64,000 nt of DNA from Desulforamulus hydrothermalis Lam5 = DSM 18033 (GTDB lineage: Bacteria > Bacillota > Desulfotomaculia > Desulfotomaculales > Desulfotomaculaceae), in NCBI RefSeq assembly GCF_000315365.1, contig NZ_CAOS01000008.1, positions 1 to 64,000 of the forward strand, in the 5' to 3' direction. Under the pieces are notes generated by a model. The model was not told where the DNA came from, made no database searches, and saw only the letters and a program-made list of their open reading frames with translations. This document shows positions 1 through 64,000 of the stretch, in pieces; position 1 is the first letter of the stretch, and the number at the start of each line of letters is the position of its first letter. A program made the translations under genes and the position numbers.

Positions 1-640
1 TTTTTTTTTTTTTTTTTCTTCTTTTTTTAATAAAAAAACCCCCCCTTCGTCTCTTTTTTTCCAACCACATATTTGGTTTCTTCCAACAAAAGGAAGGGGG
101 GGCAGCTCCTCCAGAAAAATTTAATTTTTTTTGGGTTAGGGGGGGGGCGTGTTTTCCCGCGGGGGGCCCTTTATGGTTTTTTAAAATGTTTGTTAAACCC
201 AGATTTTTTTTACCCCGGGGTTTTTGGGGCGGGGTTGATGGGGGGTGTTTTAAATTCTTCGAATTTTAAGCCCTAATTTTTTTGTTTTTAACGGGCCCTT
301 TTCAAGTTTTTTTTTTTTCCCAAATAATGTTTTTTTTTGGGCGGGGGCCCAGTTTTGGTTTTCTTTTTTTTCCTTTTTCAGGGTTCGGAAGTTTTTTTTG
401 GTTTTTAAAAAACGCCCTGGGCTTTCAAAAAGGGTCGTGGCCAAAAACGAAGGTTTAAACCAAATAACTTCCTGCCTTCCTTTTTAGGTTTTTGGCGGGA
501 ATATTTTCCGGTAACCCGTTGAGGCCCCAGGGGGGGAGGAGCAGAAAAGCCCGCATCTTGGTGTTTAAGGGATCTCCTTCCCGCGGTTCCAATTTTGGAG
601 GCGAAGGGAGGGTAAACTTCGGGAAAATTTTGCCGCAGGG
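1..640. other. Unreliable, homopolymer-rich contig end
   Basis: The stretch opens with a long T run and is full of runs of T, G, C and A of five or more, unlike anything else in the window. No reading frame in it resembles a protein family. The composition becomes normal only after about position 640-740. I read this as low-quality sequence at a contig end rather than biology. Open frames here should not be annotated. Confidence 0.7.
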
Positions 641-696
641 GGTGTGGCTTATGCGCCACCGGTTTTATTGGGTTTTTTTTGTTGTTTTTTGGTTTT

Positions 697-879
697 TCAC
701 TTTGGGGATACTTCCGCTTTCATTCCCCGAAAACCTTGCTTGACTTTTTCCCCGCCCCTGGTGCCATACAGCCGGGCCGAAAAAGACGTGACTATTGCCA
801 ATAAGTCCCTGACCAATTCGGATTGTGCGTCTTCCGGCTCTTTTTCAGCTATTGTATTATGTTTGTTAAGTTTTATCAA
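697..879 (-). pseudogene. C-terminal remnant of an IS607-type serine recombinase
   Basis: This minus-strand frame (TTG at 879, in-frame stop just upstream) reads ELVRDLLAIVTSFSARLYG followed by TRGG and a basic tail. It matches the conserved C-terminal end of the IS607-family serine recombinase (TnpA), which normally has about 200 residues. The catalytic N-terminal resolvase domain is absent, so it is a decayed transposon fragment. The partner tnpB would lie toward lower coordinates, where the sequence is not readable. Family recognition is from memory of the motif. Confidence 0.55.
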
Positions 880-918
880 GGTTTGTCAGAAATAAGACAG
901 CTATTACGCAACCTCCTT

Positions 919-1434
919 TTATTTATCCTGTACTGCTTTAACAACCACCCGGCTGCCCTCCACCGCAATCACCAGCACCGGTGTGCCGGCCAGAATAAAT
1001 TCCCCTTCGGTGACCACGTCCACCCGTTTACCGTCAATCAGGGCTGCGCCGGCCGGGCGCAAAGGGGTAGCGGCAACTCCCGCCAAACCCACAAGTTTGG
1101 CCAGCTCCTGCCGGGGCGCCAGATAGCCCTCCTCCCGGTGCTGCCGGTTAGCCAGGGTAATTTTACGCCAGAAGTTAACTTTGTTAGCCAGCCAGATGCC
1201 CCCCAGCAGCGCCGCTATGGTTAAGAGCAGGGCCAGGGTTAAAGCCTGGGTGGCATGAAAGACATCCACCGATACCAGTAATATTCCCCAACTCAGGAGG
1301 ATTACCCCCAAAACACCTGCTACGCCAAAACCCGGCACAAAAAATATTTCCACCAGGAGGGCAATCAGCCCTAAAGTAAAGGCGAGGGTAGCCAACCAGC
1401 CGGATATTTCAGCCAGATACAACATCCCTTTCAC
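919..1434 (-). CDS. NfeD-like membrane protein with C-terminal OB-fold
   Basis: The 171-residue protein starts with hydrophobic segments (residues ~12-35, 38-55 and 65-82) containing the glycine-rich FVPGFGVAGVLG motif of the NfeD family. It ends in a soluble part (~110-171) of the short OB-fold type that includes LVGLAGVA and a final VVVKAV. NfeD proteins usually sit next to a flotillin-like gene (floA) or a ClpP-class protease and are thought to act in membrane microdomains. Here floA would be expected at lower coordinates, but that region is unreadable. The start at 1434 follows an AGGTGAAAGGG Shine-Dalgarno site. Confidence 0.8.
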   Translation of the reverse strand: MKGMLYLAEISGWLATLAFTLGLIALLVEIFFVPGFGVAGVLGVILLSWGILLVSVDVFHATQALTLALLLTIAALLGGIWLANKVNFWRKITLANRQHREEGYLAPRQELAKLVGLAGVAATPLRPAGAALIDGKRVDVVTEGEFILAGTPVLVIAVEGSRVVVKAVQDK

Positions 1435-1540
1435 CTGCCTCGTGTGTGAAAATTATATCCTAAATTATCGTCAACCTTACCGCAATTTTATTATAACTTT
1501 GTCAGCCAGCCAAAGATAATCTTAACCCGGCAATTTAAAA

Positions 1541-1568
1541 AATGCCTGGCAAATACCTGCCAAGCATT
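1541..1568 (-). terminator. Intrinsic terminator of rpsU
   Basis: On the minus strand ATGCTTGGCAGG pairs with TGCCAGGCAT and is followed by a T run. It lies about 20 bases past the rpsU stop codon. Confidence 0.7.
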
Positions 1569-1589
1569 TTTATGTCAGTTCTTTCTTTA

Positions 1590-1769
1590 TTATCTAAAGT
1601 TTTTGCGCTTACGAGCTGCTTCAGATTTCTTTTTTCTTCTTACACTGGGTTTTTCATAATGTTCGTGTTTGCGTGCCTCAGCCAAAACGCCAGCCTTTTG
1701 ACAGGACCGCTTAAAGCGCCGGAGGGCACTGTCCAGTGTCTCGTTTTTGCCTACTCTAACTTCCGCCAC
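1590..1769 (-). CDS. rpsU: 30S ribosomal protein S21
   Basis: A 59-residue, very basic protein with GTG start at 1769, preceded by a strong GGAGGGAGGG ribosome-binding site on the minus strand. It begins [19 protein letters not shown] and ends in the arginine/lysine-rich [16 protein letters not shown] tail typical of bacterial S21. S21 binds the 30S platform near the anti-Shine-Dalgarno region. Its position beside the HIT and mtaB genes is the usual Firmicute arrangement. The gene is short and starts with GTG, so it is easily missed. Confidence 0.93.
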
Positions 1770-1894
1770 TCAATTTCCCTCCCTCCGCCAAACCATAAAC
1801 CTGGAACAGACACCAAATGTATGTCGAGGTAAAGTTTACAAGAACACAACACCACTTAATTATAACTTGAACCTGGCCATCAGTCAATAATATA

Positions 1895-2239
1895 TTAACC
1901 CGGCGGCCACTGCATTGATCTTCCTCCGATTAAATGGAAATGGACATGGTACACCGTTTGGCCGCCCTCTTCTTGACAATTGGCAACCACCCGGTATCCC
2001 CTGGCCAGCCCTAATTCCCTGGCCAATTTGGCCGCTGTCAGCACTATATGACCCATGATGTCGGCATCTTCGGGACCCAAATCCTCAAGGGAGGAAATAT
2101 GCTTCTTGGGGACGATCAGCACATGCACCGGCGCCACAGGAGCAATATCTTTAAAGGCATAAACCTTCTCATCCTGATATACTACCTGGGACGGTATTTC
2201 CCCGGCAACAATTTTGCAAAAGAGGCAGTCTTGCACCAA
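1895..2239 (-). CDS. HIT family nucleotide-binding protein (HinT-like)
   Basis: The 114-residue protein begins with the CLFCKI zinc-type cysteine pair seen in many HIT hydrolases. Near the C-terminus (residues ~98-102) it has the histidine triad HVHFH, the nucleotide-phosphate binding and catalytic motif. Length and motif order fit HinT-like purine nucleoside phosphoramidases. It sits between mtaB and rpsU on the same strand, probably co-transcribed with rpsU. A second, longer HIT protein is encoded at 31088-31582. Confidence 0.9.
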   Translation of the reverse strand: MVQDCLFCKIVAGEIPSQVVYQDEKVYAFKDIAPVAPVHVLIVPKKHISSLEDLGPEDADIMGHIVLTAAKLARELGLARGYRVVANCQEEGGQTVYHVHFHLIGGRSMQWPPG

Positions 2240-2330
2240 TTACACCTCCCCCCAAGAAAAGTAACCTGTTTTTAAATAGTCTTTCCTAAAAGTTTATTCA
2301 ACACACCCGCATTATTATCCTGCAAGTTTG

Positions 2331-3638
2331 TTAAATAATTCTGCCTTTTAACCAAGCGTCGCCGGCTTCCTCAATATGAACTGTAACAATTTTGCCTCGC
2401 AAAGACTCATCGGCAGGGAATACCACCTTAAGATAGTTATCACTGTGGCCCTCGTAAAATCCCGTCAGTTTCTCACAGGGTTGTTCCACCAGCACCGCCA
2501 GGTTTTTACCCACTTGCCGGACAGCAAAATCATGGGCCAACCGTTGCCCCAGTGCAATTAGCCTTTTGCTGCGGTCTTCTTTAACGGCCGGCGGTACCTG
2601 GTCAGGCATAGCCGCCGCCGGCGTGCCTTTGCGGGGCGAGTATTTAAAAACATGGATGGACGCAAAAGCCGCCCGGCTTACAGTTTGCATCGTGTTTTGA
2701 AAGTGTGCTTCCGTTTCGCCGGGAAACCCCACAATTACGTCGCTGGTAATGGCCACCCCGGCAATGGTTTGTTTGATGTGATCGATTAATTCCAAAAATT
2801 GACCCGCCGTATAGCGGCGCTGCATGCCAGCCAGAATTTGATCATCGCCGCTCTGCAGCGGGATGTGCAGGTGACGGCAAATATTGGGGTGATTGGCCAC
2901 CGCCGTAATGAGTTGTTGGTTAATGTCATGGGGTTCCACCGAACCCAACCGCAACCTGGTAAGGCCGGGCAGCCGGGCCAGCCGCTCCACCAGCCAGCCC
3001 AGGTTGATGCGGGGGTCCGCTAAATCCTGACCGTAGGCACCGATATGGATGCCGGTTAAGACAATTTCTTGGTAGCCCTGTTGGATCAATTGAGTGGCGG
3101 AACGCACAACATTTTCGGGCAGGCGGCTCCGCACCGGGCCCCGGGCGTAAGGAATAATGCAGTAGGCACAAAAGCTGTTGCAGCCCTCCTGAATTTTTAA
3201 AAAGGCCCGGCTTTTGCCCTGCTCGGTGGGTACCGGCAGTTCGTCAAAACAGTCCTTTGCCATCACGTCGGCCACTGCCTGCACCGGCGCCGTCCGGCCG
3301 GCATATTCTTCCACCAGTTGAACAATCCTGCTTTTATCAGCAGTGCCCACCACCAGGTTAACCCCCGGAATCTCCAATACTTCTCCCGGTGATGTCTGGG
3401 CATAACAGCCGGTTACCGCTATCACTGCCGCCGGGTTTTGTTTGGCGGCCCGCCGAATCATTTGCCTTGATTTGCGATCCCCCAGGTGGGTAACCGTGCA
3501 GGTATTAATTATATAAACGTCGGCCGGTTGCTCAAAGTCCACCACCCGGTAACCGGCCCGGCGGAACAAATCGGCCATGGCGGCAGATTCATACTGGTTT
3601 ACCTTGCAGCCAAGGGTATAAATAGCGGCAGTTTTCAT
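2331..3638 (-). CDS. mtaB: tRNA t6A37 methylthiotransferase MtaB
   Basis: The 435-residue protein is a radical-SAM methylthiotransferase converting t6A37 to ms2t6A37 in tRNA. The N-terminal UPF0004 domain has cysteines in TLGCKVNQYES, INTCTV and VTGCYAQ. The radical-SAM cluster CNSFCAYC lies near residue 155, and a TRAM-like region closes the protein. I chose ATG 3638 because it follows a GGAGG that overlaps the rsmE stop codon, and because family proteins start with MKTAAIYTLGCKVNQ. The frame stays open to 3752, but that extension is rsmE coding sequence. It is translationally coupled to rsmE. Confidence 0.93.
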   Translation of the reverse strand: MKTAAIYTLGCKVNQYESAAMADLFRRAGYRVVDFEQPADVYIINTCTVTHLGDRKSRQMIRRAAKQNPAAVIAVTGCYAQTSPGEVLEIPGVNLVVGTADKSRIVQLVEEYAGRTAPVQAVADVMAKDCFDELPVPTEQGKSRAFLKIQEGCNSFCAYCIIPYARGPVRSRLPENVVRSATQLIQQGYQEIVLTGIHIGAYGQDLADPRINLGWLVERLARLPGLTRLRLGSVEPHDINQQLITAVANHPNICRHLHIPLQSGDDQILAGMQRRYTAGQFLELIDHIKQTIAGVAITSDVIVGFPGETEAHFQNTMQTVSRAAFASIHVFKYSPRKGTPAAAMPDQVPPAVKEDRSKRLIALGQRLAHDFAVRQVGKNLAVLVEQPCEKLTGFYEGHSDNYLKVVFPADESLRGKIVTVHIEEAGDAWLKGRII

Positions 3639-3652
3639 CTTCCTTTGCCTCC

Positions 3653-4393
3653 TTAGCCCAGCTCCCCGTAATGATACAAGACCATGGTTAAGGCCGCCGG
3701 TCCTGCCGTTTCGGTGCGCAGGATGCGTGATCCCAGAGTAACCCGGTAACATCCCGGCCGGCTGACCTGGGCCGCTTCAGCCGGCGTAAAACCGCCTTCC
3801 GGCCCAATAAACAGGTAAACTTCCGAGGGGGTCGGTACCATTTGCAGCACTTGTTTAAGACTTTGTTGTTTTTCTTCCTCCCAGGGCAGCAAAACCAGCG
3901 CTCTGTCAGGCAGGGCAGCCAGCACCTCGTGCCAGCGACGTAATTTTTGCACTTCCGGTACACAGGTGCGGCGGCACTGTTTGGCAGCTTCCACCGCCAC
4001 CCGCTGCCACCGTTCCTGACGCTCTGCCGCCTTTTTGTCATCCAGCTTTACCACCGACCGGTGGGCTGCCAGGGGAATAATGCGGTATACGCCCAGTTCA
4101 GTACATTTTTGTATGATGGTTTCCATTTTGTCGCCTTTAGGCAAACCTTGCACCAGGGTTACCCGGAGGGCCGCTTCGGCGGCAGCCGCTTCCTGGGCCA
4201 GTAACATACAGAGGATCTCCTCTTTATGTATCTCACTTATGACAGCCTGATAAACACTCCCGGCGCCGTCCAGCAGAGTCAGGTTATCGCCTGTGGTCAG
4301 ACGCAAAACCCGGCTGATATGTTTTACATCCGGTCCGGTAATACGGGCGGTGTTGCCTGTAATTTGCTCAGGCGGCACAAAAAACCGGGACAT
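3653..4393 (-). CDS. rsmE: 16S rRNA m3U1498 methyltransferase RsmE
   Basis: The 246-residue protein begins MSRFFVPPEQ, the typical RsmE start (PUA-like domain). It carries the SPOUT-fold C-terminal signatures LFIGPEGGFTPAE and LGSRILRTETA. It methylates N3 of U1498 in 16S rRNA. ATG 4393 lies two bases after the prmA stop with a GGGAGG site inside the prmA end, which supports translational coupling. A TTG at 4408 is less likely. The order prmA-rsmE-mtaB is conserved in Firmicutes. Confidence 0.95.
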   Translation of the reverse strand: MSRFFVPPEQITGNTARITGPDVKHISRVLRLTTGDNLTLLDGAGSVYQAVISEIHKEEILCMLLAQEAAAAEAALRVTLVQGLPKGDKMETIIQKCTELGVYRIIPLAAHRSVVKLDDKKAAERQERWQRVAVEAAKQCRRTCVPEVQKLRRWHEVLAALPDRALVLLPWEEEKQQSLKQVLQMVPTPSEVYLFIGPEGGFTPAEAAQVSRPGCYRVTLGSRILRTETAGPAALTMVLYHYGELG

Positions 4394-4395
4394 GC

Positions 4396-5322
4396 TTAAC
4401 CCTCCCAAACACTAAGGTAAGATACCCACTCACCGTCCGCTTTGCTCTCTAACACCCGAAAGCCGGTCTCCAGAAGCTTGGCTTTTACTTCATCGGCCCG
4501 GCTGTTAATAATGCCCGAGGTAATAAAAAAGCCGCCTTTCTTGAGAATCCTAACCACATCCGGAGCCAGCCGGATAATGACGTCGGCCACAATATTAGCA
4601 ATAACTGTATCCACCGGCTGACTTACCTGGTCCAGCAGGTTGCCGTGCAGCACTTCTACCCGGTCCTGGACTCCGTTCAGCCGTACATTGTCCCGGGCCA
4701 CTTTAACCGCCACTTCATCCAAATCCACCGCCAGCACCCGGGCAGCACCCAGTTTGGCGGCAGTAATGGCCAGGATGCCTGTGCCGGTACCTACATCCGC
4801 CACCATTTCCCCGCCTTTTATAATGCCTTCCAAAAATTCCATGCACATGGTAGTGGTGGGGTGGTTGCCGCAGCCAAAGGCCATACCGGGATCCAGCTCC
4901 AGGACCAGGCGCCCCGGGGGTGGCGTGTATGCTTCCCAGCTGGGTTTTACCGCCAATTTCTGACCAATTTCCACCGGCTTGTAGTAAGCCATCCAGGCCG
5001 TGGCCCAATCCTCCTCGGCCACCCGGGCGGTTTCCCAGCTGGGCACAGCGGGCAGGGGCAGCTCGGCCAATTTTGCCTGCAGCAGGGCCAGCCGGTCCTC
5101 CAGGTCCGCTCCTTCGGGCAGATATGCCTTTACCACAGGCAACGGGCGGTTTAATACCTCGGGGGGAAATTCATAATGATCCCAGATATTAGCTTCAATG
5201 TATTGAGAAATTAAGGCGGGGTCTTCAATGACAACCCCGCCGGCACCCAATTCGTCAAAAATGTTGCTCACCATATCGATACCCTCATGGGGTACATGGA
5301 CGGCGATTTCCAGCCAGTTCAA
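4396..5322 (-). CDS. prmA: Ribosomal protein L11 methyltransferase PrmA
   Basis: The 308-residue class I SAM-dependent methyltransferase has an N-terminal substrate-recognition domain beginning MNWLEIAVHVPHEG. The SAM-binding motif DVGTGTGILAI lies near residue 177, and the NPPY-like motif is replaced by VIANIVADVI. It trimethylates lysines and the N-terminus of ribosomal protein L11. It follows dnaJ in the same direction with an 84-base gap and is coupled to rsmE downstream. Confidence 0.95.
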   Translation of the reverse strand: MNWLEIAVHVPHEGIDMVSNIFDELGAGGVVIEDPALISQYIEANIWDHYEFPPEVLNRPLPVVKAYLPEGADLEDRLALLQAKLAELPLPAVPSWETARVAEEDWATAWMAYYKPVEIGQKLAVKPSWEAYTPPPGRLVLELDPGMAFGCGNHPTTTMCMEFLEGIIKGGEMVADVGTGTGILAITAAKLGAARVLAVDLDEVAVKVARDNVRLNGVQDRVEVLHGNLLDQVSQPVDTVIANIVADVIIRLAPDVVRILKKGGFFITSGIINSRADEVKAKLLETGFRVLESKADGEWVSYLSVWEG

Positions 5323-5406
5323 AACAGTTCTCCTCCCTACCGAGAGTTTGCAGGCTACCTTTATATTGTGTTTTAACAGTTGCCGTTTGGATGAGGCAGT
5401 ATTATT

Positions 5407-6537
5407 TTATCCCATAAAGGCATCCTTCATTTTTTCAAAAATATTCTTTTCTGATCCTTTGGGGGGCTTTTCGCCGCTCAGCTTGGCAAATTCACGCAGC
5501 AAATCCTTTTGTTTTTCATTCAGTTTAGTGGGCGTTACCACCTTAACCCGCACATGCTGGTCACCCCGGCCGCTGCCGTTAAGATAAGGAATACCCTTCC
5601 CTTTGATGCGGAAGACGGTACCGGTCTGGGTACCTTCGGGCAGTTTGAGGTCTGCTGTACCGTCCAGGGTGGGTACTTCGATAACATCGCCCAGCGCCGC
5701 CTGAACAAAGGAAATATCGACGTCGCAGATTACATCGTTACCTTCCCGCCGGAAGAATTTGTGCGGGCGTACTAAAATGTAGACATAAAGGTCGCCCGGC
5801 GGGCCGCCCCTGAGACCGGCTTCTCCTTCGCCGCTCAAGCGCAGGCGCGAACCGTCATCCACCCCGGCAGGGATTTTAACGTGAATAGTGCGGAACTTTT
5901 TAATCTGGCCGGCACCCCGGCAGGTGGGACAGGGCCTTTCAATAACTTTTCCGGTGCCGCGGCACGCCTCGCAGGTATGGCTCTGCACAATGCGGCCAAA
6001 GGGCGTATGGGAAGCATACTGTACCTGCCCGGTACCCTGGCACACGCTGCAGGTCTTAGGCCGGCTGCCCGGTGCCGCCCCGCTGCCGCCACAGGTATCG
6101 CAGGTTTCGGTGCGGGGCACCTGGATATCCCGTTCCACTCCGAAAGCCGCTTCTTTAAAAGATATTTCTAAATTAACCCGCAGGTCACTACCCTTTTGGG
6201 GACCGGTACGCTGCCGCCCCATACCCCCGAAAAACATATCAAAAATATCGCCCAGGCCGCCAAAATCGGCACCAAAACCACCAAAACCACCGGCCCCGAA
6301 ACCCTGGCCGTCGGTGGCAGCGTGGCCAAACTGGTCGTAGGCCGCCCGCTTGTCAGGATCGCTCAACACCGCATAGGCTTCGGCTATTTCTTTAAATTTT
6401 GCCTCGGCTTCCTCTTTGCTGCCCTTGTAAGCATCCGGGTGATACTGACGGGCCAACTTGCGGTACGCCTTTTTGATGTCCTCCTGGCTGGCGCCCCTGG
6501 GCACGCCTAACACCTCGTAATAATCTCGCTTTGCCAT
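5407..6537 (-). CDS. dnaJ: Chaperone protein DnaJ
   Basis: The 376-residue Hsp40 co-chaperone has all canonical parts: a J-domain at residues 1-70 with the HPD motif, a Gly/Phe-rich linker at ~75-115, four CxxCxGxG-type zinc repeats ([32 protein letters not shown]) at ~145-210, and the C-terminal substrate-binding domain. It stimulates the DnaK ATPase. It is the last heat-shock gene of the hrcA-chaperonin-grpE-dnaK-dnaJ cluster, separated from dnaK by a 91-base gap with a strong hairpin. Confidence 0.97.
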
Positions 6538-6560
6538 GCTTCACCACCTTACATTCATAA

Positions 6561-6590
6561 ATTACAGGGGAACGGTCATTCCCCTGTAAT
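6561..6590 (-). promoter_or_regulatory. Intercistronic hairpin between dnaK and dnaJ
   Basis: ATTACAGGGGAA pairs with TTCCCCTGTAAT around a six-base loop, a 12-bp perfect stem. No T tract follows on the minus strand, so it is not a typical terminator. It could stabilise the dnaK messenger end or give partial attenuation before dnaJ. Function is inferred only from position and stem. Confidence 0.5.
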
Positions 6591-6628
6591 ATCCACTGCT
6601 TTATTATATTACATTATATTATAAGCGC

Positions 6629-9143
<2,515 letters not shown>

Positions 9144-9156
9144 TGTATCACCTCAC

Positions 9157-10728
9157 CTATACTCCCGCTTCCAATCCTTCGCCGCCGGATTGCCGGTGCT
9201 CTTTCATTTTAATGATGGTATCAATGCGTAAAATTGCTTCGGCAATTTCGCCGGCTGCTTTGAGCGCATGAATTTTCACCAGGGCCGGGTCCAGCACACC
9301 GGCTTCATACATATCTGCAATTTCCCCGGTATCGCAGTCCACCGCCAGGGAATTTTTATTTTGTTCCGCCTGCGCCGCCAGTACATCGCCGATTTTTTCC
9401 AGCGGGTTGAAACCGGCATTGGCGACAATTTGCGCCATCGGCCGGCGCAGGGTTTCGGCGACACAGCCCACTCCATAGGCAGCCATGCCCCGGATGCTTT
9501 CCCGCACTTTCTCCACTTCCCGGGAAACCGCCAGCTCCAGGGCGCCGCCGCCGGGTACCACACCGCCTTTAACAGCAGCCTGCACCGAACTGGCTGCATC
9601 CCTGGCGATGCGTTCCCGTTCCCCCACTACTTCCTGGGTGGCGGCGCCCACCAGCACCGTGGCCATAGGTTTGCCCCGGCCGTTTAAAACCCAAACCTGC
9701 TCCAGCTTCTCGTCTTCCAGTACTTGGCCGGCCTGGCCCAGGAATTTCTCCAACTCAGCCGGCTCCTTCTTTAAACCGGTACGTTTGATCATACGGGCCC
9801 CGGTGTGTTCTGCCGCCCGGCGCAACTCCTTATTTAATACCCGCTGCACCACCATCACGCCGGCATCCGTCAGCATATCTTCCGCCGTGTCATCCACGCC
9901 CCGGTCTACCAGCACCAGGCCCACTCCCAAATCAATAATTTTTTGCACATTATTTTTAAACTCTGTCTGCAGCTCTAAATAACGGGCAAAACCGGCCTCG
10001 GTACCAAGGGCCTCGTCTTCTATTTCTTCCGGCTCCAAGGCATCGTCAAGCACCAGCACTTTAACCTCTGACAGCCGGCGAGGCATTTGCTTGTTCATGG
10101 TTTCCTTATTAATGATGACGCCCATGAATACCTGGTTGGCGGCTCCTTCTTTGGCCGTCACCGTATCGGCCAGTTTGAAATTGACATCCAATAATTTCTC
10201 CCTGCCAATCAAACGGGCCGCTTCCACCACCAGGTCGGCAATATCCCGGTGTTCCCGGCCGGCCACCAGCGCCACTTGCTGCAGCCAGGGGTGCTGCAAG
10301 TCTTCCAGCGGCACCGCCTGTTCCTTCATTACTTCCAGGGCCCGCCGTACTCCGGCCCGGATCCCTTCAATCACCCGGGCCACCGGCACCCCCTTGACTA
10401 CTTGCTCCACACCGGCCCCCACCAGTGCGCCGGCCATGACAGTGGCGGTGGTGGTGCCGTCCCCGATTTCTTCCTGTTGGGCTTTGGCAATGTTAATTAC
10501 CAGCCGGGCGGCCGGATGGTTAGCTTCCATCATGGTCAGGATAGTCACCCCGTCGTTGGTAATGACTACCTCGCCAAATTTATCCACCAGCATGGTATCC
10601 AGGCCCTTGGGCCCCAGAGTTCCTTCCACTGCTGAGGCAATGGCCCGCACGGCATTTGAATTGGTCATCAAGGCAGCCAGCTTTTCATTAACTTCGGCCC
10701 CCTGACTGGCCTGTTGTTTGAGACTCAC
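9157..10728 (-). CDS. Group III (archaeal-like) chaperonin
   Basis: The 523-residue protein is a thermosome/CCT-type Hsp60, not GroEL. It has the N-terminal GTLGPKGLDTMLVDKFG nucleotide-binding segment, the ATPase motif GDGTTTATVMAGAL (residues ~90-103), VVPGGGALE near 400 and the C-terminal ALKAAGEIAEAILRIDTI of group II chaperonins. Archaeal-like chaperonins inside the dnaK operon of some Firmicutes, such as Carboxydothermus, are described in the literature as group III chaperonins. They need no GroES because a built-in lid closes the cavity. The gene lies between hrcA (17-base gap) and grpE (13-base gap), so HrcA/CIRCE control and cooperation with DnaK are likely. No groES/groEL pair is seen in this window. 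Confidence 0.9.
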   Translation of the reverse strand: MSLKQQASQGAEVNEKLAALMTNSNAVRAIASAVEGTLGPKGLDTMLVDKFGEVVITNDGVTILTMMEANHPAARLVINIAKAQQEEIGDGTTTATVMAGALVGAGVEQVVKGVPVARVIEGIRAGVRRALEVMKEQAVPLEDLQHPWLQQVALVAGREHRDIADLVVEAARLIGREKLLDVNFKLADTVTAKEGAANQVFMGVIINKETMNKQMPRRLSEVKVLVLDDALEPEEIEDEALGTEAGFARYLELQTEFKNNVQKIIDLGVGLVLVDRGVDDTAEDMLTDAGVMVVQRVLNKELRRAAEHTGARMIKRTGLKKEPAELEKFLGQAGQVLEDEKLEQVWVLNGRGKPMATVLVGAATQEVVGERERIARDAASSVQAAVKGGVVPGGGALELAVSREVEKVRESIRGMAAYGVGCVAETLRRPMAQIVANAGFNPLEKIGDVLAAQAEQNKNSLAVDCDTGEIADMYEAGVLDPALVKIHALKAAGEIAEAILRIDTIIKMKEHRQSGGEGLEAGV

Positions 10729-10745
10729 CGGTGTTCCTCCTTAAA

Positions 10746-11789
10746 TTAAACCTGACCCTTGAGCAGCCGCTCCAGGGCGCGGGATAAATTTTTAGACATA
10801 CAGTCAATTACGGTAACCACCCTGGCGTAATCCATGCGGGTGGGACCCAAGACGCCAATGGTACCCAGGATTTTTTCTCCCACCTGGTAAGTGGCAGTTA
10901 CCATACTGCAGTTTTGCATTTCTTTTCTGGGGTTTTCACTGCCTATCTTAATGGTAATGCCCCGGGCGTCACCCGGCAGTTCCAGTATATCCCGCAGGGT
11001 GTTTTCTTGTTCCAGCAGCGAGAGCAAAACCTTGACTTTCTCAATATTATGAAACTCCGGCTGGTTCAAAATATTAAATACCCCTTCAAGGTAGATTTTA
11101 TCCTCACTGACCGAAGTGATGCGTTCCTGGATCAATTCCAGAGCCAGATCCAGAATATGGCGGTGTTTGGCCAGCTCAAAATAAATTTCTTTGATCAGGG
11201 TCAGCCGGATGCTGTCCATGGTCCTGCCCTGCAGCTTAGCATTTAATACGCCGGAAATTTGATCCAAGTCCTGCTGGGTAATGTTCTCCGGCACGGTCAT
11301 CATTTGGTGGTGCACCGCACCGGTATCCATCACAACAATGAGAATGGCCTGGGCAGGCGCAATCAGAACCAACTGAATGTGTTTATATGAGCTGCCGCCA
11401 AAATACGGTGTCTGCACCAGGGCGGTGTAATTGGTAAGCTGCGACAGCATACGACCGGTACGGTTTAAAACCTCTCCCACTTCCCGAACTTTGTTTTCGT
11501 AACCGCGCCGGATAGCAGCCTGCTCCTGCTCGGGGAGCTGTTCCGTTTCCATCAGACAGTCTACATAGTAACGGTAACCAAGGTGGGACGGAATACGCCC
11601 GGCAGAGGTATGGGGCTGCTCGATATATCCCATTTCTTCCAGGTCTGCCATTTCATTTCTAATGGTAGCCGGACTGACGCCCAGTTTGTATTTGCGGGAA
11701 ATAGTCCGGGACCCCACAGGTTCTGCGGTAGAAATATAATCTTTTATGATGGCCAACAGAATTTTTTGTTTTCTTTCATCCATTTTCAC
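10746..11789 (-). CDS. hrcA: Heat-inducible transcription repressor HrcA
   Basis: The 347-residue repressor has an N-terminal winged-helix domain (MDERKQKILLAIIKDYI, with SPATIRNEMADLEEMGYIEQPHTSAGR) followed by the GAF-like and dimerisation domains. It binds CIRCE and represses heat-shock genes. The chosen GTG at 11789 follows GGGGGTGAG; an ATG two codons later (11783) is the alternative. It is the first gene after the CIRCE operator at 11824-11850 and so represses its own operon. Confidence 0.96.
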   Translation of the reverse strand: MKMDERKQKILLAIIKDYISTAEPVGSRTISRKYKLGVSPATIRNEMADLEEMGYIEQPHTSAGRIPSHLGYRYYVDCLMETEQLPEQEQAAIRRGYENKVREVGEVLNRTGRMLSQLTNYTALVQTPYFGGSSYKHIQLVLIAPAQAILIVVMDTGAVHHQMMTVPENITQQDLDQISGVLNAKLQGRTMDSIRLTLIKEIYFELAKHRHILDLALELIQERITSVSEDKIYLEGVFNILNQPEFHNIEKVKVLLSLLEQENTLRDILELPGDARGITIKIGSENPRKEMQNCSMVTATYQVGEKILGTIGVLGPTRMDYARVVTVIDCMSKNLSRALERLLKGQV

Positions 11790-11823
11790 GTCGGCTCACC
11801 CCCTGCCGCACCTTGTTCGGGTG

Positions 11824-11850
11824 TTAGCACTCTAAGTCGATGAGTGCTAA
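11824..11850 (-). promoter_or_regulatory. CIRCE operator
   Basis: A perfect TTAGCACTC-N9-GAGTGCTAA inverted repeat, the canonical HrcA-binding site. It lies 35 bases upstream of the hrcA start and just downstream of the promoter. Confidence 0.97.
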
Positions 11851-11860
11851 TCTAATTTAA

Positions 11861-11889
11861 AATGTAGCAAATGGAAAAAACTTTGTCAA
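11861..11889 (-). promoter_or_regulatory. Sigma-A promoter of the hrcA heat-shock operon
   Basis: On the minus strand TTGACA and TACATT are separated by 17 bases, and CIRCE begins 10 bases after the -10 box. This is the usual geometry for HrcA-repressed promoters. Confidence 0.75.
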
Positions 11890-11929
11890 TGGCTAACAAG
11901 TGGCAGCCGCACCCCTGCTGCCGCATCAG

Positions 11930-13075
11930 CTAGACAAATTGGGCAAATACCTGATTGGCCAGCGGTAATCCCTTTTCTGTTAACTTAAGATACCCAGACA
12001 CTAACTCTACTAAACCACTGTTTGTTAACTGCCGGATTTGTTGGGCAAACACCTCGGTCAGCGAAACCCCGAACCTCTGATAAAATTCCTGCAAATTGAC
12101 GCCCCGGAGCAGACGCAGGCCTAAAAAAACCGTTTCCTCCATTTGCTCACGGCGGGACAGCTGCTGCATTTCTTGGATCGGCCTTTGCCCCGCCTGCAAC
12201 AACATAAAATATTGATCAACATCTTCTACGTTGCCCCAGCGGCAACCCATGAGGTGGGAGTGGGCCGCAGGCCCCAGGCCCAGGTACGGGCGGTTGTGCC
12301 AGTAAAGCAAATTGTGCCGGCAGCTGTAACCCGGTCGGGCAAAGTTGGAAATTTCGTAATGCCGGTAGCCGGCAGCGGTTAATATTTCAATCACACTGTA
12401 ATACATAGCCAGTTCCCGTTCTTCCGGGCAGGCCGCCAGCCGGCCCTGCTCCACCGCCGCTGCCAGGGGAGTTCCTTCTTCCAACTGTAAGCTGTAACAG
12501 GACAGGTGATCCGGCTGCAGGCTAAGTATTTCATATACAGACTGCCGCCACTGGGCGGCAGTCTGGGTGGGCAAACCAAAAATTAAATCCAGGTTAAGAT
12601 TGGCAAAGCCCGCCCGCCGGGCAAACTGCACTGCCTGTCTGGCCTGCGCAAAATCGTGAGGACGCCCGATAAGTTTAAGCAATGACGGGTGGGTAGACTG
12701 CACTCCCAAACTGAGCCGGTTAAAACCTGCCGCCCTCAGTTCCTGTAAAGATGTCCGGGAAACGGTGCCGGGATTGGCTTCGACAGTAATCTCGGCATCG
12801 CCGGCAACGGTAAAAACCCGGGAAACCAGCTCCAACAGGCCGGCCAACTGCCCGGGCATAAGACAAGTGGGCGTACCGCCGCCCACAAAAATGGTTGCAA
12901 TTTGTTTGTCTGAACTGTCCAGCATATCCCCGTAATAACAAATCTCTCGCTGCAGGCCTTCCAGATAATGTTCCACCTTTCCCCGGTTAATGGGGTAAGA
13001 TGTAAAGTCACAGTACAGGCACTTTTGCAAGCAAAAGGGGACATGGATATACAAGCCAATTGTCACGGCTTTCAC
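11930..13075 (-). CDS. hemW: Radical SAM heme chaperone HemW
   Basis: The 381-residue protein begins with YIHVPFCLQKCLYCDF, the CxxxCxxC radical-SAM cluster motif. It has GGGTPTCL, the FNRLSLGVQS motif and a C-terminal HemN-like domain with GLGPAAHSH and YEISNFARPG. It lacks the extra N-terminal features of true coproporphyrinogen dehydrogenase HemN, so HemW (heme transfer chaperone) is preferred. It follows lepA by 12 bases, the standard lepA-hemW pair. Confidence 0.9.
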   Translation of the reverse strand: MKAVTIGLYIHVPFCLQKCLYCDFTSYPINRGKVEHYLEGLQREICYYGDMLDSSDKQIATIFVGGGTPTCLMPGQLAGLLELVSRVFTVAGDAEITVEANPGTVSRTSLQELRAAGFNRLSLGVQSTHPSLLKLIGRPHDFAQARQAVQFARRAGFANLNLDLIFGLPTQTAAQWRQSVYEILSLQPDHLSCYSLQLEEGTPLAAAVEQGRLAACPEERELAMYYSVIEILTAAGYRHYEISNFARPGYSCRHNLLYWHNRPYLGLGPAAHSHLMGCRWGNVEDVDQYFMLLQAGQRPIQEMQQLSRREQMEETVFLGLRLLRGVNLQEFYQRFGVSLTEVFAQQIRQLTNSGLVELVSGYLKLTEKGLPLANQVFAQFV

Positions 13076-13087
13076 CCGCTTACGGCT

Positions 13088-14893
13088 TTATTCTTCAATG
13101 CTTAAGACAGCCATAAATGCTTCCTGGGGAATCTCCACGTTGCCCACTTGTTTCAGGCGCCGTTTACCCTCTTTTTGTTTTTCCAGCAGCTTTCTCTTAC
13201 GGCTGACGTCGCCGCCATAACACTTGGCCAGCACGTCTTTACGCAGGGCTTTTACCGTCTCCCGAGCTATTATTTTATTACCGACGGCCGCCTGAACCGG
13301 AATTTCAAACATATGCCTGGGAATCAGGGAACGCAGCTTTTCCACCAGGGCCCTGCCCCGGCTGTAAGCCCTTTCCCGGTGAACAATGCAGGACAGGGCA
13401 TCCAGTATCTCGCCGTTTAACAAAATATCCATCTTCACCAGGTCGGAGGCACGGTAACCTACCATCTCGTAGTCCAGGGAAGCATAACCCCTGGTTCGTG
13501 ACTTAAGCTGGTCAAAAAAGTCATAAATAATTTCCGATAAGGGAATCTCATAGGTCAGCATTACCCGGTTGACTCCCATGTACTCCATGTTGCTGTAAAT
13601 GCCCCGTTTGCCCTGGCACAGCTCCATAACCGTTCCCACAAAATCTTTGGGCACCATGATGGTCGCCTTAACAAAAGGCTCTTCAATTTTTTCGATTTTG
13701 TTTACCGGCGGCAGGTTAGTGGGGTTGTCAATTTCCAGCACCTCTCCTTTGGTGGTGGTTACCCGGTACACCACACTGGGGGCGGTGGTAATAAGATTTA
13801 AACCGTACTCCCGTTCCAGTCGTTCTTGAATGATTTCCATATGCAGCAATCCTAAAAAGCCGCAGCGGAAACCAAAACCCAGGGCTTCGGAAGTTTCCGG
13901 CTCGTAAATCAGGGAAGCGTCATTTAGCCGCAGCTTATCCAGGGCGTCCCGCAGATCTTCGTAATCAACCGTATCTACCGGGTACAAACCGCAAAACACC
14001 ATCGGTGTCACCTTGCGGTAACCCGGCAGCGGCGCCGGGGCGGGGTTATCGGCGGAGGTAACGGTGTCGCCCACCCGCACATCCTGGACGTTTTTCATGC
14101 TGGCGGCCACAAAACCGACCTCGCCGGTACTTAATTCATCCACAAAGACCATGTTGGGATTAAAGACACCCACTTCGGTAACTTCAAATTCCTTGCCGTT
14201 AGCCATCATGCGGATCCGCATGCCGGGTTTTAACGTCCCCTGAACAATCCGGATGTAGGCTATAACGCCCCGGTAGGAATCGTAGTGGGAATCAAAAATC
14301 AAGGCTTGCAAGGGGGCCGCCGGATCTCCCTGCGGCGGCGGAATTTTGTTGACCACCTGTTCCAGAATTTCTTGAATACCCAGGCCTGTTTTAGCGGAAG
14401 CCAGCACCGCTTCCGAGGTGTCCAAACCGATGACATCCTCAATTTCTTGCTTGACCCGTTCCGGCTCAGCGCTGGGCAGGTCAATTTTATTAATAACCGG
14501 GATAATTTCCAGGTCGTTTTCCAATGCCAAATATACGTTGGCCAAAGTTTGGGCTTCGATGCCCTGGGAAGCATCCACCACCAGCAGGGCCCCTTCACAG
14601 GCAGCCAGGCTGCGGGAAACCTCGTAAGTAAAATCCACGTGACCGGGAGTATCAATCAGGTTTAACTGGTACTCCTGCCCGTCGGCAGCTTTATAAAAGA
14701 GACGTACTGCCTGAAGTTTAATGGTAATGCCTCTTTCCCGCTCCAAATCCATCTTATCCAGCACCTGCTCGGTCATTTCCCTTTCGCTGAGGGCACCGGT
14801 TTGTTCTAATATTCTGTCAGCCAGAGTAGATTTGCCATGATCAATATGTGCAATAATACAAAAGTTTCTGATACGGTTTTGGGGTGTTGCCAT
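13088..14893 (-). CDS. lepA: Elongation factor 4 (LepA)
   Basis: The 601-residue translational GTPase has G1 [16 protein letters not shown]2/switch [13 protein letters not shown]3 DTPGHVDF, G4 NKIDLP, and the LepA-specific C-terminal domain ending [21 protein letters not shown]. It back-translocates ribosomes or assists initiation and assembly. ATG 14893 follows GGAGGTAGTATGG and gives the family-typical start [11 protein letters not shown]. The frame is open to 14962, but that extension has no support. Confidence 0.96.
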
Positions 14894-15004
14894 CCATACT
14901 ACCTCCAGTTCTGGAAAACGACATACTCTTTTATTATAGCACCGGAGGAAGCAGGCTTTCAACCAGAAATACGGGACTTAGGGGTTCCTGCCGGGCCGGC
15001 AAAA

Positions 15005-15046
15005 AAGTTGCGCAAAGGCCACCGGGCCGGCCTTTTGCAACTTGGG
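15005..15046 (-). terminator. Intrinsic terminator after the small gene at 15048
   Basis: On the minus strand AAGTTGC..AAGGCC pairs with GGCCTTTGCGCAACTT, followed by TTTTTTG. It separates the spoIIP/small-protein transcripts from lepA. Confidence 0.75.
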
Positions 15047-15047
15047 T

Positions 15048-15362
15048 TTACAGTCCGCCGGCAGGCCATTGTTCTGTGATTACCTGTTTAATTACGGCAG
15101 CTTTTTCATTAATCAGGGGCATGTCTTTGATTTGCTGCCAGGCCCGGACGGCCCGCTCACGGGCAGCCGGCAGGTCGGCCGTTAGTTTTTCTCCCATTAC
15201 CTGGATCTGCAGCACTCCGGGGGACGGTCGTTCCAGACTGTATAGACTCACCGGCCGGGCCGGTAATACCACGTCATTAAAGCAGCGGTGAGCGGTAACA
15301 ATTCCCCCGGCCACAACAGACAGGAACACCGCCAGGGCCAGCATATAACGTAGTTTGGGCAA
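15048..15362 (-). CDS. Small membrane-anchored protein of unknown function
   Basis: The 104-residue protein has one N-terminal membrane helix (MLALAVFLSVVAGGIV, residues ~7-25) and an extracytoplasmic part rich in charged residues. It resembles no family I know. I chose TTG 15362 because it follows GGGGAGGTGC at seven bases; the upstream frame runs into a repeat element and is not credible. The Shine-Dalgarno site itself lies in the direct repeat that flanks that element. It sits between spoIIP and lepA, so a sporulation link is possible but unproven. Confidence 0.6.
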   Translation of the reverse strand: MPKLRYMLALAVFLSVVAGGIVTAHRCFNDVVLPARPVSLYSLERPSPGVLQIQVMGEKLTADLPAARERAVRAWQQIKDMPLINEKAAVIKQVITEQWPAGGL

Positions 15363-15367
15363 AAAAA

Positions 15368-15678
15368 GCACCTCCCCGATAAGGATGTGCCAAACTGTAA
15401 ACAAACATTTCCGGTGGTTTATGATCCCCTTTAGCTCCGGTCTACGCACCGACAGCACTATGATTCGCTACAGTCGCCATTGGGGTCGCCTCAAACGGGC
15501 CATCCTGGCCCGGTTCGGCTGGCGCCCACGTCCTGTGGGCGCCACCCCATGGCTCCTTCCGCGCATCAAGTGCTGTTACCGGTGCTTCGACAAGTCGCTG
15601 GCAGGGGATCATAAAAACACCACAACCTTGTTTTTCAACCTTTGTCGACAGTCTGGCACCTCTTTGATAAGGATGTGC
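15368..15678. repeat. Palindromic mobile-like element, copy 1 (265 bp) with flanking direct repeats
   Basis: The element spans 15391-15655. Its left end (CAAACTGTAAACAAAC...GGTGGTTTATGATCCCC) and the reverse complement of its right end (CAGACTGTCGACAAAGG...TTTATGATCCCC) are related but unequal in length. A second copy in opposite orientation lies at 62231-62345. Imperfect 23-bp direct repeats, 20 of 23 bases identical (15368-15390 and 15656-15678), abut the ends exactly and are themselves imperfect palindromes. Compared with copy 2 it has about 148 extra core bases (15456-15603), including a GGCGCCCAC/GTGGGCGCC hairpin. It encodes no credible protein. Confidence 0.75.
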
Positions 15679-15714
15679 TTTAGAAACAGTTTATATACAT
15701 ATTTTGCCAGGCAG

Positions 15715-16860
15715 TTATATTTGTTTGCTTGCGCCGGTTACCTGCTCCACGGTCCGGTCTGCGGCGGGCGCCGGTGCTTCGGCCGGCGGGCCGCCCTCCG
15801 GCGGCAAGATTTGCCTGGCTTTCACTTCTTGCCGCACCAGTTGGGCCAGGGCGTGGGCCAGCATTTCCCCGCTGGCCAGCGCCTCTGTCAGGGAATTGTT
15901 ATCGGTGCCGATTTCCAGCAGCAAGGCGCCGGGATGCAGGAACTGGTTATAGCGGCCTTCTTTAACCCTTACTCCCAGGCATAAACCGGGATACAAATGA
16001 TTGATTTGATCGGCCAAGCGGCAGGCAAACCGGTAATTTTGCTGCCAGTCAGGAAACTCTGCCCGGGCATCAGACCCGACAATAATTAAAATAGGTGCCA
16101 CTTTTTTTCCCTTTACCTCCACCAGGCTGTCCTGACGGCTTCGCCCGGCATCCCGGTGAATATCCAATAAAGCAATCAGGTGGGGATGATTCTCCACAAT
16201 TTCCTGGGCGGTTTTTTTAGATTCAAGATAGGAGGTGGCATAACGGGCGTCGTGAATCCGGTCTGACAAAACCACCGGAATGCCATACTGTTCTTCCAGT
16301 GTCTTTTGCACAGCTTTGGCCACCGTCACCACGCCGCCCCGCCCTCCGGTCAGGCGGTCCCGGCCGTCTGTCAGCAGGTAAGTTTCGCCGGTATGGGTGT
16401 TATAAATCCCCACCAGCGCCTCCCGGCCTGTTGTCTGTTCGGGGGATAGGTTTGCCTGTTCAGGCTTCACCGAGTCACCGGCTCTTATCTCTGTCTCTGC
16501 CGGATTAATTTGCGCCAGCATAGGTATTTGAGCCTGCAGTATGCCTACCGGGTAATTGGCCAGACCGGCGCTGCCTGCCAGCCAGCACACCAGTGCCGGA
16601 CGGAGATTTTCCATTTCTTCCGGCGTATCCTGCCAGGCTAAGGCGGGCAAGGAAGCCAGCAGCAGGCTCCGGGGATCCTGCAGCACCTTTTGTACCAACC
16701 AGTCGATTGATTGAGTAAAAGTTTTACCGATAAGCTGGTTTGACTGCCAAAAGCCAAATGCCAGAACAACCCGCAGCAGGACAACACCAAAAATAATCAG
16801 CATGACAGCGGTTGTATGATTTTTTCTTCGGCTTCCCCAGTAATATCTGCCTATTGCCAT
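15715..16860 (-). CDS. spoIIP: Stage II sporulation protein P
   Basis: The ~381-residue protein has one N-terminal transmembrane segment (AVMLIIFGVVLLRVVLAFGF) and a C-terminal SpoIIP amidase domain with YNTHTGETY, the DIHRDAG metal-ligand motif and LLEIGTDNNSLTEA. It is the septal peptidoglycan amidase/endopeptidase of the SpoIID-M-P engulfment complex. ATG 16860 is used; GTG 16863 is directly upstream. The C-terminal ~40 residues are Pro/Ala/Glu-rich and probably disordered. The spore protease gene gpr, often next to spoIIP, is not present here. Confidence 0.92.
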   Translation of the reverse strand: MAIGRYYWGSRRKNHTTAVMLIIFGVVLLRVVLAFGFWQSNQLIGKTFTQSIDWLVQKVLQDPRSLLLASLPALAWQDTPEEMENLRPALVCWLAGSAGLANYPVGILQAQIPMLAQINPAETEIRAGDSVKPEQANLSPEQTTGREALVGIYNTHTGETYLLTDGRDRLTGGRGGVVTVAKAVQKTLEEQYGIPVVLSDRIHDARYATSYLESKKTAQEIVENHPHLIALLDIHRDAGRSRQDSLVEVKGKKVAPILIIVGSDARAEFPDWQQNYRFACRLADQINHLYPGLCLGVRVKEGRYNQFLHPGALLLEIGTDNNSLTEALASGEMLAHALAQLVRQEVKARQILPPEGGPPAEAPAPAADRTVEQVTGASKQI

Positions 16861-16940
16861 CACCCCCCGCCGGGGCTCTTATATTTTAAGATATGCCCGG
16901 CCGGGAAAGGGTATGTTAGACAGCAAGCCAACTGTCCTGA

Positions 16941-16976
16941 CAAAAAAGAAACCTTACCCGGGAGGCAGGTTTCTTT
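16941..16976 (-). terminator. Intrinsic terminator of the holin-family gene
   Basis: AGAAACCT and AGGTTTCT form the stem, and the minus-strand product ends in a T6 tract. It lies 12 bases past the stop codon at 16988. Confidence 0.75.
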
Positions 16977-16987
16977 ATTTTGCTTTG

Positions 16988-17335
16988 TCAGCGCACCACG
17001 GTAGGTACCATCGCATCAATAAGGCCGATAATAAAAGCAGAAATCAGGGCACCAAACACACTGACATTGAGTAAGTTGGGAATGATAAATTGTGCCAGGT
17101 AAATAACTATCGCTGCCGTGATAAAGCCAACCAGGCCGCGGTTACGGGGAGATACCCGCTCGCCCAGCAGGCTTTCAGCTATATAGCCCATTACCGCAAT
17201 AACCACCGCCGCAATAAGTGCGCCGATAAAACCACCGCGTACCACAAAGCCAGGAGACAGCCAGCTTACCACAATTAACACCAGTGCCGATACAATAAAC
17301 CTGACAATCAAGCCTAACAAAACATTCACCTCCAT
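16988..17335 (-). CDS. Phage-holin superfamily IV-type membrane protein
   Basis: The 115-residue, very hydrophobic protein has about four membrane segments. The small charged loop GERVSPRNRGLVGF lies in the middle. It resembles the widespread 'phage holin family' (holin superfamily IV-like) chromosomal proteins, which are not proven holins. It lies alone between spoIIP and the divergent rpsT with its own terminator. Function unknown. Confidence 0.75.
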   Translation of the reverse strand: MEVNVLLGLIVRFIVSALVLIVVSWLSPGFVVRGGFIGALIAAVVIAVMGYIAESLLGERVSPRNRGLVGFITAAIVIYLAQFIIPNLLNVSVFGALISAFIIGLIDAMVPTVVR

Positions 17336-17390
17336 TGATAAATTCTGTTATTATCATGTACCAAAATGGGTTATCATATACGAAAGCTGC

Positions 17391-17419
17391 TTGCATTTTA
17401 CTTTTGAGCGTGGTAAAAT
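17391..17419 (+). promoter_or_regulatory. Probable sigma-A promoter of rpsT
   Basis: TTGCAT and TAAAAT are spaced by 17 bases and lie 27 bases upstream of the rpsT start. Confidence 0.6.
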
Positions 17420-17445
17420 ACTGCTTGTTGGGGAGGTGAGAAAAT

Positions 17446-17712
17446 TTGCCTAATATAAAGTCTGCTGCCAAGCGGGTTGAACTTACACGGAAACGCACCA
17501 TTCGTAACGCCAGTATTAAATCCGCTGTAAAAACCGCCATTCGCAAATATGAAGAAGCTCTGGTAAATGCGGGTCAGGAAGCAGCGCAGGCTGCTCTGCG
17601 CAAAGCTCTGGTTGCTCTTGATAAAGCTGTTACCAAAGGCGTTTTACATAAAAATGCCGCAGCTAGAAAAAAATCTCGCCTAACCAAGCGTTTTAACAAA
17701 ATTGCTGGTTAA
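17446..17712 (+). CDS. rpsT: 30S ribosomal protein S20
   Basis: The 88-residue, lysine/arginine/alanine-rich protein begins MPNIKSAAKRVELTRKR and contains KGVLHKNAAARKKSRLTKR, the conserved S20 end. The TTG start is set by the GGGGAGGTGAG site eight bases upstream. It is convergent with holA, and a terminator hairpin follows directly. S20 binds 16S rRNA early in 30S assembly. Confidence 0.96.
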   Translation: MPNIKSAAKRVELTRKRTIRNASIKSAVKTAIRKYEEALVNAGQEAAQAALRKALVALDKAVTKGVLHKNAAARKKSRLTKRFNKIAG

Positions 17713-17716
17713 TAAC

Positions 17717-17741
17717 AAAACCACCCTTAGGGTGGTTTTTT
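17717..17741 (+). terminator. Intrinsic terminator of rpsT
   Basis: AAAACCACCC-TTA-GGGTGGTTTTTT, a short strong hairpin with a T tract. Because of its A-rich left flank it may also end holA transcripts from the other side. Confidence 0.85.
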
Positions 17742-18792
17742 ACATTAGCCTTAACTTTATTAAAGTATTTTCTATGGCGGGCAAGAACTCCTGCCGGCCG
17801 CTTTTAATGTCGGCATCAATTTCTGCCAGTTGCTCCAAAGCCCACTGCAGTTTGCGCAAACCGCTCTGACGGGCCTGCTGCAGTGCCTTTTTTACGACAA
17901 AATCCTGCAGTCCCAGTTTGCCGGCTACTTCCCTTTCCGGGCAGCCTTCCTGGATGAGGGCTGCGGCTTGCAAAGCAAGGCGAATCTGGCGGGCCAGCAT
18001 AGCCAGAATTTTCGGCGGCTGTTCTTTAACGGCCAGCAGCTCACGGATTCCGGCCAGGGCACGGGAGGTACGCCCGGCCACCGCATCATCCACCACCGCA
18101 AATATATTTTGTTCCAGACTGGGTACCACCAACTGCGAGACGTCCTGGAAAGTAACGGTGTCCCTCTCCCCCAGGTAAGCGAGAAGTTTGGCAATCTCGT
18201 TGGACAGGTTTTTCAGACCCGATTTGCCATTGGCCTCGACTAAATACCTGGCGGCAGCCGGGTCAATTTTTTTGTTTGCTGCCTTTAATTTTTGTGTTAC
18301 CCAGCTAACCGTTTCGGCAGGTTTAAGGGCTTTAAACTCGATGGCCTGTCCCACTGCCGTTAAGGCTTTATATAGTTTTTTCCGGCGGTCTGCCGGTTCA
18401 CGGCTTAAAAAAACCAGGCAGCTGGCGGACGAAGGATGGTTTAAATAATTTAACAGGGACACCTCCTGGCTGTCTGCTTTGCTGTCTGCCGTCTCCCTGG
18501 CGCCGGTGTCTTTAGCTTTACCCCTGGCGGCAAACCAGGGCGTATTTTTGACGATGATCAGCCGCCGCTCAGCCAAAAAGGGTAAATTTTCTGCCAGGGC
18601 TGCCACCGCTGCCGGCCCGGTGGTTTCCCCATCCACCAGGTCCAGGTTGAAATCCGCCGCCTGGGGCAGCAATACTTCTTTAAATTTCTCCACCGCCATC
18701 TCCTGCAGGTATTCCTCCGGGCCGTACAACAGGTATACCGGGTAAACCTGCCCCCTGGCCAGGCTGTTCAGCAAACTTTGATAATATTCCAT
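17740..18792 (-). CDS. holA: DNA polymerase III delta subunit
   Basis: The 350-residue protein begins MEYYQSLLNSLARGQVYPVYLLYGPEEYLQEMAVEKF-like sequence, the family's Walker-like LLYGPE segment. Mid-region VLVFLSREPADRRKKLYKAL-type and C-terminal AAALIQEGCPEREVAGKLGL / LAEIDADIKSG signatures match HolA. It opens the sliding clamp within the clamp loader. Its ATG follows directly after the stop codon of the thiamine-binding gene. Confidence 0.92.
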   Translation of the reverse strand: MEYYQSLLNSLARGQVYPVYLLYGPEEYLQEMAVEKFKEVLLPQAADFNLDLVDGETTGPAAVAALAENLPFLAERRLIIVKNTPWFAARGKAKDTGARETADSKADSQEVSLLNYLNHPSSASCLVFLSREPADRRKKLYKALTAVGQAIEFKALKPAETVSWVTQKLKAANKKIDPAAARYLVEANGKSGLKNLSNEIAKLLAYLGERDTVTFQDVSQLVVPSLEQNIFAVVDDAVAGRTSRALAGIRELLAVKEQPPKILAMLARQIRLALQAAALIQEGCPEREVAGKLGLQDFVVKKALQQARQSGLRKLQWALEQLAEIDADIKSGRQEFLPAIENTLIKLRLM

Positions 18793-19113
18793 TTAGTCGG
18801 TACCGCCCGGTGCGGCTAATTTACCGGTTACTGAAGCAACCTTGCCCTGCATGGTGCCAGGCTTATCCCGCCGGTCATCAATCCGGATGGTGGTACTTAC
18901 CCTGGCGGCACCTGCCAAAAAGGGCTGCTCGTGCATTTGGCTGACCAATTCCAGTAGCCTTGGCAGTTCCCCCTCCATCACGGTTCCCATCGGTGTCAGC
19001 TGGTATTTAATATCTGTCGCCTGTTCCAATACCTGCAGGCACCCGGCCACATAGCTGCTTAAACCGGTAGTGCCGGTTCCCAGCGGTATAACAGTTACCT
19101 CTACAATAGCCAT
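18793..19113 (-). CDS. MTH1187-family thiamine-binding protein
   Basis: The 106-residue protein begins MAIVEVTVIPLGTGTTGLSSYVA and contains YQLTPMGTVMEGE and RVSTTIRIDDRRDKPGTM, the hallmarks of the MTH1187/YkoF-like (DUF77) family. Members fold as ferredoxin-like tetramers and bind thiamine or HMP. Its stop codon is immediately followed by the holA start, so the two are co-translated. Role in this organism is unknown. Confidence 0.9.
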   Translation of the reverse strand: MAIVEVTVIPLGTGTTGLSSYVAGCLQVLEQATDIKYQLTPMGTVMEGELPRLLELVSQMHEQPFLAGAARVSTTIRIDDRRDKPGTMQGKVASVTGKLAAPGGTD

Positions 19114-19206
19114 AGATGCTCACCTCTCTACACTATTTCCGGTCAATACTATTATATTACAGCCTGGCCTGCCTGACAAAGTGATTCCGGCACGCCGTTA
19201 ACAGCA

Positions 19207-19506
19207 TCATATAAGCCCGCCAAAAACAGTGGCACCTGCTTCAAAACTGATGGTAAAGTTTAGAGTGGTGGACGGGTTAATATAAATAACCAATTCCGCA
19301 GCCGCCGCCAGACGCCTGGTACCCGGTGAAAACTCCAGATCAAAGGGTATGCCAAGTTTAATCAGCAGGGCGATCACGGCGTTTAGCTGGGTAACTTTCA
19401 AGGCATCGCTGCTGAATAGGGCCTTAAAGGTGTCATGAGCCAGCAAAACATTAATTTCCTTAAACCCTTTCGGCATTGTTACCGCTTCCTTTTGATTTTT
19501 GTTCAT
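19207..19506 (-). CDS. Hypothetical protein
   Basis: The 99-residue frame is not recognised. A later ATG gives MPKGFKEINVLLAHDTF and may be the true start (residue 11). The C-terminal half alternates polar and hydrophobic residues (VIYINPSTTLNFTISFEAGATVFGGLI) and looks like beta strands. No signal peptide or clear membrane helix is seen. It sits between comEC and the thiamine-binding gene on the same strand, with small gaps on both sides. Confidence 0.5.
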   Translation of the reverse strand: MNKNQKEAVTMPKGFKEINVLLAHDTFKALFSSDALKVTQLNAVIALLIKLGIPFDLEFSPGTRRLAAAAELVIYINPSTTLNFTISFEAGATVFGGLI

Positions 19507-19564
19507 TTTATGCCCTTTGACCGTAAGGGGTTCAGACTGTTTTGCCTAACCTTTGTCGCAGCTT

Positions 19565-21952
19565 TTATTTGCCTGTTTTTACCGTCCATTTGGTTCCGTC
19601 GGTGTTTAGTATAACTGCTCCCTGCAAGTCTGTCCGGTAAATGTTGCAGTTCAGTTCTCTGAGGTTTTCCAGAGCAGCTTCTGCCGGGTGGCCGAAACGG
19701 TTGTTGGCTCCCACCGAAATAACCGCCGCCGCCGGCTGCAGCAGGTTGAAGAAAGCCGGGTGACCGTAAGCGCTGCCGTGGTGCGGTACTTTTAAAACCT
19801 CTGTCCGGGAAAGACCGCCCCCTTCAATTAAATCCCGCTGGGCCTCAGTTTCTATGTCACCGGTCAACAAGGCTGTCCTGCCGCGATAATTGATTAACAG
19901 CACCAGGCTGTTGTTGTTGGCGTCCGACCTGGTGCCGCTATACAAAGTCTGCGGCCCTAGGAACCGCATGTCCACCGCAGGATCAACCTTTAATTGTTGC
20001 CCGGCGACAGCTGTTTGCAGGGGAATTGCTTGCCGCCTGATTTGTTGCAGCAGTAAATCGTAGCCGTCATCCCCCTTGTGTGCGGCCTCCTGTCCGTAGG
20101 GCGATACCAAGACCAGCTTAACGGGCATGGCCTTGATCACGGCGCCAGCACCGCCGGCATGATCGTTATGGGGATGGGTAATCAGCAGCACATCCAGTTG
20201 ATTGATCCCCAACCTGTGCAAATAGGGTACCACCACCTGATTCCCCGCTCCCTTGCCGCTCACCAATTCTTCCGGCCAGCCGCCGGCATCCACCAGTACG
20301 GTTCTTTTATTGGGCGTAATAATCAGGGTGCTGTCCCCCTGACCCACATCGATAAAATGCAGTGCCAGCCCGTGATTCACCGGCCGCAGCAGGCAGATAC
20401 CGGCCAGCAATAAGCCTAAGGCCAAACAAGCGGCCCACCGCCGGTTGCGGCCCGGAACGGCCAACCGGCTGATCAGTTGTTTAATCGCCGCCTGCCGCTC
20501 CGGCCGCCTCAGTAATTCAAACACTCCCACCAGCATCAGATAGTAGACAGCCACCAGCCACAGCGGCGGCGCCGGAATGTACCAGGCCGCCCCGGGCAGA
20601 GCATGGCAAAATTGCACCAACCAGAGAAACAGCTCGGTCAATAACCCGGTGGCCACATTAATAAATTGGGCCAGCGGCAGCAGGATTACCCCCAGAAGCA
20701 GGGCTGTACCTCCAAACAGCATAATCAGCGCAACCAGGTGGGCTGTCAACACATTAGCCAGCAACGAAACCGGCGATACCAGGTTAAAATACAAGACCAC
20801 CGGCAACCAAGTGGCCAGCTGGGCAGCCAGCGGCACAGTCAGCAGCGAACAAACATAGCCGGGCAGCCGGTGGCAAAAACGGTTCAGTTGCGGCGTTAAA
20901 TACAGTAGCCCCCAGGTGGCAGCAAAAGACAGTTGAAAACCAATATCAAATAAATCAAGGGGGTTAACCAGTAAAATTATCCCGGCGGCGGCAGCCAGAG
21001 AAGTGGGCCAGTCGTTCTGCCGGCCCACCTGGCGTGCCAGCAAAAGCAGCACCGCCATCACGGTGGCGCGGCAAACCGCCGGTTCCAACCCGGTCATTAC
21101 AGCATAAAAAAGCAGCACCGGGATAGCAATAACAGCGGTATAAGAGCCGGGTACCTTCAGCAGCCGCAAGAGAGCCAGCAAAGCAACAGTTACCACGCCC
21201 ACATGATAGCCGGATACGCTGAGGATGTGGACCAGCCCCGTTTGATTAAAAGCCAATTGTACTTCCTGGGGAATTTCGCCCCGGGTGCCGAACAAAAGAC
21301 CTTTAACTACCGCAGCGTTGGTTTTGTTCATGGTTTGATCGATTATCTTTTCCAGGCTGTCCCGTATCCCATAGGCCAGCCGCCACAGCCGGTTGCCCCC
21401 GCTGCCCAGGATCTTGACAGTCTCCCCGTCAGGCACCGTAAGAACAGCCGCCATACCCTGCCTGTTTAACCAGGCCCGGTAGTCAAAAGCGCCGGGGTTG
21501 CCGGGCGGCGGCGGCCGGTTGATAAACCCTGTCAAGGCCAAGCGGTCGCCGTAGCGAATATCCTTAACCGTACCTTTTATTTTAACTCGCAGCACTGCTT
21601 TAACAGGACTTCCGGGAGTATCGCCAACGGCAAATTTAAAAAAAACCGCCTCCGCTCTTACGTCCGGCCGGTCTATCACCGTTCCTGCCAGCTGCACCTG
21701 CCGGCCCTGCCGGTCGGCCGGCAGGTCTGACACCGCAGCCCTTTGATTGGCTGTTACCAGCAGGCCCAGGGTAAAAAAAAGACAAAAAAGAACCCAGCCA
21801 TTGATGCGCCAGGCCCTGATGAAACCTATTACTGCTGTGCAAAAGGCAATAACCGCTGCTGTCATGGCGGCGGCAGTACTTATTTCACTGTAGGTGGCCC
21901 CAAGAATCCCCAAAGCCAGGGCCAATACCAGCAAAACCAGTGGGCGTTGCAT
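19565..21952 (-). CDS. comEC: DNA uptake channel protein ComEC/Rec2
   Basis: The 795-residue protein has an N-terminal membrane and OB-like DUF4131 region (1-190), then the Competence domain with many membrane helices and LVHILSVSGYHVGV (~residue 245). The C-terminal metallo-beta-lactamase domain carries IDVGQGDSTLII, THPHNDHAGG and VPHHGS. It forms the inner-membrane channel for transforming DNA. Together with ComEA two genes upstream it suggests DNA-uptake capacity. Confidence 0.95.
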   Translation of the reverse strand: MQRPLVLLVLALALGILGATYSEISTAAAMTAAVIAFCTAVIGFIRAWRINGWVLFCLFFTLGLLVTANQRAAVSDLPADRQGRQVQLAGTVIDRPDVRAEAVFFKFAVGDTPGSPVKAVLRVKIKGTVKDIRYGDRLALTGFINRPPPPGNPGAFDYRAWLNRQGMAAVLTVPDGETVKILGSGGNRLWRLAYGIRDSLEKIIDQTMNKTNAAVVKGLLFGTRGEIPQEVQLAFNQTGLVHILSVSGYHVGVVTVALLALLRLLKVPGSYTAVIAIPVLLFYAVMTGLEPAVCRATVMAVLLLLARQVGRQNDWPTSLAAAAGIILLVNPLDLFDIGFQLSFAATWGLLYLTPQLNRFCHRLPGYVCSLLTVPLAAQLATWLPVVLYFNLVSPVSLLANVLTAHLVALIMLFGGTALLLGVILLPLAQFINVATGLLTELFLWLVQFCHALPGAAWYIPAPPLWLVAVYYLMLVGVFELLRRPERQAAIKQLISRLAVPGRNRRWAACLALGLLLAGICLLRPVNHGLALHFIDVGQGDSTLIITPNKRTVLVDAGGWPEELVSGKGAGNQVVVPYLHRLGINQLDVLLITHPHNDHAGGAGAVIKAMPVKLVLVSPYGQEAAHKGDDGYDLLLQQIRRQAIPLQTAVAGQQLKVDPAVDMRFLGPQTLYSGTRSDANNNSLVLLINYRGRTALLTGDIETEAQRDLIEGGGLSRTEVLKVPHHGSAYGHPAFFNLLQPAAAVISVGANNRFGHPAEAALENLRELNCNIYRTDLQGAVILNTDGTKWTVKTGK

Positions 21953-21953
21953 C

Positions 21954-22604
21954 TTATCCCCCTGCGTAAAGGCGCCAAAAACCGGTTACCTTATCAATGT
22001 ACTGCAGGGTTTCTCCGTAGGGAGGCACGCCCCGGTGGCGGTCCACCGCAGCCGGCCCTGCATTATAGGCTGCCAGTGCCAGTTTTACGTCACCTTTATA
22101 CTTGTCCAGCATGGACTTCAAATAGCGAACTCCCGCATCTGCATTTTGTGCCGGATCATAAGGATTGGTTACCCCCAGACTCCGGGCGGTGCCGGGCATT
22201 AGCTGCATCAGGCCCATGGCACCCGCCTCGGATGTGGCACCTGGATTAAACCCCGACTCCACACGGGCCACCGCCTTGCACAGGGCAGGATCCACCCCAT
22301 GGCGCAGGGCTGCCTTTTCAACCACAGCCTCATAGGGTTTGCTGCCCCGGGCCGCCTTAAAAGCCTCGGCCGCCGCCTGAGCGGCAGCCATGGCCGGTTT
22401 TTGATATTGCGGCAGCCAGGGTACCGCTGCCACCGGCGGGGCAGCCTGCGCCATACCGGCCGGCCCGGAACCTGCTTGCGCCGCCAGCAACCGGGCCAGC
22501 AGCAAAGAAAACTGTGAATCATGCTTTTCAGTTAACGAAACACTGTTGCGGCCGGCCGCCATTGCTTGCAAAAGGATCAGCCTGCACAACATAGATGTTT
22601 CCAT
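21954..22604 (-). CDS. Lytic transglycosylase (SLT domain)
   Basis: The 216-residue protein has a helical N-terminal region and a C-terminal goose-lysozyme-like SLT domain with the catalytic glutamate in VARVESGFNPGATS, followed by GAMGLMQLMPGTA and LALAAYNAGPAAV. ATG 22604 follows AAGGAG at seven bases and is preferred to 22628. It abuts comEC. A cell-wall cutting enzyme between comEA and comEC could help DNA uptake or be a sporulation/housekeeping enzyme. Confidence 0.88.
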   Translation of the reverse strand: METSMLCRLILLQAMAAGRNSVSLTEKHDSQFSLLLARLLAAQAGSGPAGMAQAAPPVAAVPWLPQYQKPAMAAAQAAAEAFKAARGSKPYEAVVEKAALRHGVDPALCKAVARVESGFNPGATSEAGAMGLMQLMPGTARSLGVTNPYDPAQNADAGVRYLKSMLDKYKGDVKLALAAYNAGPAAVDRHRGVPPYGETLQYIDKVTGFWRLYAGG

Positions 22605-22631
22605 GTGCTCACTCCTTAAACCGCCCAATAG

Positions 22632-23258
22632 CTACCGGACGGTGATTTTATGCTGCAGCTGAGCATATTTTTTCTCACCGATGCCGGAAACATTTTGCAA
22701 ATCCTCGATGGTCTGAAAAGGGCCGTTAGCCTGCCGGTATTGAATAATTCTTTCCGCCAGAGCCGGACCAATCCCAGGCAGGGTATCCAACTCCGCCACA
22801 CCGGCGGTGTTAATATTTACCAAGCCGCCGGAAGAACTAACCGGTGCCCCGGACGGCTGCGACAAGCCGGCGGCAACCGCAGTTTGGTGGCTCGACGGTG
22901 CTGTTTGGAGAGCCGCCTGTTGCTGTTCCTGCCGGAGCGGAACTACCAGCTTGCGTCCGTCCTTTAACGGTTCCGCCAGGTTTAAGGCACCCACATCAGC
23001 CTCCGGCAGGGGCACCGCCCGGACCAGGGCATCATTTACCCTGCTGCCTGGCGGCAGTTTATACAGACCCGGCTTTTCCACCGCTCCCACCACATGCACC
23101 ACCGGACCGTTGTCACCGGCTTGCTCAGGCTGGCCGCCGGCGTTGGTCAATTCCACCGCCGGTTGCGACCGCTGGGCATACTGATAGCCGGCCACAAAAA
23201 GGACAATAGCTGCCACTATGATGATGAGGCCTTGTTCTTTACGACCCAGGTTCAACAT
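22632..23258 (-). CDS. comEA: Competence protein ComEA
   Basis: The 208-residue protein has an N-terminal membrane anchor (LIIIVAAIVLFVAGY), a SLBB domain (VHVVGAVEKPGLYKLPPGSRV, ~55-100), a Gln/Ser-rich linker and the C-terminal helix-hairpin-helix DNA-binding unit (NINTAGVAELDTLPGIGPALA, ~150-208). It is the surface dsDNA receptor for transformation. ATG 23258 is spaced better from GGGAGG than GTG 23264. Confidence 0.93.
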   Translation of the reverse strand: MLNLGRKEQGLIIIVAAIVLFVAGYQYAQRSQPAVELTNAGGQPEQAGDNGPVVHVVGAVEKPGLYKLPPGSRVNDALVRAVPLPEADVGALNLAEPLKDGRKLVVPLRQEQQQAALQTAPSSHQTAVAAGLSQPSGAPVSSSGGLVNINTAGVAELDTLPGIGPALAERIIQYRQANGPFQTIEDLQNVSGIGEKKYAQLQHKITVR

Positions 23259-23371
23259 AGGCACGCCCTCCCCAAAACCCGGCAGTTTAGCGGAGAAAAT
23301 GTCCTGTCAGGTTTGCCTGCGCCAAGTTTTTTAATACTTCTATCTGATCTTACATTTTCCTGCAAAGCTCT

Positions 23372-23404
23372 CAAAAACAAAGCACCAGGTACCGGCAAGG
23401 TGCT
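23372..23404 (-). terminator. Intrinsic terminator of the DUF421 gene
   Basis: AGCACC...GGTGCT stem followed on the minus strand by TTGTTTTT, 13 bases past the stop codon. Confidence 0.65.
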
Positions 23405-23416
23405 GCCGGCCGGATT

Positions 23417-24109
23417 TTACTTGGTTGCAGCATCATGCTGGCAATCCACAATCAACTGCCCTTTGGTATTCAAAGTGGCCAGTAAAACTTTTTTGGGGTG
23501 CAAACCCTTTTCAGCAAGCCGTTCCTTTAACCATGCCTCACTAAGGTTTATTTTGCTGAGATTTTCCTTTAACACATCACCGTCCATTACCAATACGGTG
23601 GGCAAACCTTCATATTCGGTAGATATACCTAAATCTTCCGGGGTTACCGGCCGTTTCTGGGAGCGGGGAATAACGCTTAAGCGGCCGGAGGTTTCTAAAA
23701 TGGCATATTCCACATCCTCAATATTATGGTAACCTTTTTCCCGCAGCTGGCTTAACAAGTCATCCAGGTTATAGCGGGAAGAACGCATCTCATGTTTTAA
23801 CAACTTGCCGTTTTCTATAATGATTTGGGGCGTGCCGTATAATAATTTGCGCAGCGGACGATTAATTAGCGTCAGATAAGAAAAGCCCACCTCTAACAGC
23901 CCCAGGGTGGCAATGGGAATTATGCCGTGCCAGATGGGAATATCCAAAGACTCCATGGGAATGGCCGCCAGCTCTGCCAGGATGATGGCCACCACAAAGT
24001 CAAAGGAAGAAAGCTGACCGATCTCCCGCTTGCCCGTCAGCCGGACAATCACCAGTACCGCCAGGTAGATGACAACGGTTCGCCAAACATGCGCCAACAG
24101 TTCTTCCAT
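23417..24109 (-). CDS. DUF421 (YetF-like) membrane protein
   Basis: The 230-residue protein has three N-terminal membrane helices (1-85) with the conserved RLTGKREIGQLSSFDFVVAI motif. The cytoplasmic DUF421 domain contains GTPQIIIENGKLL and a YAILE-type segment. Bacillus relatives YetF/YrbG affect spore germination and membrane-linked processes, but the biochemical role is unknown. It is a single gene between comEA and leuS, with its own terminator. Confidence 0.88.
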   Translation of the reverse strand: MEELLAHVWRTVVIYLAVLVIVRLTGKREIGQLSSFDFVVAIILAELAAIPMESLDIPIWHGIIPIATLGLLEVGFSYLTLINRPLRKLLYGTPQIIIENGKLLKHEMRSSRYNLDDLLSQLREKGYHNIEDVEYAILETSGRLSVIPRSQKRPVTPEDLGISTEYEGLPTVLVMDGDVLKENLSKINLSEAWLKERLAEKGLHPKKVLLATLNTKGQLIVDCQHDAATK

Positions 24110-24175
24110 ACCTCCACCTCCGTAGGCATCTACATCTTAGTATAGGATGGCTGACGGCGGTACATACATGAATAA

Positions 24176-24203
24176 TAATAAGGCACCCGCCAGGGGTGCC
24201 TTA
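24176..24203 (-). terminator. Intrinsic terminator of leuS
   Basis: AAGGCACCC-CTGGC-GGGTGCCTT overlaps the leuS stop codon and is followed by an AT-rich run on the minus strand. Confidence 0.65.
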
Positions 24204-26684
24204 TTTTACGACTATATTAATCAGCTTGCCGGGCACGGGAATAACCTTAATTACCTGTTTGCCGGCAATTAACGCTTGTACCGATGCTTGATCCATCACG
24301 TATTGCTGCATTTCGGCAGGACTCATGTTGGCCGGTATATGCAAGCGTTCCCGAACTTTGCCGTTTATTTGAACAACAATTTCCACTTCATCTTCCACCA
24401 GGGCAGCCGGGTCGTAGGCGGGCCAAGGCTGGCGGTGCACGCTGTCTCGGTGTCCGGTGGCCTGCCATAATTCCTCCGCAATATGCGGGGCAAAGGGAGC
24501 CAGCAGGATAATCGCGGTGTTTACCGCTTCCGCCAAGACAGCCGCATCCCGCTCCACTTCCGCCACTTTATCGCGGTAGGTGTAAAGACCGTTAACCAGC
24601 TCCATAATGGCACTGATGGCGGTATTAAAGTTAAAGCGGCCGCTGATATCCTCGGTAACTTTTTTGATGGCATAATGGGTTAACCGGCGCATTTCTTTGT
24701 GTACGCCTACCAACGAAGTTCCCGGTTGGATAGCCGGGGCGGCAGCTACCTGGTCTTGCACAGAATAAACCAGACGCCATACCCGGTTAAGGAAGCGGTG
24801 GCAGCCTTCAACCCCCCGGTCGCTCCATTCCAAATCCCGCTCGGGCGGCGCCGCAAACAGGATAAATAACCGTGCTGTATCTGCCCCGTAGCGTTCAATA
24901 ATTTCTTCCGGACTGACCACATTGCCCTTGGATTTAGACATCTTGGCCCCGTCTTTTAATACCATGCCCTGGGTCAGCAAATTGGCGAAAGGCTCCTCCG
25001 CATTAACCAGGCCCAAGTCATAAAACACCTTGGTAAAGAACCGGGAATACAGCAGGTGCAAAATGGCGTGCTCAACGCCGCCGATATACTGATCTACCGG
25101 CATCCAGCGGTCGGCTTTGGCTTTGTCCCAGGCCTGCCCGGTATCCCGGGGGCTGGTATAACGCAGGAAATACCAGGAGGAATCCACAAAGGTATCCATG
25201 GTATCGGTTTCCCGCTGGGCAGGACCGCCGCACTGCGGGCAGACGGTATTAACAAAGTCCGGCCGGCTTTTTAAAGGTGATTCCCCGGTGGGCTTAAAGG
25301 CTACATCGGTAGGCAGCAGCACCGGCAACCGGTCTTCCGGTACAGGCACAGCGCCGCATGTTTTGCAATAAATTATGGGAATCGGTGTACCCCAGTAGCG
25401 CTGGCGGGAAATTAACCAATCCCGCAGCCGGTAATTAACTACCCCTTTGCCAATGCCCTTGGCTTCGGCAAATTGAATTACCTTACGAATCCCCTGCCGG
25501 TTGGGGGTTCCGTCAAAGGGACCGGAATTTACCATAATGCCGTCGCCGGTGTAGGCATCGGTCATCTCAACCTCATTTAAAGGCTGTGCCGGCGAAGGAT
25601 GAATAACAACTTTAATGGGCAGGTTATATTTTTTGGCAAACTCAAAGTCCCTCTCGTCGTGAGCGGGCACGCCCATTACAGCACCGGTACCGTAATGATA
25701 AAGCACATAATTGGCGGTTAAAATGGGAACCTGCTCGCCGTTAAAGGGGTTGATACAATAGGCTCCGATAAACACCCCTTCTTTTTCTGAGCTGGTGCGG
25801 GCCAATTCAGTTTGATTGCTCACCCGGTTAACAAATTCGGCCACTGCAGTTTCCTGGGGTGTACCGGCAGACAGCTTGGCCACCAGGGGGTGTTCCGGCG
25901 CCAGCACCATGTAAGTAACGCCGTAAACAGTATCCGGCCGGGTGGTGAAAACTGTAATTTCATCCCCGGTAGCAGCTGCTTTAAAGGTCAGCTCAGCTCC
26001 TTCGCTGCGGCCGATCCAGTTTTCCTGCATGATTTTAACCTTATCGGGCCAGCCCGGCAATTTTTTCAGATCATCCAGCAACCGCTGGGAGTAATCGGTG
26101 ATACGGAAAAACCACTGGTCCAGTTCTTTTTGTTCCACCGGGGCACTGCAGCGTTCACAGGCACCCTCAACAACCTGCTCGTTGGCCAATACCGTGGCGC
26201 AATCAGGGCACCAGTTGACCCGGGCATGTTTTTTGTAGCACAAGCCTTTTTTGTATAGCTGGAGAAACAGCCACTGGCCCCAGCGGTAGTATTCGGGGTG
26301 GCAGGTGGCCACTTCCCGCCGCCAGTCATAACTTAAACCCAGTTGTTTGAGCTGCCCCTTCATGTGTGCAATATTATCCCAGGTCCAGGTGGCCGGCGGA
26401 ATGCCGTGCTTGATGGCGGCGTTTTCAGCAGGCAGGCCGAAAGCGTCCCACCCCATGGGGTGCAAAACATCGTAGCCCTGCATGGTTTTAAAGCGGGCAA
26501 TAACATCTCCGATGGAATAGTTGCGCACATGGCCCATGTGTAATTTGCCGGACGGGTAAGGGAACATTTCCAGGCAATAGTATTTAGGCCGTTGGGAGTC
26601 ATCCGGTACCCGGTAAATATCCTGTTCTTCCCAATACTGCTGCCATTTGCTTTCTATTTGTTTAAAGTTATATTGTTCCTGCAA
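24201..26684 (-). CDS. leuS: Leucyl-tRNA synthetase
   Basis: The 827-residue class I synthetase has the HIGH-type motif [15 protein letters not shown] (~residues 42-56), the CP1 editing domain with [20 protein letters not shown] (~250), the KMSKSKGN motif (~580) and the anticodon-binding C-terminus. It charges tRNA-Leu. No T-box lies directly upstream. The 92-base gap to the acyl-CoA ligase gene suggests transcription from the leucine-type T-box leader at 28525-28758, through the ligase gene. Confidence 0.98.
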
Positions 26685-26776
26685 AACACTTGCCCCCTAG
26701 TCGTACTGTAATAGCGGAAAGCCAAACTCGTATTCCTCGCAAATTTTACCACGAACGGTGCGGTTTTTCAACAATC

Positions 26777-28441
26777 CTAAGCTGTTTCAATTTTGGTCAG
26801 GCTCTCCAGACCCAGGGTGCTAATGGCCTGTTCGCGCAATTTAAATTTTTGAATTTTACCGCTGGCAGTGGTGGGGTAGCTGTCGGTGAATAAGACATAA
26901 GAAGGTATTTTATATTTGGCAATTTTATCTTTACAGTAAGCCTGAACCTCTTCTTTGGTTAAACTGTATCCTTCCCTTAATTGAATGTAGGCCAGCACTT
27001 CCTCGCCGTACTTTAAGCTGGGCACCCCGATAACTTGCACATCTTTTATGGCGGGGTGGGTATAAAGAAATTCTTCAATCTCCCGTGGGTAAATATTTTC
27101 CCCGCCGCGAATAATCATATCCTTCAAACGGCCGGTAATTTTAAAGTAACCTTTTTCATCCATAATTCCCAGGTCACCGGTATGCAGCCAGCCCTCCCGG
27201 TCGATGGCCTGGGCGGTAGCTTCCGGCATTTTATAATAACCTTTCATTACATTATACCCTCTGGCGACAATTTCACCCTGAACACCCGGCGGGCAATCTT
27301 CCCCGGTTTCCGGATCTACGATTTTGGCTTCCACATTGGGAATCACCCGTCCCACCGTGGTTACCCGCAATTCAATGGGATCTTCAATCCGGGTCATGGT
27401 AATGGCCGGCGAGGCTTCGGTTTGGCCGTAGGTGATGGTAATTTCGCGAGCACCCATCCGGTTTACCACCGCTTTCATTACTTCAATGGGGCAGGGCGAT
27501 CCGGCCATAATGCCGGTACGCAGGCTGCCGGTATCATAATTTCTCTTATTCATTTCCTCCAGTTCCATAATGAACATGGTAGGCACCCCGTGCACCGCCG
27601 TGCATTTTTCCCTCTCAATGGTTTCCAGCACTTTCACCGGGTGGAAAACTTCCAGCGGCACCATGGTAGCACCGGATACCACACAGGTCATAGTACCCAG
27701 CACACAGCCAAAGCAATGGAAAAAGGGCACCGGAATGCAAAGGCGGTCCCGGGGGCCAAAGGCCATGCAGTTAGCAATGCTGTGAGCATTGTTTACGATG
27801 TTAAAATGGGTCAACATAACACCCTTAGGAAAGCCGGTGGTGCCGGAAGTATATTGCATATTAATTACATCGTCAGGATCCAGGCTGGCCTGGCGGGCAT
27901 CCAGTTCTTCGTCAGTTACCTGATCAGCCAGCGTCAGCAGATCTTGCCAGTTTAGCATACCCGGCGGAGTTTTATCTCCGATAAAAATAATATTTTTTAA
28001 CAGGGGCAGCCGGGCCGACTGCAGCTGACCGGGCGGGCAATCGGCTAACTCCGGGCATAACTCATTAACCATTTTTATATAATCTGATGTTTTGGTGCCG
28101 CTGATCATCACCAGGGTTGTGCTGTCAGACTGCTTCAGCAAATACTCCAGCTCAAAGGTTTTGTAATTGGTATTGACAGTTACCAGGACAGCCCCCATTT
28201 TACCGGTGGCAAATTGCAAAGTTACCCATTCCGGCACGTTGGTAGCCCAGACGGCAATATGTTCGCCCTTTTGAATCCCCAGGGCCATCAGCCCTTTGGC
28301 CACCTTACGGCAAAGCTCGTTAAATTGCCGGTAACTGTAACGAAGATTGCGTTCGCTGTAAACCAGTGCCTCATGGTCAGGTTGTGCCGCCGCCACGCGG
28401 TCTAATAACGCTCCTATTGTAATTCTGTCCAATTCCTGCAT
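26777..28441 (-). CDS. Acyl-CoA synthetase (AMP-forming), FadD-like
   Basis: The 554-residue ANL-superfamily enzyme has the P-loop MQYTSGTTGFPKGVML (~190-205), TYGQTEASPAITM (~335), the hinge GWLHTGDLGIMDEKGYFKITGRLKDMIIRGGENIYPREIE-type region and the C-terminal TASGKIQKFKLRE with the catalytic lysine. It activates medium or long acyl chains to acyl-CoA. It begins 55 bases after a T-box terminator, so its expression probably responds to uncharged tRNA-Leu. That is odd for a fatty-acid enzyme and suggests insertion between leuS and its leader, or a leucine-derived (branched-chain) acid substrate. Confidence 0.9.
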   Translation of the reverse strand: MQELDRITIGALLDRVAAAQPDHEALVYSERNLRYSYRQFNELCRKVAKGLMALGIQKGEHIAVWATNVPEWVTLQFATGKMGAVLVTVNTNYKTFELEYLLKQSDSTTLVMISGTKTSDYIKMVNELCPELADCPPGQLQSARLPLLKNIIFIGDKTPPGMLNWQDLLTLADQVTDEELDARQASLDPDDVINMQYTSGTTGFPKGVMLTHFNIVNNAHSIANCMAFGPRDRLCIPVPFFHCFGCVLGTMTCVVSGATMVPLEVFHPVKVLETIEREKCTAVHGVPTMFIMELEEMNKRNYDTGSLRTGIMAGSPCPIEVMKAVVNRMGAREITITYGQTEASPAITMTRIEDPIELRVTTVGRVIPNVEAKIVDPETGEDCPPGVQGEIVARGYNVMKGYYKMPEATAQAIDREGWLHTGDLGIMDEKGYFKITGRLKDMIIRGGENIYPREIEEFLYTHPAIKDVQVIGVPSLKYGEEVLAYIQLREGYSLTKEEVQAYCKDKIAKYKIPSYVLFTDSYPTTASGKIQKFKLREQAISTLGLESLTKIETA

Positions 28442-28524
28442 AATATCCCTCCTGATTATTTTCCGGAAAATTCTGTTTTATGGGGCGTCAGATTTTTAGG
28501 CCCTGTCAAAAGCAAACAGGCTTT

Positions 28525-28758
28525 AAAAATATAAAAACCTCTCATCCCATAGGGACGAGAGGTTACTCCCGCGGTACCACCCCGGTTGATAAGCAAATGA
28601 CTTATCCCCTTAAAAGCTGTAACGGGCATACCCGGTTTAAGGTAATATATTTCCCCCAAACAACTCCGGGGCGAGATTCAGCAATTTGGCCCACCGCCTT
28701 GCACCAACCGGCGGCTCTCTGCCGGGTTACACCGCTTACTGCTCCCCATCACCGTCAA
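28525..28758 (-). promoter_or_regulatory. T-box leader, leucine-type specifier (CUC)
   Basis: Read on the minus strand, stem I contains GATGGGGAGCAGTA (AGTA loop-E element) and AGAGAGC, then GCTGAATCTCGCCCCGG. The triplet CTC after GAAT (28673-28675) is the likely specifier for leucine. The T-box core GGGGTGGTACCGCGGGA (28567-28583) is complete. It is followed by a terminator hairpin (CCTCTCGTCCC/GGGATGAGAGG) with a T-rich tract ending near 28525. The next genes are the acyl-CoA synthetase and leuS. Confidence 0.93.
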
Positions 28759-28837
28759 TAATGTATTTGCTTTTGTTTTTATATAGTGGTTATTATAACC
28801 AGACAATTCACTTATGTCAACGAATGTTTTGTTAATT

Positions 28838-29194
28838 TTACTTGTTGGCGGGTATTTCAACCAACCGGGCATCGCCCCAAAGACGCTCCAGGTTGTAAAA
28901 GCCGCGTTCCATCTCCTGGAATACATGAATTACCACATCGCCGTAATCCAGCAAAATCCAGCTGCCCTCCCGGAACCCTTCAATGCGCAGCGGGCGTACG
29001 CCCGCTTCCTCCAGGGTTTCTTCTATGTGCTCGGCCACCGCCTGCACCTGGGTGCTGGAACGACCGGTACAGATAAGGAAGTAATCACAGATAATAGAAA
29101 TATGGCTGATATCCAAAACGGTAATATCGGTTGCTTTTTTATCATCAGCCGCTTTGTGTGCAATATTAACAATTTCTTTGGCGCTCAGCGTCAA
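28838..29194 (-). CDS. rsfS: Ribosomal silencing factor RsfS
   Basis: The 118-residue protein has the Iojap/RsfS signatures CDYFLICTGRSSTQVQAVAEHIEE, EGFREGSWILLDYGDVVIHVF and FYNLERLWGDA. It binds ribosomal protein L14 and blocks subunit joining when nutrients are limiting. The order nadD-yqeK-rsfS is standard in Firmicutes. Here yqeK lies 89 bases upstream. Confidence 0.96.
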   Translation of the reverse strand: MTLSAKEIVNIAHKAADDKKATDITVLDISHISIICDYFLICTGRSSTQVQAVAEHIEETLEEAGVRPLRIEGFREGSWILLDYGDVVIHVFQEMERGFYNLERLWGDARLVEIPANK

Positions 29195-29283
29195 TGAAAA
29201 CCCTCCCCGGTACTCTGCTTTTGTTTTGGCTTATGATATCTTATTACGTTATTTTCCCTTATGTTAGCAATTATTTATTCCTG

Positions 29284-29865
29284 TTAACGGCGGTAACATC
29301 CCCGGGCATACAAAATGGCATTGCGGGCTTTAACACTGGTAGGGTGCAACAGGCAACCGATTTTTAAAGCATAGCGAATACTTTCGTCAAAACAACTTAA
29401 GAGAGCAGCGTCCAAATCCTGTACTGCCAGCTTGCGCATCTCCTCCACATTTTGGTGGCGGCGGTTTGGCTCAATCTTATCCGCCACAAACAGTATTTTA
29501 TCCAGTTGACTCATATCCTCTGAACCAACGGTATGTACGGCAATGGCATTAAGAATGTCCGGGTCGCTGATACCAAATTCTTCCCTGGCCATCACCGCCC
29601 CCACCGGCCCGTGCAAAAGTAAGGGCATGGCAAAGCCGTACTCACTGACCGGCAGGTTGGCCTGCCGGGCCCGCTTTAACATTTCATCATCACTGAAATC
29701 CCTGGCAATATCATGCAGCAGTCCCGCCAGACGGGCCTTTTGAGGATCCGCCCCAAAGCGGTGAGCCAGTTTTTCTGCCGTTTCTGCCACTCCTACCAGA
29801 TGCTTAAAGCGTTCTTCCGGCATTTGCAGGCTAAGTTTTACCTTAATGTATTCTTCGTTAAACAA
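29284..29865 (-). CDS. yqeK: YqeK, HD-domain diadenosine tetraphosphatase
   Basis: The 193-residue HD-superfamily protein has the metal ligands in FKHLVGVAETA, GLLHDIARDF and LLHGPVGAVMA, and AIAVHTVGSEDMSQLDKILFVADKIEPNR near residue 110. Members hydrolyse Ap4A symmetrically. It lies in the nadD-yqeK-rsfS neighbourhood, but an RRM protein gene with its own terminator now separates it from nadD. Confidence 0.93.
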   Translation of the reverse strand: MFNEEYIKVKLSLQMPEERFKHLVGVAETAEKLAHRFGADPQKARLAGLLHDIARDFSDDEMLKRARQANLPVSEYGFAMPLLLHGPVGAVMAREEFGISDPDILNAIAVHTVGSEDMSQLDKILFVADKIEPNRRHQNVEEMRKLAVQDLDAALLSCFDESIRYALKIGCLLHPTSVKARNAILYARGCYRR

Positions 29866-29884
29866 TAAACTCCCCCCTGTCGTG

Positions 29885-29914
29885 AAAAAACCTCCAATCC
29901 CTGGGGTTGGAGGT
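29885..29914 (-). terminator. Intrinsic terminator of the RRM gene
   Basis: AAACCTCCAACC pairs with GGATTGGAGGTTTTTT on the minus strand, eight bases past the stop codon. It would limit read-through into yqeK. Confidence 0.8.
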
Positions 29915-29922
29915 TTAGTCCG

Positions 29923-30177
29923 TTAAGTCCGTGGCTCACGAGCCTTTGCCTCGTTTACGGTAATGATTCTGCCACCCAGTTCAGTGCCATTGAGGGCGGC
30001 CACCATTTTTTCCACATCAGCATCGTTTACTTCAACGAAACCAAAGCCTCGGGAGCGACCGGTCTCTCGGTCGGTAATCACCCGGCTGCTAAACACTTCA
30101 CCGTATTGGGAAAAAGCTTCCTGCAAGTCTTCCGCCTTGGTAGCCCAGGGCAGGTTGCCCACATATAAAGTTGCCAC
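29923..30177 (-). CDS. Single-RRM RNA-binding protein
   Basis: The 84-residue protein is one RNA recognition motif with RNP2 LYVGNLPW at the start and RNP1 RGFGFVEV near residue 42. GTG 30177 is chosen because it follows AGAGGTGA and gives the family's usual start at the first beta strand. Such short RRM proteins are common in cyanobacteria and scattered in other bacteria, where several are cold-induced, and are less common in Firmicutes. It interrupts the usual nadD-yqeK pair. Confidence 0.9.
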   Translation of the reverse strand: MATLYVGNLPWATKAEDLQEAFSQYGEVFSSRVITDRETGRSRGFGFVEVNDADVEKMVAALNGTELGGRIITVNEAKAREPRT

Positions 30178-30294
30178 TGTTGTCACCTCTTTCAGCAATG
30201 GTTCTCATATTTACCTGGTGCTTTTATTATTTGCCGATGACAGTGACTAAATGCAGCGGCCGGTTGGCTAAGATATTTCCATTTGAGGAGATAA

Positions 30295-30906
30295 TTAGTT
30301 GTGGCAGGTGTATAAACGGTTTTTAAAAATATATGCCTCAACAGCTTCGGGCAGCAAGTATTTGATGCTTCTCCCTTCCCTGACTCTTTGGCGAATATCG
30401 CTGGATGAGATGGACAATGCCGGCACCTCCAACGGCAGTATCCTTTCAATAATGTCCTGCGGTAAGGATGCCAGGGATGACTGCAAATTATTCAGGTTGT
30501 AACCCGGCCGGGTGGCGGCAATAAAGGTACACATTGATAACAGTTGGGCTGCTTCTTTCCAGTTAATAATTTGCAAAACGGCATCCGCCCCGGTAATAAA
30601 ATATATTTTTTCTGTTTGATAAAGCTGCTTGATTTGGCGCACTGTGTCTATGGTATAAGAAAGCCCCTGTCTCGCCACCTCCAGGGTTGATACCGCAAAA
30701 TAGGGGTTGCTGGCAACCGCCAGGCGAACCATATTAACCCGGTGCGTAGCATCAGTAATATCCTGGTCTGTTTTATGAGGCGGCCTGGCGGCAGGAATAA
30801 AAAGTACCTTGGGCAGGTTAAATTTTTGCCGCACTTCTTCAGCTACGACCAAATGCCCGTAATGAATGGGGTCAAAGGTTCCTCCCATCAGACAGATCTT
30901 TTGCAC
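30295..30906 (-). CDS. nadD: Nicotinate-nucleotide adenylyltransferase
   Basis: The 203-residue enzyme begins with CLMGGTFDPIHYGHLVVAEE, the (H/T)xGH nucleotidyltransferase motif. It has LFIPAARPPHKTDQ, YFITGADAVLQIINWKEA and the C-terminal ISSSDIRQRVREGRSIKYLLP motif. It makes deamido-NAD from nicotinate mononucleotide and ATP. GTG start at 30906. Its usual upstream partners (obgE, proB/proA) are not here, so this is the edge of the conserved block. Confidence 0.95.
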   Translation of the reverse strand: MQKICLMGGTFDPIHYGHLVVAEEVRQKFNLPKVLFIPAARPPHKTDQDITDATHRVNMVRLAVASNPYFAVSTLEVARQGLSYTIDTVRQIKQLYQTEKIYFITGADAVLQIINWKEAAQLLSMCTFIAATRPGYNLNNLQSSLASLPQDIIERILPLEVPALSISSSDIRQRVREGRSIKYLLPEAVEAYIFKNRLYTCHN

Positions 30907-30978
30907 TTAAAACTTTTCCCTTCCGACTGTTACTAACAGTAATTGTATAATTTAGCATGACAAAAAGCAACAATTTGC

Positions 30979-31006
30979 AAAAAAATGCCCTTGCTGGGCA
31001 AGGGCC
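30979..31006 (-). terminator. Intrinsic terminator of the HIT gene at 31088
   Basis: GCCCTTGCCCAGCAAGGGC followed on the minus strand by a T7 tract. Confidence 0.8.
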
Positions 31007-31087
31007 AAAGTCCGCGTAAATCATGCCGGTGATTATAGGTTGGTCTGAACTGAGCAGGACTATGCAGGCACGGCCAGGTTAATTACG

Positions 31088-31582
31088 TTAGTTTTCTCCC
31101 CGCAGTTTTTCGATTGCTCCGGTTATTTTTTCATAGGTTCTTTGCAGCCCTTCCGAAATTACCCGGGTGTCTCCCACCACGGCCATAAAGTTGGCGTCGC
31201 CTTCCCAGCGCGGCACAATGTGGACATGGAGGTGGCCCGGAATGCCCGCCCCGGCCACCTTGCCCAGATTAATGCCGATATTGAAGCCATGGGGGTTGCC
31301 AAAAGCTTGACGCAGCGCCTGCACCATAAATTGTGTCATTTTGTTTAATTCCAGCAGCTCCTCGTCTGTTAACTCGGTGATGTCCGACACATGCCGCTTG
31401 GGGGCAACCAGTAAATGACCGTTATTATAGGGATATAAATTCATAATGACAAAGGTTTTATCACCCCGGTAAACAACCAGATTTTCCTGATCTTCCCGGG
31501 AGGCTAATTTTTCGCAAAAAATACAACCGGCTGGCGGCTTGCCAATATAAATTGACCGCCAAGGCGCCCACAAATTTTCCAT
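31088..31582 (-). CDS. HIT family protein, Ap4A-phosphorylase-like
   Basis: The 164-residue protein begins MENLWAPWRSIYIGK, then GCIFCEK (zinc cysteines), NLYPYNNGHLLVAPKRHV, and the triad HLHVHIVPRW near residue 113. The WAPWR start, length and triad match the Fhit/Ap4A phosphorylase-like HIT branch found in Firmicutes and actinobacteria, unlike the shorter HinT-type protein at 1895. Its substrate is likely a dinucleoside polyphosphate. Monocistronic with its own terminator. Confidence 0.9.
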   Translation of the reverse strand: MENLWAPWRSIYIGKPPAGCIFCEKLASREDQENLVVYRGDKTFVIMNLYPYNNGHLLVAPKRHVSDITELTDEELLELNKMTQFMVQALRQAFGNPHGFNIGINLGKVAGAGIPGHLHVHIVPRWEGDANFMAVVGDTRVISEGLQRTYEKITGAIEKLRGEN

Positions 31583-31777
31583 TAAAGCATCAACTCCCGC
31601 TTTAAAATATTGTACATGCTAAGTTGTTAATTCTTTTTACACGAATAAATCCCTGCCGCCGCCAAGTTGTTTAAACTTTATTTTGCCTCGTTAGCGGTTT
31701 GTATGACAGGCTTAATTTATGGGGAATTTAGAGGATGGAGGCAAAAGCACAACAGAGAAAGGATCGAACTACCAACC

Positions 31778-32764
31778 ATGACCTATCTACTCCTGATTGC
31801 CAGCCTGGCCATTATTTTGCTCAGCGCCGAGGTGTTTACCAATGGCATTGAGTGGTTGGGCAAAAAATTAAATCTATCGGAAGGAGCTGTGGGCAGCCTT
31901 TTGGCGGCAGTGGGTACTGCTTTGCCGGAAACCATGATTCCGGTGATTGCCATCCTTTTCGGTACCGGGGATATGGCTGAAGAAGTCGGCATCGGCGCCA
32001 TTCTGGGTGCTCCTTTTATGTTGTCTACCCTGGCCCTGTCTATTACGGGATTTGCAGCTCTGGTGTGGAAAGTCAAAGGCAAACAGCGGGAAAGTATGTT
32101 AATCGACAAGCAAGTGATGAACCGTGATTTAAAATTTTTCTTGCTGGTTTATACCACTGCCGTCCTGGCAGGTATATTCAGTGACGGCTTTAAACCTGCG
32201 GTGGCTTTATTTTTAATAGCTGCTTATCTCTATTATGTTTATAAAACGTTGGGCTGCGCCGGGGATCAGTGTGAGAACCTTAACCCGCTGTACCTGGCCC
32301 GGCGCCAGGCCAACCCGGGGCTTCTGCCGGTTCTCAGTCAGGTTATTATCGCCCTGGCGGGAATTATCCTGGGTGCCCATTTGTTTGTGATAGAAATTGA
32401 AAGACTGGCTGCTGTCTGGGGAGTGCCGGCATTTATTTTATCTTTAATCATTGCCCCCATTGCCACCGAGCTGCCCGAGAAGTTCAACAGTGTTATCTGG
32501 GTGAGGCAAGGTAAAGATACGCTGGCTCTGGGCAACATCACCGGCGCCATGGTATTTCAAAGTTCAGTGATTCCCGCCCTGGGCATTCTGCTCACCCCCT
32601 GGAAGCTGTCTCCTCTGGGCCTTATTTGTGCCATCCTGGCCCTTACGGCAGCGGGCAGCGTGTTCCTGCTGCTCAGGTGGCGGGGAGAAATTCGCCCTCT
32701 TACGCTGGCCCTGAACAGCGTGTTTTATTTAATTTTTGTGGGAGCGGTTATTGTAATGTATTAA
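31778..32764 (+). CDS. Sodium/calcium exchanger-type cation antiporter
   Basis: The ~328-residue membrane protein has about ten helices in two inverted halves. The two alpha-repeat signatures are VGSLLAAVGTALPETMIPVIAI (N-half) and LIIAPIATELPEKFNSVIW (C-half), typical of the Ca/cation antiporter (CaCA) superfamily. Ion specificity cannot be read. I prefer ATG 31778, which begins at the first helix. An upstream TTG at 31667 adds a 37-residue segment without a visible ribosome-binding site. Confidence 0.88.
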   Translation: MTYLLLIASLAIILLSAEVFTNGIEWLGKKLNLSEGAVGSLLAAVGTALPETMIPVIAILFGTGDMAEEVGIGAILGAPFMLSTLALSITGFAALVWKVKGKQRESMLIDKQVMNRDLKFFLLVYTTAVLAGIFSDGFKPAVALFLIAAYLYYVYKTLGCAGDQCENLNPLYLARRQANPGLLPVLSQVIIALAGIILGAHLFVIEIERLAAVWGVPAFILSLIIAPIATELPEKFNSVIWVRQGKDTLALGNITGAMVFQSSVIPALGILLTPWKLSPLGLICAILALTAAGSVFLLLRWRGEIRPLTLALNSVFYLIFVGAVIVMY

Positions 32765-32767
32765 TTT

Positions 32768-32816
32768 GCAAAAGGAAAAAACCGGCCTCCCTCGCCGGGA
32801 AGCCGGTGCGTTTTGC
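32768..32816 (-). terminator. Intrinsic terminator of the ribose operon
   Basis: ACCGGCTTCCC-GGCGA-GGGAGGCCGGT followed on the minus strand by TTTTTTCC, just past the rbsB stop. Flanking GCAAAA/TTTTGC extends the stem, so it may also serve the convergent antiporter gene. Confidence 0.85.
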
Positions 32817-32822
32817 GTTAGG

Positions 32823-33758
32823 CTATTGCTTGGTAATCAGTTTTAATTCAGCAGGAATTTGCGCTTCTACCTTTTCGCCCTTCTTAACTTTTTCTGCCAC
32901 CTGAACACCCAGCTCACCGATCAGCTTGGGTTGCTGAGCAACTGTAGCAGCCATTTTACCATCATTAACAGCTTTTACAGCATCATCGTTGCCGTCAAAG
33001 CCAACCACCAGGATTTGTTTTTTCGCAGCTTCAATGGCTTGCAAAGCGCCTAAAGCCATTTCGTCGTTGTGTGCAAACACAGCATTAATTTCCGGCTGGC
33101 TTTGCAGAATGTTTTCCATTACAGACATACCTTTAGAGCGGTCAAAATCAGCCGGCTGCTTGGCAACAACCTTAATGTCTGTTTGCTTATCCATTACCTC
33201 GTGGAAGCCTTGGCCGCGGTCACGGGCTGCAGAAGTACCGGCAATGCCTTCCAGTTCTACCACTTTGCCTTTACCTTTTAACTGTTCTACGATAAAGTCA
33301 GCAGCCATTTTGCCGCCGGCTACGTTATCAGAAGCAATATGAGATACTACGGTGCCGCCGTTTACGCTGCGATCCAGGGTGATAACAGGAATGTTGGCTT
33401 TGTTGGCATCCTTAACGGCTGTCACCAGACCGTCGCTGTCGGTGGGGTTCAACAGGATAACATCCACTTTTTGCTGAATCAGGTCTTCCACCTGAGAAAC
33501 CTGTTTGGAAGCATCGTCCTGAGCATCCATCACTACAAGTTTGGCGCCGATTTTATCTGCAGCTGCCTGGGCACCGTCTTTCATGTCCACAAAGAAGGGG
33601 TTGTTTAATGTAGACAAAGCTAAACCAATGGTCAATTGTTTTTGTTCTTCCGCTTTGGGAGCTTCCTGGGCTTGTTGCTTACCGGCGCAACCGCTAACAA
33701 GGCCGGCCAGGAAAACAACGCTTAACAAAACAGCTGTTAATTTCCAAAATTTTTTCAT
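32823..33758 (-). CDS. rbsB: Ribose ABC transporter substrate-binding lipoprotein
   Basis: The 311-residue protein has a lipoprotein signal peptide ([12 protein letters not shown], lipobox cysteine near residue 24) and a periplasmic-binding-protein type I fold: [42 protein letters not shown] and [14 protein letters not shown]. It delivers ribose to RbsAC. ATG 33758 follows GGAGGGG. It is the last gene of the rbsRKDACB operon. Confidence 0.96.
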
Positions 33759-33832
33759 ATACTTCCCCTCCATAAAAGTTAAATATTTTTTCCTTAAAAC
33801 TTCTTTCTTATTTTAACGGTTTTCCGGCCCTA

Positions 33833-34774
33833 TCACCTCCTGACCGTGTTGCGACGATCCAGCAGAACGGCAATCAAGATAATCAAACCTTTTACTGCCT
33901 GCTGATAGAACGACGACACGTTTAACAAATTTAATCCATTATCTATTACGCCGATGATCAGCGCCCCCACCAGGGTGCCCAGAACACCGCCGGCACCGCC
34001 GCTCAAACTGGTACCGCCAATTACTACAGCCGCAATGGCGTCCAGTTCATAACCGTAACCGGCGGTAGGCTGAGCAGATAACAGGCGTGAGGTTAAAACG
34101 GCACCGGCTAAACCGGCTAACAGACCGCTGATTGAATAAACCAGAATTTTGTAACGGCTTGTTTTGATGCCGCTGAGTATAGCTGCTTCTTCATTACCGC
34201 CAATGGCAAATATTCTTCTGCCGGGCGTCATGTGATTAAGGAAAAACCAGGCCAGGATAAATACCAGCCCGGTAATAACTACCGGTGTGGGAACCGGGCC
34301 AAGATAGCCGCCGCCCAACTGGTTAAATCCTTCGGCCACCGCCCGGATGGGCCTGCCTTCGGTATAAATCAGGGTAGCCCCCCGGAATAAAGTCATGGTA
34401 GCCAGTGTAGCAACAAAGGGAGCAACCCGACCAAAAGCAACAATGGTACCGTTTATAACACCGGCCAATAAACCAACCAAACAGGCCACAAGAACTGACA
34501 GTACCGGATCAAACCCCAGGGCCAGAGAGCCTGCCGCCAGGGCACCGGACAGTGCTAATATGGAGCCAACCGACAGGTCAATCCCGCCTGTCAAAATAAC
34601 GAAAGTCATACCCACTCCCAATAATGCGTTAATGGACACCTGGCGCGCCACATTAAGCAGGTTGGAAGCGGTAAAAAAACGGTCGCTTAAAAAACTTAGT
34701 GTCACGCAAATTAATGCCAAACCAATGAGGGGACCTAATTTGTATTTTTGCAAAAGATTTTTAAAACTATTCAT
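33833..34774 (-). CDS. rbsC: Ribose ABC transporter permease
   Basis: The 313-residue membrane protein has about eight to ten helices with NVARQVSINALLGVGMTFVI, LTGGIDLSVGSILALSGAL, the EAA-like cytoplasmic loop HMTPGRRIFAIGGNEEAA, and AIAAVVIGGTSLSGGAGGV. All are signatures of the RbsC/AraH sugar permease family. It overlaps the rbsA end by four bases, indicating translational coupling. Confidence 0.96.
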   Translation of the reverse strand: MNSFKNLLQKYKLGPLIGLALICVTLSFLSDRFFTASNLLNVARQVSINALLGVGMTFVILTGGIDLSVGSILALSGALAAGSLALGFDPVLSVLVACLVGLLAGVINGTIVAFGRVAPFVATLATMTLFRGATLIYTEGRPIRAVAEGFNQLGGGYLGPVPTPVVITGLVFILAWFFLNHMTPGRRIFAIGGNEEAAILSGIKTSRYKILVYSISGLLAGLAGAVLTSRLLSAQPTAGYGYELDAIAAVVIGGTSLSGGAGGVLGTLVGALIIGVIDNGLNLLNVSSFYQQAVKGLIILIAVLLDRRNTVRR

Positions 34775-36267
34775 TGTACACCTCCGGTGGCACAGTGCAT
34801 AAATGCTTCTTCCGTTACTTCATGATGATGGAAATGACCGGTAATACGCCCCTCGTACATCACATAAATGCGATCGCTCATACCCATTAGTTCCTGCAAA
34901 TCAGAAGAAATAAGGATAATGCCCAAACCCTTTGATGTTAGCCGGTTTATTAATTCATAAATCTCAACCTTGGCTCCCACATCAACACCCCTGGTTGGCT
35001 CATCCAGTATAAGGATTTCCGGCTTGGTTTCCAGCCACTTGCCAAATACCACTTTTTGCTGGTTGCCGCCGCTTAAACTGCCTACCCGCTGGGCCGGGTC
35101 GGCCACCTTTATTTTTAACAATTTAATATAATGATCGGTCATGGCAGATTCCTGCCGGTGCTTAATAACCCCGCCTAAAGAACGGGCCCTCAGGGTGGGC
35201 AAAGCCAGATTGTGCTGTACACTGAAGGGTAAAATCAATCCTTGATCCTTACGGTCTTCCGTAACCATGGCCAGGCCGTGGTCAATGGCTTCTGCCGGGT
35301 GCTTGAAACGCCCCTGAAAATATTTGTCCTTAACTTTAACCTTTAAAGTTCCGGATACCTTATCCAGTCCAAAAACAGCCCGAGCCAGTTCTGTTCGCCC
35401 GGAACCCATCAAACCGCCAATCCCTACCACTTCGCCGGCTTTTAGTGTAATGCTGACATTTTTCAAACGATAGTTTGTAAAATTTTCCACTTCCAACAGG
35501 GCTTCACCAGGGTTGCAACGAACTTTCGGAAACCGCTCGTTAACCTCACGCCCCACCATTAAGCTTACCAGGCGGTCAATGGAGGTAGTGGCTATATCTT
35601 GCGTGGCAATGTACTCACCATCCCGCAACACCGTCACCCGGTGACAAATCTCAAACAGTTCTTCCATGCGGTGGGATATATAAATAATGGACACACCTTT
35701 TTCTACCAGAGACCGCATGATGCTAAACAGTTTTTCTATTTCAGCCTCCGTAAGGGCTGCTGTCGGTTCGTCCATAATTAACAAGCGGGCCTGCTTGGAA
35801 AGTGCTTTAGCAATTTCAACCAGCTGCTTTTCCCCTACGCTTAATGCGGCCACCGGCGTTTTGGGATTAACCTTTAATCCCACTTGTTCCAGGTAGCTTT
35901 CAGCAGCTTCGGTTAAATCATGCCAATTAATTTTGCCCCAGCGGGTAAAGTTCTTTTCATTGCCCAGATAAATATTCTCAGCAACACTGAGTTGAGGGAT
36001 TAAGTTAAACTCCTGGTGGATCATTACAATACCCAATTGCTCAGCTTGCTTCGGCCCGCTGATTTGTACCGGTGTGCCCTGGTACAGGATGGAACCGCTG
36101 TCCATCGAATAAATGCCGGTAAGAATTTTCATCAGGGTTGATTTCCCGGCACCGTTTTCGCCCAGCAAAGCATGAATTTCTTTTGGCCGTACCGAGAAAT
36201 TTACATTTTTTAATACTTTGGCACCTGGAAACTCCTTGCATATTCCTTGCATTTCCAGTATTTCCAC
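34771..36267 (-). CDS. rbsA: Ribose ABC transporter ATP-binding protein
   Basis: The 498-residue protein has two ABC domains. Domain 1: Walker A GENGAGKSTLMKIL (~37), signature LSVGEKQLVEIAKAL, Walker B LLIMDEPTAAL. Domain 2: degenerate Walker A GLMGSGRTELARAVFG (~290), signature LSGGNQQKVVFGKWL, Walker B ILILDEPTRGVDVGAK. GTG 36267 follows AAAGGAGG; the longer frame into rbsD is not used. It powers ribose uptake with RbsC and RbsB. Confidence 0.95.
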   Translation of the reverse strand: MEILEMQGICKEFPGAKVLKNVNFSVRPKEIHALLGENGAGKSTLMKILTGIYSMDSGSILYQGTPVQISGPKQAEQLGIVMIHQEFNLIPQLSVAENIYLGNEKNFTRWGKINWHDLTEAAESYLEQVGLKVNPKTPVAALSVGEKQLVEIAKALSKQARLLIMDEPTAALTEAEIEKLFSIMRSLVEKGVSIIYISHRMEELFEICHRVTVLRDGEYIATQDIATTSIDRLVSLMVGREVNERFPKVRCNPGEALLEVENFTNYRLKNVSITLKAGEVVGIGGLMGSGRTELARAVFGLDKVSGTLKVKVKDKYFQGRFKHPAEAIDHGLAMVTEDRKDQGLILPFSVQHNLALPTLRARSLGGVIKHRQESAMTDHYIKLLKIKVADPAQRVGSLSGGNQQKVVFGKWLETKPEILILDEPTRGVDVGAKVEIYELINRLTSKGLGIILISSDLQELMGMSDRIYVMYEGRITGHFHHHEVTEEAFMHCATGGVQ

Positions 36268-36283
36268 CAGTGTCTTTCCTCCT

Positions 36284-36676
36284 TTAGAAGGCCACCCCGG
36301 CATATAATAAGATGTTCGCATAGGGTGTCCATTCGCCGGTTCTGATAACCGCCCGGGCTTTTTCACTCAACTGCTTCAGTTCCGCATGACTAACCTTTTG
36401 CACGGCAACCGGACTGAGTTGAGCCGCTATATTATCCATCAATTGTACGTTAGGGACCAACTCCTGGGCTACCGTTGCCTTCTCAACCACCATTTCAAAC
36501 AAAATGGCCTGCAATACATCCAGAAAAGAAGGCACACCTTTGGTTACCGCCAGATCAATGCATTTTACACCGGGCGGCACCGGCAGGCCGCTGTCGGCCA
36601 CCACGATTAAATCCCCGTGCCCCAAACCGGCAATTAACGCTGCCAGCTCTTGATGTAATACCCCGTGCTTTTTCAT
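36284..36676 (-). CDS. rbsD: D-ribose pyranase
   Basis: The 130-residue protein begins [34 protein letters not shown] with the catalytic histidine and aspartate of the RbsD/FucU fold. It ends in [21 protein letters not shown]. It interconverts beta-pyranose and furanose forms of ribose so RbsK can use the sugar. It overlaps rbsK by one base. Confidence 0.96.
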
Positions 36677-37578
36677 TAGCTGTTTCCTCCCAACAATGCT
36701 TCTACTTCATGTCGATATGGCAGGGACGTTTGGGCTCCTTCTCTGGTAACCGACAAAGCTGCCACCGCACTGGCAAAAACAACCGCCTCTTGCATGCCCA
36801 GGTCTTCCGCCAATGCTATACTTAATCCGCCAATAAAGGCATCTCCGGCAGCAGTGGTATCCACCGGTTGAACTTTAAAGGCCGCCACTCGCTCAACAGT
36901 ATCTCCTACTGCATAGGTCACACCCTTTTCACCCTGGGTAACCACCAGTGCATGCTTTAGCTTGGCACGCAAATTTGCATAAAAGTTATCAGGAGAACCG
37001 CCCAGTAAATTTACTTCATGTTCGTTGGGCACCAGGAAATCAATTTGGCCAAGCCATGCTTCAGGCACCGGCTGGGCCGGCGCCGGGTTTAAAATAACCG
37101 GCTTGTGACAGCTGTTGGCCAGTTCAATGGCCTTGCCTACCGTTTCCATGGGTATTTCCAACTGCAGCACCACCACATCCGCCTGCGCAAAGGCTTCCCG
37201 TTGTTGCTCGAGATCCCGGGGCGTTATTGCAAAATTAGCGCCGGGAACCACTACTATGTTGTTGTTGCCGTTGGCATCCACAGTAATTAAGGCAACTCCG
37301 GTGGAATTATTTACTCGCTTAACAGCAGAAACATCCACGCCGTTTTCTTTAAAATGTTGCAACAACAAATCACCGTAACTGTCGCTGCCTACCGCACCGA
37401 TAAACTGTACCTGCCCGCCCAGACGAGCCGCCGCCACCGCTTGGTTGGCGCCTTTGCCGCCCGGCACCGTAACAAAGCGCTGGCCCAGCACAGTCTCCCC
37501 TACGCCCGGTATCCGCCGGGTATACCCAACCAGATCCATATTAATGCTTCCTACCACTAAAACCCGGGGCTTTTTCAC
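36676..37578 (-). CDS. rbsK: Ribokinase
   Basis: The 300-residue PfkB-family kinase has signature 1 [18 protein letters not shown] (~37), and signature 2 [18 protein letters not shown] (~238) with the catalytic aspartate in GDAF. It phosphorylates ribose to ribose-5-phosphate. GTG start at 37578 follows GGAGG and overlaps the rbsR stop by four bases (GTGA), a translational-coupling arrangement. Confidence 0.96.
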
Positions 37579-38582
37579 GCTGGTTTCCTCCTTATGGATG
37601 AATCACGAATTTCTAAAATGGGGTCTAACTCAATATGCTTACATTCAGTTTGACCGGCTACAAGATTATCTATAATTATTTGCACCGCCTGCGTGCCCAT
37701 GTGATAGGTGGGCTGAATTATAGTTGTCAGTTTAGGAAAAACGTATTTGCTCAAATGAATGCCGTCATAACCTACCAAAGCTATTTCATCCGGCACTTTG
37801 ACACCCGTTTCTTGAAGAACCTCCAGGGCACCGATGGCCATTAAATCGTTGGCACAAAAAACCGCATCAGGCGGTGAACTTAACCGCAGCAGCCTGCGCA
37901 TGGCAGCAGCTCCTCCGGAAATCCGGTAATCTCCTTCTGTTACCAAAACTTCATCGTATGGGATGTTTCCCTCAGCCAAAGCATTTTTATAACCTGCCAG
38001 CCTTTGTTGGCCCGAAGGAGACTGTTGGGGTCCGGAAATATGAGCAATCGTGCGGTAACCCTGATCAACTAAATGCTTAGTTGCTAAATAACCTCCCAGG
38101 TTATTATTGGCACTGATAGAGTGGATGCCCATGCCGCTGGAGCGGTCAAGCAAGACCATTGGCACCTTAAGCGTACCCAACAGCTTTGCCAGGTATTCTT
38201 CCCGCAGACGGGAACCCACCAGGATAATACCGTCCACACATTTAGCCTGCAAAAGACTTAAATACATTTTTTCTTTTTCAATATCCCAGTCAGAATTGCA
38301 CAGCATAATGTTATAGCCATGACGCTGGGCCTCATCTTCTACTCCTCTGGCCAATTCAGGGAAAAAGGGGTTAGTAATATCCGGCAGGATCAAGCCAAAA
38401 GTCTTTGTCTTTTTACTGACCAATCCCCGGGCAATTTGGCTGGGCTTATAATGAAGCTGTTTTATGGCAGCCATTACCCTTTCTTCCGTGGTTTTATCAA
38501 CATACCCGCTGGCATTCAGCACCCTCGATACTGTGGAAACAGACACTCCTGCCAATTTTGCTACATCCTTGATTGTGGCCAT
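37575..38582 (-). CDS. rbsR: LacI-family ribose operon repressor
   Basis: The 335-residue regulator has the N-terminal LacI helix-turn-helix (IKDVAKLAGVSVSTVSRVLN, residues 3-22) with the hinge helix, and a sugar-binding domain with GLILPDITNPFFPELARGVE and FCANDLMAIGAL. First gene of the rbsRKDACB operon. Two near-palindromic operator-like sites with a central CG lie just upstream, so autoregulation is likely. Ribose as the ligand is inferred from the operon. Confidence 0.93.
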   Translation of the reverse strand: MATIKDVAKLAGVSVSTVSRVLNASGYVDKTTEERVMAAIKQLHYKPSQIARGLVSKKTKTFGLILPDITNPFFPELARGVEDEAQRHGYNIMLCNSDWDIEKEKMYLSLLQAKCVDGIILVGSRLREEYLAKLLGTLKVPMVLLDRSSGMGIHSISANNNLGGYLATKHLVDQGYRTIAHISGPQQSPSGQQRLAGYKNALAEGNIPYDEVLVTEGDYRISGGAAAMRRLLRLSSPPDAVFCANDLMAIGALEVLQETGVKVPDEIALVGYDGIHLSKYVFPKLTTIIQPTYHMGTQAVQIIIDNLVAGQTECKHIELDPILEIRDSSIRRKPA

Positions 38583-38597
38583 CTTTTACCTCCGAAC

Positions 38598-38613
38598 TGG
38601 TAACGTTATCACC
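38598..38613. promoter_or_regulatory. LacI-type operator, proximal site
   Basis: TGGTAACGTTATCACC, a near-palindrome centred on CG, 15 bases upstream of rbsR. It resembles LacI/GalR and CcpA (cre) sites. Confidence 0.65.
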
Positions 38614-38650
38614 TTGGCTGCGAAACTATTTATGTTGACTGATTTTTTCT

Positions 38651-38670
38651 ATGTGGTAACGTTTCCACAT
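38651..38670. promoter_or_regulatory. LacI-type operator, distal site
   Basis: ATGTGGTAACGTTTCCACAT, palindromic except for one mismatched pair. It shares the GGTAACGTT core with the proximal site, about 55 bases (five helical turns) away, which would suit looping or cooperative binding. Confidence 0.65.
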
Positions 38671-38782
38671 TAAGATTCGCTATTATTTTATTAAATCCTT
38701 TTAACAAAGATGTTGCATTTTAAATTTTTTTCTGTAAGTATTTACATAATTAAGCAAGCGAAAATGGTTTTATTAACCGTTA

Positions 38783-38940
38783 TTTGAAGTACGCCCGGAA
38801 GAAAAGGCAATATTAAAAATTTACTGGGATCACATTGAAGTACTTAACCAGAATTACAAATTGATTGGCAGTTTTACGCGCCCATATACCCACAAGACCG
38901 CGGATGTTCCTTGGAATAAGGTACCTCGTACCCGGTTTGA
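38783..38940 (+). pseudogene. Remnant of an IS21 IstA C-terminus
   Basis: A 50-residue readable stretch (IYWDHIEVLNQNYKLIG, then TRPYTHKTADVPWNKV) resembles the C-terminal beta-rich tail of IS21-family IstA transposases. It has no start and is cut at about 38940, where an IS3-type end (TGGACACTCC) begins. It marks the left border of the IS-rich region. Assignment is by motif memory and moderate. Confidence 0.4.
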
Positions 38941-38988
38941 TGGACACTCCGAACTGAGATAAAATTAAACCATCGGAGGTGCCACGAA

Positions 38989-39064
38989 ATGAGTAACAAA
39001 GGCAGAAAATACAACAAAGAATTTAAGTTAGTAGCTGTAAAGAGGAGGAAAATGCTATTTTAAA
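38989..39064 (+). pseudogene. IS3 orfA, 5' fragment
   Basis: MSNKGRKYNKEFKLVAVK is the start of an IS3-family OrfA with its helix-turn-helix. Ten bases before the ISL3 junction the frame jumps to the orfA end (GAG GAA AAT GCT ATT TTA), so an internal deletion preceded or accompanied decay. Confidence 0.75.
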
Positions 39065-40404
39065 GGCTCTAAAATAAATGTTGGGGTGACAGGAAAAAGA
39101 AAAGCATTTGGTCGAATACCTTAGTCGCCAAACCAAACCCTCAAAGAGGAGGTATTCTTCCAAATGCAATTTCAGTCTATCAGAAATTTTATTAATTTGA
39201 AAGATGTTATTATTAGCAATGTTGAGCATTTTGACAGCCACTCTGAAATCTCTCTATCAATGCCCGTTAGACCCCATAAGTGCCCTGCTTGTGGGACATT
39301 AACTAAATCTATCCATGACTACCGAACTCAAAAGATTAAGGATATTCCCTGGCTAAATAAACCCCTTTACTTAATATATCGCAAGCGACGATATAACTGC
39401 CGTAAATGTAACAAGAAGTTTTACGAACAAGTTGACTTTATCGGTAAATATCAAAGAATGACTAAACGACTGATTATGGCCGTTGTGGATAGGCTCCGCT
39501 CAAACTCCAGTATGTGCTCTGTCGCTGATGATTTTTCTCTCTCTCCATGTACTATCACTAGAATCTTTGATTACCTATCCTATAGCCTTAAGGAATTGCC
39601 TACTGTCCTCTCTATTGATGAGTTTAAAGGCACTACTGACAAAGGTAAATACCATTGCATTCTGGCTGATCCCATTAGTTCCAAAGTCCTTGACATCCTT
39701 GAAAGCCGTACCCAGGATTATCTGGTTAGCTACTTTAAAAAGTTTAATAATCTCGATAAGGTTAAGTATGTTGTTATTGATATGTGGGGCCCTTATAAGC
39801 GGGCTGCCGAACTGGTTTTTCCTAACGCTACGATTGTTATTGATCGCTTTCACTACGTCAGAAACTGCATTTGGGCTATTGATAAGGTCAGAAAACGTGT
39901 TCAGCAGTCTTTACCTTATGAAAAACGCCGATTTTTAAAATTCAGCCGTAGACTCCTTCTCTCAAGACCCGATAAGTTAAGCGATGATTCTAAAATCAAA
40001 TTGGCCAACATCCTTCGTTTTAATGATGAACTTAGAGTTTCTTATCTTTTGAAAGAACAGTTCATGGATTTTGTAAAGGCAAGTTCCTCTGTTGAAGCAG
40101 AATCAAAACTTAACCGGTGGCTAAATCTCGTTAAACAACATAAAATCAAAGAATTTTACTACCTGGCTAATACAATCGTAAACTGGAAAACTGAAATTCT
40201 AAATTCATTTGATGTCCCTTACTCAAATGGGTGTATTGAAGGCTACAACAACAAAATTAAAGTCATCAAGCGTAATGCTTTTGGTTTTAGAAATTTTAAT
40301 AGATTCCGCTCACGTATTCTTCACTGCTGCGCTTAATTTTGGACATAAAAATATGGCGACAGGTATCCGTAGACACCTGTCACCCCAACATTTGACATAG
40401 AGCC
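39065..40404 (+). mobile_element. Complete ISL3-family insertion sequence (1340 bp)
   Basis: The 29-bp terminal inverted repeats begin GGCTCT and end GTTGGGGTGACAGG (39065-39093), and match CCTGTCACCCCAAC...AGAGCC at 40376-40404. A single intact transposase lies between them. The element is flanked by the direct repeat TTTTAAA. Joining the flanks restores the reading [14 protein letters not shown] of the host IS3 orfA, which proves the insertion point. ISL3 elements usually make an 8-bp duplication; only 7 bases are certain here. Confidence 0.92.
39164..40336 (+). CDS. ISL3-family transposase
   Basis: The 390-residue DDE transposase has N-terminal zinc-finger cysteines (CPACGTLTKSIHDYRTQKI and CRKCNKKF), a helix-turn-helix (SVADDFSLSPCTITRIFDY) and the catalytic core with LSIDEFKG, VVIDMWGPYKRAAELVFPNA, DRFHYVRN and YSNGCIEGYNNKIKVIKRNAFGFRNF. 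Length and motifs fit full-length ISL3 transposases. The frame is intact with inverted repeats on both sides, so the copy could be active. Confidence 0.95.
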   Translation: MQFQSIRNFINLKDVIISNVEHFDSHSEISLSMPVRPHKCPACGTLTKSIHDYRTQKIKDIPWLNKPLYLIYRKRRYNCRKCNKKFYEQVDFIGKYQRMTKRLIMAVVDRLRSNSSMCSVADDFSLSPCTITRIFDYLSYSLKELPTVLSIDEFKGTTDKGKYHCILADPISSKVLDILESRTQDYLVSYFKKFNNLDKVKYVVIDMWGPYKRAAELVFPNATIVIDRFHYVRNCIWAIDKVRKRVQQSLPYEKRRFLKFSRRLLLSRPDKLSDDSKIKLANILRFNDELRVSYLLKEQFMDFVKASSSVEAESKLNRWLNLVKQHKIKEFYYLANTIVNWKTEILNSFDVPYSNGCIEGYNNKIKVIKRNAFGFRNFNRFRSRILHCCA

Positions 40405-40726
40405 TTTTAAAAAAGCAGCGGCCATCTTCGCAAACCCCCGAAAATAAGATATCAATTTATAGATGCACACCGCTTCGAATTCAGGGTGGAGAAGATATGC
40501 CAAGTGCTTGAAGTGTCAAGAAGCGGTTATTATAGCTGGCGTAAAAGGCCAAAAAGCAAACGTAAAAAGGCTAATGAAAAATTGTTGGAAGAGATCAAGG
40601 ACATCCATAGAAGATCCCTGGGCCTATACGGGGTCAGGAAGATCACTAAGGAACTAAACAACAAAAAGAAGATAAAATGTGGTCATAACCGGGTATATAA
40701 GCTCATGAAGGAAAACGGATGGTTTT
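40405..40726 (+). pseudogene. IS3 orfA end and orfB 5' fragment
   Basis: After the ISL3 copy the orfA tail [15 protein letters not shown] reaches its stop. orfB continues in the -1 frame from 40441: [55 protein letters not shown]. The DDE catalytic core is entirely missing because the gene is cut at 40726 by another IS-type terminal repeat. Confidence 0.8.
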
Positions 40727-40996
40727 GTCAACACAAAAGTTGACCACTTGTGATAAAGTAAAAGTTAACCGGCCCCGATATTAAATGGTAAAGTGACAGA
40801 TAATTCTGCCTGCAATAGCACTTATCATTATTCATTATTAAGTTGTTGAGATGTGTTTGCTTTGGTAAAAACTGTTCCTTAAGCGGTGCGGGTGGGGAAA
40901 CTTTTCGTTTGTAACGTGTGACCTCTTCCACAGAAGGGAGTGTACAAAATTTTGTGTAATTGGATTATTCCGTCAGATATTGGGTAGGCTTATAGT
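40727..40996. other. Gene-free stretch with an IS-like terminal repeat
   Basis: It starts with TGTCAACACAAAAGTTGACC and a second AGTTAACC motif about 25 bases later, the multiple-motif end seen in IS21-like elements. The rest is AT-rich and shows no convincing gene. A 67-codon minus frame here has no recognisable family. Confidence 0.4.
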
Positions 40997-41138
40997 GGCT
41001 CTTACCTGTCGGGAGGATAGGGCGTGGCTTTGGAGCAACCCGAGCGCCCGCAGGGTTCTGCCGGAGGTAGCTGGGAATATTATTCCCAGTTTTCTTCCTT
41101 TTATGACTATCTCCGGAAGAACTAAAGCGATAAACCCG
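40997..41138 (+). ncRNA. Structured RNA-like element, copy A
   Basis: About 142 bases that fold into two main stems. Stem 1 is CCTG(T)CGGG 41005-41013 with CCCGCAGG 41047-41054, enclosing AGGATAGGGC and GAGCAACCCGAGCG. Stem 2 is GTTCT/AGAAC (41055-41059/41118-41122) plus CCGGAGGTAG/CTATCTCCGG, capped by the hairpin CTGGGAA/TTCCCAG. A second copy at 46326-46470 keeps all stems with many compensatory changes but conserves the loop motifs. No ORF. Strand is inferred; identity is unknown (see findings). Confidence 0.6.
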
Positions 41139-41454
41139 TTACCTAACCCATTGTTTTTAGGCAATCCCTGGCTGAACTCTATCTCCAAAGTATATTGCAA
41201 GTTGGGAGATACAATTCCTCATTCCCGGATTGGCGTAGTCCACTTCTTTGAGATTGATTCTGTTGCCAGCATCGTAAGTTGGGTAAACAGTTTTTCTTGG
41301 CTTCTTAAGCCCATTTGTTTTATGGGATGGGAATTATGCAATTGGCTCTAATTACCCTTTTTACCCCGGTGATTCAGTTTAATGATTGCCTGGCCGCGCA
41401 GCTTTAAAGCCTGCAAGTATATGTATTCGGCGTCATAACCGGCAGGCCTGATAT
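41139..41454. other. Gene-free stretch
   Basis: No family-like reading frame, no obvious repeat. It lies between the structured element and the truncated istB copy and is probably transposon debris. Confidence 0.4.
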
Positions 41455-42000
41455 GCGGCATTCCCGGAATATAAATCTCTCGAATCCTTCAATCCGGCTG
41501 AACAACAATCCTTAAGTAAAATGCAGTTACAACAACTGAAGGAATTACTATGGGTTGAGCAGGCATACAATCTCATATTGCTTAGGTCTCCTGGAGTCGG
41601 AAAAACCCATTTGGCTATTGGCTTGGGTATTGAGGCTATTCGCCGGGGGTATAAAGTCAGCTTTATTCAGATGGATGCCCTGATTCACCTGTTTAAGACT
41701 CAGGAAATCACCCGCAGCGGCCGGGTTAGGATCAAACGGATAATTTCCTCAGACTTGGTCATAATTGATGACCTGGGCATTCCCGCCTCTAACGCAATAA
41801 CGATGTTTTACAAGCAGATCATTCTCCGAAAAGGTCTGCCTTTTGAGGTGAAACTTCCGGATCATCCGCTCGACGTCAGCCGCATGACAACAGAACAGCT
41901 GAACACGGAGCTGGAAAAGGGCTATGCCCAGATGCAAAACGGACAAACGCTTTCGGCCGAGCAGGCGTTTGCTGATATCCGCAAGAAATACGGCGTATGA
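41455..42000 (+). pseudogene. IstB fragment fused in frame to a RelB/DinJ-type antitoxin end
   Basis: Bases 41455-41775 are nearly identical to the middle of the istB gene at 43699-44454, reverse complemented. They include the Walker A region, here changed from GPPGVGKT to RSPGVGKT, and end at VIIDDL. From 41776 the frame continues as GIPASNAITMFYKQIILRKG and ends ADIRKKYGV, the C-terminal part of a RelB/DinJ antitoxin. GACCTG is shared at the join. The chimera opens at ATG 41521 (159 codons) but has neither a full ATPase nor an antitoxin DNA-binding half. A toxin remnant follows at once. Confidence 0.75.
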
Positions 42001-42274
42001 ACTATGAAATTCAGTTAACCCCGGAAGCTCAAGATGACCTGCGCAACATTTTTGAGTACATTGCGCACGATTTGCAGTCTGTTTAGCATGCGGCAGGTCA
42101 GCTTGACCGTCTGGAGAAAGGAATCGCTTCGCTGCATCAAATGCCGGAGCGTTTCCGCACATACGGCAAAGAGCCGTGGCACAGCCGCAATCTGCGCATC
42201 ATGCCCGTGGGCAATTATCTGATTTTTATATTCCGGATCATGATAAAGGGATGGTCACAATCCTTCGGTGTTGA
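42001..42274 (+). pseudogene. Inactivated RelE/ParE-family toxin gene
   Basis: The start codon at 42001 overlaps the antitoxin stop region (TGAACTATG). The frame reads MNYEIQLTPEAQDDLRNIFEYI, meets an in-frame TAG after LQSV, then continues GQLDRLEKGIASLHQMPERF and EPWHSRNLRIMPVGNYLIF. A one-base loss in a T run then shifts the frame before YIPDHDKGMVTIL. The last ~15 residues are missing because a terminal repeat (TGTCAATAGATTTGACCC) begins at 42276. Three lesions make it a clear pseudogene. Confidence 0.8.
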
Positions 42275-42275
42275 T

Positions 42276-43075
42276 TGTCAATAGATTTGACCCACCTTGT
42301 GCAAATAAATCTGACCCACCTGAATACCCAAAATAATAAAACAATTACCGAATGAGAGAAGCATGATTGGGTTAATTGCTTCGCCTCAAATCAATGATAC
42401 CGGCTGCTGCCACCTGTCAAGGCAGCAAAACTTTAGCATTTGAAGGCTCCGTTCAAGCTCAAAAGAACATGAGGTTATAGGTTTTCATTTTAACAGGTTG
42501 TTTTCTGGTTTTGGCAGGAAGAACGACTCCTATCTTTGCGTCAGCAATACCGGGATATGCCTGTTTCGGTTTTTTACGATCAGCTAGTGGACCAAGGCGA
42601 GATCCTGCCCAAGGAAGTTTCTTACGCTACGGTTTACCGGTACACGGGCTGATTGCCAGAGATGCACCTGCAAAGCAAGAAAGAAAACGTTTTGCTTATG
42701 ATAAAGTTAATATTTTGCGGCAGGGTGATATGTCAGTAGGACCGTATCTTTTGCTTAACGGCCGGAAAACCAAGACTTTCCTCTTCGGGTTTATTGATGA
42801 TTGCTCCAGAATTGTGCCCTTTGCCCAGTTTACTGTCTCCGTGAAGTTTGATGCCCTTAAAAACGTATTCAAGGAGGCCTTGATCAGACGGGGCATACCT
42901 AAGATTGTATACGTTGATAATGGCAAGATTTACCGGGCAGATACTTTTCATATCGCCTGCGCCGGTCTGGGGATTGTGTTGACCCATACCAAGCCTTATG
43001 ATGCGGCCAGTAAAGGGAAAATTGAGCGTTTTTTCGGTACGGTTAAGACCAGGTTTTTTCCACTTTTAAAACCTT
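42276..43075 (+). mobile_element. Remnant of a TGACCCACC-ended insertion sequence
   Basis: The left end TGTCAATAGATTTGACCCACC is followed 15 bases later by a second TCTGACCCACC motif, as in IS21-like or related two-motif ends. About 230 bases without a gene follow, then a damaged DDE transposase (42510-43069). No right end is visible before the CRISPR region, so the element is truncated. Confidence 0.55.
42510..43069 (+). pseudogene. Frameshifted, 3'-truncated DDE integrase-type transposase
   Basis: The first part (LRQQYRDMPVSVFYDQLVDQ, then SYATVYRY) lies in one frame up to ~42645. The catalytic core continues in the next frame: KRFAYDKVNILRQGDMSVGPY, FIDDCSRIVPFAQF, YVDNGKIYRADTF, ASKGKIERFFGTVKTRFF. 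This is the rve-type D-D-E core, with D in RQGD, D in VDNG and E in KIERFF. The C-terminal domain is missing. Confidence 0.75.
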
Positions 43076-43279
43076 CAATTTCACGCATTAGTCTGATATA
43101 CTCTTGCTGAGGCACTGTCAACAACCTTTCTTTCCCCCTAACCGTCATTGTGTGGCAACTTTAACGGTAGGGTAAGAGTATGCTGTTGGCAAGTGTCTTT
43201 TTTATTACTGCCGATGGCAATCAAACTCTAAAGTTTTTGGTTGCCAAACTCCTTTGTCAAACGTAACGCTAATTAAACG
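43070..43279. other. Gene-free stretch left of the CRISPR array
   Basis: AT-rich sequence with repeated TTGGCAA-like words but no gene. If the array is transcribed leftward, as its repeat suggests, this is the trailer side; a leader here is not excluded. Confidence 0.4.
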
Positions 43280-43648
43280 GTTTCAATTCCTTATAGGTAG
43301 GCTAATAACTGGTTAGCCTGGTTAGCCTGGCTTCCCAAGTGTTTCAATTCCTTATAGGTAGGCTAATAACGTATACTCGTCGAATTTTGCTTTACCGTTG
43401 CCGATGTTTCAATTCCTTATAGGTAGGCTAATAACGTAAATCTCGGACGGAAGGCGACCTTTTTGCACGGTTTCAATTCCTTATAGGTAGGCTAATAACC
43501 CTTCCAGGTGGACCGGCATGTTATCAATGCGGATTTTGTTTCAATTCCTTATAGGTAGGCTAATAACCTATTGTCACCTGCAGTTCCTCACGTTTTTCCT
43601 TGTTTCAATTCCTTATAGGTAGGCTAATAACGTCTTGAGAGAAGGAGT
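43280..43648 (-). CRISPR. CRISPR array, six repeats plus the left half of a split spacer
   Basis: Six identical 30-bp repeats (GTTTCAATTCC...GCTAATAAC) start at 43280, 43341, 43406, 43470, 43538 and 43602. The five complete spacers are 31, 35, 34, 38 and 34 bases. Read on the minus strand the repeat ends in ATTGAAAC, the usual 5' handle of type I-B-like crRNAs, so transcription is probably leftward. After the sixth repeat, 17 bases of spacer (43632-43648) run into an IS21 end. No cas genes lie in the window. Confidence 0.95.
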
Positions 43649-43698
43649 TGTGACCGTCAAGTACTTTTGAACAAATTTCGGTAAATAATTTTTAGCAT

Positions 43699-44454
43699 CT
43701 AATTATTTCCAAAAATGGATTTGCGATGTTTGATTCGGTAGCTGTCACCACTTAAATGAACCACCTCACTTTTATGGATTATGCGATCCAAAATTGCGGT
43801 TGTAATTGCCGGATCACCGAGCAACTCTCCCCAATCTTCAGGACCTTTGTTAGAGGTAATTATCAGAGAGGTTTGGCCATAGAGCCGGTTGACCAGTTGG
43901 AAGAACATATTGGCTTCATTGCGGTCCATGGCCATAAACATCAGGTCATCAATTATGACCAAGTCTGAGGAAATTATCCGTTTGATCCTAACCCGGCCGC
44001 TGCGGGTGATTTCCTGAGTCTTAAACAGGTGAATCAGGGCATCCATCTGAATAAAGCTGACTTTATACCCCCGGCGAATAGCCTCAATACCCAAGCCAAT
44101 AGCCAAATGGGTTTTTCCGACTCCAGGAGGCCCAAGCAATATGAGATTGTATGCCTGCTCAACCCATAGTAATTCCTTCAGTTGTTGTAACTGCTTTTTA
44201 CTTAAGGATTGTTGTTCAGCCGGATTGAAGGATTCGAGAGATTTATATTCCGGGAATGCCGCCCATTTCAACCGCTTTTCCTGGTGTTTTTCTTCCCGTT
44301 TATGCAGCTCATACTGGATGAGTTGATGTAGAAACTCCCGGCAGGTAAGTTGTTTGGCCTCTGCGTCTATTAAAAAATCATCAAGAATCTTTGCTGTTTC
44401 AGAAAAATTCAACAACTTCATTTGCTGTTTTAATTCAGCGGTTACTCCTGGCAT
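43699..44454 (-). CDS. istB: IS21 helper ATPase IstB
   Basis: The 251-residue AAA+ ATPase has Walker A LLGPPGVGKTHLAIGLG (~105), Walker B SSDLVIIDDLMF, then NMFFQLVNRLYGQTSLIITSNKGPEDW and GDPAITTAILDRIIHKSE. It loads the IstA transposase onto target DNA. It overlaps the istA end by 13 bases, the normal coupling. A truncated near-identical copy lies at 41455-41775, so this element or a sister was more widely present here. Confidence 0.95.
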   Translation of the reverse strand: MPGVTAELKQQMKLLNFSETAKILDDFLIDAEAKQLTCREFLHQLIQYELHKREEKHQEKRLKWAAFPEYKSLESFNPAEQQSLSKKQLQQLKELLWVEQAYNLILLGPPGVGKTHLAIGLGIEAIRRGYKVSFIQMDALIHLFKTQEITRSGRVRIKRIISSDLVIIDDLMFMAMDRNEANMFFQLVNRLYGQTSLIITSNKGPEDWGELLGDPAITTAILDRIIHKSEVVHLSGDSYRIKHRKSIFGNN

Positions 44455-46069
44455 ATCAGGCCTCCATTCATAATTTGTTGATAAATTTTAATATCTCGCA
44501 CCTGAGGTTTGGTTTTCAGTTTGCTTCGGTCTGTTTCGTCTAAAGGCTTAATTTCTGGTGAAACATCTTTATATACGGGTTTTCCCAAAGTATCCTGTTC
44601 TTTAAAATGCTTTACAGCGTCAACAAAATCTGTTGCACTAAACAACTTGTGTTTCAAACAATATCCCAGCGCCTTTGCAATTACCTGCGTGCTTAAATCC
44701 GTGATATTTTGCTGGATTAATTGCAACTGATCCCGGATATATCGTGGTTTTTGTTCCCGGATTTTTTCGAGAAATGCTCTGGCCTGTGAAGGGTCGTTAA
44801 AAAGGTTAGCTACACTGTCAATATACTTGTCAATTCCCTTGGAACGGTCCCGGCTGTGATTATTATTTTTAATCAGCTTGCCTTTTTCATGACATATATT
44901 GTGCCTGGCCAGTTCCTGGCGGTAGCTTGGTCATAAATTACCAGGACATTATCATCAACTACTTCGACCAAGACTTCTTTATCCATGCCGTCGTATGTTC
45001 CCAACGGAACCGAGTAGCGATTGCCGTTGTACCAAACAGTATTGTCTTTTCGAACTCGTCTTGTTATACTATTGGTACAACTTATTTCCATTTTTTCAAG
45101 AACCGGTCGAAGGTGTTGTTTTTCGAGTACGAACACTTCCGCCGGTATTTTCTTTGTCGTGTTATGCTTCTTTCCGTTACCTGTCCGTTCTAGCCAGGCC
45201 AAGCAATCTTCGTTTAGCTTGTCCAGGTTAAAAAACATCCGATGTTTAGCAAAGTTCTTTTTTACGTATCCCACTACGTTTTCTGTCCGTCCTTTGCTCT
45301 CTGGGTCCTGTTTACGGCACATGTAGATTTGAAAACCCCGTTTTTTCGCATAAGCGGCAAATTCATGCGTCATAATCAGGTCTCCGTAGTTTTCGCTGAC
45401 CAGGATAAGATGATCTTGGTCGTAGACAATCTCTTTTGTCATACCACCAAAGTATGCAAAAGCATTTTCATGAATCTGGATAACATCTGCCGTTGTAAAG
45501 GGCCGGTCAAGCCACGCCACGTATTTATACCGGGAATGGGACAGCACAAAGGTAATGAACCAAAGTTTGATTAGATTCCCTTTGATATTTTTAAGTTTGG
45601 TCTCACCAAAATCAACCTGCATCTGATAACCCATGGGCGGGTCTTCGACGGCTTCGTACTGCCTTTTATGTATGGTTTTCGGGATATCATGCTCCTTTCT
45701 TAATCTAGATACATAATTTCTTACGGTACTCTCACAGACATCTACCTCCGGGTGCCTTTCTAATAACCAGTCCAGTACCTGAGCTGCTGAAAAATCCGGA
45801 TATTCCTTAAGCCACGATAAAATTTCTCCACCAACACAGTCCAGCTTTTTCTGCCGGGTCTTCAATTCTTTAATGGCCTTCTCTAATTCATCTGGCTCAA
45901 GCCTTTCGTACTTGTACACGGTATTTCTGGAAATGCCTAAATGTCTGGCTATCTGTGATACATTTAATCCTAACTCCTTAAGCCGGTGTATTTCTAAATA
46001 CATGCTCCACCTTTCCGCAATTTTCATTATACCCTCTCCCAATGATGATTGAATTGCCAGTTCAATCAT
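44442..46069 (-). pseudogene. istA: IS21 transposase IstA, disrupted by a one-base frameshift
   Basis: The first 398 codons encode the helix-turn-helix (VSQIARHLGISRNTVYKYERL) and the DDE core with QVDFGETKLK, IVYDQDHLILVSENYGD and SKGRTENVVGYVKKNF. After VIYDQATA the frame ends in a false tail. In the next frame the expected sequence continues as QELARHNICHEKGKLIKNNN, then RDRSKGIDKYIDSV, to 44442. One base is therefore missing near 44918-44923. Corrected length would be ~540 residues. A sequencing error or true decay are both possible. Confidence 0.88.
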
Positions 46070-46149
46070 ACAGGAAAGGTATATTGTGGTAAATACTGTT
46101 CATTTTTATTTAGCGGAATCTGTTAATTATATTTTAGCGGTTACAGAGT

Positions 46150-46198
46150 CTGCGGCTGAGCCTATCCAGTTTCAATTCCTTATAGGTAGGCTAATAAC
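46150..46198 (-). CRISPR. Right part of the split CRISPR array (19-base half spacer and one repeat)
   Basis: Bases 46150-46168 complete the spacer interrupted by IS21. An identical 30-bp repeat follows at 46169-46198. With minus-strand transcription this is the leader-proximal repeat. Only 61 bases remain before the end of an IS3 element. Confidence 0.93.
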
Positions 46199-46259
46199 TT
46201 GGTTATCCTGACGTTTTTCGATATAGGAAAAACCGGGTTTCTGGAGTTGTCAAATTTGG
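46199..46259. other. Possible truncated CRISPR leader
   Basis: The 61 bases between the last repeat and the IS3 terminal repeat are on the predicted leader side. They hold no repeat and no gene. CRISPR leaders are usually longer, so the IS3 insertion may have removed most of it. Confidence 0.35.
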
Positions 46260-46325
46260 TTTAGTCCCTAAACTCGTAATTTTAGAAAATGTTAATAAGT
46301 GGATTCCTTCTGGAAATACTATATT

Positions 46326-46470
46326 CAGCTCTTATCTACTGGCAGGATAGGGCAATGCTGGAGAGCAACCCGAGCGGCCAGTAGAGTTCTGCTGGGGATA
46401 GCCAGGGAATCGTTTGATTACCCTGGTATCTTCTTTATCTATCCCTGGGAGAACCAAGCGGTAAACTCCG
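46326..46470 (+). ncRNA. Structured RNA-like element, copy B
   Basis: Same architecture as copy A. Stem 1 is CTACTGGC 46336-46343 with GCCAGTAG 46377-46384, again enclosing AGGATAGGGC and GAGCAACCCGAGCG. Stem 2 is GTTCT/AGAAC (46386-46390/46450-46454) plus CTGGGGATAG/CTATCCCTGG, capped by CCAGGG/CCCTGG. Stem sequences differ from copy A in paired fashion while loops are conserved, the mark of a selected RNA fold. It lies inside an IS3 element, opposite to the orfB strand. Confidence 0.6.
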
Positions 46471-46513
46471 GGGGTTCGGGGGCAGAGCCCCTGAATAATT
46501 AACGTATACGCTT

Positions 46514-47341
46514 TTACACTGCCTGGGGCAGGTTTTCCTGGTAATAGTGTGAACGCTTAACCAAGGGCGGATAACCTCCGTTAGTAGTGTAAATTCGTTT
46601 TCGGTTGTAATAAATTTCTATAAATCTAAACACTATGCTTTTTACAGTCTCCATTCTCATGGTTTCGGTTTTGAATTTGTTAGTGCTTTCTTTTTTTAAT
46701 GTGGCAAAAAAGGACTCCATTCTGGCATTGTCATAGCATTTTCCGGTTTTGCTCATGCTCTGAACTGCTCCATACCTCGCTAAGACGTCACGGTAAATCC
46801 GGCTGGTATACTGGCTTCCTCTATCACTATGAAAGATCATACCGAAAGCCTGGTATTTCTTAACTGCTGAAGTGAAAGCATCTACACAAAGCTCTGCCCT
46901 CATATGATCAGCCATTTTAAACCCTACGATAGCTCCGTCAAAACAGTCTAATACTGCGGCTACATAAAGCTTGCCATCAGCTGTTGGGATTTCTGTAATA
47001 TCCCCAAGCCATTTTTGATTGGGCGATGAGGCGGTAAAATCCTGTTGAATCAGGTTTTCACTGGCTTGTGCCGCAAGATCTGCTTTGGTTATTCCTCTGC
47101 TGTGGTGTTTCTTCTTCAGCATGAGATGGTGAATTTTACAGAGCTTAAGGATTACATAATAACTGCCGGTATAGCCTTGATAAAGTTTCAAATGGAGATA
47201 GATCCTGTGCGCTCCATAGTCTGGGTTGGCTGCACGAATTTGACGGATCTTAGCCAAAAGCTCATCGTATTTGTTGGGCTTGGACTGCCTTTTTAACCAC
47301 TTGTAATATCCGGTTTCACTGACGCCTAATACCCTGCACAT
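46514..47341 (-). CDS. IS3-family transposase OrfB
   Basis: The 275-codon stretch from ATG 47341 has the IS3 core: helical CRVLGVSETGYYKWLKRQ, NPDYGAHRIYLHLK, and the catalytic residues in WLGDITEIPT, FHSDRGSQYTS and NARMESFFATLKKE. The orfB frame opens upstream of that ATG (VAARELFQWIWLHK), so the functional product is an OrfAB fusion made by -1 frameshifting at the A4G site 47416-47425. The frame is intact. Confidence 0.93.
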   Translation of the reverse strand: MCRVLGVSETGYYKWLKRQSKPNKYDELLAKIRQIRAANPDYGAHRIYLHLKLYQGYTGSYYVILKLCKIHHLMLKKKHHSRGITKADLAAQASENLIQQDFTASSPNQKWLGDITEIPTADGKLYVAAVLDCFDGAIVGFKMADHMRAELCVDAFTSAVKKYQAFGMIFHSDRGSQYTSRIYRDVLARYGAVQSMSKTGKCYDNARMESFFATLKKESTNKFKTETMRMETVKSIVFRFIEIYYNRKRIYTTNGGYPPLVKRSHYYQENLPQAV

Positions 47342-47412
47342 GGTTTTTATGCTGTGCTTGGTTTTCTCTTTGGTTTTGTGCAGCCATATCCACTGAAAAA
47401 GTTCTCGTGCAG

Positions 47413-47700
47413 CTACTTCTTTTGGCTCCCTGCGAAAAAACCCAAGGCTCTTTTCAAAATATCATTAGCAGCTTCAAGTTCTTTGATCTTTTTTTCCATT
47501 GCCCGAATTTCAGCTGTTTTAGGATCAACACGCTTATGCCCGCTGCCAACAAAAGCAATCACTCCATACCGTTTTGCGTTGTTTCGCCATGTGTATAGCG
47601 TTGTTACTGGAATTCCCAGCTTCTCTGCGGCCGCTGTCGGCCCTATTTCGCAGGATAACTTGATGGCTTCTTCTTTAAAGTCTTTGTCATACTCTCGCAT
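47413..47700 (-). CDS. IS3-family transposase OrfA
   Basis: The 95-residue protein begins MREYDKDFKEEAIKLSCEIG with a helix-turn-helix (TAAAEKLGIPVTTLYTWRNN) and a leucine-zipper-like end (MEKKIKELEAANDILKRALGFF). ATG 47700 follows AGAGGG; the longer frame to 47760 runs into the terminal repeat. Its last codons contain CCAAAAGAAG, an A4G slippery site that allows a -1 shift into orfB. Confidence 0.92.
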   Translation of the reverse strand: MREYDKDFKEEAIKLSCEIGPTAAAEKLGIPVTTLYTWRNNAKRYGVIAFVGSGHKRVDPKTAEIRAMEKKIKELEAANDILKRALGFFAGSQKK

Positions 47701-47760
47701 CTGGATTACCCTCTTCCTTTTTATGATATTTTTCCCAGAATTACGAGTTTTCTGACTCAA

Positions 47761-48381
47761 CTAAAATGCCTCTACGCCATGCCGACTTTGCTGCAGCGAT
47801 TGGGCTTGTTCACAAAAGTATGCAAAGTTCGACGCCCCGAAACAAAGGGAAAAGTGGAACGAGGCGTTCAATACGTAAAAAACAACTTTCTTCCTGGCAA
47901 ACGCTTCGTTGATTTACAGGATCTCAATCAACAAGCCCTACACTGGTGCGAGCGGATTAACCGCCGTATTCATGGAACAACCGGCGAACGTCCCATCGAC
48001 CGACTCCGTGAGGAAAATCTGTCGCCTATCCCTTCAGCTGAACGATGGGAAAAATACTTGCATGAACCAAGACAGGTCAGCCGAGACGGATTTGTTAGCT
48101 ACGATGGTGTACGATATGGGGTTCCATGGAGGTACAGTGGACGTGAGGGTACCGTGCGAGAAGTGAATGGGTGGGTGGAAATCTGGGCCGACGGCACATG
48201 TATTGCTCGACACCAAAAGGTCTATCGATCCCGTGCAACTGTTTTTTGTGAAAACCAGTATGCAGGTCTTACGACTGCTCAAGGATATGCCTATCCACGT
48301 CCGCAAGCCCGACAGATTTCATCGCAGCAAGTGGAAGTGCGTTCGCTGGATGTCTATGAGCAGCTGACGGGGGGTGGGAGC
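47761..48381 (+). pseudogene. 5'-truncated IstA of a second IS21-type element
   Basis: The readable part starts beside the IS3 end with HADFAAAIGL in one frame. It continues in the next frame from about 47800 as FTKVCKVRRPETKGKVERGV, the region around the third catalytic residue (E of KVE), down to DVYEQLTGG. The N-terminal two thirds are gone. A G6 run before the istB start puts the remnant in frame with istB. With five Gs the frame would end in the usual TGA overlapping ATG. Confidence 0.8.
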
Positions 48382-49149
48382 ATGATTGAACTGGAACAAG
48401 CACGGCTACGTCTCGAGGAACTTGGGCTTCAGCAAGCGGCTCTACTCTTGGATGCCCATTTGGAAGCGGCAAGTCATGGACAGCCCACCTATCTGTCCTT
48501 TCTCAACATGCTTCTAGATGCAGAGATAGCGGAACGTCAAAAACGGAATATGGAGGTACGCACCAAACTCGCACACTTGCCTTACCGAAAAACGCTGGAG
48601 GAGTTCGATTTTGCTTTCCAACCCAGCATTGACGAACGGTTGATTCGAGAGCTGGCCACGATGACTTTTGTAACCCGACACGAGAATGTCTTGTTCTTAG
48701 GGCCTCCCGGAGTAGGAAAAAGTCATCTGGCGGTGGCGTTGGCTGTAGAAGCCATCTCGCAAGGGATATCCGTTTACTTTGTCAGTCTCTCGCAACTCAT
48801 CGAAGATCTGCGAAAAGCTTACACGGAAAACAGGCTGGATAAACGCCTACGCATCTATATTCGACCAAAGCTCCTGATTATTGACGAAATTGGTTACTTA
48901 CCGTTTGACAGTTTGGCAGCTAACCTCTTTTTCCAGGTAGTAAGTGCAAGATACGAGAGAGGGAGTATTCTGTTGACCAGCAACAAGAGTTTCGGTGAAT
49001 GGGGGGAACTGATGGGCGATCCGATACTTGCTACGGCTATCCTGGATCGGCTCTTACACCATTCCCACATCGTCAATATTAGGGGGAATAGTTACCGACT
49101 TCGTGAGAAGATGAGGACTGGAGCCTACGGCTCCCCCTCTACCACCTAA
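48382..49149 (+). CDS. istB: IS21-type helper ATPase IstB (second element)
   Basis: From ATG 48382 the 255-residue protein reads MIELEQARLRLEELGLQQ, Walker A FLGPPGVGKSHLAVALAVEA, Walker B LLIIDEIGYLPFDSLAANLFF, LLTSNKSFGEWGELMGDP and ATAILDRLLHHSH. It is complete and of the usual length. It differs strongly from the istB at 43699 (different IS21 subgroup, related to IS5376-like elements). Without an intact istA it cannot transpose alone. Confidence 0.93.
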   Translation: MIELEQARLRLEELGLQQAALLLDAHLEAASHGQPTYLSFLNMLLDAEIAERQKRNMEVRTKLAHLPYRKTLEEFDFAFQPSIDERLIRELATMTFVTRHENVLFLGPPGVGKSHLAVALAVEAISQGISVYFVSLSQLIEDLRKAYTENRLDKRLRIYIRPKLLIIDEIGYLPFDSLAANLFFQVVSARYERGSILLTSNKSFGEWGELMGDPILATAILDRLLHHSHIVNIRGNSYRLREKMRTGAYGSPSTT

Positions 49150-49220
49150 CCAACAAAAAATCGCCGGGTGGGTCAATTCTAAACCGGCGATGGTGGGTCA
49201 AAATAAAGTCGGCGTTGACA
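49150..49220 (+). repeat. Right terminal repeat of the second IS21-type element
   Basis: Two GGTGGGTCAA motifs (near 49168 and 49191) lead to the terminus GGCGTTGACA at 49220. The same motif type in reverse complement (TGTCAA...TGACCCACC) marks the IS remnant starting at 42276. Confidence 0.65.
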
Positions 49221-49336
49221 GCCTTATTATGGCAGGCTTTTAAAGAAAACTATAGAAAAATGCAGAAAATAGAAATATCGGCGAAAATACAAGAAGTCTT
49301 ACGTGCTAATAATTTTTTAAGGGGGATAAATTAAAC

Positions 49337-51282
49337 ATGTTAACCATTAAAAACAAGTTAACTATTATATTAATGTCTATCGCATTAATTCCTACGGTAA
49401 TAAGCGTGGTTATAATTTCCTTGTATTTGCAAAAAGCAGTACAAAAAGACTTTATAGATAACACAACGGAACAAATACAGCAGGTTAACAATGCCATTAA
49501 TCTTTTTTTTCAAGGAATAGAAGAAAACTGTCAGTTTCTTTCTTCCAACGATTTTCTTCCAACGATATAGTAAAAAGTGCTGATAATACTCTAACATCCT
49601 ATGTGGAAATAGATGGAGATGCAGACGGCTTAATTCAAATGACACCTGCATCGAATTCGGGTATAGAAAATAAAATATATAATTTCTATGCTAATTTTGC
49701 TCAAACACATCCTAAAGCTCAATACGTTTACATGGCCACCACCCAGGGTGGGTATGTTCAATGGCCGGAAGGTAAAATTATGGCGCATTTTGATCCGAGG
49801 GAAAAACTGTTTTATAAAACCGGTATGGAAAGCAACGGTAAACCGGCCAGAACAAAACCATATTTTTTCCCTGCAGATAAAATATTTCTCATCAGTACAG
49901 TGACCAAAATAACAGATAGCTCAGGTCAAGTTATAGGGGTTCAGGGGCTTGATGTAAGTTTAAAAAGCATAACAGATTTGATTAAGGACATTCAAATAGG
50001 TGAAACGGGTTATATTATCTTGACTGACGGTGATGGCAACATTATTGCTGATCCTCGGAAGGCCGAAAGGAACGGCAAAAATATTAAAGAGCTTAAAGTT
50101 GAGCAGTTAAACGACGTACTACAACAAAAAACAGGTACCTTAGAGGCAAAAATTGACGGCAAGGAGTCTTTAATAAATATTTATACATCTCCGGAAACAG
50201 GTTGGAAATTTATCGCTATAGTAGAAAAAGCTGAAATGATAGCTAAGTACACCAAAATGATCAATTCATTGTTATTGATCTTAGTAATATTCTTGGGGAT
50301 AGTTTTTTTTGTCTCCAGAGTAATGTCGAAAAAGATTTCTCATCCAATTATTGCTTCGGCAAACTTTGCTAAGGAAATTGCTAATGGAAACCTGGCAATT
50401 ACCCCCATTAATATAAACCAAACTGATGAAAACGGCATGTTAATCGATTCGCTAAATAAAATGCAAAAACATTTAAAAGAAGTTATCGAGGGCATACAAA
50501 ATGCAACCGGAGAACTGGCTTCGTCAACTAAAACTCTTGCAACCCATGCCCAACAAACTTCAGCCGGCTCCTCAGAAACGGCAGCTACAGTAAATGAGAT
50601 AGCTGCTACAATTGAACAAGTAGCAAGTAATGTACAAAAAGTCGCTGGTTTGTCAGAAAAAGTTTCCAGGGAAGCTGATCAAGGATTCAATAGCGTCCGG
50701 CAGATAACCGGTCAAATACAAAACATTGCTTCTTCCAATGACCATGCATCCCAAGTGGTAAATGAACTTTCACAAACTTTAAATCAGGTTAATCAAATTG
50801 TCGAATTAATAACCAATATTGCCGAACAAACCAATTTACTTGCCCTAAATGCAGCCATTGAAGCAGCAAGGGCCGGAGAACAGGGGCGTGGTTTTGCAGT
50901 TGTAGCCGAAGAGGTAAGAAAACTGGCGGAACAATCAGGCGCCGCCGCTAAAAATATAAATGACTTAATTGTAAGGGTTCAAACAGAATCAAAAAAGGCA
51001 GTACAGGCGATGAGCGAAGGCAATATCCAGGTTAAAGAGGGGGTTGCGGTGGCTGAGCAAGTTGGTAAAAACTTTAGCGGCATTACTGATTCCATAAAAA
51101 TTCTGGTTGAACAAATTCAAAGCATTGCTGCTGCTTCCGAACAGGTTGCCGCAGGAATACAAAACGTAACTGCCACGGCAGAAGAACAAACTGCCGCCAT
51201 GGAAGAAGTATCAGCCGCTACCGAGCAAATCAATAAAATGGCAGACAACTTAAATAATATGATTAAATGGTTTGCAAAGTAA
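49337..51282 (+). pseudogene. Methyl-accepting chemotaxis receptor, frameshifted by a 14-bp duplication
   Basis: ATG 49337 follows AAGGGGG. The first part has a membrane helix (ILMSIALIPTVISVVIISLYL) and the start of a periplasmic sensor, then stops at 49568. The rest continues in another frame: a Cache-like sensor ([15 protein letters not shown] end), a second helix ([16 protein letters not shown]), HAMP, and a signalling domain with [21 protein letters not shown] and the tip [18 protein letters not shown]. Removing one copy of the tandem TTTCTTCCAACGAT (49539-49566) restores a single frame ([14 protein letters not shown]) of about 640 residues. The allele is probably off but could revert by slippage. 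Confidence 0.9.
49539..49566 (+). repeat. 14-bp perfect tandem duplication in the chemoreceptor gene
   Basis: TTTCTTCCAACGAT occurs twice in tandem (49539-49552 and 49553-49566). The unit length is not a multiple of three, so it shifts the frame. Confidence 0.95.
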
Positions 51283-51314
51283 TGGCATACCATATCTAGT
51301 ATTGCTTCAAATCA

Positions 51315-51352
51315 AAAGCTTCCGGCCTTTTTGCCGGAAGCTTTAAGATTTT
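51315..51352 (+). terminator. Intrinsic terminator after the chemoreceptor gene
   Basis: AAAGCTTCCGGC-CTTTTT-GCCGGAAGCTTT, a 12-bp perfect stem followed by AAGATTTT. Confidence 0.8.
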
Positions 51353-51497
51353 AGCTTAAGCCGCCAGCACTTTGCAAGCGCTATTTTTTCATACATTTCA
51401 ATGCTTAACTGAATTAGCATATAGTCAATGTTAAGTAAATAATGGTAGAATAAAAAAGTTATCTTTTTTATTAGTTAATCCGAAATATAACCAGCGT

Positions 51498-51935
51498 GTG
51501 GTGAAAAGTTTGTTTATTTATGTGTTTTCCATTGTACTTATTGTGGCCTCAAATGTTCTATATAATATATGCCAGAAATCAACACCGGAAAAAGCTAACC
51601 CTTTTTCAGCATTACTTGTTACATATTTAACCGCAGCAGTTTTAACCTTAATTGCATTTCTGTTTTCCAAAAACGATAAGAGTTTTTTTCAGTCATTTGC
51701 AGATTTAAATTGGACCAGTATAGTGCTTGGTTTTTCGATTGTTGGTCTGGAATTGGGGTATTTGCTGGCGTACAGGGCAGGCTGGAAAATCAGTGTTGGG
51801 TCTTTAGTGGCTAACATAGCCCTGGCCCTCATGCTGATACCAATAGGAATATTCTTTTACAAAGAAGGGTTTGGGCTTAATAAAATACTGGGGGCGGTTT
51901 TCTGTATCATTGGCCTTATCCTTATAAATAAATAG
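51498..51935 (+). CDS. EamA/DMT-type small membrane transporter
   Basis: The 145-residue protein has about four to five membrane helices and ends GFGLNKILGAVFCIIGLILINK, the typical end of an EamA/DMT half-repeat. Full DMT exporters have ten helices, so this is a half-size form that would have to dimerise. GTG 51498 or 51501 is the start. It stands alone after a gene-free stretch of about 145 bases that follows the terminator. Substrate unknown. Confidence 0.7.
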   Translation: MVKSLFIYVFSIVLIVASNVLYNICQKSTPEKANPFSALLVTYLTAAVLTLIAFLFSKNDKSFFQSFADLNWTSIVLGFSIVGLELGYLLAYRAGWKISVGSLVANIALALMLIPIGIFFYKEGFGLNKILGAVFCIIGLILINK

Positions 51936-52001
51936 AAATTACATCATGTTAGTTATTCCCAACAAGCAAATGCCCCCGCATTATTAAAATCTTGTTTAAA
52001 G

Positions 52002-52322
52002 TCAGCTAATTAATTTTAGAACAAACATTACTGACATGCCCAAACCTAAGGTAGCAATAATATTACGACTCTTATAAGCAACAAAAGCCGCAACCAGACC
52101 CGCAACCAGATAATGATTGTTAAAGCTAATATCCAAATATCCCCTGGGCAAAAGTAATGACGGTGCAATTAATGCTGTCAAAATAGCAACCGGAACATAT
52201 TTAAACCACCTGCTTAACCAGGCAGGCACCCCGGTAAAACGGAACATAGCCAGGGCACCGAATCTGGTAAAATAAGTAACCAGGGCCATTCCTAAAATGA
52301 TGTAAAAAATTTCGCTGCGCAT
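52002..52322 (-). CDS. azlD: Branched-chain amino acid exporter subunit AzlD
   Basis: The 106-residue protein has about four helices with the AzlD-type start ILGMALVTYFTRFGALAMF, a KYVPVAILTALIAPSLLLP segment and a glycine-rich final helix. With the adjacent AzlC it forms a small two-part exporter of branched-chain amino acids or azaleucine. Its start is one base after the azlC stop, so they are co-translated. Confidence 0.9.
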   Translation of the reverse strand: MRSEIFYIILGMALVTYFTRFGALAMFRFTGVPAWLSRWFKYVPVAILTALIAPSLLLPRGYLDISFNNHYLVAGLVAAFVAYKSRNIIATLGLGMSVMFVLKLIS

Positions 52323-52323
52323 C

Positions 52324-53037
52324 CTAGTTTTCCTCCTCCAATAACCCCCCGATGATACTGGCCGTCAGGCAGGCGATAATTATATACCACTTGCCGGGCA
52401 AATACAGGGCAGCAATTACCGAAACCACCGCAGCAACCCCGCACACAATAAGTCCGGTGCGGCTTGTCAACAGCGGTACCAACAATACCAAAAAAGTTGC
52501 CGGCATGGCAAAATCAAGCCCCCAGGTCAAGGGATCGGAAATATAGCTGCCCAAGACTACTCCGCCGATAGTAGATAAAACCCACGCTAAATAAAGCAAT
52601 ATGCTTACGGTTAATTGATAAACCATGCTGTATGCGGCCTTGTGAAGCCGGCTGACAGTAAGGGCGTAGGTTTCATCAGTTAAAAAAAACGCCAGGAATG
52701 CTTGCAGAGACAGCGGCAGTCTGGTCATATAGGGCGCTAAGGACATGCCCATTATCAAGTGACGCAGGTTTACCAGTAAAGTAGTGAAAACAACTATTCC
52801 CCAGCTTGTAATACCCGCGCCCAGCATAGTAATACCAATAAACTGGGACGCACCGGCAAAAACAAAGACAGACATAAGAATAATTTCGCCGGCTGACATT
52901 TTGGCTGTCAGCCCCATGATGCCGCAGGTGATGCCAAAGGGCACTGCTCCAAACACCACCGGAGCACAATCCCTGATTGCCTCCCATACTTCTAAGGCTG
53001 TTTCGCTCTTACCTGACAACAAATTTGATAACTGCAT
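52324..53037 (-). CDS. azlC: Branched-chain amino acid exporter subunit AzlC
   Basis: The 237-residue membrane protein has VVFGAVPFGITCGIMGLTAKM, FVFAGASQFIGITML and VNLRHLIMGMSLAPYM, with FFLTDETYAL, all AzlC-family signatures. It is the large subunit of the AzlCD exporter. It is divergent from the MocR-type regulator at 53156 with a short shared promoter region, so that regulator probably controls it. Confidence 0.93.
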   Translation of the reverse strand: MQLSNLLSGKSETALEVWEAIRDCAPVVFGAVPFGITCGIMGLTAKMSAGEIILMSVFVFAGASQFIGITMLGAGITSWGIVVFTTLLVNLRHLIMGMSLAPYMTRLPLSLQAFLAFFLTDETYALTVSRLHKAAYSMVYQLTVSILLYLAWVLSTIGGVVLGSYISDPLTWGLDFAMPATFLVLLVPLLTSRTGLIVCGVAAVVSVIAALYLPGKWYIIIACLTASIIGGLLEEEN

Positions 53038-53155
53038 AATTATGCCACCTACCGTAAATATATTTTTAAAATCTTAACCGGCAGGAGAAACATTGTAAAT
53101 ATCCAATTAAATTAGATGTTGGATAAATTGGATACATAATAAGGAGAAACGCCAA

Positions 53156-54664
53156 ATGGACATATCCAAACATCTGATTAACTCAGAACTGGATACCTCA
53201 GATAAACGTCCTCTCTATATGCAAATTGCCTTTCTTATTGCTGACAAAATACAAAAGCAAACTCTGCCGCCGGGCATAAAGCTTCCATCTGAACGGGAAT
53301 TAGCCGACCTCTTTGGTGTCAGCCGAACCACTGCCATCAATGCCTATCGTCAATTGGAACAACAGGGATTGGTCTGGACAAAAGTGGGCAGCGGGACTTA
53401 TGTATCGCCGGTGCGGCATGTCGAATCCCAACCCGAAGTTCCCTGGCTCCAGCTGTTTACTCCCTACCCGCAAGATCCCCTGGCTTCAACATTAAGGGAT
53501 CTGGTTGCCACACCGGCCTCAAATACTATATCCCTCGCCGCCGGCTTGCCTGATCCTGCCCTTTATCCTTTGGAAACTTTTACTGAATTATTTAATTACC
53601 ATATAGACAGGGTGTCCCCGGCTGATTTCGGATACATTCCCGTAGAAGGCTATCATCCTTTTAGAAAGTCCGTTGCCGCCATGTTAAACGAGAAGGGTAT
53701 AGCGGCTTCAGCAGAAAATATACTTGCTCTCTCCGGATCTCAACAAGGATTATATTTAGTCAGTAAAATATTGTTAGCCCCCGGCGACTACGTTGTGACG
53801 GAAACCCCCACTTTTATCGGTGCCATTCAGGTTTTTCAGGCTGCCGGGGCAAGAATTTTAAGCCTGCCCTGCCGGCAAAACTTAGAACTGTTGGAGGACT
53901 ATCTAATTCGCTATCGGCCTAAATTGTTATATATCATACCTACTTATCAAAACCCCAGCGGCCGGGTTTTGCCGGCACATGAACGCCAGGATTTAATTAA
54001 ACTGGCCAAACGGCACCGGCTAATTATACTGGAAGACGACCCCTACAGTGAGTTATCCTATGACACACAGCCCCCGCCGGCCCTGAAAGCTTTAGATCAC
54101 TACGAAGGGTTAATTTATCTGGGAACTTTCTCAAAAATTCTCTGCCCCGGTTTGCGTACAGGCTATCTTGTAGGGCCGCCTGTTTTAATCAACCGGCTTG
54201 CCCTGGAAAAACAGTTTATTGACCTGCATTCAAACAACCTGGCCCAATGGCTGGTGACCATGTTTTTAAGTGAAGGTATGCTTGCCCAGCACCTGGCCAC
54301 AGTGCGCAGGGAATATAAAAGGCGCCGGGATGCCATGGCGAAAGCTCTGCAGCGTTTGTGCGCCGGCGAAATTGAGTTTGCGGTACCCGAGGGCGGATTT
54401 TTCTTCTGGTGTAAGCTAAAACAAGCAGGCACCTCACAACAGCTTCTACAGGAAGCGGTAAATAACCGTATTTCCTTTGTACCTGGCGAAGTCTTCCAAA
54501 CGGTACCTACTAACCAGGATAAAGAGTTTCGCCTCTGTTTTGCCGCTCATAATGAAGCCATTTTGCTTGAAGCAATACAGCGCCTGGCCAAAACTTTGTC
54601 GCAAATAAGAAAAAAACATTTATCAACTGCTTCGCCGCCCTGTTCAGTGCGGCCGATTATTTAA
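53156..54664 (+). CDS. MocR-family regulator (GntR domain plus aminotransferase domain)
   Basis: The 502-residue protein has an N-terminal winged helix (PPGIKLPSERELADLFGVSRTTAINAYRQLEQQG, broken here for brevity at ~40-75). A class I aminotransferase-like domain follows, with ALSGSQQGLYLVSKILL, PTYQNPSGRVLP, DDPYSEL and the PLP lysine in GTFSKILCPGLRTGY. MocR proteins sense PLP or amino-acid adducts. Divergence from azlCD suggests control of amino-acid export. It could have residual aminotransferase activity. Confidence 0.9.
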   Translation: MDISKHLINSELDTSDKRPLYMQIAFLIADKIQKQTLPPGIKLPSERELADLFGVSRTTAINAYRQLEQQGLVWTKVGSGTYVSPVRHVESQPEVPWLQLFTPYPQDPLASTLRDLVATPASNTISLAAGLPDPALYPLETFTELFNYHIDRVSPADFGYIPVEGYHPFRKSVAAMLNEKGIAASAENILALSGSQQGLYLVSKILLAPGDYVVTETPTFIGAIQVFQAAGARILSLPCRQNLELLEDYLIRYRPKLLYIIPTYQNPSGRVLPAHERQDLIKLAKRHRLIILEDDPYSELSYDTQPPPALKALDHYEGLIYLGTFSKILCPGLRTGYLVGPPVLINRLALEKQFIDLHSNNLAQWLVTMFLSEGMLAQHLATVRREYKRRRDAMAKALQRLCAGEIEFAVPEGGFFFWCKLKQAGTSQQLLQEAVNNRISFVPGEVFQTVPTNQDKEFRLCFAAHNEAILLEAIQRLAKTLSQIRKKHLSTASPPCSVRPII

Positions 54665-54706
54665 TACTACGGCATATTACGGCCCAGGCACAAGGAGGTA
54701 TTGTAA

Positions 54707-55135
54707 ATGAATAAAAGAAATTTTACTCTGATCGGGCTAGCAATTGTAAGCCTCTTGCTGTTTTCCTTTAATCAGCTTCATGGTAGCTTGAGATTACCTT
54801 TGGCTGCTCCAACAGTCGGGGCAACAGCAGGAAAACAAAAGGTTGCTTATCACAACATCTCAGCTCAAGAACTAAAGCAGTGGATTAACTCCGGCAAGGA
54901 CATGCTTCTGATTGATGTTCGCGAACCGTCCGAGTTCCAAGAAGGTTACTTGCCGGGCGCTGTTAATATCCCTCTTGGCCAGCTTGAAAACCGGCTGCAG
55001 GAAATCAGCAAAGACAAAGACGTGGTTTTATACTGCCGCAGCGGTCGCAGAAGTGCCCTGGCCGCAGACATAATGGTTAAGAACGGCTTCCAAAGGGTGT
55101 TTAATCTGGCGGGGGGCATCCTTAGCTGGCATTAA
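54707..55135 (+). CDS. Exported rhodanese-domain protein
   Basis: The 142-residue protein has an N-terminal signal/anchor helix (LIGLAIVSLLLFSF, 8-22) and one rhodanese domain (~45-142) with LIDVREPSEFQEGYLPGAVN and the active loop CRSGRRS (catalytic cysteine ~113). It probably handles persulfide sulfur outside the membrane. It follows the MocR gene by 42 bases in the same direction and ends at a long terminator hairpin. Confidence 0.9.
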   Translation: MNKRNFTLIGLAIVSLLLFSFNQLHGSLRLPLAAPTVGATAGKQKVAYHNISAQELKQWINSGKDMLLIDVREPSEFQEGYLPGAVNIPLGQLENRLQEISKDKDVVLYCRSGRRSALAADIMVKNGFQRVFNLAGGILSWH

Positions 55136-55140
55136 AACAA

Positions 55141-55198
55141 AAGGCGTGCGTGGCACTTCCTGACATGTCGGGAAGTGCCACGCACGCCTTATTTTTTT
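55141..55198 (+). terminator. Long intrinsic terminator after the rhodanese gene
   Basis: AAGGCGTGCGTGGCACTTCC pairs perfectly with its complement ending at 55190. The loop contains the palindrome GACATGTC, and ATTTTTTT follows. The 20-bp stem is unusually long for a terminator. Confidence 0.85.
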
Positions 55199-55257
55199 CG
55201 GCACCGGATAAATTTGCATCTTGTAAGAAAAAATATTCCCCAAGGAGGGATAAACCA

Positions 55258-56214
55258 TTGAGCAGTTTAGAATATGGAGCAAGGGTTGCCTTAGAGGTCT
55301 GCCTTGGCGTGAAAAAGGGTGAACAGGTGCTGGTGGTGGCCGACCGGGACACCCGAACGGTGGGTCGGGCCCTGTGGGAACAAGCAGTTTCTTTGGAGGC
55401 AGAAGCCGTGTGGCTGGAAATGCTGCCCAGGTCTGTTAACGGCCAGGAACCACCGGCAGCTGTGGCGGCAGCTATGAAACAGGCCGACATAGTCGTGGCA
55501 GCCACCAGTAAATCAATATCGCATACCCGGACCCGCCGGAAAGCTAATCAAAGCGGCGCCAGAGTACCCTCCCTGCCGGGTATTACAGGAGAAATTCTGG
55601 CCCGCACCATGACCGCTGACTATCAAAAAATCAGTGAACTAAGCAGCCGGGTGGCGGAGCTGTTAAGCAAAAGCAACCAAGCGCGGATCATCACCCCGGC
55701 CGGCACCGATTTAACCATGTCCCTGCGGGGTCGGGCCGCTCATGCCGATACCGGCTTGCTGCAGGGTAAAGGCATGTTTGGCAACCTGCCCGCCGGAGAA
55801 GCCTATATTGCCCCCCTGGAAGGGACAGCCAACGGTACCCTGGTAATTGACGGGGCCATGGCCGGAGTAGGTATGCTTAAAGGGGAAATCATCCGCATTA
55901 CGGTGCAAAACGGTTATGCCGTAGGGATTCAAGGCGGTCAGGGTGCCAAAATACTGGAAGACCTGCTGAAGCCCCTGGGTAAAGAAGCCGGCAATATTGC
56001 TGAACTGGGGGTTGGTACTAACGACAAGGCCATTATTACCGGCAATGTCCTGGAGGATGAAAAGGTGCTGGGTACCGTCCATGTGGCCCTGGGCAACAGC
56101 ATCAGCTTTGGCGGAACGGTGGATGTGCCCATTCATTTAGACGGCATTCTCTTAAAGCCAACTCTTATGCTTGACGGGCAAATAATCTTGCAGGAAGGAA
56201 ATATGCAAATCTGA
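55258..56214 (+). CDS. M29-like aminopeptidase family protein
   Basis: The 318-residue protein resembles thermophilic M29 aminopeptidases and the related NicX-type enzymes: ALEVCLGVKKGEQVLVVADRD, NLPAGEAYIAPLEGTANGTLVIDG, AELGVGTNDKAIITGNVLEDEKVLGTVHVALGNS-type region, and VDVPIHLDGILLKPTLMLDG. The metal ligands E, E, H and D of M29 can be matched in these blocks. TTG 55258 follows AAGGAGGG; the open frame before it is the terminator hairpin. It lies 21 bases before an oligopeptide transporter gene, fitting peptide use. Confidence 0.8.
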   Translation: MSSLEYGARVALEVCLGVKKGEQVLVVADRDTRTVGRALWEQAVSLEAEAVWLEMLPRSVNGQEPPAAVAAAMKQADIVVAATSKSISHTRTRRKANQSGARVPSLPGITGEILARTMTADYQKISELSSRVAELLSKSNQARIITPAGTDLTMSLRGRAAHADTGLLQGKGMFGNLPAGEAYIAPLEGTANGTLVIDGAMAGVGMLKGEIIRITVQNGYAVGIQGGQGAKILEDLLKPLGKEAGNIAELGVGTNDKAIITGNVLEDEKVLGTVHVALGNSISFGGTVDVPIHLDGILLKPTLMLDGQIILQEGNMQI

Positions 56215-56235
56215 TCATTTTAAGGTGGTGATACC

Positions 56236-58194
56236 ATGGCTGATGCAACCAAAGCAAATCAGGATGTGGTAGAACATAGCAGTATGTTGGAAGGCGCTTA
56301 CGGCGGCATACCCGGTGAACGTTACGTCCCCTTTGTAGCGCCTGAAAAATCGGTGGTGGAATTTACGGCCCGGGCCCTGGTCATCGGCGCCCTGCTGTCG
56401 GTTCTTTTTGGTGTGGCCAATACTTATCTGGGGCTGAAAGTGGGTTTAACCGTCAGTGCCTCCATTCCTGCCGCAGTGTTAGCTACCGGTCTATATAAGA
56501 TATTTTTCCGGAGCGGCAATATTTTAGAAAGAAATATCGTTCAAACAGTAGCCTCTTCCGGCGAAAGCATTGCCGGCGGCATCATTTTTACCATTCCCGC
56601 CCTGTTGCTCTGGGGTATGGACATCAGTGTGCTTACTGTCGTTATTGTTTCCGCGCTGGGCGGCCTCATCGGCATCCTGTTCTTTGTTCCTCTGCGAAGG
56701 TATCTGACAGTGGAAGAACACGGCAGCCTGATTTATCCGGAAGGAATGGCCTGTGCTGAGGTACTGGTTTCCGGCGAAAAAGGCGGCGCCGGCGCCGGCT
56801 TGGTGTTTACCGGTATTGCCGTGGGCGGCCTGTACAAGCTGTTCTCCGGCGGTTTCCTGGCCTGGAATGAAAGCCCGGAATGGAAATTGCCCTTTCTTTC
56901 CAATGGCCTGATTGGTGTCAATGCCCTCCCCTCATTGTTAGGCGTCGGCTTTATTGTTGGTTATGATGTAGGCAAGTTCATGCTGGCCGGCGGTCTGGTG
57001 GCCTGGATGCTGGTGATTCCCCTGATCAGCTATTTCGGCCAGGGATTAGCTAACCCTATTTTCCCCAGTACGGTGCCCATTGCCGAAATGGACGCCTGGA
57101 GCATCTGGAGCAAATATGTGCGTTACATCGGCGCCGGCGCAGTGGCTGCCGGCGGGTTTATCTCTTTGGCCAGATCGGCTCCCACCATTATTCGTTCCTT
57201 TCGGGCAGCTATGAGCGGCCTTGCCCAAACCAAGGGGGCAGCCGGCCAAAAGCGAACCGAACAGGATCTTTCCATGGCCGTGGTGATCGGCGGAACGCTG
57301 CTGGTGGCACTGCTCATTGTTTTCTTGCCTCAGGTGCCGGGCGGTATTATAGGTGCCCTGCTGGTTCTTTTCTTCGGCTTTTTCTTTGCCGCTGTGTCCA
57401 GCCGCATCACCGGTATTGTGGGGGTTTCTAACAACCCGGTGTCCGGCATGACCATTGCCACACTGCTGGTGGTGAGCGCCATTGTTAAAGGTCTGGGCTG
57501 GTCACCGGAAACCGGTATGGTGGTGGCCATTACCCTGGGTTCTATTGTATGTGTAGCCATTGCAGTGGCCGGTGCCACCGCCCAGAACGGTAAAACCACC
57601 TTTATTTTAGGCGGTACCCCCAAGTTTGTACAGATTGGCCAGTACGTGGGAGTGCTTGCCTGTGCCTATTTTATCGGCGCCATTATTGTAATGTTGCACG
57701 GCGCTTATACCATGGGTTCCGCCGACCTGCCGGCCCCCCAGGCAACCCTGATGTCAATGGTAACAAAGGGTGTAATTACAGGTACCCTACCCTGGGAGTT
57801 TGTTATTATGGGGTTGATTGTGGGAATTGCCATTTATGCCATGGGCCTGCCGGTACTTCCCTTTGCCCTGGGATTTTACCTGCCTCTCCATTTAAGTATG
57901 GGCATTCTGGTGGGTGGCGTAGTGCGCATCCTAATTGAAAAAGGCCTGGGCGCCAATGAACTGAAGGACAAGGTGGAGCGTGGCGTTCTTATTTCTTCCG
58001 GGCTGATTGCCGGGGACGCCCTGGTTGGCATTGTCATCGCCTTTTTCGCCTACATTGAATACAACATTGCTTTCTTAAAAGGAACCGCTCTGGCTGCCAA
58101 TAACTGGTTTGCTTTAATCATGTTCCTGCTGGTGGCCTGGTTTACTTACTGGTATACCAACCGGCAAGACGTAAGAAAGGATATTAAAGTTTAA
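56236..58194 (+). CDS. OPT-family oligopeptide transporter
   Basis: The 652-residue membrane protein has about 16 helices. Typical OPT features are ALVIGALLSVLFGVANTYLGLKVGLTVSASIPAAVLATG-type N-terminal region, NIVQTVASSGESIAGG, YPEGMACAEVLVSGEKGG and GVSNNPVSGMTIATLL. It imports oligopeptides or metal-chelate peptides. Translation is likely coupled to the peptidase gene upstream. A terminator hairpin overlaps its stop codon. Confidence 0.93.
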   Translation: MADATKANQDVVEHSSMLEGAYGGIPGERYVPFVAPEKSVVEFTARALVIGALLSVLFGVANTYLGLKVGLTVSASIPAAVLATGLYKIFFRSGNILERNIVQTVASSGESIAGGIIFTIPALLLWGMDISVLTVVIVSALGGLIGILFFVPLRRYLTVEEHGSLIYPEGMACAEVLVSGEKGGAGAGLVFTGIAVGGLYKLFSGGFLAWNESPEWKLPFLSNGLIGVNALPSLLGVGFIVGYDVGKFMLAGGLVAWMLVIPLISYFGQGLANPIFPSTVPIAEMDAWSIWSKYVRYIGAGAVAAGGFISLARSAPTIIRSFRAAMSGLAQTKGAAGQKRTEQDLSMAVVIGGTLLVALLIVFLPQVPGGIIGALLVLFFGFFFAAVSSRITGIVGVSNNPVSGMTIATLLVVSAIVKGLGWSPETGMVVAITLGSIVCVAIAVAGATAQNGKTTFILGGTPKFVQIGQYVGVLACAYFIGAIIVMLHGAYTMGSADLPAPQATLMSMVTKGVITGTLPWEFVIMGLIVGIAIYAMGLPVLPFALGFYLPLHLSMGILVGGVVRILIEKGLGANELKDKVERGVLISSGLIAGDALVGIVIAFFAYIEYNIAFLKGTALAANNWFALIMFLLVAWFTYWYTNRQDVRKDIKV

Positions 58195-58217
58195 GCGGCC
58201 CGCAGCGGGCCGCTTAT
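58193..58217 (+). terminator. Bidirectional terminator between OPT transporter and alcohol dehydrogenase
   Basis: AAGCGGCCCG-CAG-CGGGCCGCTT overlaps the OPT stop codon. It lies just before the convergent alcohol dehydrogenase stop at 58221. Confidence 0.75.
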
Positions 58218-58220
58218 ATA

Positions 58221-59327
58221 TTACAGCAAACGGCTGTCCTTCAAGATTTGATAAATATCCTGTTCCGCCGGCGCCGCCGGGCAGTTGGCCAGGTTTTTGG
58301 CTGACAAAGTTTTGGTGGCAAATTTAGCCGCCTCTTCTGCCGTTAATCTGAAATCAACCGGCGCCAACATCTTATTTAAAAACTCTCCCACCTGCGATAA
58401 ATTGCTGCATCCCAAGGCTTTAACCACCTGCTGCACACGTTCCGGGGCTGCCTGGGCCATAAACTCCAAAGAGGCTTTCATAATGACACCGTTGGCTAAG
58501 CCGTGGGGCAAACCTTTAAAATAAGTTAACGGATAGCCCAGGGCATGGATCACCCCGGTAGCAGTTTGGGCAATAACCAAACCGGCCAGCAGGGAAGCAT
58601 ACAACAGTTCTTCCCGCTCTGCCAGCGAAAGATCAGCCGGTTTGCAGCGGGTTAACACCCTGCCCAGGATGGCAATACTCTCCAACGCCAGCAGGTCGGT
58701 AAGGGGCGTGGCACGCCGGTTAATAAAACCTTCCACGCTGTGAGACAAAGCATCCACCGCTGTGTTAACCGTAATCTCCCAAGGTAAATTCAACATATAG
58801 CGGGCATCCAAAAAAGCCAGCACCGGAAATAATTTTTCACCGGCAATGGACATTTTGGTTTCTGCCCATTCCACCGTAAGAATTGCATAAGGGGTTACTT
58901 CACTGCCGGTACCGGCAGTGGTAGGTACCGCCACCACCGGGAGCGGCTCATTGGTCCACTGCCTGGCCATTAATTCCTGCCGGCTAACCTGATTGACCGC
59001 CAACACCGCCACAGCCTTGGCGGCATCCAGGGGGCTGCCGCCACCGATCCCGATAATAAAATCTGCCCCCATCTCCCGGGCCCTTTGCCCGCCCCGGTAC
59101 ACCGTAGCTAAACCGGGGTTTTGCTCAACTTCTTGAAAAACTTCCGCCTGGATGCCTTGCCGGTTGAGAGCAGCCAGCATATCAGCCAGGGAACCGTTTC
59201 TTTGTGACGAGCTGCCGCCTGTTACAATTAAGGCTTTTTTCCCCAGGGGTGCCAGCTCACCGCTGTATTTGTCAATGCACTGCTGCCCGAAAAAAATCCT
59301 GGTGGGGCAACGGAAATTAAACTGCAT
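58221..59327 (-). CDS. Iron-containing alcohol dehydrogenase
   Basis: The 368-residue group III dehydrogenase has FNFRCPTRIFFGQQCI at the start, GGGSPLDAAKAVAVLA (NAD binding, ~95), TTAGTGSEVTPYAIL and the iron ligands in DALSHSVEGF and GVIHALGYPLTYFKGLPHGLANG. It probably oxidises or reduces primary alcohols or butanol-type substrates; substrate cannot be read. ATG 59327 is better spaced from GGGAGG than ATG 59330. Confidence 0.93.
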   Translation of the reverse strand: MQFNFRCPTRIFFGQQCIDKYSGELAPLGKKALIVTGGSSSQRNGSLADMLAALNRQGIQAEVFQEVEQNPGLATVYRGGQRAREMGADFIIGIGGGSPLDAAKAVAVLAVNQVSRQELMARQWTNEPLPVVAVPTTAGTGSEVTPYAILTVEWAETKMSIAGEKLFPVLAFLDARYMLNLPWEITVNTAVDALSHSVEGFINRRATPLTDLLALESIAILGRVLTRCKPADLSLAEREELLYASLLAGLVIAQTATGVIHALGYPLTYFKGLPHGLANGVIMKASLEFMAQAAPERVQQVVKALGCSNLSQVGEFLNKMLAPVDFRLTAEEAAKFATKTLSAKNLANCPAAPAEQDIYQILKDSRLL

Positions 59328-59485
59328 CATAAACCCTCCCCGTATTTGGTTGCTGTTCTTACCATATTTTATCTCTGATGGTGGTAAATATTAAGAGCTT
59401 ATGATAAAAATGTCTAAAATTTTGATTGACAAACTGACACTTCTGCCTTAGAATTTACATTGTTTAATTAAACAATAAATATATC

Positions 59486-59655
59486 CTTCTTATCCAGAGC
59501 GGCTGAGGGACTGGCCCTATGAAGCCCGGCAACCTTCTTGGTTATCCGAGAAAGGTGCTAATTCCTGCAGAAGATTTTCTTTCTTCTGAAAGATAAGAAG
59601 AGGGCGTAGATGTTATGGCCTCTTCTGGTCTGTCAGAAGAGGCCTTAATTTTTCA
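59486..59655 (+). promoter_or_regulatory. SAM-I (S-box) riboswitch with terminator
   Basis: P1 is CTTCTTATC (59486-59494) with GATAAGAAG (59592-59600). Core motifs AGAGCGGCTGAGGGACTGGCC, ATGAAGCCCGGCAACC and AAGGTGCTAATTCC are all present. The terminator GGCCTCTTCT/AGAAGAGGCC with a T tract lies at 59618-59653. Its 5' arm can instead pair with AGAAGAGGGC (59595-59604), giving the antiterminator. It turns metNIQ off when SAM is high. Confidence 0.96.
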
Positions 59656-59665
59656 AGGAAGGTTG

Positions 59666-60697
59666 ATGCCGGTGATTCAAATTCAAGATTTGACAAAAAT
59701 TTATCGGTCTGCTGCCGGTGCGGTTACTGCCCTGGATCACGTTAACCTGCGGGTGCGCAAAGGGGAAATTTACGGCATTATTGGCTACAGCGGCGCGGGT
59801 AAAAGTACCCTCATCCGTTGTGTAAATATGCTGGAACAACCTACCTCCGGCAGTATCAAGGTAAACGGTCAGGAAATAACTTCTCTTAACGAAACTCAAT
59901 TAAGGGTAGCCCGCCGCAAAATCGGTATGATATTTCAGCATTTTAATTTGTTATCATCCCGGACAGTATTTGAGAATGTGGCCTTTCCCTTGGAGATCAG
60001 CGGTGTGCCGAAAGCCCAGATCAAAGAAAAGGTAACCAAACTGTTGGGTCTGGTGGGCCTGTCGGATAAGGCCGGCGCATACCCCTCGCAGCTTTCCGGG
60101 GGGCAGAAACAAAGGGTGGGCATTGCCCGGGCACTGGCCAACGATCCCATCGTTTTATTATGTGACGAAGCCACTTCGGCCCTGGACCCTGCCACCACAG
60201 ATTCAATTCTGGCCCTGTTAAAAGACATTAACCGCCGGCTGGACCTCACCATTTTAATGATTACTCACGAAATGAAAGTGATCTCGGAAATTTGTGACTC
60301 GGTGGCAGTGCTGGAACAGGGAAAAGTTATTGAGGAAGGGCTGGTTATTGACGTCTTTACGCAGCCTCAACACCCGACCACCCGCCGTTTTGTGCAAACC
60401 ATTATTCAAACCGATATTCCCGAACATATTAAGAAACCGCTGCTGCAAAGGGGGCGGGGACAAATCATCCGGGTATCTTTTATCGGGGATGCCGCTGCCG
60501 AACCGGTGATATCCACACTGGTGAAAAAATTTGCTGTAGACATTAATATTCTCTACGGCAACATAAATCAAATCCAGGATACCCCCTTTGGCATGTTAAT
60601 AATAGAATGTCTGGGGTCCCAGGATAACTGTCGCTTAGCTTTGCAACACTTGCGCCGGCAGGGTTTAAGAATCGAGGTGTTAAAAAATGTTGAATGA
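59666..60697 (+). CDS. metN: Methionine ABC transporter ATP-binding protein
   Basis: The 343-residue protein has Walker [21 protein letters not shown] (~38), signature [16 protein letters not shown] (~140), Walker [18 protein letters not shown] and the C-terminal NIL ligand-sensing domain (~260-343). ATG 59666 follows AAGGAAGG; the earlier open frame is part of the riboswitch terminator. It overlaps metI by 11 bases. Confidence 0.97.
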
Positions 60698-61361
60698 TTT
60701 GTTTGTCCACTTATCCGGTATTTCGCCTGAGCTAATTAAGGCCACCTGGGAAACCCTGTATATGACGGTGGTGGCGGTTATTTTTGCGTCGCTGCTGGGT
60801 ATTCCCATGGGCATTATTCTGGTAATCACCGACCAGGGCCACATTAAAGAAAACCTGGTGGTCAACCGGATACTGGGAACGGTTATCAATATTTTTCGTT
60901 CATATCCCTTTATTATCCTGCTGCTGGCCCTGGTTCCCTTTACCAGGCTGCTGGTGGGTACCACCATCGGTACAACGGCAGCCATTGTCCCCTTAACGGT
61001 GGCAGCCGCCCCCTTTGTGGCCAGAATGGTGGAAAGTTCCTTGAAAGAAATAAACAAAGGGGTTATTGAGGCTGCTCTGGCTATGGGTGCCACCACCTGG
61101 CAAATTATATGGAAAGTATTGCTGCCTGAGGCTTTGCCCGGCATTATCCTGGGCACTACCATCACCACTATTGCGGTAATAGGCTACTCAGCCATGGCCG
61201 GCGTGGTGGGCGGCGGCGGATTGGGTGATCTGGCGGTAAGGTACGGTTACATGCGATTTGATTCGGTAGTAATGGTAACCACAGTCATCGTTTTAGTAAT
61301 TCTTGTACAGGTTATTCAATCTTTGGGCAATTTACTTGCCAATAAATTCAATAAAAATTAA
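60687..61361 (+). CDS. metI: Methionine ABC transporter permease
   Basis: The 224-residue membrane protein has about five helices with [38 protein letters not shown] and the EAA loop [25 protein letters not shown]-type region, then [23 protein letters not shown]. These are MetI signatures. It partners MetN and MetQ. Confidence 0.97.
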
Positions 61362-61375
61362 AGGAGGAAAAGAAC

Positions 61376-62206
61376 ATGAAGAAAAAACTGGTATTTATTG
61401 TGGCCTGTCTGAGCAGCCTGGTACTGCTGCTAACCGGCTGCGGCGGATCAAAGGAACCTGCCCAACAGCAAGCAAACCAAACCGGCAAAGTAATAAAAGT
61501 TGGCGCCACACCGGTACCCCATGCGGAAATACTAAAAGTCGTGCAACCCCTGTTGGAGAAAGACGGCATTAAATTAGAGATTGTGGAATTTAATGATTAT
61601 GTGCAACCCAACCTGGCCCTGCATGATAAACAATTGGACGCCAATTACTTTCAACACCTGCCCTACCTGGAAGATTTCAATAAGCAAAAGGGTTTAAACC
61701 TTACCTACACCGCCAAAATTCACTTTGAGCCCATGGGCTTATACTCTAAAAAAGTGAAAACCGTCAGTGAGTTTAAAACCGGTGATAAAATCGGTATTCC
61801 CAATGACCCCACCAACGGCGGCCGTGCCCTGGTAGTGCTGGAAAAAGCCGGCCTGCTTAAGTTAAAAGAAGGGGTAGGTATTAGCGCCACTGTCCGGGAC
61901 ATTGTGGAAAAGAAAGTAGAAGTGGTTGAGCTGGAAGCCGCTCAGCTGCCCCGTTCCATTGAAGACCTGGCCGGTGCTGTTATTAACGGTAATTTTGCCA
62001 CCCAGGCTAAATTCAGCCCTGCCGATGCCCTGGTAGCAGAAGATGCCAAGTCCCAGGCTGCCGATACTTACGGCAACATTCTGGCTGTCCGCAGCGGTGA
62101 TGAAAACCGCGAAGAAATTAAAAAGTTGACAGCGGCTTTACAATCGCCCGAAGTGAAGAAATTTATTGAGGAAACTTATCAAGGTGCTGTCGTGCCTGTA
62201 TTCTAA
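61376..62206 (+). CDS. metQ: Methionine-binding lipoprotein
   Basis: The 276-residue NlpA-family lipoprotein has a signal peptide ending LVLLLTGCGG (lipobox cysteine ~22). The binding fold carries KVGATPVPHAEILKVV, YVQPNLALHDKQLDANYFQH, GIPNDPTNGGRALVVLE and INGNFATQAKFSPADAL. It delivers methionine to MetNI. It follows metI by 14 bases with a GGAGG site. Confidence 0.97.
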   Translation: MKKKLVFIVACLSSLVLLLTGCGGSKEPAQQQANQTGKVIKVGATPVPHAEILKVVQPLLEKDGIKLEIVEFNDYVQPNLALHDKQLDANYFQHLPYLEDFNKQKGLNLTYTAKIHFEPMGLYSKKVKTVSEFKTGDKIGIPNDPTNGGRALVVLEKAGLLKLKEGVGISATVRDIVEKKVEVVELEAAQLPRSIEDLAGAVINGNFATQAKFSPADALVAEDAKSQAADTYGNILAVRSGDENREEIKKLTAALQSPEVKKFIEETYQGAVVPVF

Positions 62207-62209
62207 GAT

Positions 62210-62364
62210 AAAGGCCCCATGCGGGCCTTTCAAACTGTAGACAAAGGTTGTAAAACAAAGTGAGGTGGTTTTATGATCCCCTGTCGGTGCGCAGACCGGC
62301 GCCAAAGGGGTTCATAAACCACCGATAATGTTCGTCGACACTCTGAAAGGCCCTTGCGGGCCTT
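62210..62364. repeat. Palindromic mobile-like element, copy 2 (115 bp) with flanking hairpin repeats
   Basis: The element spans 62231-62345, in opposite orientation to copy 1 at 15391-15655. Its long end (CAAACTGTAGACAAAGG...TTTATGATCCCC) is on the left and its short end (GGGGTTCATAAACCACCG...GACACTCTG) on the right. Both flanks are nearly the same terminator-like hairpin, AAAGGCCCCATGCGGGCCTT (62210-62229) and AAAGGCCCTTGCGGGCCTT (62346-62364). These serve metQ (plus strand) and sigK (minus strand). It looks as if one bidirectional terminator was duplicated by the insertion. Confidence 0.75.
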
Positions 62365-62366
62365 AT

Positions 62367-63065
62367 TTAATGGTTGGATAGCTCTTTATGCAACTTGTTG
62401 ATGGAGCTGCTTTCTATGCGAGAAATAAAAGACCTGGAAATGGCTAACCTTTTGCCCACTTCTCGCTGGGTCAATTCATGGCCCCCGTTAAGTCCGTACC
62501 TCAGTTTAATTACCAATTGCTCCCTGGGCGATAGTTTTTGCAGTGCACAGGCTAATTTTTCAACTTCCATGTTTTTTTCCACCATCTCGTCAACCGGTGT
62601 GTCCGGGGCCGTCAGGGTATCCTGCAGTTCCAGCGCCGTTCCGTCTTTGTCGTAATCCAGAGGCTCGGAGATAGATATGCAGTTTTTTTCATACTTATGT
62701 TTGCGCAACAGCATAAGCATCTCATTTTGAATACAAACGCCGGCATAGGTGGAAAATTTTTTGCAACGGGACATGTCAAAGCTTTCTACCGCCTTAATCA
62801 GCCCTATCACTCCGCTCTGAAACAAATCCTGTTTATCCACCCCGTTATCCTTTAGCTTGTTGGCAATCTTAGCCACAAGACGCAGGTTTCTTTCAATTAA
62901 TATTGTTTTTGCCAGTTTATCCCCTTTTGCCATTTTCAGCAGCAACTCTTTTTCTTCTTCCGGCGTGAGGGGATCCGGCAGACTACCCGAAGAGATATAT
63001 GATACCAGGATAATTAAACCGTTGATAACCGACAACACCAGCAAAGTTAATAAGCCAGGCGACAA
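62367..63065 (-). CDS. sigK: Sporulation sigma factor, sigma-K type
   Basis: The 232-residue sigma-70-family protein has an N-terminal hydrophobic pro-like segment (LLTLLVLSVINGLIILVSYI, 5-25), then LPDPLTPEEEKELLLKMAKGD. Region 2 has LIERNLRLVAKIANKL and DLFQSGVIGLIKAVESFD; region 4 has LSPREQLVIKLRYGLNGG and REVGKRLAISRSFISRIESS. The removable pro-sequence and region order fit sigma-K (late mother cell), though a paralogue is possible. No skin element interrupts it. Confidence 0.8.
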   Translation of the reverse strand: MSPGLLTLLVLSVINGLIILVSYISSGSLPDPLTPEEEKELLLKMAKGDKLAKTILIERNLRLVAKIANKLKDNGVDKQDLFQSGVIGLIKAVESFDMSRCKKFSTYAGVCIQNEMLMLLRKHKYEKNCISISEPLDYDKDGTALELQDTLTAPDTPVDEMVEKNMEVEKLACALQKLSPREQLVIKLRYGLNGGHELTQREVGKRLAISRSFISRIESSSINKLHKELSNH

Positions 63066-63301
63066 TGAACATCCCTCCCCAGGTAAAAATAGCTCTACCC
63101 TATGCTACGGCGAACCTCTGTAAAAAGTGCTTGTATATTTAAAAAAACTTGCAGCAAGTTTTGGTATTAGATTAAACTGCGGGGAATCGGAAAAAATAAC
63201 CTAGTAATCTAGTAATAATGTTAGTTTGTCAGAGCATAAATCCGGCCCCATGCAACTTTTTTCACTTGTTTGTTAATTTTTCTTTAATTACTAACTTATT
63301 T
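63066..63301. other. Gene-free divergent intergenic region
   Basis: Together with the promoter below, this separates the divergent sigK and DUF47 genes. It is AT-rich and I see no RNA gene or repeat in it. Sporulation promoters of sigK would lie at its left edge but cannot be fixed by eye. Confidence 0.4.
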
Positions 63302-63331
63302 TTAACAATAATCAGCTTCATATGTTATACT
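63302..63331 (+). promoter_or_regulatory. Probable sigma-A promoter of the DUF47 gene
   Basis: TTAACA and TATACT spaced by 18 bases, 43 bases upstream of the start codon. Confidence 0.5.
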
Positions 63332-63373
63332 CTTTGATGGACAAAAATAAATTATCTCCTTGGGGGGGACTTT

Positions 63374-63988
63374 ATGTTTTTTAAAAAGAGCGATGTCTTC
63401 TTTGAAACTTTTAAAGCAATTGCAGAAAATCTGAACCGGGCAGCCGTTGAATTTCGCGATGAAATTCATCACCCCAGCCCCGAAAAAAAAGGTTTAACCA
63501 ATATTCAGGATTATGAAAAAAACGGAGACAGGCATACTCATACCATTATTAAAGAACTCAACAAAACCTTTGTGACTCCCCTGGAGCGGGAAGATATCAT
63601 GAACCTGGCTGTCAAAATGGATGACATCCTGGATGGCATTGAAGCAACCCTTATCCGGATGGACATTTACGACATTAAAGACATGAACATTTTTATCAAG
63701 CGAAATGCTGAAATTATTTTGGAACAGTGCCAGGAAGTACAAAAAAGTATTGATAAACTGATAAACAAGAAATACCTGGATATTCGTGCGCATGCCGTAA
63801 AGATTAATGAGTTGGAAAATGAAGCCGACCACCTGTTTAATAACAGCCTGCGGGAGCTGGTTGCAACCTGCAGCGATGCCATTGAATTTGTTAAATACAA
63901 ACAAATTTATGAAATGTTAGAGGAAGTTACTGATGCCTGTGAAGATGTGGCAAATATTTTAGAGAGTATTTTAATGCGAAATTCATAA
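63374..63988 (+). CDS. DUF47 (PhoU-like) phosphate transport accessory protein
   Basis: The 204-residue all-helical protein begins MFFKKSDVFFETFKAIAENL and has GDRHTHTIIKELNKTFVTPLEREDI and KINELENEADHLFNNSLREL, the DUF47 signatures. These proteins resemble PhoU and are usually encoded directly before a PiT-type inorganic phosphate transporter (pit). The window ends 12 bases later, so that gene is expected next. The frame ends in a normal stop. Confidence 0.93.
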   Translation: MFFKKSDVFFETFKAIAENLNRAAVEFRDEIHHPSPEKKGLTNIQDYEKNGDRHTHTIIKELNKTFVTPLEREDIMNLAVKMDDILDGIEATLIRMDIYDIKDMNIFIKRNAEIILEQCQEVQKSIDKLINKKYLDIRAHAVKINELENEADHLFNNSLRELVATCSDAIEFVKYKQIYEMLEEVTDACEDVANILESILMRNS

Positions 63989-64000
63989 TCAGAGGATGGC

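Follow-up and report, generated by a model that had tools for sequence, protein, structure and literature searches.

A miniature element family flanked by duplicated hairpins in Desulforamulus hydrothermalis and its probable mobilisation by an IS1182-family transposase

Results

Two miniature elements in the window lie between imperfect hairpin repeats

The window, a stretch of 64,000 nucleotides from Desulforamulus hydrothermalis, contains two related, oppositely oriented elements, both of which have a long end and a short end. Copy 1 (15391-15655, minus strand) is a 265-bp non-autonomous element. Its short end (15391-15429, plus strand) consists of the terminal sequence CAAACTGTAAACAAAC and the subterminal sequence GGTGGTTTATGATCCCC, and its long end (15604-15655, minus strand) of the terminal sequence CAGACTGTCGACAAAGG, a spacer and a subterminal inverted repeat. 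Between the two ends lies a full-length TwoAYGGAY RNA (RF01731; 15439-15592, minus strand), which scores 65.2 bits against a gathering score of 43. Copy 2 (62231-62345, plus strand) is an internally deleted element of 115 bp without TwoAYGGAY, with its long end at 62231-62281 (plus strand) and its short end at 62307-62345 (minus strand).

Both copies are abutted by imperfect direct repeats. At copy 1, GCACCTCCCCGATAAGGATGTGC on the left (15368-15390) is identical at 20 of 23 positions to GCACCTCTTTGATAAGGATGTGC on the right (15656-15678). Copy 2 is enclosed by the terminator hairpins AAAGGCCCCATGCGGGCCTTT (62210-62230) and AAAGGCCCTTGCGGGCCTTA (62346-62365), the latter followed by a T-rich tract, and the flank alignment gives 18 of 21 identical positions with one gap. 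A sequence-only reading of the window had placed the two opposite copies, their long and short ends and the abutting imperfect repeats, and all of these were confirmed. As single-stranded DNA, the copy 1 hairpin is weak (-3.4 and -2.2 kcal/mol, z -2.8 and -1.1) and the copy 2 hairpin is strong (-7.9 and -7.7 kcal/mol).

The copy 1 hairpin is located just upstream of a small gene adjoining spoIIP, with a TTG start near 15362 on the minus strand. It includes the Shine-Dalgarno-like sequence GGAGGTG (within window positions 15362-15390), and a similar hairpin is found in five congeners. The window also contains six CRISPR repeats at 43280-43631 and one about 2.5 kb away at 46169-46198, a T-box leader (28548-28761, minus strand) and a SAM riboswitch (59487-59599, plus strand).

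Flanking duplications occur throughout the host genome

Copies 1 and 2 were used as queries against the 2.69-Mb host genome. Copy 1 yielded at least 40 copies at 90% identity or more from 169 candidates, from which a consensus was built, and copy 2 revealed a second, shorter element class. The end motif CAGANTGTNGACAAA has 168 occurrences when up to one mismatch is tolerated, and its reversed control has 5. At the fetched loci, 73 candidate end pairs were recognised, and 56 of them carry flanking duplications scoring 12 or more, a rate that is biased because the loci were chosen by similarity and ends; some end pairs have no duplication. The genome contains at least 56 such elements; 36 of them measure 260-269 bp and about ten are near 115 bp, and copies of the size class of copy 2 number about 16. 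The duplications of the 56 copies have a median length of 22.5 bp (range 12-29).

Genome-wide, the flanking duplications are far above chance. When left flanks were aligned with the right flanks of other copies, a score of at least 12 was reached in 4 of 3000 pairings and a score of at least 14 in 1 of 3000, and none of the 3000 reached 17 or 20. Copy 1 scores 17 and copy 2 scores 14, while 25 end pairs of the host genome score 20 or more, and the best repeat pair is identical at 29 of 29 positions.

The duplicated stretch is a hairpin

Each duplication consists of a hairpin, mostly of the terminator kind, with its symmetry centre in the middle of the duplication. With RNA parameters, the mean minimum free energy (MFE) of the duplicated stretches is -12.5 kcal/mol, against -2.2 for nearby control 24-mers, and 53 of 56 have z below -2. 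The symmetry centre coincides with the middle of the duplication in 41 of 56 cases and is off by one unit in 13 more (54 of 56 in total); in control 22-mers the dyad position is spread broadly. Moreover, 52 of 56 stretches look like terminators, being followed on the right by a T-rich tract or preceded on the left by an A-rich one. Ungapped comparisons between paired hairpin copies revealed no compensatory change, of which locus L002 had at first suggested some.

In another genome, G002, 20 of 22 elements (loci L250-L259 and L347-L357) have different hairpins on their two sides. Several of these hairpins match the opposite side of another copy, and L258 and L357 do so reciprocally. The swapped hairpins may reflect either recombination between copies or faulty assembly of this genome, which is incomplete.

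Sister species carry a single hairpin at the empty sites

Flanking repeats of this kind might be parts of the element itself, or tandem hairpins that already surrounded the insertion point. The repeats are indeed imperfect in 42 of 56 copies, and tandem hairpins lie near some copies (for example at L097); on the other side, the flanks vary from site to site and 14 of the 56 pairs are perfect. The closest congener, Desulforamulus putei (G005), was searched with flank segments of 18 copies, and 16 orthologous regions were aligned. One hairpin and no element were found in 12-13 of these 16 D. putei intergenic regions; L015, L024 and L059 are rearranged or unalignable there, and L014 has a weaker hairpin. 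The copy 1 site is a single GGCACCTCC...AAGGATGTGCC-type hairpin in five congeners (G003, G004, G005, G006 and G007), and the copy 2 site is a single terminator in four (G003, G004, G005 and G006).

At no alignable congener site were both flank repeats found without the element, which is the arrangement that the sequence-only reading had named as contrary to its own proposal. Since the empty sites hold one hairpin, the flanking repeats are true target duplications. Repeats that belong to the element or pre-date it, an extremely improbable explanation for the family as a whole, are thus already refuted at the tested sites. The other copies and the single-hairpin empty sites agree with the initial proposal of a miniature element whose insertion into hairpins duplicates the whole stem-loop.

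Judged by its flanks, one terminator seems to be occupied in both the host genome and D. putei (L110 and L063), in opposite orientations, by a 57-bp remnant in the former and by a 265-bp element in the latter.

Full-length IS of the IS1182 family have the same ends and duplicate hairpins

A scan of the order for the end motif revealed full-length elements within the genus. In the congener G003, five IS about 1.6 kb long carry these ends, and every one of them lies between the perfect repeats of a duplicated 21-27-bp hairpin. D. putei (DSM 12395) contains the IS together with a 93%-identical copy of the 265-bp element, and the ends of the two are alike. Four D. putei contigs (C17, C28, C29 and C42) terminate in an IS about 1.6 kb long. 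C17 and C28 have flanks that are reverse complements of one another, as do C29 and C42, and each contig pair probably represents a single hairpin insertion seen from its two sides. The terminal inverted repeat CAGA[C/G]TGTNGACAAA is common to the IS of G003, the IS of D. putei and the miniature elements. The target and the type of duplication are also alike, with hairpin duplications around full-length and miniature elements. A transposase-bearing relative with the same ends, as the sequence-only reading had envisaged, therefore exists and duplicates its target in the same way.

The IS and the miniature element have no more than their terminal 16 bp or so in common, and their interiors are unrelated; the element is therefore a passenger with matching ends and not an internally deleted IS.

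The partner transposase has 490 amino acids with DUF772 and DDE_Tnp_1_6 domains, and matches the NCBIfam model of the IS1182 family (NF033551) with 456 and 446 bits against a cut-off of 270. Long duplications are given in ISfinder for some IS1182 members, and long duplications of 24-29 bp are also made by the IS1202 family. The latter was rejected as a source, as the best NCBIfam model of the partner is that of IS1182 and no IS1202 model was among the matches listed. The initial view that the element fits no IS family was mistaken, and IS1182 is a family whose targeting of palindromes is known (PMC5678879, PMC4923244).

A search of the host genome returned no homologue of the partner transposase, and mobilisation there, which we infer, would therefore be historical. 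Two PF13751 transposases of the host (C12:1476 and C6:5353) were considered as the mobiliser and rejected, since no CAGANTGTNGACAAA ends were found around either. Among the motif matches listed, no long transposase-bearing element was recognised at 26 ends of the host genome without a listed partner (about 3.5 kb each). The host genome also has an IS with an IS1182-type transposase from a different branch, which lies inside a CRISPR array (L062, contig C6).

Transposases of hairpin-duplicating IS form one clade

Related IS with the same or very similar ends were found in Alkalithermobacter, Tenericutes bacterium MO-XQ, Acholeplasma-type and Bacillota assemblies, G007 (where the ends are CAGACTGTCAAA) and a Peribacillus plasmid. 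They are surrounded by hairpin duplications of 17-34 bp, mostly perfect. Those of their transposases that were placed in a maximum-likelihood tree form one clade with support of 100/99. The clade also takes in ISEfa7, as well as a few copies that lack a clean duplication. IS1182 relatives outside the clade have duplications of 4-8 bp, or none that we found, and their long branches make the finer order of the tree unsure.

ISEfa7, an IS1182-family element of Enterococcus faecium, encodes a transposase about 52% identical to that of D. putei, and its ends (CAGACTGTAGACAAAG) are the same as those of the elements described here. The two plasmid copies compared have a hairpin on one side only and no duplication. 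ISCfr1, ISPsp5, ISPse1 and ISCaa15 have the family in common with our elements but belong to other branches, and their duplications are short (4-6 bp in our analysis); 4-bp duplications have been reported for ISPse1 (PMC3281130) and ISCaa15 (PMC3196728).

The TwoAYGGAY RNA looks like cargo

TwoAYGGAY is an RNA of unknown function (PMC2864571) that has been proposed to bind CsrA (PMC4333381). A full-length match to it forms the core of the 265-bp element, whereas neither of these papers treats the RNA as part of a mobile element. In 27 of 113 genomes of the order, TwoAYGGAY has matches at E 0.001 or better, with at least 22 in each of the host genome (G000), G002, G036 and G069. The copies in G094, which belongs to another family, have similar ends and mostly hairpin duplications; in other genomes, TwoAYGGAY lies within repeats with different terminal sequences.

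With matches well above the gathering score and a proposed CsrA-binding role (PMC4333381), the element might primarily be a host regulatory RNA that has spread by selection for a function in 3'-UTRs. Its orientation in the host genome, however, is the same as that of the terminator T-tract in 21 cases and opposite in 21, and compensatory change among the TwoAYGGAY copies is slight (5 of 2742 pair cells). Additionally, the 115-bp and shorter forms have the same duplications without the RNA, and the RNA is therefore not needed for insertion. Because there is no orientation bias, covariation is slight and RNA-less forms exist, TwoAYGGAY looks like the cargo of the element and not the reason for its insertion, and we consider the spread of a host RNA by selection to be improbable. 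The TwoAYGGAY core and the size of the family go beyond what had been read from the window.

Discussion

It is very likely, in our judgement, that the copies form a high-copy, MITE-like non-autonomous family moved in trans by a DDE transposase of the IS1182 family, which targets hairpins by their shape and whose insertion leaves the stem-loop duplicated by gap repair. In this mechanism, the transposase would recognise the terminal CAGA[C/G]TGTNGACAAA. The target, typically an intrinsic terminator, would be picked by hairpin shape and not by sequence, and the 3' ends of the element would be linked to the hairpin at its 5' feet, one per strand. Gap repair after joining at the 5' feet would copy the whole stem-loop onto each side, and hence the length of the hairpin would set the length of the duplication, with the centre of the palindrome as the centre of the duplication. 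Three parts of the model we infer from sequence comparisons: that the element was mobilised in trans, that the transposase recognises an extruded hairpin or cruciform, and the proposed strand chemistry.

IS1272 and TnSha1, IS1182-family elements of staphylococci, insert into hairpins, often terminators, without a sequence consensus, and they remove or replace the stem-loop without target duplication (PMC5678879, PMC4923244). The elements described here likewise have an IS1182-family transposase and a hairpin target, but the stem-loop is kept and duplicated. Stem-loop replacement of the IS1272 type is ruled out, as occupied sites have two hairpins and empty sites have one. Joining at the 5' feet, which would duplicate the stem-loop, has been drawn as a hypothetical pathway b (PMC5678879), and the present elements fit this duplicating pathway. 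Our literature search, with most subscription reviews outside its scope, found no report of IS1182-derived miniature elements or of an observed stem-loop duplication.

A more specific proposal, to which we give an even chance, is that the IS1182 clade reads an extruded hairpin or cruciform and joins the element at its two 5' feet, the length of the duplication being set by the structure of the target and not by a fixed stagger, and that TwoAYGGAY, at least in this order, is largely a mobile-element core, spread in some cases by this route. Alternatively, a transposase of the same family and clade could read the palindrome as duplex DNA, through symmetric binding with variable spacing and a long staggered cut, without any extrusion. 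All that the data establish is that the duplicated stretch is palindromic, with the dyad at its centre, and the 4-bp duplications of other IS1182 branches are themselves palindromic (CTAG, TTAA), so that two-fold symmetry alone may matter. Duplications of 17-34 bp that have no common sequence and end at the hairpin feet are nevertheless hard to obtain by a fixed duplex contact, whereas a variable length is natural if the hairpin feet meet at the junction. We therefore regard duplex reading as credible but rather doubtful.

The length of a target duplication is normally a fixed signature of the transposase. Among the full-length IS of this study, it ranges between 17 and 34 bp and tracks the hairpin. 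The family provides dozens of naturally occurring examples, empty sites included, of a pathway of duplication that has so far only been modelled, and structure-directed transposition thereby becomes directly testable. After such an insertion, one or more intact hairpins remain at the gene end, and this may account for the tolerance of so many copies. Moreover, the long-unexplained TwoAYGGAY motif is placed within mobile elements, and the paired hairpins may serve as barcodes of later recombination between copies.

Two further loci of the host genome deserve mention. At L096 (C10:84334-85163), two identical copies of 114 bp, whose flanks are also identical, are 718 bp apart, which points either to a tandemly duplicated locus or to an artefact of the assembly. 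Contig C12, at the start of L061, begins with GGCCACGCGTCGACTAGTCAGGGGGGGGGGG, which looks like a leftover adaptor or primer in the assembly.
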